Assembly: GCA_029004715.1 (NCBI GenBank)
Contig: JAQVYX010000009.1
Coordinates: 1 to 35,745 of the forward strand
Direction of reading: 5' to 3'
DNA length: 35,745 bases
Source of the DNA: Acidaminococcaceae bacterium
GTDB taxonomy: Bacteria > Bacillota > Negativicutes > Acidaminococcales > Acidaminococcaceae
The notes under the pieces: model-generated
Databases searched by the model: none
Told to the model about the DNA's origin: nothing
Seen by the model: the letters and a program-made list of their open reading frames with translations, nothing else
Shown here: one piece after another, positions 1 to 35,745 of the stretch
Layout of the letters: each line of letters opens with the position of its first letter
Position numbering within the stretch: position 1 is the first letter of the stretch
Made by a program: the position numbers and the translations under genes

Positions 1-2
1 AA

Positions 3-773
3 GTTATAAAAAAAAGAGTACATCCTGTATTCCAAAAAGACTTAATGGCCTTTGTTGCAAGTAGAGAAATGATTAAGCTATATGAATCTGGAACAACAGA
101 GGTTTACAAAGAGTATTTACGTACAGATAATGAACATAGTGGCAGCCAATGGTATAAAAATAGGTATAGTTTTGCACGAAATCCCCTAAATGGGCATATA
201 ATGCTGTTTATTGTGGTGAAAAATATTCATGCAGAAAAATTGGCGGAAGTTAAAATAAAATATGCCGCTGAACACGATGCTTTGACGGGAGCTTATAATA
301 GAGGGGCGTTAAGCAGGCTTGCTAAGGACAAACTTGAAAGGTTGGGTGATGATAAGTATACAGCCTTTGTTATTTTCGATTTAGATAAATTCAAAGAAGT
401 TAACGATACATATGGTCATCAAAAGGGTGATCAAGTTTTGTGTACTTTAGTTAAAACAATCCATAGAGTTTTCCGCAGAGAAGATTGTGTTTGTCGTTTA
501 GGCGGAGATGAATTTGCCGTGCTGCTGGAAGGAATGGGAGACGAGGCATTGCTGCTCAAAAAAGCTAAGGAGATTTGCAAGAGTATTGCCAATGAGCATT
601 TTCATTTAACTACAGCACCGGTGACTTGTTCGGTGGGGGCAGCTATAGCTCCGCAACATGGTATTACTTTTGAGGAGTTATATAAACATGCGGATGAAGC
701 ATTATATTTAATAAAAGATAAAGGCAGAAATGGTTATTGTTTGTATGGACATGACCCTACAAAATTGGCTTGA
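3..773 (+). CDS. PAS-GGDEF diguanylate cyclase, 5' truncated by window
   Basis: Reading frame stays open from base 3 to the window edge (VIKKRVHPVFQKDLMAF...), so the ATG at 45 is probably internal. RLGGDEF active-site motif; RRED five residues upstream matches the inhibitory I-site RxxD; PAS-like segment N-terminal. Confidence 0.88.
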   Translation, partial: VIKKRVHPVFQKDLMAFVASREMIKLYESGTTEVYKEYLRTDNEHSGSQWYKNRYSFARNPLNGHIMLFIVVKNIHAEKLAEVKIKYAAEHDALTGAYNRGALSRLAKDKLERLGDDKYTAFVIFDLDKFKEVNDTYGHQKGDQVLCTLVKTIHRVFRREDCVCRLGGDEFAVLLEGMGDEALLLKKAKEICKSIANEHFHLTTAPVTCSVGAAIAPQHGITFEELYKHADEALYLIKDKGRNGYCLYGHDPTKLA

Positions 774-824
774 TAAACTTTTCTTAGGTCGTAAGCAAAT
801 AAAACTAAATATTCTGATAATTGC

Positions 825-853
825 TTGCATTTTATAAATTTTAGAGTTATAAT
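825..853 (+). promoter_or_regulatory. sigma70-type promoter of ncRNA candidate
   Basis: TTGCAT (825-830), 17-nt spacer, TATAAT (848-853). Confidence 0.65.
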
Positions 854-859
854 TTAGGC

Positions 860-1168
860 GATGATAGGGCTGGATTTAAATAGGTGGAGAAGGATCGGAA
901 GATGTGAAGATGGTTTTCTTTTCATTGAAGAGTTATTGCTCGGAATAGTCTAAAGTGGGATTTGTCCTTCTAGCCTATTTTTATACAAGGGGTAGGTGAT
1001 ACTTGCCTACCCCATTGTTTAGAGGCAACACCTGGGAGGGTGTTTGGTGACGTGGTCGCCTTACTCATTCCGTATGTTCATAGTATTTGGAAAATGTTTG
1101 ATTATTAACTTGGTGGTCGCGTCAAAAAAAGAAGGTAGAGGGGATAAAATCCTCTACCTTCTTTTTTG
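860..1168 (+). ncRNA. unclassified structured non-coding RNA candidate
   Basis: No ORF. Consensus promoter immediately upstream and strong intrinsic terminator at the end. Several complementary helices: AAATAGG..AGAAGGA with TCCTTCT..CCTATTT; GGGGTAGG/CCTACCCC; AACACC/GGTGTT; GGTGA/TCGCC. Confidence 0.5.
1131..1168 (+). terminator. bidirectional intrinsic terminator
   Basis: AGAAGGTAGAGG ... CCTCTACCTTCT with T-run on + strand and A-run before it (T-run on - strand). Confidence 0.85.
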
Positions 1169-1209
1169 TCTTTTAATCTAATAATTAGAATGGTATTTTT
1201 TAGGGAAGT

Positions 1210-2052
1210 TTAATTGTTCAGCAAGTTTTTGACAATATTTTCTAAAGCCATATTTGTTTCTTTGCTTAATTTATCTAGGGGGTCACCATTGTCATCGCTT
1301 TCAACAATCTGCGGGTCAATAGGAATTTTTCCTAAGAAAGAAATATGCTTTTCAGCAGCCAATTTTTCGCCGCCACCACTTTTAAAAATATTGTGCACGG
1401 TATGGCAATTAGGACAAACAAAACCACTCATGTTTTCGATAATGCCGGCAACGGGAATTTTTGCCAATTCACAGAAATTCAGAGACTTACGCACATCGGC
1501 TAGGGCTATTTCCTGAGGAGTAGTAACCACTATGGCTTTGGCATCAGGAATAGTTTGGACAACGGTTAAAGGTTCATCACCGGTCCCGGGCGGGCAGTCG
1601 ATAATTAAATAGTCAAGTGGTGACCACTTAGTGTCAGCCAAGAATTGACGAATTACACCAATTTTTATCGGGCCACGCCAAATAAGGGCGGCGTCATTAT
1701 CGGCAAGAAGACCCTGCACGGTCATTACTTCTAAATTATCCTTGTACTGGTATGGCAGCATTTTATTTCCCACGGTATTAATTGGGATACCGGTTAAACC
1801 AAGTATGCCGGCAATACTAGGACCGTGAAGATCAACATCTAAAAGTCCAACCTTAAAGCCTTTTTTACTTAAAAGTACTGCTATATCAGCAGCTACGGTG
1901 CTTTTACCTACGCCACCTTTACCACTCATTATCACCAATTTGTTTTTTACTTGGCTTAAAAATTTTTCAATATTGAGGTCTTGTTCACTGGGTTCAGGCT
2001 TGTTATTGCAGCTAGTACAATCCTCGTGCGAACAGTTATCGCATTCTGACAT
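1210..2052 (-). CDS. mrp: Mrp/ApbC-family P-loop ATPase (Fe-S carrier)
   Basis: VIMSGKGGVGKSTVAADIA deviant Walker A; Cys-rich N-terminus CDNCSHEDCTSC; C-terminal CPNC. Confidence 0.92.
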   Translation of the reverse strand: MSECDNCSHEDCTSCNNKPEPSEQDLNIEKFLSQVKNKLVIMSGKGGVGKSTVAADIAVLLSKKGFKVGLLDVDLHGPSIAGILGLTGIPINTVGNKMLPYQYKDNLEVMTVQGLLADNDAALIWRGPIKIGVIRQFLADTKWSPLDYLIIDCPPGTGDEPLTVVQTIPDAKAIVVTTPQEIALADVRKSLNFCELAKIPVAGIIENMSGFVCPNCHTVHNIFKSGGGEKLAAEKHISFLGKIPIDPQIVESDDNGDPLDKLSKETNMALENIVKNLLNN

Positions 2053-2206
2053 TATGATTCCTCCTTCAAAAAGTTTTAGTATAACTGGTATAATTATAGG
2101 TTAAATTTAAGATTGTTGCAAATAATATGATATAGGGAAAAAATAAATGGCTAACTTCGTTTTGTTTTCGTGTATAATAAAAGATAGAAAGATAAGGAGG
2201 GAAAAA

Positions 2207-2842
2207 ATGAAATTAATACATATTTATAAAAAAATGGTACTGGCAATCGCTATAACTGCTTTGTGTTTAAGTTCGACATTGGTGTCTGCTCAGGAGCGCA
2301 AAACGCTTTTGGCCGATGGGGAGCTTTTTACTGTGGCGCGGGTTATGGATACCGGTAAAATATTATATGAAAACACGGCCAATAGTACTTGGGTTTGGCA
2401 GGGAACTAGCGGTTATCCTTTAGGTTTATCTTTCGGCGTAATTGTAAACAAGGCCAATACAAGAACAAATATGGTTGAGAAAAAACATAATTTTAAGGCG
2501 AAAGTCTCTACGGAATCCATATTACTGGCGCAGGAGGCCAAAGCTAGTTGCGTTGGTAAGTCTTATGAAAATAAATTAATTCTTTATGGTACTACAGGTG
2601 AGAGCGAGGCTAAAACTGCGGTAGCTATTAATAAGGTGGAATTATTTGGCAGGTTGCTTAATGTAACAATAGCCTTGAGAAATGTAGCACCTAATATTTC
2701 TTTACCTAAAGCTTTGACTTATCAAGAAGCCAAGCAGACTATTTCTTTTAAAAAATTGCCTAAATTTGGTAATTTGCGTGTACGTTTTGTAGATATGAAG
2801 GGCAATACGTTAAAAATAGAAGACGTTGTACTTGGACGCTAA
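2207..2842 (+). CDS. small secreted protein of unknown function
   Basis: ATG at 2207 follows AAGGAGGG; predicted signal peptide MKLIHIYKKMVLAIAITALCLSSTLVSAQ. The ORF-track start at 2147 lacks an RBS. Confidence 0.7.
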   Translation: MKLIHIYKKMVLAIAITALCLSSTLVSAQERKTLLADGELFTVARVMDTGKILYENTANSTWVWQGTSGYPLGLSFGVIVNKANTRTNMVEKKHNFKAKVSTESILLAQEAKASCVGKSYENKLILYGTTGESEAKTAVAINKVELFGRLLNVTIALRNVAPNISLPKALTYQEAKQTISFKKLPKFGNLRVRFVDMKGNTLKIEDVVLGR

Positions 2843-2861
2843 GAGTTAGGAGATTTTCTTA

Positions 2862-3599
2862 ATGGATTTACACTTATTAGTTATAACGTCCATAGCTGTT
2901 TTTGCTGCAACCATGTTTCAAACTATAGCAGGATTTGGATACGCAATTATAGGCGTTCCTCTTCTTTCCGGTATTTTAGGTATTAAGGAAACCGTAATTT
3001 TTCTTTTGATAGGTAGCGTTTACATGCGCATTTATGTAGTGTTTAAAGTGCGAAAAGAGCTAGAATTTGGTATGGTTAAACGTATATTTTTAGGGGCTAT
3101 GGTTGGAATTATTCCGGGGAGTATGATGCTTAGATACTTAGATGGTAATTCTTTGCGTATTGTTTTGGGTGTGACCTTAATTTTGGCGGTTATAGTTTTA
3201 AAATCTAATTATCGTTGGCATACGGTGCATGAGAAATTAGAGCAATTTTGTTTTGGAGTTATTGGTGGTTTTTTCAATGGATCCACCAGTGTAGGCGGAC
3301 CTCCTATAGTGCTTTATATGCTCAATGCTCAACAACCTAAAGAAAAAATGCGCGCCAATTTATTTTTATATTTTCTTATGACAAATATTTTTACGATGTT
3401 AGTTTGGCTTATCCTTGGAAGCGCACATTTTTCTGATATAGTGGGGTTGCCATTGTGGACATTACCGGCAGCTTTTCTTGGTATTTATGCCGGAGAAAAG
3501 ATTTTTTTCCATATTAACCAGCATTTATTTAACCGTATTGCTATGGCTACGATTTTGCTTAGTGGTTTAAATATGATTTACAAAGGTTTTAAGCTGTAA
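2862..3599 (+). CDS. TSUP (TauE/SafE) family membrane permease
   Basis: Polytopic membrane protein with TSUP-like ...QTIAGFGYAIIGVPLL... and GGFFNGSTSVGGPPIVLYML motifs. Confidence 0.85.
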   Translation: MDLHLLVITSIAVFAATMFQTIAGFGYAIIGVPLLSGILGIKETVIFLLIGSVYMRIYVVFKVRKELEFGMVKRIFLGAMVGIIPGSMMLRYLDGNSLRIVLGVTLILAVIVLKSNYRWHTVHEKLEQFCFGVIGGFFNGSTSVGGPPIVLYMLNAQQPKEKMRANLFLYFLMTNIFTMLVWLILGSAHFSDIVGLPLWTLPAAFLGIYAGEKIFFHINQHLFNRIAMATILLSGLNMIYKGFKL

Positions 3600-3646
3600 T
3601 ATTGTTAACAGTTTGAGCTATGTTTTTGGGTGCTAACTTTTTTTTC

Positions 3647-3675
3647 TTGACAGGTAATAATTTTGGGGTTAAGAT
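3647..3675 (+). promoter_or_regulatory. promoter of aromatic operon leader
   Basis: TTGACA (3647-3652), 17 nt, TAAGAT (3670-3675). Confidence 0.75.
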
Positions 3676-3681
3676 TACACC

Positions 3682-3698
3682 AATTAGTTTAACTAATT
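3682..3698 (+). promoter_or_regulatory. palindromic operator candidate at predicted +1 region
   Basis: AATTAGTT-T-AACTAATT, perfect 8-bp inverted repeat with 1-nt centre, just downstream of the -10. Confidence 0.5.
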
Positions 3699-3722
3699 AA
3701 CTACAAAGGGCGGTACTTATAG

Positions 3723-3857
3723 ATGAATACTCAAAATACAATGAATTGGACAACTGAATTTGCGTTTACTTTTGACCAAAGCTATTACTTTAGCGTTGGT
3801 TATTTTACTTGCGCACAATTTCATAGTTCTAATTCCGTAGCGAGACATCATAAATAG
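3723..3857 (+). CDS. leader peptide of aromatic amino-acid operon attenuator
   Basis: ATG...TAG encoding MNTQNTMNWTTEFAFTFDQSYYFSVGYFTCAQFHSSNSVARHHK (44 aa; 6 Phe, 3 Tyr, 1 Trp). RBS-like AAAGGGCGG 9 nt upstream. Below the ORF-track length cutoff. Confidence 0.8.
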   Translation: MNTQNTMNWTTEFAFTFDQSYYFSVGYFTCAQFHSSNSVARHHK

Positions 3858-3899
3858 GCGGCAGCTTGTTGTGGCCTTTAACTAAAGATTGGTTATGAT

Positions 3900-3928
3900 A
3901 CAGACTCTTTGCGAGTCTGTTTTTTTTA
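3900..3928 (+). terminator. attenuator terminator
   Basis: ACAGACTC-TTTGC-GAGTCTGT followed by a T-run, located between the leader peptide and the first aro gene. Confidence 0.85.
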
Positions 3929-3967
3929 TTCAAAATTAACATAAAAATTTAAGGGAGAGTGTTGAAA

Positions 3968-4981
3968 ATGATTATTGTAATGAAACCAGGGGCACCATTA
4001 GAAGAGTGTAATAAAATAAAAACAGGGTTGGAAAAACAAGGGTTTTATATTAATGAAAGTCGTGGTGTTAATTTTTGTATCTTTGGTGTAGTTGGCGACA
4101 CAAGTATGGTGGATAAACGCCGTATCAGTGCTAATGATTGGGTAGAAAAAATTATGGCAGTGCAGGAACCCTATAAACGTGCTAATCGTATGTTCCACCC
4201 GGAAAATACAGTAGTGGATGTCTGCGGTCAAAAAATTGGTGGAGAAAAGTTGGCTATTATTGCAGGACCTTGTTCCATCGAAACTTCAGCTCAAATGGAT
4301 ATAGTGGCAGGAGCGGTAAAATCGGCAGGAGCTAATTTTCTACGAGGAGGGGCTTTTAAGCCACGTACTTCACCTTATTCTTTCCAGGGTTTAAAGGAAA
4401 AAGGACTAGATATGTTAGTAGAAGCCGGGAAAAATAGTGGGCTACCCATAGTTACCGAAATTATGTCTATAGATAAAATCGAGAAATTTGTTGAATGTGT
4501 AGATGTTATACAGGTAGGTGCACGCAATATGCAAAACTTTGAACTTTTAAAAGAATTAGGTAAAACCAATGTTCCGATTTTACTTAAACGGGGGCTATCA
4601 GCTACTATCGAGGAGTGGCTCATGTCTGCAGAATATATTATGTCTGGTGGTAATGATAATGTTATTTTGTGTGAGCGGGGAATTCGCACATTTGAAACTT
4701 ATACTCGTAACACTTTGGATCTTAGCTCTATTCCTGCAGTAAAAAAATTAAGTCACTTACCTGTTATAGTTGATCCAAGCCATGCAGCCGGAATGTGGTG
4801 GATGGTAGAGCCCTTGGCAAAAGCGGCAGTAGCTGTCGGAGCCGACGGACTTATGATTGAAGTGCATAATGATCCGGAAAATGCTTGGTGTGATGGTGGG
4901 CAAAGTTTAAAACCGGAGAGATTTGCGCTTTTAATGCAAGAGTTAGAAAAAATTGCAGCTATTGTAGATAGAAAAATTTAA
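3968..4981 (+). CDS. aroF: 3-deoxy-7-phosphoheptulonate (DAHP) synthase, copy 1
   Basis: N-terminal ferredoxin-like regulatory domain plus DAHPS core (AGPCSIET, RGGAFKPRTSPYSFQGL, GARNMQNFELL, DPSHAAG). ORF-track start is GTG 3959; ATG 3968 aligns with the start of copy 2. Confidence 0.93.
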   Translation: MIIVMKPGAPLEECNKIKTGLEKQGFYINESRGVNFCIFGVVGDTSMVDKRRISANDWVEKIMAVQEPYKRANRMFHPENTVVDVCGQKIGGEKLAIIAGPCSIETSAQMDIVAGAVKSAGANFLRGGAFKPRTSPYSFQGLKEKGLDMLVEAGKNSGLPIVTEIMSIDKIEKFVECVDVIQVGARNMQNFELLKELGKTNVPILLKRGLSATIEEWLMSAEYIMSGGNDNVILCERGIRTFETYTRNTLDLSSIPAVKKLSHLPVIVDPSHAAGMWWMVEPLAKAAVAVGADGLMIEVHNDPENAWCDGGQSLKPERFALLMQELEKIAAIVDRKI

Positions 4982-4996
4982 AGGGGGAAAGTTATC

Positions 4997-6010
4997 GTGA
5001 TTATTGTATTAAAACCTGGTGCACCGCAAGAAGAATGTCAGAAAATAAAAAATATTTTACTAAAGAATAATTTCCAAATTAATGAAATTGTTGGCGTTAA
5101 CATTACTATTTATGGTGTGATTGGCGATACTAGCACTTTTGATCCACGCAGTATTACGGTTAATGACTGGGTGGAGAAGGTAATGCGAGTGCAAGAACCA
5201 TTTAAAAGGGCTAATCGCATGTTTCACCCAGAGGCTACTGTCATTGATGTTAGCGGAGTCAAATTTGGCAGCAAAAAATTAGCAGTAATCGCCGGTCCCT
5301 GCTCAATTGAGACTACAGGGCAAATAAATGGAGTGGCTGCTTCCGTTAAATCTGCAGGAGCAACTTTGTTGCGGGGGGGAGCTTTTAAACCACGTACTTC
5401 ACCATATTCTTTCCAGGGCCTAAAAGAAAAGGGCTTAGATATGCTTGTAGCAGCAGGTAAGTCGAATAAATTACCTGTCGTTACAGAAATTATGTCCATT
5501 GATAAAATAGAAAAATTTGTCGACTGTGTTGACCTAATTCAAGTAGGTGCACGCAATATGCAAAACTTTGAACTTTTAAAAGAATTAGGTAAAACTAATG
5601 TTCCGATTTTACTTAAACGGGGGTTATCAGCTACTATCGAAGAGTGGCTTATGTCCGCAGAATATATAATGTCTAGTGGTAATGAAAATGTTATACTTTG
5701 TGAAAGAGGTATTAGAACTTTTGAAACTTACACCCGTAATACTCTAGATCTTAGTGCTATACCGGCAGTAAAGAAGCTGAGCCATTTGCCGGTTATAGTA
5801 GACCCTAGTCATGCTGCAGGTATGTGGTGGATGGTAGAGCCCTTGGCAAAAGCAGCAGTAGCAGTGGGCGCCGATGGACTTATGATAGAAGTGCATAATG
5901 ATCCTGAAAATGCTTGGTGTGATGGGGCGCAAAGTCTTAAACCTGACCGTTTTGCTAATCTCATGAAAGAACTTTCTGAGATTGCGGAAATAGTTGGAAG
6001 AGAACTATAA
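4997..6010 (+). CDS. aroF: DAHP synthase, copy 2 (tandem paralog)
   Basis: Same architecture as copy 1; GTG start after AAAGGGGGAAAG; aligns with copy 1 at a constant 1029-bp offset where I checked. Confidence 0.93.
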   Translation: MIIVLKPGAPQEECQKIKNILLKNNFQINEIVGVNITIYGVIGDTSTFDPRSITVNDWVEKVMRVQEPFKRANRMFHPEATVIDVSGVKFGSKKLAVIAGPCSIETTGQINGVAASVKSAGATLLRGGAFKPRTSPYSFQGLKEKGLDMLVAAGKSNKLPVVTEIMSIDKIEKFVDCVDLIQVGARNMQNFELLKELGKTNVPILLKRGLSATIEEWLMSAEYIMSSGNENVILCERGIRTFETYTRNTLDLSAIPAVKKLSHLPVIVDPSHAAGMWWMVEPLAKAAVAVGADGLMIEVHNDPENAWCDGAQSLKPDRFANLMKELSEIAEIVGREL

Positions 6011-6044
6011 TGTAGGTAGATTGTTTAAAGGTGGGCTCGCTATT

Positions 6045-6920
6045 TTGAAGAAAAAATTGCAGGATATAAATTTTGCTATTATAGGCTTAGGTCTAATTGG
6101 CGGTTCGTACGCAAAAGCGTTAAAAAATTTAAAAGTTAAAAATATAATTGGTGTAGATAGTAACCCTATTGTAGCTATGATGGCTAAAGATGAAGGGGTT
6201 ATAACGGAAACCTGTATTGATTCTATGGAAGCCTTGCAAAGGGCGGATGTTATTATTTGTGCTTTGTATCCTGATGCTGTAACGGATTTCGTCAAGGAAA
6301 ACGTGCAAAATTTCAAAAAAAATATAATTTTTACCGATGTTATGGGCATTAAAGGTGATCTTCTAGAAGAGGTGGACAAGTTTTTGGGACCAGGTCACGA
6401 TTTTGTTGCAGGGCATCCTATGGCTGGACGCGAAGGGCAAGGATATGGACAATCAGCTGCCGAAATTTTTAATGGTTCTAATTACATAGTTGTTTCCAGA
6501 GCTCAGAATAAAGAAGAAAATATAGCTTGGCTAAAAAGTTTTGCTTATGCTTTAGGCTGTAAAGACGTAGTGGAAGTAACACCTAAAGAACATGATGAAA
6601 TCATTGCTTATACCAGCAATTTACCTCATGTTATGGCTGTAGCTCTCGTTAATAGTGAATCTATGAACTCGAATAGCAAGCATTTTATCGCTGGGGGGTT
6701 TCGAGATGCTACGCGAGTAGCGGATATAAATGTAGCTTTGTGGGCAGATTTATTTATGCATAATAGAAAAAATGTGGTAGCAGAAATAACTAAATTGCAA
6801 AAACAATTAGGAATTTGGGAAAGAGCGCTGGCAACAGGTGACAGAGAGGGAATTGAACATATGATGAGTATTGCTAAGGAAAAGAGGAAGGAGCTGTTCA
6901 ATGCCAAAAATTTCCGTTGA
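6045..6920 (+). CDS. tyrA: prephenate dehydrogenase
   Basis: FAIIGLGLIGGSYAKAL Rossmann motif, GHPMAGREGQGY. TTG 6045 with AAAGGTGGG upstream is the likely start (ORF-track start is 5994). Confidence 0.88.
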   Translation: MKKKLQDINFAIIGLGLIGGSYAKALKNLKVKNIIGVDSNPIVAMMAKDEGVITETCIDSMEALQRADVIICALYPDAVTDFVKENVQNFKKNIIFTDVMGIKGDLLEEVDKFLGPGHDFVAGHPMAGREGQGYGQSAAEIFNGSNYIVVSRAQNKEENIAWLKSFAYALGCKDVVEVTPKEHDEIIAYTSNLPHVMAVALVNSESMNSNSKHFIAGGFRDATRVADINVALWADLFMHNRKNVVAEITKLQKQLGIWERALATGDREGIEHMMSIAKEKRKELFNAKNFR

Positions 6921-7962
6921 TTTAGGGAAAAATTCATATGATATTCTCATTGCTAAAGGTGTGTGGAGCGAAATTGGGGTGAAAATTCACGCCCTATCTT
7001 CTGCAGATAAAATTGCTATTATTACAGATTCCAATGTGGAAAACCTTTATGGCAAATATTTGCAGCAGCAACTTGCTGCAGAAGGGTTTCAAGTTAGTTG
7101 CATTACCATAGCACCGGGAGAAACTAGTAAGAATTTAGAAGTTTTGGGGCAGGTATATGCTGCTTTAGCTAATTTTGGCATAACACGCGGAGATCTTATT
7201 GTCACATTAGGTGGTGGGGTACCTGGAGATCTAGGCGGTTTTGCTGCAGCAACTTTTTTACGTGGTATTGATTTCATTCAAATTCCTACAACCCTTTTGG
7301 CTCAAGTTGACAGCAGTGTTGGTGGAAAGGTAGCTGTTGATTTGCCTGCCGGTAAAAATTTAGTCGGGAGTTTTTATCAACCCAAAGCTGTTTTTATTGA
7401 TCCGATATTACTAAATACTTTGCCACTTAGATATTTACATGATGGTTTGGCAGAAGTTATTAAGTATGGTGCTTTTGGTGATGAAAAACTTTGGTCTATG
7501 TTAGAAGGAATATATAGCGATGCAAAATTACTGGCTAATATTACAGAAATTATTGCTGCTTGTTGCACAATAAAAGCTCGCATAGTAAAAAATGATGAGT
7601 TCGATTTAGGGGAGCGTATGCTTTTAAATTTTGGACATACTATTGGTCATGCAGTAGAAAAATGTTATGACTATGAAAAATATACCCATGGTGAAGGTGT
7701 GGGCATTGGTATGGTTAGGTTAACAGAACAAACTGAAAAACTAGGCCTTACTGAACAAGGAACCAGCAAGCGGTTACGTGCCATATTGGCTCAATATAAA
7801 TTGCCGACGGATGTAGAGTTAAGCCAAAAGCAGATTATGGATGTTATTAATTTAGATAAGAAAAAAAATGGAAGTAATATTACCCTTATTGTTTTAGATA
7901 AAATTGGTTCAGGGCGTTTATTAAAAATAGCTTATGTAGATTTAGCAAAATATATTGTTTAG
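6901..7962 (+). CDS. aroB: 3-dehydroquinate synthase
   Basis: LGGGVPGDLGGFAAATFLRGIDFIQIPTTLLAQVDSSVGGK; ATG 6901 preceded by GAGGAAGGAG. Confidence 0.95.
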   Translation: MPKISVDLGKNSYDILIAKGVWSEIGVKIHALSSADKIAIITDSNVENLYGKYLQQQLAAEGFQVSCITIAPGETSKNLEVLGQVYAALANFGITRGDLIVTLGGGVPGDLGGFAAATFLRGIDFIQIPTTLLAQVDSSVGGKVAVDLPAGKNLVGSFYQPKAVFIDPILLNTLPLRYLHDGLAEVIKYGAFGDEKLWSMLEGIYSDAKLLANITEIIAACCTIKARIVKNDEFDLGERMLLNFGHTIGHAVEKCYDYEKYTHGEGVGIGMVRLTEQTEKLGLTEQGTSKRLRAILAQYKLPTDVELSQKQIMDVINLDKKKNGSNITLIVLDKIGSGRLLKIAYVDLAKYIV

Positions 7963-7970
7963 GAGTTTTT

Positions 7971-9263
7971 ATGACAACATTGCGTTTAATACCGACTAAT
8001 TTAAAAGGTCAGGTAATAATTCCTTCTTCTAAAAGTATGGGACATAGGGAACTTATTTGTGCAGCACTTGCTGAAGGCAAAAGTATAGTAAATAATATCA
8101 GTATGTCAGAGGACATCAAGGCTACTTGTAGAGCAATGGAAGCCTTAGGAGCGCATATAGATTGTAATCAAGATAATAGTGGAAGAATGAATTTTACTGT
8201 CAAAGGCGGGGTGCTGGGTGCACATGAACAGACAATAGATTGTGGGGAGTCAGGGTCAACCTTGCGTTTTATAATTCCCGTAGCGGTTTTAGGTCAAGAG
8301 AAAATAAGTTTTAACGGTCATGGGAAATTAGTGACTAGGCCGTTACAGCCTTATTATGATATTTTTGACAGGCAAGGTCTTATGTATACTACTACAAAAG
8401 AAGGTTATCTGCCCTTAACAGTCCAGGGCCCGTTGCATGCGGGTGAGTATATATTACCGGGCAACGTTAGTTCACAGTTTATTAGTGGCTTGCTTTTTGC
8501 GTTGCCACTTTTGACAGGCAATTCTGTTTTGCTAATTACGGGGGTATTAGAGTCCCAAAGTTATGTTTTGATGACTTTAAGTGTCTTAGCTAAATATGGA
8601 ATTCAAATTAAACACATAAATTATAAACGCTATGAAATCAGGGGGTGGCAAAAATATTTGCCTAGGACGACAAGTGTAGAAGGAGATTTTTCCCAAGTAG
8701 CTTTTTGGCTGGTTGCCGGAATCTTGGGGGGGAATATTAGTTGCCTGGGTATGGAAAAAGACTCTTTGCAGGGAGATAAAGTTATTATAGATATCCTGCT
8801 TGCTATGGGGGGAGCTGTTAATTATGAGGGTAATAGTCTTTCTGTAAAACCTGTGAGGACAAGAGGGATTGTTATTGATGCAGCTAATTGTCCGGATCTT
8901 ATCCCGATTCTTGCGGTGTTAGGTGCGTTAAGTAAGGGACGAACGGAAATAATTAATGCCGGGCGCTTGCGTATTAAGGAGTGTGACCGCTTGGCGGCTA
9001 TAACAAGGGAGCTCAATAAAATTGGTGCTAAGATTATCGAGTTGCCTGCAGGCCTTATAATAGAAGGCATAGATAATTTCACCGGTGGCGTGGTAGATTG
9101 TTGGAACGATCACCGTATTGCAATGAGTTTAGCCGTGGCTAGTATTAGGTGCACAAAGCCGTTAACACTTACTGGTACAGAATGCGTAGCGAAATCGTAT
9201 CCGAAGTTTTGGGAGGATTTTGCCAGTTTAGGAGGAAATTATGAGCAGTGTATTTGGCGATAG
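7971..9263 (+). CDS. aroA: 3-phosphoshikimate 1-carboxyvinyltransferase (EPSP synthase)
   Basis: SSKSMGHRELICAALAEG, DCGESGSTLRFIIPVA, NDHRIAMSLAVAS. Confidence 0.95.
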   Translation: MTTLRLIPTNLKGQVIIPSSKSMGHRELICAALAEGKSIVNNISMSEDIKATCRAMEALGAHIDCNQDNSGRMNFTVKGGVLGAHEQTIDCGESGSTLRFIIPVAVLGQEKISFNGHGKLVTRPLQPYYDIFDRQGLMYTTTKEGYLPLTVQGPLHAGEYILPGNVSSQFISGLLFALPLLTGNSVLLITGVLESQSYVLMTLSVLAKYGIQIKHINYKRYEIRGWQKYLPRTTSVEGDFSQVAFWLVAGILGGNISCLGMEKDSLQGDKVIIDILLAMGGAVNYEGNSLSVKPVRTRGIVIDAANCPDLIPILAVLGALSKGRTEIINAGRLRIKECDRLAAITRELNKIGAKIIELPAGLIIEGIDNFTGGVVDCWNDHRIAMSLAVASIRCTKPLTLTGTECVAKSYPKFWEDFASLGGNYEQCIWR

Positions 9264-10332
9264 AATAAAAATGACAATTTTCGGAGAATCCCATGGACCT
9301 GCAATTGGATTGGTTATAGATGGTCTGCCTGCGGGAGTAGAATTGGATTTGAATGCTATTGATAGGGAAATGGCTAGACGTGCTCCCGGTCGCAATGAAT
9401 TGTCTACCGCCCGTAATGAAAAGGATGCTTATGTTATTGAAAGCGGTTTTTTTGCAGGCAAAACAACCGGCATGCCTCTTTGTGCCTTGATTCATAATAA
9501 AGATCAGCATTCTAAAGATTATAGTATATTGCAAAATGTTATGCGCCCCGGGCATGGAGATTATGCAGGCAGAATAAAATATGCTGGGTTTAATGATTAT
9601 AGAGGAGGGGGAAGTTTTTCCGGACGTTTAACGGCACCTTTAGTTTTCATGGGAGCAGTGGCAAAACAACTTTTAAAAGTTAAAGGGATTATAGTAGGTG
9701 CTCATGTGGCTAGTGTGGGCGGCGTTTGTGATAAAAACTTTAATCCTTTAGGAGAAAGGGCAGAAGTACTAACAGGGCTGGCCGAAAAAGTTTTTCCCGT
9801 TTTAGAAGATACTATGGGGAAAACTATGATAGATACTATTATGAGAGCAAAACAGCAAAAAAATTCTGTGGGAGGCACAATTGAATGTATGGCTATAGGA
9901 ATTCCGGTGGGGCTAGGGGAGCCATATTTTGATTCAGTAGAAAGTCGTCTTGCTCATGTGCTTTTTTCTGTACCGGCTGTAAAAGCTGTAGAATTTGGCA
10001 AGGGTTTTGCTTTAGCTGCTATGTTAGGTAGTGAAGCTAATGATCCTATGTACATGGTTGGCAGTGAGGTGGCGGCAAAAACTAATAATAATGGCGGAGT
10101 TTTAGGTGGGATTACCAATGGGATGCCGTTAGTTTTCAAAGTTGGGATTAAGCCAACACCTTCTATCGCCTTACCTCAAGCTACGGTAGATTTTGCTAAA
10201 AAAAGCGATACTATCTTGGAGATAAAGGGTAGACATGATCCTTGTATTGTTTTAAGAGCTGTGCCTGTTATTGAGGCTGTTACTGCTTGGACAATTTTAG
10301 ATTTGCTTTTAGCAGCGAATAGGAGTTTATAA
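9241..10332 (+). CDS. aroC: chorismate synthase
   Basis: TIFGESHGPAIGLVIDGLPAG, RPGHGDYAGRIKY; 23-nt overlap with aroA, RBS AGGAGG inside aroA. Confidence 0.95.
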   Translation: MSSVFGDRIKMTIFGESHGPAIGLVIDGLPAGVELDLNAIDREMARRAPGRNELSTARNEKDAYVIESGFFAGKTTGMPLCALIHNKDQHSKDYSILQNVMRPGHGDYAGRIKYAGFNDYRGGGSFSGRLTAPLVFMGAVAKQLLKVKGIIVGAHVASVGGVCDKNFNPLGERAEVLTGLAEKVFPVLEDTMGKTMIDTIMRAKQQKNSVGGTIECMAIGIPVGLGEPYFDSVESRLAHVLFSVPAVKAVEFGKGFALAAMLGSEANDPMYMVGSEVAAKTNNNGGVLGGITNGMPLVFKVGIKPTPSIALPQATVDFAKKSDTILEIKGRHDPCIVLRAVPVIEAVTAWTILDLLLAANRSL

Positions 10333-10333
10333 T

Positions 10334-11476
10334 ATGGGTGAGAAACTAGATTTAGGTAAAATAAGGACGGACATTGACCGTATTGATGAAGAGATAGCCC
10401 ACCTTTTTGAAGAACGCATGGAAACAGTAAATAAGGTGGCTGAATATAAGAAAGCCAATAATTTGCCGGTTAGAGATGAGGCGCGAGAAGCTGTTGTTTT
10501 GGGAAAATGTAAACAACGTGTGCAAAATTCTGCTTATGCTGATGGCTTGCGCAAAATCATGGCGCAAATAATGGATATTTCCGTGGACCAAGAGAAAAAA
10601 CTTTTAGCGGAAACAAAAGCGCGCAAGAGTGTAATTTGGTCGCAAGGAACTGTTGTACCGGTTGGATATCAAGGTGTAGCCGGGGCTTACAGTTATTTGG
10701 CAGTCAAAAAATATTTTGCCAAAGCTGATATTTCTATCAATAATTACATGTTATTTGAAGATGTGACCAAGGCTGTGCGCGAGGGGAAAATAAAGTATGG
10801 TGTTTTGCCCATAGAAAATTCTTCCACCGGTGGTATTACGGAAGTCTACGATTTGATTAGACAGTATAACTGCTATATTATAGGGGAACAGTGTATAAAA
10901 GTGGAGCACAATTTAATGGCTTGGCCAGGAACTAAGTTGGAGAATATAACTGAAGTTTATTCTCATCCTCAGGGTTTTTCTCAGTGCCGTCCATTTTTTC
11001 GTCAATACCCCAAGATGCAGCAAATTCCTTATTTTAACACGGCGAAGGGTGCAGAATTGGTTAGCAAAGAAAAAACAAATTATATGGCAGCCGTGACATC
11101 CAAAGAAGCTGCTAGTATCTATGGCTTAGAAATTTTAGCTGCCGGTATTAATGCTAATACCAATAATTATACAAGATTTTTTATTATTGCTGCCGAACCT
11201 GTAAAAAGCAAGGAAGCCAATAAAATAACTATGGTAGTAGCACTAAAACATGAGCCGGGTTCTTTATACCGCCTGCTTAGTTATTTTCAAGCAGGCGGAT
11301 TGAACTTACTTAACATTGAATCTCGTCCTATTGAAGGTAAGTCTTGGGAATATTTTTTTCATATTGACGTTAGTGGTAACTTAGAGGAATCACCCGTGCA
11401 GGAGGCTTTGGAAAAAATAAAAAAAGAGGCAACTGAGTGTAAAATCTTGGGAAATTATATTGCTGACAAAATATGA
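10334..11476 (+). CDS. pheA: bifunctional chorismate mutase / prephenate dehydratase
   Basis: N-terminal CM domain (IRTDIDRIDEEIAHLFEERMETVNKVAEYK), PDT domain (GVAGAYSYLAVKKYF; PIENSSTGGITEVYDL), C-terminal ACT domain (EPGSLYRLLSYF..LNLLNIESRP). Confidence 0.94.
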   Translation: MGEKLDLGKIRTDIDRIDEEIAHLFEERMETVNKVAEYKKANNLPVRDEAREAVVLGKCKQRVQNSAYADGLRKIMAQIMDISVDQEKKLLAETKARKSVIWSQGTVVPVGYQGVAGAYSYLAVKKYFAKADISINNYMLFEDVTKAVREGKIKYGVLPIENSSTGGITEVYDLIRQYNCYIIGEQCIKVEHNLMAWPGTKLENITEVYSHPQGFSQCRPFFRQYPKMQQIPYFNTAKGAELVSKEKTNYMAAVTSKEAASIYGLEILAAGINANTNNYTRFFIIAAEPVKSKEANKITMVVALKHEPGSLYRLLSYFQAGGLNLLNIESRPIEGKSWEYFFHIDVSGNLEESPVQEALEKIKKEATECKILGNYIADKI

Positions 11477-11484
11477 GGTGAAAT

Positions 11485-12306
11485 ATGGAATTTGCTTTAT
11501 TGGGGGAAAAATTGGGACACAGTCTTTCTCCGCAAATACATAACTTAATATTTCGCAAATTGGGCATAGAAGGCAAATATGACTTGCTGGAAATTAAAAA
11601 GCAGGACTTGGATGACGCTATAGAACGATTAGAGGATAAATATATTGGTGTTAATGTAACAATACCATATAAGATTGCAGTGATGAAAAAGTTAACTTTC
11701 ATTTCACCTGAGGCAAAGGCTATTGGCGCGGTTAATACAATATATTTTTCTAAGGGTGAAAGACGTGGCTATAATACAGACTACTTTGGGTTTGGCCGCT
11801 TGCTCGAACACAATGCGGTTACTCCTTTGGAAAATAAAGATGTTGTGGTGCTAGGTAGCGGAGGAGCGGCGCGTGCAGTATTACAATATCTTGTTGATAG
11901 TGGGACCAAAAGTATTACTGTTGCCACACGCAGCCCGCAAGATGCGACTAAGAAGTTTTCTAATTTTGAGGCCTTACCAAAACTGAAATTTGTAAGTTAT
12001 GAGCAGCTTATTGAGCAAAAAGGCGGAGCGCTTATTGTCAATACAACACCGGTAGGTATGTATCCTTATATAGATGGATCACCACTCCCGCAAGAAGTAG
12101 TAGCAAGGTATGCATCAGCAGTTGACCTTATTTATAATCCTGTGGAAACACTTTTTATGAGTTATGCGAAAGCTGCGGGACGGAGCACCTGCAATGGTTT
12201 TTATATGCTGGTAGCCCAAGCTGTAGCAGCCGAAGAAATTTGGCTGGGGCGAGAAATACAGGCAGGACTTATTGCAAGTATTGCCCAAGAAATACAAGGA
12301 GTATAA
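11485..12306 (+). CDS. aroE: shikimate dehydrogenase
   Basis: GEKLGHSLSPQIHN, GVNVTIPYK, VVLGSGGAARAVL. Confidence 0.95.
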   Translation: MEFALLGEKLGHSLSPQIHNLIFRKLGIEGKYDLLEIKKQDLDDAIERLEDKYIGVNVTIPYKIAVMKKLTFISPEAKAIGAVNTIYFSKGERRGYNTDYFGFGRLLEHNAVTPLENKDVVVLGSGGAARAVLQYLVDSGTKSITVATRSPQDATKKFSNFEALPKLKFVSYEQLIEQKGGALIVNTTPVGMYPYIDGSPLPQEVVARYASAVDLIYNPVETLFMSYAKAAGRSTCNGFYMLVAQAVAAEEIWLGREIQAGLIASIAQEIQGV

Positions 12307-12307
12307 C

Positions 12308-12808
12308 GTGAATAATATTATTCTTATTGGTATGCCCGGATGTGGTAAAACGACTATAGGACGAGCATTGGCTAAAAGCCTTGGACGCAGTTTTTTTGAT
12401 GCCGACCAAGTGCTAGAAGATATTTCAGGCCAAACAATTTCTGAACTTTTTGCCGAGGGCGAAGAAGTTTTTCGTGAAGTGGAAAGTGAAACTATAGTAT
12501 ATTTAGCTTCGAAAGTAAGAAGCGTTATAGCTACCGGTGGCGGCGTGGTAACGAAAGAAGAAAACATGTTGGTTTTGCGGGAGTCTGGGTGCCTTATTTT
12601 TCTAAATCGTTCCCCAGAGCAAATTATTAAAGATTTGGACATTACAACTAGGCCTCTATTGTCGGAAGGTAAAGAAAAGATATATAATATTTATGCCAAG
12701 CGGATAGAGCTTTATCGTAAATATGCTGATTATGAAGTTGGTTGTGGCGTGGAATGGGGCAGCATTCTACCTGAAATTTTAGCGATAGTGAAAGAGGTGG
12801 GTGTATGA
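12308..12808 (+). CDS. aroK: shikimate kinase
   Basis: IILIGMPGCGKTTIGRALAKSLGRSFFDAD P-loop. GTG 12308 start is preferred over the ORF-track 12272. Confidence 0.93.
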   Translation: MNNIILIGMPGCGKTTIGRALAKSLGRSFFDADQVLEDISGQTISELFAEGEEVFREVESETIVYLASKVRSVIATGGGVVTKEENMLVLRESGCLIFLNRSPEQIIKDLDITTRPLLSEGKEKIYNIYAKRIELYRKYADYEVGCGVEWGSILPEILAIVKEVGV

Positions 12809-13242
12809 GGATTTTGGTTTTAAATGGACCTAATATAAACTTATTAGGTACTAGGGAACGAGAAGTTTATGGGCAGGATGATTATGTGGCTTTATGTCAA
12901 TATATTCAAAGTGCGGCTCAGAAGTTAGATGTAGAAGTTGAAATTAAACAATCAAATAGTGAGGGTGAGTTAGTAACTTTTATTCAAGATGCATTAGATA
13001 ATTTCGATGGTATCGTTATTAATCCGGCTGCTTATACTCACTATAGTATCGCTATCTTAGATGCTTTAAAGGCTGTTAATCTGCCTGCTATAGAGGTGCA
13101 TATAAGCAACATTCATACGAGGGAAGAATTTAGGCATCACTCTGTTACTGTTGCAGGCTGTTTAGGTCAGATTTGTGGTTTGGGTTTTGCTGGTTATAGT
13201 TTGGCTATGAGGTATTTAGCTGCTCATGTAGCGGCTGAATAA
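12805..13242 (+). CDS. aroQ: type II 3-dehydroquinate dehydratase
   Basis: VLNGPNINLLGTREREVYG, NPAAYTHYSIAI, EVHISNIHTREEFRHHS; ATGA overlap with aroK. Confidence 0.95.
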   Translation: MRILVLNGPNINLLGTREREVYGQDDYVALCQYIQSAAQKLDVEVEIKQSNSEGELVTFIQDALDNFDGIVINPAAYTHYSIAILDALKAVNLPAIEVHISNIHTREEFRHHSVTVAGCLGQICGLGFAGYSLAMRYLAAHVAAE

Positions 13243-13265
13243 ATTTTTCTGGGTTGTCTAATGGG

Positions 13266-13312
13266 AAAAACCATTTATCACGGTTAAGCACTAACCGTGA
13301 TAAATGGTTTTT
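13266..13312. terminator. bidirectional terminator (aroQ / MscS convergent genes)
   Basis: 21-bp perfect stem AAAAACCATTTATCACGGTTA-agcac-TAACCGTGATAAATGGTTTTT. Confidence 0.9.
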
Positions 13313-13340
13313 ATTTGGTTAAAAATTTCAATTGAACTAA

Positions 13341-14387
13341 TTAAACGTTATTTTCAATATATATACTGGTACTTGGATAAGCGGCCGAGGTGCCAACTTC
13401 TTCTAGAATTCCTAAAATGTCAAAGTTGACTTTTTCTTTAGCATATGTATAAGAGGTATAATCGGTAAAGTGTGAATAACAAATTATACGTATATCTAAA
13501 CTGCTATTGTTCATTTGATTAAAAACAACAAGAATGTCTTCATCACAAATATCATCATTTTTAATAAGGCTTTCTTTTGCTTTCTGTACAATCTCATGTA
13601 GTTGTGCCTGCGTTGTTTTGTAAACAACACCAATAGTAATATCAATACGTCGTTTATTACGTTTAGTATAGTTAATAATGGGAGTATTGGTAAGCAAAGA
13701 ATTGGGAATATAAACTAAAGCTTGTTCTATAGTGCGAATGCTGGTACTGCGAAAAGCTATTTGTTCGACGGATCCTTCGATATTGTTACAAACAACCCAG
13801 TCGCCCACGCTAAAGGGTTTATCTGCTAAAATTATCATGCCCGCGAAAATATTAGAGAGAGTATCTTTGGCTGCAAGGGAAATCGCCAAACCGCCTAAAG
13901 ACAGACCGGCTATAAACCCGTTAATATCGTAGCCCCACTCGCTGATTATCATGGCTGCGCCCAAGACAACAAGAATTGTATGAAAAAAAGCGGATAACAT
14001 GTTAGAAATGGAAGCATATACCTTGAAACCCAATTTGTTTAATAAATGTCTAAATAAACTATTTGTAGATGCAGATAAATTATACGCTATCCAGAAAATA
14101 CAAAATATCACACAGGTATGTACGCTCTTAATTACTATAATGTTTTCAGTTATATAAAAAAGGGGGGATACTTTGAGCATCAGGTAAAAGCCAAGAACTA
14201 TAATTATTACACGAGCAGGCTTGTCAAAGGCATTGGCGATATCATTGTCGGTATAAAGGGGTAATTTGTTTGTCACTATTTTTACTATGCGCAAAAACAG
14301 CCAGTGGAATAAACCGAATAGTAGCAAAAAAAATATGAACACTAACAAGGGTAAGAACCATTGCTCAATGTCGGTAAAAACGTTCAC
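13341..14387 (-). CDS. MscS-family mechanosensitive ion channel
   Basis: Hydrophobic N-terminus, GLSLGGLAISLAAKDTLSNIFAGMIILADKPFSVGDWV. GTG 14387 start with AAAGGAGGGG upstream. Confidence 0.9.
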   Translation of the reverse strand: MNVFTDIEQWFLPLLVFIFFLLLFGLFHWLFLRIVKIVTNKLPLYTDNDIANAFDKPARVIIIVLGFYLMLKVSPLFYITENIIVIKSVHTCVIFCIFWIAYNLSASTNSLFRHLLNKLGFKVYASISNMLSAFFHTILVVLGAAMIISEWGYDINGFIAGLSLGGLAISLAAKDTLSNIFAGMIILADKPFSVGDWVVCNNIEGSVEQIAFRSTSIRTIEQALVYIPNSLLTNTPIINYTKRNKRRIDITIGVVYKTTQAQLHEIVQKAKESLIKNDDICDEDILVVFNQMNNSSLDIRIICYSHFTDYTSYTYAKEKVNFDILGILEEVGTSAAYPSTSIYIENNV

Positions 14388-14667
14388 TAAAACCCCTCCT
14401 TTGTATAAGCTTATTTTAACATTGAAAAACATAAAGCACAAGAAAAGTATACTGAATACTAAAGCTAAAGATGCTGCTGTATTATCACAAATTTCTGATA
14501 ACGTGCTATAATATGAAAATGTGGCAAGTAATATAGTTGAATTAAAGTGAAGTGCTTGTGACCTAAATTGCTACTATATTTTGTTGAGTTTGATAAATAA
14601 GTATTTATTATTGGAGAATATTCTAATCGATAGGAATAGTGCGTGTATAGAAAAGGAATCTTTTATT

Positions 14668-15951
14668 ATGAATATTATATGTTTGCATGCTTTTGACAAT
14701 ATGTCGCTAGAGCTGCTACTAAATAAAGTAAATACTAAGAAAATTTTTTCTCTACAAAAATATGAAAAAATAGAGGAAAAGAAAACTCTTTGCCTATATG
14801 GTGAAAAAACCAAGGTAAAAAGGCAGTACTGTAGGCAAGAGTTGAAAATAAAAGCAGAAAAAGAAGTTGTTAACCTTTGGGTGGAAAATGGCGTAGCGGT
14901 GTTTAATGATAGTATTGTTCACCAGAATGATATATATATAAGCTATGCTGCTAAGTTTAGTGCACGAGTTGAAAAACTAGTTGCACAGCTCTTACAGTCA
15001 CTGCCACTAATTTTGGTAGAACCTGATATATACGAGCGCATTAAACAGTTACAGGGTTCTTTTGATCCGTTATCTCTGCCGGCTTACAAAAAAGCGACTA
15101 TTAATAGCGGGGTATATTGTCATTTAGGTTGGCAAATTTATGCTGTTAGTGCTGCTTGGGAAAAGTTTTTGACTAATCCCTTAGAACGTGTCTATTTGCG
15201 CCAACTAAGGGTTAAAATAAGACGTTTGCGCTCATGTCTGTCTTTTTTTAAACCGGCCTTAAAACTTGTAGAATGCATGGACTGGCAAAAAAAATTGCGT
15301 GCACAAGGTGAAGAACTTGGCAGGTTACGTGAACTAGATGTTGTTATTATGAGTTTGGGACGTATGCAAGAAATTGCAAAGGAAGAATTACCAGCACCTT
15401 GTCATTTGGAGAAAATTTTTGTTCAAGCTAGAGCCGTGGAAGTTAAGCGTATTAGGACACAATTAACCATGGAACCTATTACCTTGGAACTTACGCAATT
15501 GCTTTTGTGGTTGCAAAATAGGCCTATAACGCCGGCATACAGTACTAAAATATTGAAAAAATTTCTTCCGGAGCGGTTAAAACAATGGAGCAATAATATT
15601 ATGCTTTTGACGGAACGCTATCCAGAATTTTCGGATATGCAGGCTGCACATAAAATCAGAATAAAAGTAAAGCGTTTTCGTTATGCACTAATGAGTTTCC
15701 CTGAGATTAATAAAGGGACAGGGAATATGTTGCGCAAATTGAAACGGCTGCAAGATATGTTGGGGTTTCTACATGATGATTATGTTAATAGTCAGTTGGC
15801 AGAAACCGTTATAACCGATGACAACGATGCCTTGCACTATGAGGCAGCGGTGTTTACTGGGTGGGAAAGCGCAAAAGTGGAAGCGTCCATAAATATGTTG
15901 GAAGATTTATGGGAAGATTTCTGCGATGAGCTAAAAGCCTGGAAAAAATAA
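14668..15951 (+). CDS. CHAD domain protein
   Basis: RQLRVKIRRLRSCLSFFKP and HKIRIKVKRFRYALMSF CHAD helices; ATG 14668 preceded by AAAGGAA. N-terminal ~120 aa does not resemble a CYTH domain. Confidence 0.8.
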   Translation: MNIICLHAFDNMSLELLLNKVNTKKIFSLQKYEKIEEKKTLCLYGEKTKVKRQYCRQELKIKAEKEVVNLWVENGVAVFNDSIVHQNDIYISYAAKFSARVEKLVAQLLQSLPLILVEPDIYERIKQLQGSFDPLSLPAYKKATINSGVYCHLGWQIYAVSAAWEKFLTNPLERVYLRQLRVKIRRLRSCLSFFKPALKLVECMDWQKKLRAQGEELGRLRELDVVIMSLGRMQEIAKEELPAPCHLEKIFVQARAVEVKRIRTQLTMEPITLELTQLLLWLQNRPITPAYSTKILKKFLPERLKQWSNNIMLLTERYPEFSDMQAAHKIRIKVKRFRYALMSFPEINKGTGNMLRKLKRLQDMLGFLHDDYVNSQLAETVITDDNDALHYEAAVFTGWESAKVEASINMLEDLWEDFCDELKAWKK

Positions 15952-15975
15952 ACTAGTAATGAGGGGAAGAGAAAA

Positions 15976-17346
15976 ATGGAAAATTTGAATGGTATTTTAG
16001 TGGCAATTAGCAGCATGGTTTGGGGTGTACCTTTATTGGTGCTACTCGTGGGTACGGGAATTTTTTTAACATTTAAGCTGCGTTTATTGCAAGTGCGAAA
16101 ATTGCTTACGGGATTTAAAATTGCATTCACACCTAGTACTTGCAATGATAGTGAGGGTGATATTTCACAGTTTCAAGCTTTAATGACGGCTTTAGCTGCT
16201 ACTATCGGAACCGGTAATATTGTTGGTGTGTCTACAGCAGTTGTAGCTGGTGGACCGGGAGCACTTTTTTGGATGTGGCTTTCTGCATTTTTCGGTATGG
16301 CCACTAAATATGCAGAAGCAATTTTAGCGGTAAGGTTTAGAGAACGTAAGGCTAATGGCCTTATGGCTGGCGGCCCTATGTATTATATTAAAAATGGTAT
16401 GAATTCAAAATGGTTGGCCAGTGCGTTTGCTTTCTTTGGTGCTTTTGCGGCTTTTGGTATTGGTAATATGGTGCAATCTAATTCCGTTGCCATGGTGGTT
16501 AAAGAAAACTTTGGTATGTCAGAAGTTTATACCGGTGTAATTTTGACTGTGTTTACAGGATTAGTAGTATTGGCAGGTATTAAGGGTATTGGCAAGGCCA
16601 CAGGTGTTATGGTCCCTGCTATGGCAACATTTTATATGGCAGGTGGGCTCATTATTATTTTTATGAATTTAGATAAAATACCGGGAGTATTTTCTTTGAT
16701 TTTAGGAGATGCTTTTACCGGCAAAGCTGTAGCTGGTGGTGCCTTAGGAACGGTTATTCGTTTTGGCGTAGCACGAGGAGTTTTTTCTAATGAAGCAGGA
16801 CTTGGTTCAGCTCCTATTGCGGCAGCTGCTGCAAAAACAGATATGCCTGGTAGGCAGGCACTTGTTTCAATGTTGGGGACATTTATAGATACCATTATTG
16901 TTTGTTCTGTAACAGGGATAGTTGTTGTTATGAGTGGAGCGTGGCAAGATGGAGAGTTTAATGGTGCCATACTTACTAGTAATGCTTTTAATAGCTTTTT
17001 ACCAGGTATTGGTAAATACATTGTGGCTATAGGACTAATATTTTTTGCCTACTCCACTATTTTAGGCTGGTGTTATTATGGTGAAAAATGTTTTGAATAT
17101 TTAGTGGGTGTAAAAGCAGTTATAGGTTATCGTATAGTTTATACGCTGGCAGTGTTTGTGGGAGCAGTGAGCAGTTTAAGTGTGGTTTGGAATTTAGCAG
17201 ATATTTTTAATGGACTTATGGCAGTGCCTAATTTAATAGCGCTTGTTGCTTTGTCTGGAGTTGTACTGGAAGAAACAAAGGCTTTTGAAGTAAAGTTACA
17301 AGAAGAGAAAGAATATAAAGTCAAAATTAGTGAACAGGAAGTTTAA
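15976..17346 (+). CDS. AGCS-family sodium:alanine/glycine symporter
   Basis: ALAATIGTGNIVGVSTAVVAGGPGALFWMW, GGPMYYI, FSNEAGLGSAPIAAAAA. Confidence 0.93.
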   Translation: MENLNGILVAISSMVWGVPLLVLLVGTGIFLTFKLRLLQVRKLLTGFKIAFTPSTCNDSEGDISQFQALMTALAATIGTGNIVGVSTAVVAGGPGALFWMWLSAFFGMATKYAEAILAVRFRERKANGLMAGGPMYYIKNGMNSKWLASAFAFFGAFAAFGIGNMVQSNSVAMVVKENFGMSEVYTGVILTVFTGLVVLAGIKGIGKATGVMVPAMATFYMAGGLIIIFMNLDKIPGVFSLILGDAFTGKAVAGGALGTVIRFGVARGVFSNEAGLGSAPIAAAAAKTDMPGRQALVSMLGTFIDTIIVCSVTGIVVVMSGAWQDGEFNGAILTSNAFNSFLPGIGKYIVAIGLIFFAYSTILGWCYYGEKCFEYLVGVKAVIGYRIVYTLAVFVGAVSSLSVVWNLADIFNGLMAVPNLIALVALSGVVLEETKAFEVKLQEEKEYKVKISEQEV

Positions 17347-17350
17347 ATAT

Positions 17351-17399
17351 AATAAAGTAAAACGGTCACAACCATTGGTTGTGACCGTTTTGCTTTATT
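17351..17399. terminator. bidirectional terminator
   Basis: AATAAAGTAAAACGGTCACAACCA / TGGTTGTGACCGTTTTGCTTTATT stem, one T-G wobble. Confidence 0.88.
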
Positions 17400-18747
17400 G
17401 TAGGCGTGCAACATATTCCGTTATTCCTTTTACTACTTTTTTGGAATCTTCAATGGCAAGCACTACTGTGCTGGGGCCATTAACGGCATCTCCGGCGCTA
17501 AATACTCCGGGCCTGGTAGTCATACCATAGGGATGGTCTTTTGTTATGACAAAGCCTTGCTCGTCGATTTTTATGCCGTTAGTAGTGGAAAATATACTCG
17601 CGGCAGGACGCTGACCAATCGCTAGGATTACGCAAGTGCAGGCAATAACATCTTGACCGCCGGTGTGGATAAAATTGCCTTTGGCATCTTTAGCTACATG
17701 CTGCAACATAATTCCGGAAACTTTGGTGTTATCGGATATTCCTTGGGGTTTCCGCATAGCACCTAAAGTACGCATTTGCTTATTGTTTAAATATGCGGTC
17801 GGCTGACGTAAAAATTTAAATTGAATCCCTTCTTTAAGAGCGGCAGTATAAGCGGTTGCAAGGCAAGACATTTCCGTAGGACTCTTATGATAGACTACGG
17901 TGACTAGTCTAGCCCCGCGGGCAACTGCTATGCGTGCGGCATCTATTGCTACATTACCGCCGCCAATAATTACTACTTCATCTTCATTGCTTAGTAAAGT
18001 CTCTTTATTATCTAATTTACCGCTGTTGGCTAAGATTACCATGCGTAAAAAGTAATTAGCGGATAAAATACCTGTTAAATCATGACCGGGTATGGCAAGA
18101 GTTTTAGGAAGAGCACTGCCAATGCCTATAAATATGGCCTTATAACCTTTGGCAAACAAATCGTCTAAAGTTAAATCTTTGCCTATTAAGGCTCCTGTAA
18201 TATATTTCACACCGTAGTGTCCTAGATTATCAATTTCTTTATGCACGATATTTTTGTCTAAGCGAAATTCCGGTATGCCGTATAGTAGGACACCACCAAG
18301 TTCATGTTGACCTTCATAAACAGTAACATCAAAATCTTTTTTTGCCAATTCTCCGGCTACGGATAGTCCGGTAGGACCGGAACCGATAACGGCTATTTTA
18401 CCGGCAGAGCCCTTAGATTTTCCCAAAGGTGTTAGTTGATGGTCATAGGAAAATTCAGCTAAGAAGGTTTCTAAGGCACTTATATTAATGGGGTTGCTGT
18501 CTTTAGATAAAACACATTTGGGCTCACATTGTTTTTCGTGAGCGCATAGACGTCCGCAAATAGCAGGCAAAGAATTTTCTTTGACCAAGGAGAAAAAAGC
18601 ATCACCAAAATTGCCTAAGCTAAGAGCGTGTATGAAAGCAGGGATGTCGTTGTTAATGGGACAACCTAAACGACAAGAAGGCGTGGCACAATGGAGACAA
18701 CGCTTGGCCTCAACTATAGCTTCTTGTGAGGTCATTTTTTTGCTCAT
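17395..18747 (-). CDS. GltD-like NAD(P)-dependent FAD/Fe-S oxidoreductase (stand-alone)
   Basis: AKRCLHCATPSCRLGCPINNDIPAFI, GSGPTGLSVAGELAKKDFDVTVYE, VVIIGGGNVAIDAAR. ATG 18747 with GAGGAAGGG upstream. Confidence 0.88.
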   Translation of the reverse strand: MSKKMTSQEAIVEAKRCLHCATPSCRLGCPINNDIPAFIHALSLGNFGDAFFSLVKENSLPAICGRLCAHEKQCEPKCVLSKDSNPINISALETFLAEFSYDHQLTPLGKSKGSAGKIAVIGSGPTGLSVAGELAKKDFDVTVYEGQHELGGVLLYGIPEFRLDKNIVHKEIDNLGHYGVKYITGALIGKDLTLDDLFAKGYKAIFIGIGSALPKTLAIPGHDLTGILSANYFLRMVILANSGKLDNKETLLSNEDEVVIIGGGNVAIDAARIAVARGARLVTVVYHKSPTEMSCLATAYTAALKEGIQFKFLRQPTAYLNNKQMRTLGAMRKPQGISDNTKVSGIMLQHVAKDAKGNFIHTGGQDVIACTCVILAIGQRPAASIFSTTNGIKIDEQGFVITKDHPYGMTTRPGVFSAGDAVNGPSTVVLAIEDSKKVVKGITEYVARLQ

Positions 18748-18748
18748 A

Positions 18749-19456
18749 TTATCCCTTCCTCTCTGTGTTTTTATCACATAAAGTTTCTTTGTTTTTAGCA
18801 ATAATCATTTTTTCTAGACCTTTAAGTCGGGCATCAATGATTTTCATATGTTTGTCTAGTGCAGTTTCATAGTCAGCAACCGGATCAGGTAAAATATTAT
18901 GATTTAAATCAATTCCGTCTTCAGGCTCGTTAATACGGCGCCCGTTTTGTGTAACTACCCGACCTGGAATACCAACAACTACTGAATTTGCAGGAACTTC
19001 CTGCAAAACCACGGAACCGGAACCTATTTTAGAATTGGCACCAACAGAGAAGGAACCTAGTACTTTGGCTCCGCTGGCTACAACTACGTTGTCGCCAATT
19101 GTAGGATGACGTTTGCCTTTTTCTTTGCCTGTACCACCAAGGGTTACGCCTTGATATAATGTTACATTGATACCTATTTCACAGGTTTCGCCAATAACGA
19201 CCCCCATGCCATGGTCAATAAAAAGCCCGCGACCAAGTTTGGCACCGGGATGAATATCTATACCCGTTAAAAAACGAGAAAAAGTATTAATCAAGCGAGG
19301 TAAAACTATCCAACCATGTTCATACATGGTATGAGCTATGCGATGGAGCCAAATGGCGTGTAGTCCTGGATAACAAAGAACTATCTCCAGTTTTGTTTTT
19401 GCTGCTGGATCTCTTTGCATGACGACTTCAATATCTTCTTTTAATTTTGCAAACAT
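18749..19456 (-). CDS. cysE: serine O-acetyltransferase
   Basis: Left-handed beta-helix acyltransferase; [49 protein letters not shown]. Confidence 0.94.
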
Positions 19457-19662
19457 GAAGAGCTCCTTCTTTTCTCAGGTAATATTATAAGTTATTATTT
19501 TATTGTAGCATATGTATAAATAACCTACAATACCGTGGACCTAGGAAAAAACCTTTAAAAAAAGTAAAAGGTCTAAGTTTAGAAATACAGAAATTACTAT
19601 TTTTGCTGATATCGGAAGTTTTAATGGATATAGTAAAAGGCAGTAGCCTTTTTCCGGTTTGG

Positions 19663-19693
19663 CATTAACACTATGTATATCATTAACAATATG
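19663..19693 (+). repeat. direct repeat upstream of M20/DUF3100 operon promoter
   Basis: CATTAACAcTATG (19663-19675) and CATTAACAaTATG (19681-19693), 18-bp period; candidate -35 TTGTAC at 19705 and -10 TAATAT at 19728. Confidence 0.5.
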
Positions 19694-19770
19694 GGTTTCA
19701 ACTCTTGTACAAAAAGGATATTAGTTGTAATATATATAATGTATATCTGTATAACTATAGGGGGATAATT

Positions 19771-21099
19771 ATGGATAGAATGGAATTAAAACAAAGGGTT
19801 TGTTTGGCTATAGATTCTCATGCAGCTAAAATTGCTGCCTATGCTGAAAACGTTGCCAAGGAACCTGAGCTTGGATTTAAAGAAACTAGTACTGCAAATA
19901 AAATGAAAGCTGTTTTTGAGGAACTTGGTATTGCTTATCGCGATGGCCTGGCAATTACCGGAGTTAAGGGTCGTGTTCATTGTGGTAAAAAAGGACCGAC
20001 AATAGCTATTCTTAGTGAATTAGATGCTATTGGTTGTCCTGACAGTCCCAATGCAAACCCAGTAACAGGGGCTGCCCATGCCTGTGGACACAACATACAA
20101 CAAGCCGCTATGCTTGGTGCTGCTTATGGCTTAGTGAAATCGGGAGTTTTGGCTGATTTGGCCGGAGATGTTGTTTTTTTTGGTGTACCGGCAGAAGAAT
20201 ATGTAGAACTTGATTACCGCAAGAAGTTAATTGCAGAAGGTAAATTACATTTTTTACATGGCAAGGGCGAATTAATATATCTGGGAGAATTTGATGATAT
20301 TGATATGGCAATGCAGATTCACTCTGACAAAAATATGCCTAGACCTACGGTTGCCATAGGCCAATCGAGTAATGGCTTTGTGGGTAAAACTGTGCAATAT
20401 ATTGGTAAGGCAGCTCATGCCGCAGATGCTCCGGACCAAGGAATTAATGCGCTAAACGCAGCAATGCTCGGACTTATGGGCATTAACGCTTTGCGAGAAA
20501 CCTTTAGAGAACAAGATGTTATCAGAGTGCATCCTATTATTACTAAAGGGGGAGATTTGGTTAACAGCGTGCCTGCCGATGTACGAGTTGAAACTTATGT
20601 GCGTGCCAAAACAATGGAAGCTATGGAAGCGACAAATATTAAAGTTGATGCTGCCTTGAGGGCTGGGGGAGCTGCTATTGGAGCTAAAGTTGTCATTGAC
20701 ACGCTGCCTGGACAATTGCCGTTGGTGTGTAATGACGCGTTGAATAATTTATTTGTAGAAAATGCAAAAATTGCTGATCCGAAAGTAGAGATTAAGGATG
20801 CAGGACATTTTAGCGCTTCTACTGATATGGGTGATGTTTCTCATCTGATGCCTGTTATTCATCCTTTTATTGGAGGAACTACAGGTCTCTTACATACTAA
20901 GGATTTTTGTGTAGTTGATTTTGCGGCGGCAGCTCTTTTGCCGGCCAAAACTTTTGCCATGATGATTGTAGACCTTTTGGCAGATGAGGGCATAGAGGCG
21001 AAAAACATTTTGTCTGCTCACAAACCAATCCTTACCAAGGAAGAATATGTGAAGAAATTAGATGGGTATTTTAGTAAAGGGGGGACTTTGGAAAAATGA
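19771..21099 (+). CDS. M20-family amidohydrolase (AbgB/peptidase-like)
   Basis: AHACGHNIQQAAMLG metal-binding motif, VPAEEY, GKAAHAADAPDQGINAL; ATG 19771 with TAGGGGGATAATT upstream. Confidence 0.9.
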   Translation: MDRMELKQRVCLAIDSHAAKIAAYAENVAKEPELGFKETSTANKMKAVFEELGIAYRDGLAITGVKGRVHCGKKGPTIAILSELDAIGCPDSPNANPVTGAAHACGHNIQQAAMLGAAYGLVKSGVLADLAGDVVFFGVPAEEYVELDYRKKLIAEGKLHFLHGKGELIYLGEFDDIDMAMQIHSDKNMPRPTVAIGQSSNGFVGKTVQYIGKAAHAADAPDQGINALNAAMLGLMGINALRETFREQDVIRVHPIITKGGDLVNSVPADVRVETYVRAKTMEAMEATNIKVDAALRAGGAAIGAKVVIDTLPGQLPLVCNDALNNLFVENAKIADPKVEIKDAGHFSASTDMGDVSHLMPVIHPFIGGTTGLLHTKDFCVVDFAAAALLPAKTFAMMIVDLLADEGIEAKNILSAHKPILTKEEYVKKLDGYFSKGGTLEK

Positions 21100-21896
21100 A
21101 AAATTTTAAGCTTCATGGTGTCGTTTTACTTTTAGTTATTATTGCGGAATTAATTGGAATTCACAAATTCCAGCTAGGTGTGGGGGTAGTCGTTTTATTA
21201 CCCATGTTGTATGCTCTTATTTTCGGTATTTTTCTGGCACCTAAATTTTTAAAGGTAGTAAATAAGGTCGATATGCAAGACGCGGGCTCCTTACTTGGCA
21301 TTACACTAATGCTTTTGATGGCTAGATACGGCACTCTTGTGGGGCCGACTTTACCCAAAATTATTAGTGCTAGTCCAGCGTTAATTTTGCAAGAGTTTGG
21401 TAACTTGGGAACTATATTTTTAGGAGTGCCTCTTGCTATGTATTTTGGTTTGAAACGCGAAACTATAGGTGCGGCACATTCTATAGCCAGAGAGCCAAAT
21501 GTAGCATTGATTGGTGAGCGTTATGGGTTAGATTCTGCAGAGGGTCGCGGAGTTATGGGCGTATATATTAGTGGTACAGTTTTTGGTACAATCTTTTTTG
21601 GTCTTATGGCTAGTATGGCTGCCGCGTATTTACCGTTTCATCCTTATGCTTTAGCTATGGCTTCAGGAGTTGGTAGTGCTAGTATGATGACGGCGGCAGT
21701 AGGTTCTTTAAGTGCTATGTATCCACAAATGTCTGATCAGCTAGTTGCTTTTGGGGCTGCCAGCAATATGCTTTCAGGTTTAGACGGATTGTATATGGCT
21801 ATTTGGGTTGCGCTTCCGTTAACTGAACGTATGTATAAACATATTTATAAATTTAAGTATGGTGCATATCCAACAGGGGAGGACGCTGCTAAATGA
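21096..21896 (+). CDS. DUF3100-like multi-pass membrane protein
   Basis: Hydrophobic, ~8 TM-like segments; ATGA overlap with the upstream stop. Family assignment from memory. Confidence 0.65.
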   Translation: MKNFKLHGVVLLLVIIAELIGIHKFQLGVGVVVLLPMLYALIFGIFLAPKFLKVVNKVDMQDAGSLLGITLMLLMARYGTLVGPTLPKIISASPALILQEFGNLGTIFLGVPLAMYFGLKRETIGAAHSIAREPNVALIGERYGLDSAEGRGVMGVYISGTVFGTIFFGLMASMAAAYLPFHPYALAMASGVGSASMMTAAVGSLSAMYPQMSDQLVAFGAASNMLSGLDGLYMAIWVALPLTERMYKHIYKFKYGAYPTGEDAAK

Positions 21897-22348
21897 AAAC
21901 CTATAATATGCTTGAAACTTTAATTATTTTAGTTATTGTTGGGATTATGTCTTTGATTGGTAATACTATTGGTAGTAAAAATGGTTTCGTAGAAGCTATT
22001 CCGGGACTTTTGATTTTAATTGCCATTGCTTTGGTCGGTATTGCTATGGGAAAATATTTACCGGGCGGTATACCGGGGGTCGCTTATGTAGTAACGCTGG
22101 GATGTATTTTAACTTACCCAGGAGTGCCTGGTGCAGATTTTATTAATGCCTGCATGAAAAAAGTTGGATTTTTAGCACTTTGCACGCCTATACTTGCCTA
22201 TGCCGGTGTATCTATTGGCAAGGATTTGGATGCTTTTGCACATTCCGGGTGGCGCATTGTTGTTTTATCTTGTGTAATTTTCGTTGGTACCTATTTAGGC
22301 TCAGCGGTGATAGCACAGGTTATACTTAAATATTTGGGCCAGATATAG
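21893..22348 (+). CDS. small membrane protein, putative partner subunit
   Basis: Hydrophobic 151-aa ORF, ATGA overlap with the preceding gene; Gly/Pro-rich helices (GMAMGKYLPGGIPGVAY-type). Confidence 0.7.
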   Translation: MKTYNMLETLIILVIVGIMSLIGNTIGSKNGFVEAIPGLLILIAIALVGIAMGKYLPGGIPGVAYVVTLGCILTYPGVPGADFINACMKKVGFLALCTPILAYAGVSIGKDLDAFAHSGWRIVVLSCVIFVGTYLGSAVIAQVILKYLGQI

Positions 22349-22387
22349 TAAACTTACAAATAATATATTAATAATTTTATAAGAAGA

Positions 22388-22450
22388 AATATTTTATCAA
22401 TTATAAAGGAGCAACCATTATGGTTGCTCCTTTATAATTGATAAAATATT
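22388..22450. repeat. perfect 30-bp inverted repeat, 3-nt loop
   Basis: AATATTTTATCAATTATAAAGGAGCAACCA-TTA-TGGTTGCTCCTTTATAATTGATAAAATATT. Confidence 0.95.
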
Positions 22451-22498
22451 CTAAATAAGGTAGAATAGAAACATATTCTGAAATTGGAGGTTGTGCGA

Positions 22499-22969
22499 AT
22501 GGAAAATAATAAAATTATAGCGCAAACAGACTTTGCTAGTCTGATTCATAATGCAGAGATTTGTGGAGAAATAGTGAAATGGGGTAATGCTAATAATTAC
22601 CCATTGCAAAAAGCTAAGCTAATAACTAAACTTGATGCGTACGTAGGGTTTGCTCCTGAATATATGATTGTGGCGAGAAGGAAACCGCCTGTGCCGGGAG
22701 GCTGGAGTGTTACAGTAGAAAAGTATGAGCCGGAAACGCGTGTCATTCCTGTTAATGTGAAAACTGTTAAAGAGCAAGATGGAAGTACTAGCTATGCTAT
22801 TAACAAGTTTGTAATAAAGATGATGGAAGAATATCGTAAAGAAGGTCTTACAATTACTGTTAGCGAAAATCCTTCTGAAATTTATGGCTCCATGACTCGT
22901 GAAATCACTGCAACAGGTCATCCCATCTTAGTAGAATCTTTTGAAGAATTTATTGATAATATGAGATAA
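22499..22969 (+). CDS. hypothetical protein, unknown family
   Basis: ATG 22499 with GGAGG 8-12 nt upstream; promoter TTGATA-N17-TAGAAT whose -35 lies in the palindrome arm. No motif recognised. Confidence 0.7.
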   Translation: MENNKIIAQTDFASLIHNAEICGEIVKWGNANNYPLQKAKLITKLDAYVGFAPEYMIVARRKPPVPGGWSVTVEKYEPETRVIPVNVKTVKEQDGSTSYAINKFVIKMMEEYRKEGLTITVSENPSEIYGSMTREITATGHPILVESFEEFIDNMR

Positions 22970-22977
22970 TGAGAATT

Positions 22978-23006
22978 AACACTGCTATTTTTTAGCAGTG
23001 TTTTTC
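22978..23006 (+). terminator. intrinsic terminator overlapping the 3' end of thiC
   Basis: AACACTGCTA-TTTTT-TAGCAGTGTT followed by TTTC. Confidence 0.75.
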
Positions 23007-24298
23007 TTTTTTGCGGCTTCCAAATATTCTCCTACTATTTTTACGGCGCAATAATCGCCGCACATAGAGCAGGCTTCATCATCAGTTTTATTTTTGGCAT
23101 CACGAAAACGTTGAGCTTTTATAGGATCGATTGCCAAACGTATTTGTTCAGGCCAGTTTAATTCTTTGCGTGCTTTGGCCATTTTTAAATCCCATTCAAT
23201 TGCTGCGGGAATACCTTTTACAATATCAGCAGCATGACCTGCAATGCGGGTTGCTATTACGCCTTCACGCACATCATCAATATCAGGTAAACCCAGATGT
23301 TCAGCAGGAGTAACATAGCATAAGAAGTCGGCACCGGCAGAGGCAGCAAGTGTACCACCGATAGCGGAAGTAATGTGGTCATAACCCGGTGCGATATCGG
23401 TTACTAAAGGCCCTAACACATAGAAGGGGGCACCTTTACAGAGGCTTTTTTGTAATTGCATATTAGTTGCTATTTGATTATAAGGTACATGCCCAGGGCC
23501 TTCTACCATAACTTGAACTCCTCGTTCCCAAGCTCTTTGTGTTAATTCGCCTAAGTTAATAAGTTCTTGTATTTGCGCTCTATCAGTAGCATCAGCTAGG
23601 CAACCTGGACGTAGGCCGTCGCCTAGACTAATGGTTACATCATATTTTTCACAGATGTTTAAAATTTCATCATAGTATTCATAAAAGGGGTTTTCTTTTT
23701 CATTATGGAGCATCCAGCCGGTAATAAACGAACCACCACGGCTAACTACATCCATGACACGTCCTTCAGTAGTTAAGGCATGTATTACATTCTTATTTAT
23801 ACCGCAGTGCATAGTCATAAAATCGGCACCATCTTTGGCCTGTTCTTCAATTACCTGAAAGATATCTTCTATTGTCATATCAACCACGGCACCATGCATT
23901 TTTATAGCATTTACGGTAGCTTGATAAATAGGCACAGTTCCTACCATAACAGTAGAAGCGGCAATTATAGAACGACGGGATTGATTTATATTGTCACCGG
24001 TGCTTAAATCCATGACGGCATCTGCTCCGGCATCAATGGCGGCTTTGAGCTTAGCTAATTCAGGTTCCGGATCAGGGTAAGAGGAAGAAGTGCCGATGTT
24101 AGCGTTAACTTTGGTGGTCAATCCTTTTCCTACGCCTCTAGGGACAAGATTTTTATGGTTAATATTTGCGCATATGGCAATTGTGCCTTCTGCTACCCTT
24201 TGTCTAATAACTTCGGCGGGGATATTTTCTTGTTGTGCTACGCTTTCCATTTCTTTGGTAATAATGTTGTTGCGGGCCTTTTGCATTTGTGTTTGCAT
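22985..24298 (-). CDS. thiC: phosphomethylpyrimidine synthase
   Basis: [44 protein letters not shown]-terminal [11 protein letters not shown] Fe-S motif. Confidence 0.96.
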
Positions 24299-24322
24299 AA
24301 TGTTCCTCCTAAAATAAAATGA

Positions 24323-24346
24323 CCACTTTCTTGTTAAAGAAAGTGG
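24323..24346 (-). promoter_or_regulatory. expression-platform hairpin of TPP riboswitch
   Basis: - strand CCACTTTCTT-TAAC-AAGAAAGTGG then TCATTTTATTTTAGGAGG. Its CCACTT can pair with the P1 3' strand (AAGTGG) of the aptamer. Confidence 0.65.
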
Positions 24347-24364
24347 CGCCTAAGACTTAAAGGT

Positions 24365-24447
24365 ACCACTTCCCTACGGCGGCATTATCCGCAATCAGGT
24401 TCTAAGGGTCGACCATAGGTCTCTCAGCATTTCGCGCCCCCAGTGAT
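24365..24447 (-). ncRNA. TPP riboswitch (THI element)
   Basis: - strand ATCACTGGGGGCGCGAAATGCTGAGAGACC...GAACCTGATTGCGGATAATGCCGCCGTAGGGAAGTGGT contains CUGAGAG, CCUGAU and GUAGGGAA THI-box cores. Confidence 0.95.
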
Positions 24448-24541
24448 ATAAAAAATATTTAATTACACGGTAAGTTTAACAAATATATCACCGAAATACA
24501 ATGATTTATTCACTAATTTAATATATAATAATGCGTAAGTA

Positions 24542-24563
24542 GTAAATTGTTAAAGCAATTTAC
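24542..24563. repeat. inverted repeat upstream of nifJ
   Basis: GTAAATTG-TTAAAG-CAATTTAC. Confidence 0.6.
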
Positions 24564-24576
24564 AAGGACACATTTT

Positions 24577-24588
24577 TAGTGTACACTA
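24577..24588. promoter_or_regulatory. palindromic operator candidate upstream of nifJ
   Basis: TAGTGTACACTA perfect 12-bp palindrome overlapping a possible -10 (TTTACA-N17-TACACT). Confidence 0.4.
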
Positions 24589-24619
24589 TTGATGTAAGAG
24601 CGTATATTATTGACGTTAA

Positions 24620-28162
<3,543 letters not shown>

Positions 28163-28178
28163 CAATGACATAGTTAAG

Positions 28179-28213
28179 ACGCACCGTATATTTAGTATGC
28201 GGTGCGTTTTTTT
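28179..28213 (+). terminator. intrinsic terminator of nifJ
   Basis: ACGCACCG...CGGTGCGT followed by T7. Confidence 0.9.
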
Positions 28214-28217
28214 ATGG

Positions 28218-28234
28218 TATGCTAAAGGAGCATA
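28218..28234. promoter_or_regulatory. inverted repeat just upstream of the -10 of the Na/Pi gene
   Basis: TATGCT-AAAGG-AGCATA, followed by TATAAT at 28238-28243. Confidence 0.4.
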
Positions 28235-28298
28235 TGTTATAATATACGAGTAAGTTTTGGGGTAGGCAGCAATAAGAAGTAAATTTAAGGAGAATGCA

Positions 28299-29906
28299 AT
28301 GTTACTATATTTTTTTGCCTTTCTTGGAGGCCTAGCTCTTTTCCTTTATGGTATGCAGCTTATGGGAGAAGGACTACAACAAGCGGCCGGTGCACGTTTA
28401 CAAAAGATACTGGAAGCTTTAACAGGTTTTACCATTTTGGGTGTCGCCTTGGGAGCCGGCGTTACTGCTGTTCTTCAGTCTAGCAGCGCTACTACGGTTA
28501 TGACAGTTGGTCTTGTTAACGCAGGACTTCTTACCTTGAAACAAGCTTTTGGCATAGTTATGGGAGCTAACATTGGTACAACTATTACAGCCCAACTAAT
28601 TGCTTTTAAATTAACTGATTATATTACCTTGATTTTAGCCATTGGTTTTGTTTTGCAGGCTTTTTGCGTGCGTAGAAAAATAAAATATTTTGGACAAGTG
28701 CTTTTGGGCTTTGGTATTTTAATGTTGGGCATGAGCATGATGGGCGGTGCGGTTACTCCGTTACGCAACTATGCAGGCTTTGTTTCTTTTATCCAAACCT
28801 TTGCTGTGCACCCAATATTAGGGTTAGGCGTAGGTATTGTTATGACATTGCTTATTCAGTCTAGTAGCGCCACAATTGGTATTTTAATTGCCATGGCAAG
28901 CCAAGGACTTATTCCTTTGGAAGGGGCTATACCGGTACTGCTGGGTGATAATATTGGTACTTGTATTACGGCCATCATGGCGACTTTAAGGGCTAATATT
29001 AATGCTAAACGTGTGGCATTGGCTCATGTGCTTTTCAACCTAATAGGAAGCTTAATATTTTTAGTTTTCATGGATTATTTTATGAAATTTGTTTTGGCCA
29101 TTTCACCGGAAAATAATATTGCTAGACAAATTGCGAATGCGCATACGGTTTTTAATGTTATTAATACATTAATCTTCTTGCCTTTTGCCGGAAAATTTAC
29201 TGATTTTATTCAAGTTTTGATGCCGGGGAATAGTGAAGAAATTCCCTGTAAACCACAATTTATTAATGAGGATATGCTAGGAACGCCTGCAATTGCTATG
29301 AGGCTTGCTACCAAAGAAGTAGTACATATGGGTAATATGGCGAAGACAAATATAGAAAAAGCGTTTGCTTCTATTGATGATTTTGACAGCCACAAAATAG
29401 CCTATGTTTTAGAACATGAACCTGCTATAGATATCCTAGAGGAAGATATTACCAGATATTTGACTAAAATGTCGGAAAAGCAAATGGGAGAGGAAATGTC
29501 TGCTCGCCATACAGGGTTATTACATGCGTGTAATGATATTGAACGTATAGGTGATCACGCTGAGACTATAGCTAAAAAAGTTCGTAACATGCATGAGGAC
29601 AGCATCACTTTTTCTCCGGCCGCCCAGCAAGAATTACAGCAACTTAGAGCCCTGGTGCTTGAAGCATGTACTAAGTCTCTGGCAGCATTAGAAAATGATG
29701 ACAGAACTATGGCGCAAGAGGCGGTTAATATAACGCATCAAGTTAAACTTAAACAAAAAGAAATCCGCAAAAATCATGTTACAAGACTAAACGAAAAAAT
29801 ATGTGATCCTTTAAGTGGTTTTGTTATGCTAGAGCTTTTAATCAATATGAAAAGGGTATCGGACCACAGTAAAAACATAAGTCAGCTGGTTTTAGGAGAG
29901 TTTTAA
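28299..29906 (+). CDS. Na/Pi cotransporter family protein with C-terminal PhoU-like domain
   Basis: Two repeats QSSSATTVM and QSSSATIGILIAMA; C-terminal helical PhoU-like region. Confidence 0.92.
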   Translation: MLLYFFAFLGGLALFLYGMQLMGEGLQQAAGARLQKILEALTGFTILGVALGAGVTAVLQSSSATTVMTVGLVNAGLLTLKQAFGIVMGANIGTTITAQLIAFKLTDYITLILAIGFVLQAFCVRRKIKYFGQVLLGFGILMLGMSMMGGAVTPLRNYAGFVSFIQTFAVHPILGLGVGIVMTLLIQSSSATIGILIAMASQGLIPLEGAIPVLLGDNIGTCITAIMATLRANINAKRVALAHVLFNLIGSLIFLVFMDYFMKFVLAISPENNIARQIANAHTVFNVINTLIFLPFAGKFTDFIQVLMPGNSEEIPCKPQFINEDMLGTPAIAMRLATKEVVHMGNMAKTNIEKAFASIDDFDSHKIAYVLEHEPAIDILEEDITRYLTKMSEKQMGEEMSARHTGLLHACNDIERIGDHAETIAKKVRNMHEDSITFSPAAQQELQQLRALVLEACTKSLAALENDDRTMAQEAVNITHQVKLKQKEIRKNHVTRLNEKICDPLSGFVMLELLINMKRVSDHSKNISQLVLGEF

Positions 29907-29943
29907 TTCTACAGTGTAAAAAGCGTTTTTGGATATTTTATTC

Positions 29944-29973
29944 TTGACAAAACTTGTTTGCTTAATTTATAAT
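29944..29973 (+). promoter_or_regulatory. tRNA promoter
   Basis: TTGACA, 18 nt, TATAAT. Confidence 0.75.
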
Positions 29974-29994
29974 AGCGAAAGTGGCGCTTTAAGT

Positions 29995-30069
<75 letters not shown>

Positions 30070-30078
30070 ACAAAATAT

Positions 30079-30112
30079 AATCCTATTCTACTTTGTAGAG
30101 TAGGATTTTTTA
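30079..30112 (+). terminator. intrinsic terminator after tRNA-Gly
   Basis: AATCCTATTCTAC-TTT-GTAGAGTAGGATT then T-run. Confidence 0.85.
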
Positions 30113-30340
30113 TTATGGGAGGCTTAAAAATATTTGAGACAGTTTTTTTTAGAAAATTCAAACCTGAGGCTGAACAAGAGCTGCTTTATTAAGTAAAAGT
30201 GGCCATAATAGCTATATTTGCTATATATAATGAGAGAAAACCATACACAAGTTGCCAAATATTGACCTTTATGATATGATATACAAGCAGTTTTTATGGA
30301 TATTTTTCAAAGCAAGCAAATATAAAAAACACAAAATAAG

Positions 30341-30359
30341 TATTTCGCATAGCGAAATA
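30341..30359 (+). promoter_or_regulatory. 5'UTR hairpin abutting the tig Shine-Dalgarno
   Basis: TATTTCGC-ATA-GCGAAATA immediately followed by AGGAGG. Confidence 0.5.
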
Positions 30360-30373
30360 AGGAGGATTTTTTA

Positions 30374-31654
30374 ATGAGCATTTCTGTAGAAAAACAAGGC
30401 AATGAAGCAACAATCAAATTGGTGTTATCAGCAGCTGAGGTAAACAAAGGATTTAATAAGGCTATTGCTAAAATAAACAAACAGGTTAATATACCTGGAT
30501 TTAGAAAGGGTAAAGCTCCTCGTCATATTTTGGAAAATCATGTAGGCAAAGATGCCGTTAAGCAAGAGGCTTTTGAAATATTAGCTAATGAATGTTACAC
30601 AAAGGCATTGACAGAGGAAAAACTAATTCCTGTATCAGATCCTACGATTGCAGATTCTAAGTTTGAAGAAAACGAGGATATGGAAATAACTCTAACGGTT
30701 ACTTTGAAGCCGGAACCTGAACTAGGTGAATATAAAGGACTTTCCGTTGTTAAGAAGGTTGTAGAAATAACAGATAAAGAAGTTGACGAAGCTGTTGACG
30801 ACTTACGCAAGAGAGCAGCAAAAATGGTAGTGGTGAAAGACGCTGTTATTGAAAAAGGCGACTTCGCTATAATTGACTTTGCCGGGACTGTAGATGGTGA
30901 ACCATTTTCAGGTGGCGAAGGAAAAGGCTATCCTTTGGAAGTAGGATCGGGAAGTTTCATACCTGGGTTTGAAGAACAATTAATTGGCTTAAAAGCAGGT
31001 GAAGCTACTGATGTTGATGTAACTTTCCCTGAAACATATTTTGTCAAAGAATTGGCCAACAAGGAAGCTGTGTTTAAAGTTAACGTGCAAGATGTGAAAC
31101 GCAAAGAGTTACCGGAATTAAACGATGAGTTTGTTGCGGCTAATTCTGACAGCAAGACTGTAGAGGAATTGAAAACTACGACCAAGGAACGTTTACAAGC
31201 AAGTGCAGAGCAAAATTCGCAAGCTGAATATGAAAGAGCATTAGTAATGCAAGCTGTTGACAATGCAAAATTTGAAGTTCCTGAAATCATGATAGAAGAT
31301 CGTATTTCTAGAATGGTTGAAGAATTAAAAATGAGCTTGGAAAGCCGTAAAATGAATCTAGATATGTATATGAAATATACTGGGCAAGATATGGCAAAAG
31401 TACGCGAAAACCAAAAACCAACTGCTGTGGAAAATGTGAAAACAGATTTAGTTTTGGATGCCATTGCTAAAGTTGAAAAGATTCAAATTTCCGAAGAAGA
31501 AGTTAATGATGAAATGGCTGCTATAGCATCTCAACACGGTGCTAGCATTGAAGACGTAAAAAAAATCATTGCCGGCAACAACAACATGGGCTTATTGCTA
31601 GCAAATGTCTTGCGTAAAAAAGCAGCACATATTATTATTGATAGTGCTAAATAA
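30374..31654 (+). CDS. tig: trigger factor
   Basis: NIPGFRKGKAPRHILENHVG ribosome-binding signature; FKBP domain; synteny with clpP/clpX/lon. Confidence 0.96.
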   Translation: MSISVEKQGNEATIKLVLSAAEVNKGFNKAIAKINKQVNIPGFRKGKAPRHILENHVGKDAVKQEAFEILANECYTKALTEEKLIPVSDPTIADSKFEENEDMEITLTVTLKPEPELGEYKGLSVVKKVVEITDKEVDEAVDDLRKRAAKMVVVKDAVIEKGDFAIIDFAGTVDGEPFSGGEGKGYPLEVGSGSFIPGFEEQLIGLKAGEATDVDVTFPETYFVKELANKEAVFKVNVQDVKRKELPELNDEFVAANSDSKTVEELKTTTKERLQASAEQNSQAEYERALVMQAVDNAKFEVPEIMIEDRISRMVEELKMSLESRKMNLDMYMKYTGQDMAKVRENQKPTAVENVKTDLVLDAIAKVEKIQISEEEVNDEMAAIASQHGASIEDVKKIIAGNNNMGLLLANVLRKKAAHIIIDSAK

Positions 31655-31696
31655 TTTTGTGGTGTATAATATTAATTAAGAAGTGAGGTGTGAAAG

Positions 31697-32299
31697 ATGG
31701 GTTTTGTACCTATAGTTGTAGAACAATCTAGTAGGGGCGAACGTTCCTATGATATATATTCCCGTTTGCTAAAAGACAGAATAGTCTTTGTAACCGGTCA
31801 AATTGATGATTATATGGCTAACCTCATTATTGCGCAGCTTTTATTTTTGGAGGCTGAAGATCCTAGTAAGGATGTTCATCTTTATATTAATAGTCCCGGC
31901 GGTAGTGTGAGCTCAGGTATGGCAATTTATGATACCATGCAGTACATTAAGCCTGATGTTTCTACTATTTGCATTGGAATGGCTGCTTCTATGGCGTCAG
32001 TGCTCTTAGCCGCAGGTACCTCAGGAAAACGTTTTGCCCTGCCATATTCACGGGTAATGATTCATCAGCCATTGGGTGGTGCCCAAGGGCAAGCTAGTGA
32101 TATTGAAATTCATGCTAGAGAAATATTGCGCATTCGTGAAGAAATGACAGATATTCTGGTAAAACATACCGGACAGGCAAAAAAGAAAATTCAACAGGAC
32201 ACGGAAAGGGATCATTTCCTTACCAGTGCGGAAGCTAAAGAATATGGCCTTATTGATGAAGTAGTAACAAGAGCTGCTGATAAGGTTGTAGAAAAGTAA
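31697..32299 (+). CDS. clpP: ATP-dependent Clp protease proteolytic subunit
   Basis: [47 protein letters not shown] catalytic motifs. Confidence 0.97.
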
Positions 32300-32347
32300 T
32301 ATATGTTGTAACAAACATCTAGTTTTTTAGTGAAGGGGGAATGACAT

Positions 32348-33613
32348 ATGAATTTTGGCGATGGAAACGATAATAATTATACATGTTCTTTCTGTGGCAA
32401 AAAACAAGGGCAAGTCAAGAAATTGGTTGCTGGTCATAATGTCTTCATTTGCGATGAATGTATTGAAGTGTGCAATGAAATGCTTGCAGAGGAGTTTGCT
32501 AAGCCTACAGAAGAATTCCGCAGTGAATTGCCTAAACCCAAAGAAATTAAGGAAATCCTTGACCAATATGTAATTGGGCAAGAGGAAGCAAAGAAAACAT
32601 TGTCTGTAGCAGTCTATAATCACTATAAACGTATTCATTATGAAGATCAAAATAAAAATAGTGACGTGGAGTTGCAAAAATCAAATATTTTAATGCTTGG
32701 GCCCACCGGCAGTGGTAAAACATTATTGGCTCAGACCTTGGCTAAGATTTTGCAAGTACCTTTTGCCATTGCCGATGCTACTGCTCTTACAGAGGCTGGT
32801 TATGTAGGCGAAGATGTGGAAAATATTTTGTTGCGCTTAATCCAAAATGCTGACTTTGATATTGAACGCGCTGAACGAGGCATTATTTATATTGATGAAA
32901 TTGATAAAATTTCCCGTAAATCTGAAAACCCTTCTATTACTCGTGATGTATCAGGAGAAGGTGTACAGCAAGCATTGCTGAAGATTTTGGAAGGGACGGT
33001 TGCTAGTGTTCCACCTCAAGGCGGACGTAAGCACCCACATCAAGAGTTTATCCAGATAGATACCACTAATATTTTGTTTATTTGTGGAGGGGCTTTTGCT
33101 GGGATAGAAAACATTATTAGCTCACGTGTTGGTAAGAAAAACATGGGTTTTGGTGCTGACATTAAAACTAAGAGTGAGCTAAAGTCCGACGCTATGCTCA
33201 AAAAAGTATTACCTGAAGATTTAATGAAATTTGGTTTGATCCCCGAGTTTGCCGGTCGGTTGCCGGTACTAGTGACGTTAGATTCCTTGGATGAAGCAGC
33301 TCTTATTCGCATCTTAACTGAACCTAAAAATGCTTTAACTAAACAATATGAGCATTTCTTAGCTATGGATGATGTGGAACTTAGCTTTGATGAGGGGGCA
33401 CTAAAAGCTATTGCGCATGAAGCTCTTAGTCGTAGTGCTGGTGCTAGAGGGTTACGGGCAATAATAGAAACTATTATGCGTAATGTCATGTACGAAGTTC
33501 CTTCACGAAGCGATGTAAGGAAATGTGTGGTTACGGAAGATGTCGTTAAAACTCACAAAGATCCCACGTTACTTTTAGAAGAAAAAACGAAGGAAAAACG
33601 TAAAAAAGCATAA
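32348..33613 (+). CDS. clpX: ATP-dependent Clp protease ATP-binding subunit
   Basis: Zinc-binding CSFCGKKQ...[26 protein letters not shown]. Confidence 0.97.
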
Positions 33614-33618
33614 TTTGA

Positions 33619-33651
33619 GGGGGAAAAGGGGTTAACCTTTTTCCCCTTTTT
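33619..33651 (+). terminator. intrinsic terminator between clpX and lon
   Basis: GGGGAAAAGG-ggttaa-CCTTTTTCCCC then T5. Confidence 0.85.
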
Positions 33652-33672
33652 GTCTATAATGTAATTAAAGAG

Positions 33673-33687
33673 GACGTAATTTACGTC
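33673..33687. promoter_or_regulatory. palindromic operator candidate upstream of lon
   Basis: GACGTAA-T-TTACGTC, 13 bp downstream of TATAAT (33655-33660). Confidence 0.45.
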
Positions 33688-33712
33688 AATGTATTGGATG
33701 GGAGGATTCCAC

Positions 33713-35745
33713 ATGAGTGAGAATAAATTAAGAATGCCCTTGTTGCCTTTGCGCGGCATGATGGTGTTCCCAGGTATGATTATAAATTTAGATATAGGTC
33801 GTGAGCGTTCCATTAAAGCAGTTGAGACCGCAATGAATGGTTCGCGTAAAATTTTCCTTGTTGCTCAAAAAGAAGCGATTACCATGGATCCTACTGCGGC
33901 AGATATGTTTAATTATGGTATTATTGCGGAAATAAAACAGTTATTAAAACTTCCTAACGGAGCTTTGCGGGTGCTGGTAGAGGGATTGAACAGGGCACAG
34001 ATATTATCTGTGGAAGATATAGAAGGTTCTAATTTTGAAGTTATTGTCAATAGTGTTGAAGATATAAATGATCATAGCAATGAAGTCGAAGCTTTGAAAC
34101 GCATGTTGGTAGAAACATTCGAACAGTGGGTTTTGGCTAGCAAAAAAATTACGTCAGAGGTGCTAATCACATTTAAAGATCAGGCTGACCCTGGTCGTAT
34201 TGCAGACATGATTGCAGGTTATATTGGTATTAATATCAGTGAAAAAGAAAAAGTTCTAGAAGCAAGCGATGTTAAAGTACGCATGAACTTACTCTATGGA
34301 TACTTATGCAAAGAATTGGAAATTGCTAATATTGAAAAGAGTATTTCCCAACAGGTTAGCAAACAAATAGAACAGAATCAAAGGGAATATTATTTGCGCG
34401 AGCAAATGAAGGCCATTAGCAAAGAATTAAATGATGGTGATGAACGTCAAGCAGAAGTTGATGTATATAAGAAAAAAATTGCGGAATTAAAATTGCCGGA
34501 AGACTTAGTTGAAAAACTTGATAAGGAACTGGATCGCTTGTATAAGATGCCACCTATGATGGCAGAAAGTGCTGTGATTCGTAACTATTTAGATGTGATT
34601 TTAGCTTTACCGTGGAACACATTTACTGAGGACAACTATGATTTAAAATTGGCTGAAAAAATTTTGAATAAGGATCATTGTGGTTTAGAAAAAGTTAAAG
34701 AACGTATTTTAGAATACTTAGCTGTGCATGCATTGACTAAACAAAACAAAGGACCCATTTTGTGTTTAGTTGGACCTCCTGGCGTTGGTAAAACATCTTT
34801 AGCTCGTAGCGTCGCACGTGCTATTAATCGTAAGTTTACGCGTATTTCTTTAGGTGGGGTACGTGATGAAGCAGAAATACGTGGACATAGACGTACTTAT
34901 ATTGGGGCTATGCCAGGACGCTTGATTCATGGAATGCAGATTTGTGGCAGTTCTAATCCTGTATTTTTATTGGATGAAGTAGATAAGATGAATGCAGATT
35001 TTCGTGGCGATCCTGCTTCAGCACTGCTAGAAGTTTTGGATCCGGAGCAAAATTGTAATTTTAGCGATCATTTTGTAGAATACCCTTTTGACATGTCCAA
35101 TGTATTTTGGATTGTTACTGCCAATAGTGTTGACACGATTCCTGCAGCTTTGTTAGATAGAATGGAAGTGATTCAACTATCTAGTTACACTGATGAAGAG
35201 AAAATAAAGATAGCACGATTGCATTTAATCCCCAAAGAGCGTAAAGCGCATGGACTGACAGCTAAAACGTTTTCTGTCGTGCCAAAAACTATAGAGCAAA
35301 TTATTCGTGATTATACTCGTGAAGCAGGTGTGCGTAATTTAGAGCGTAAAATAGCTAGTTTGTGCCGCAAGGCTGCTCGCAAAATTGTGGCAGGTGAAGT
35401 TAAAAGCGTTAAAATAACTTCGGCTAATTTAGCGACATTTTTGGGCCCTATTATCTATTTAGAAAGTGATTTAAAGGCGCGTAGTGAAGTTGGTATCTGT
35501 ACAGGATTAGCGTGGACCAGTGTAGGTGGTGAAATGCTGAAAGTAGAAGTTATAGCTTGTGCCGGCAAAGGGAAATTGCAATTAACCGGTCAGCTGGGTG
35601 ATGTTATGAAAGAATCCGCGCAAGCAGGTTATACGTATATTCGTTCTAGAGCGAAGCAGTTAGGGTTACCGGAAGATTTCTCCGCAAGAACAGATATCCA
35701 TATCCATTTACCAGAAGGGGCAATACCTAAAGATGGACCTTCGGC
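33713..35745 (+). CDS. lon: ATP-dependent protease La, 3' truncated by window
   Basis: ATG 33713 after [55 protein letters not shown]; frame open to the window end. Missing from the ORF track. Confidence 0.96.

Follow-up and report, generated by a model that had tools for sequence, protein, structure and literature searches.

Intergenic locus facing mrp

The window (the whole 35,745 nt stretch of Acidaminococcaceae DNA that was analyzed) contains an intergenic gap at positions 774-1209, bordered by a GGDEF-domain gene on one side and a convergent mrp gene on the other. The segment 860-1168 within this gap is very probably a conserved, structured, and previously unlisted RNA gene of ~310 nt, judged from its sequence and that of its homologues in G001, a sister species, and in G009 and G014, which represent two further genera of the family. 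The features of the locus are as follows:

45-773 (+): GGDEF-domain gene (PF00990), upstream of the RNA and adjoining it only within the genus
808-822 (+): CodY-box-like element AATATTCTGATAATT, lying 2 nt before the -35 hexamer, two mismatches to AATTTTCWGAAAATT
825-830 (+): -35 hexamer TTGCAT, read from the sequence; TTG core kept in all four homologues
848-853 (+): -10 hexamer TATAAT, identical in all four homologues
860-1168 (+): putative ncRNA of ~309 nt; homologues in G001, G009, and G014 at the same place relative to mrp
878-980 (+): domain I, helices P1 (878-884/974-980) and P2 (888-894/965-971) around the most conserved segment
936-948 (+): small hairpin YTG-NNYGGAA-YAG, the most conserved sequence element, all cells paired
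989-1013 (+): hairpin II, GGGGTAGG...CCTACCCC, also found by scan; two compensatory positions among the four sequences
1027-1044 (+): hairpin III, AACACC...GGTGTT; same stem in G009 and G014
1048-1124 (+): domain IV, closed by TGACGTGGTCGCC (1048-1060) and GGTGGTCGCGTCA (1112-1124)
1125-1167 (+): terminator hairpin with an 18-bp stem and T-run, from sequence and scan
1210-2052 (-): mrp/NUBPL-type P-loop NTPase gene (PF10609, E 4.8e-92), convergent

The initial annotation had described a stand-alone structured ncRNA with its own promoter and terminator. The promoter (TTGCAT at 825-830, N17, TATAAT at 848-853) and the strong terminator hairpin with its T-run at 1125-1167 were both found directly in the sequence, and the description was strengthened by the same promoter spacing, domain order, and terminator in the two further genera. 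The TTGCAT-N17-TATAAT pair was absent from the output of a simple promoter scan, so support for the promoter comes from conservation, including that of the 17 nt spacer, in four genomes. Hairpin terminators were also present in the RNA homologues, and the terminator at 1125-1167 can be read either way, so that mrp is probably served by it as well.

Elsewhere in the window, a TPP riboswitch over the gathering score was identified at 24354-24451 (-), where it immediately precedes a thiC-like gene (22985-24298, -). A shikimate/aromatic amino acid cluster begins with two neighboring and very similar DAHP-synthase-like genes (3959-4981 and 4997-6010, +), apparently a tandem duplication.

Homologues and conserved structure

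Copies of the RNA at the same place in G001, G009, and G014 indicated conservation of the locus. The sister species carries a 75%-identical copy with the same synteny, and the copies of the other two genera (G009, L008 ~1166-1484, +; G014, L009 ~2644-2335, -) lie directly beyond the mrp 3' end and are oriented towards that gene, such that mrp is a constant neighbor of the RNA in all four genomes. In G009 and G014 the upstream gene encodes not a GGDEF protein but an unrelated protein of ~150 aa that has no Pfam match, and the RNA is therefore not tied to its upstream gene. The G009 and G014 copies were found by running a first covariance model (R1), constructed from the two sister sequences, unfiltered on loci around mrp; their scores of 14.8 and 12.6 bits, respectively, were at chance level and the copies were accepted because of their place, orientation, promoter, and common element order. 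Across the class, R1 retrieved no other members above chance, and the G009 and G014 matches were recognizable only by synteny with filters off. A second model (R2) built from the four sequences scored these same four members at 98-111 bits and every other match at 28 bits or less. Its searches covered 63 genomes of the order, 381 of the class, and 399 sampled from the phylum and added no convincing member.

The remaining weak model matches were judged to be chance because they paired poorly in the core or aligned poorly, and G628, the top match in the phylum, was rejected as overlapping a coding ORF. Likewise, a BLAST match in g7 (G020) was discarded as parB-like coding sequence. Searches of phage and plasmid collections gave no match to the RNA, nor did an exact-pattern search of viral contigs, while an exact pattern run on genome contigs matched G001 itself (L071) and three unrelated records. 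The public record of G001 (L071:1-8000, G001:C253) is titled 'Acholeplasmataceae bacterium', which does not fit its gene content; from that content and its kinship to the window it looks like a mislabelled MAG.

The plus strand folded at -106.5 kcal/mol (z -5.6), and without the terminator the fold had only a modest stability excess over shuffled sequences (z -2.35, 1 of 200 shuffles as good). As the terminator supplies much of the z-score, stability alone is insufficient for the claim, which is carried by the comparison with relatives. The elements in common were P1, P2, the YTG-NNYGGAA-YAG hairpin, hairpin II, hairpin III, domain IV, and the terminator. P1 (AAATAGG/CCTATTT) has the core AATAGG/CCTATT that reads CATAGG/CCTATG in the other genera, P2 (AGAAGGA/TCCTTCT) covaries in both the model alignment and a hand-made helix table, and the YTG-NNYGGAA-YAG hairpin changes only between C-G and U-G and between G-C and G-U. 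Hairpin II is possibly an early terminator. At the place of hairpin III, the sister species has TTAACC/GGTTAA. Domain IV showed three compensatory positions in its outer six pairs versus G009 and G014 and is absent in G001, where it is thus not essential.

These helices include most of those named in the initial annotation, with AAATAGG/CCTATTT, AGAAGGA/TCCTTCT, GGGGTAGG/CCTACCCC, and AACACC/GGTGTT all present where they had been placed. The inner hairpin ATGTGAAGA/TCTTTTCAT was not kept even in the sister species (alignment with G001), and the proposed GGTGA/TCGCC pairing is more likely part of the longer domain IV helix (1048-1060/1112-1124) that is conserved in the other genera.

The initial annotation had also suggested looking for covariation, and compensatory pairs were found in both the model alignment and the hand-made table. 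Neither a match to a known Rfam family nor a lack of both conservation and covariation, the outcomes it had named as refuting, was observed. In the R2 alignment 94.6% of cells paired, falling to 30 or 52% when the partners were slid by one column. Four of the 14 pairs in the R2 structure were changed on both sides (6 of 500 shuffles had as many) and in the table of domains I-IV 12 of the 31 positions were compensatory, a number that none of 5000 shuffles reached (mean 5.0). Both tests are biased towards the structure, to which the alignments were fitted. The comparison, on only four sequences of which two are from sister species, points to a conserved secondary structure.

CodY-box-like element upstream of the promoter

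A conserved element resembling a CodY box and directly preceding the promoter was missed in the initial annotation. The CodY consensus is AATTTTCWGAAAATT (PMC5314169), and an element close to it was present in all four copies at 2-3 nt upstream of the -35 hexamer, with two mismatches of 15 each in the window (AATATTCTGATAATT), G001 (AATATTCTGACAATT), and G009 (AATTTTCTGAAATAT) and one in G014 (AATTTTCTGAAAAAT). Positions 808-822 were the only site this good in the window (0.55 expected), and the G014 element was one of three sites with no more than one mismatch in its 2.5 Mb genome, another of which has a G009 counterpart in the same intergenic place between the same genes. Near-perfect CodY boxes showed no genome-wide enrichment over a reversed control pattern. 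CodY itself is encoded in all four genomes (PF06018 over the cut-off) and the G001 protein carries the CodY HTH. A putative CodY box near the promoter and at a conserved position is the arrangement expected for a member of the CodY regulon, and control of the RNA by CodY is moderately supported by these sequence comparisons. A search of the open-access literature on CodY with Negativicutes found nothing relevant.

G009 and G014 also share a CodY box with one mismatch in the promoter region of a small gene (L120:1501-1515 and L121:1501-1515). This gene encodes ~116-118 aa with a CGFCG motif and adjoins a ~490-aa gene.

Alternative explanations and proposed role

It is rather unlikely that the stand-alone structured RNA has, in place of a CodY box, a conserved UP element or the site of another regulator, in which case the sRNA would be constitutive or under some other control. 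This explanation fits the AT-richness of the element, its location where UP elements sit, the two mismatches in three of the four copies, and the lack of a genome-wide excess of near-perfect boxes. However, the two lineages spell the element differently, yet each version stays near the palindromic consensus and 2-3 nt away from the -35 hexamer, and each of the four genomes encodes CodY. Less probable still appears a role connected with mrp, in which the RNA would be a 3'UTR or antisense element with overlapping convergent transcripts and the structured stretch would tune mrp mRNA decay or termination. As mrp is the one fixed neighbor in the four genomes, a linked role through convergent transcription is possible, and the terminator is readable in both directions. 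Nevertheless, the conserved promoter is directed at mrp, the G-U pairs within the helices would favor the plus strand as the RNA, and both transcripts should stop at the terminator before any overlap. In addition, a GGDEF gene directly meets mrp in G004 (mrp 71% identical), leaving no room for such an RNA.

That domain I (861-953, MIGLDLNRWRRIGRCEDGFLFIEELLLGIV) encodes a short leader peptide or small protein is very improbable. The initial annotation had stated that the stretch has no ORF; ORFs of 20-45 aa do exist, and the one that was tested lacked coding conservation. An ATG lies at the predicted start and 'GF-FIEELL-G' is common in frame to G001, but substitutions between the window and G001 in the longest shared domain I frame were 9/7/7 over codon positions 1/2/3 and its changed codons were 11 non-synonymous versus 6 synonymous. 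This lack of codon-position bias, unlike mrp in the same two genomes (41/13/146), led to the stretch being treated as non-coding, with no conserved coding potential apparent in the frame compared. When the frame is read in all four sequences, start codons and lengths also differ.

The size of ~310 nt would suit a divergent member of a known large RNA such as 6S, RNase P, or SRP, yet this is the least probable of the alternatives. In line with the initial annotation, which had matched the region to none of the RNase P, tmRNA, SRP, or 6S signatures, no Rfam 15 family reached its gathering score in the region and none of these four models matched at the locus; the tmRNA search covered the region itself. 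The G009 and G014 homologues also had no Rfam match. Matches at a lenient E-value were rejected, almost all of them lying on the terminator hairpin. 6S RNA (RF00013, canonical, G000:C2), RNase P RNA (RF00010, canonical, G000:C12), and SRP RNA (RF00169, G000:C66) were each found once elsewhere in the genome of the window, and the RNA is thus not a displaced or divergent copy of any of them. It shares with 6S RNA a stand-alone structured form and a long closing stem but is not matched by that model. Like the CsrB/RsmZ-type protein-titrating RNAs, it has several hairpins, with a GGA in the conserved loop (YGGAA), although GGA is not clearly enriched over dinucleotide shuffles in any of the four sequences (p 0.06-0.90) and a CsrA-titrating RNA was rejected on this basis.

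The best reading, which we consider somewhat probable, is a stand-alone, CodY/nutrient-regulated structured sRNA that probably acts in trans on its partners. The existence of a conserved RNA gene is well supported by the comparison of genomes, in which conservation, the promoter and box in fixed spacing, the structure, and the presence of CodY can be read; that the RNA is transcribed, that CodY binds and with which sign, and that there are targets on which it acts in trans are predictions. Transcription would begin near 860 from the sigma-A-type promoter (825-853) and stop at the terminator used jointly with the facing mrp gene, and the RNA may fold into domain I (P1/P2, with the YGGAA loop that is conserved), hairpin II, hairpin III, and domain IV. 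With branched-chain amino acids and GTP bound, CodY probably attaches to the box (about -52 to -38) and regulates transcription, with repression in rich medium more likely than activation. The RNA would accumulate as nutrients fall and act in trans on mRNAs or a protein. A precedent is RsaD of Staphylococcus aureus, a trans-acting sRNA repressed by CodY (PMC9266662). The RNA described here resembles RsaD as a stand-alone sRNA gene with expected direct CodY control in a CodY-bearing Firmicute, here predicted from sequence, but the host group differs and no sequence relation was found (no Rfam match), making RsaD a precedent and not a relative.

It is also conceivable, though improbable, that the locus represents a new large structured RNA family under direct CodY control whose conserved core (the YGGAA loop in P1/P2) binds a protein or ligand; if true, the RNA would function during starvation as a ligand sensor or in an RNA-protein device and not as a simple antisense sRNA. 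No relevant work on sRNAs in the Acidaminococcaceae was found in the open-access literature searched. The reach of the finding is modest, the family being narrow and seen in three genera; its contribution is a conserved RNA family that Rfam 15 does not contain, together with a predicted link to the nutrient sensor CodY that is concrete and testable.
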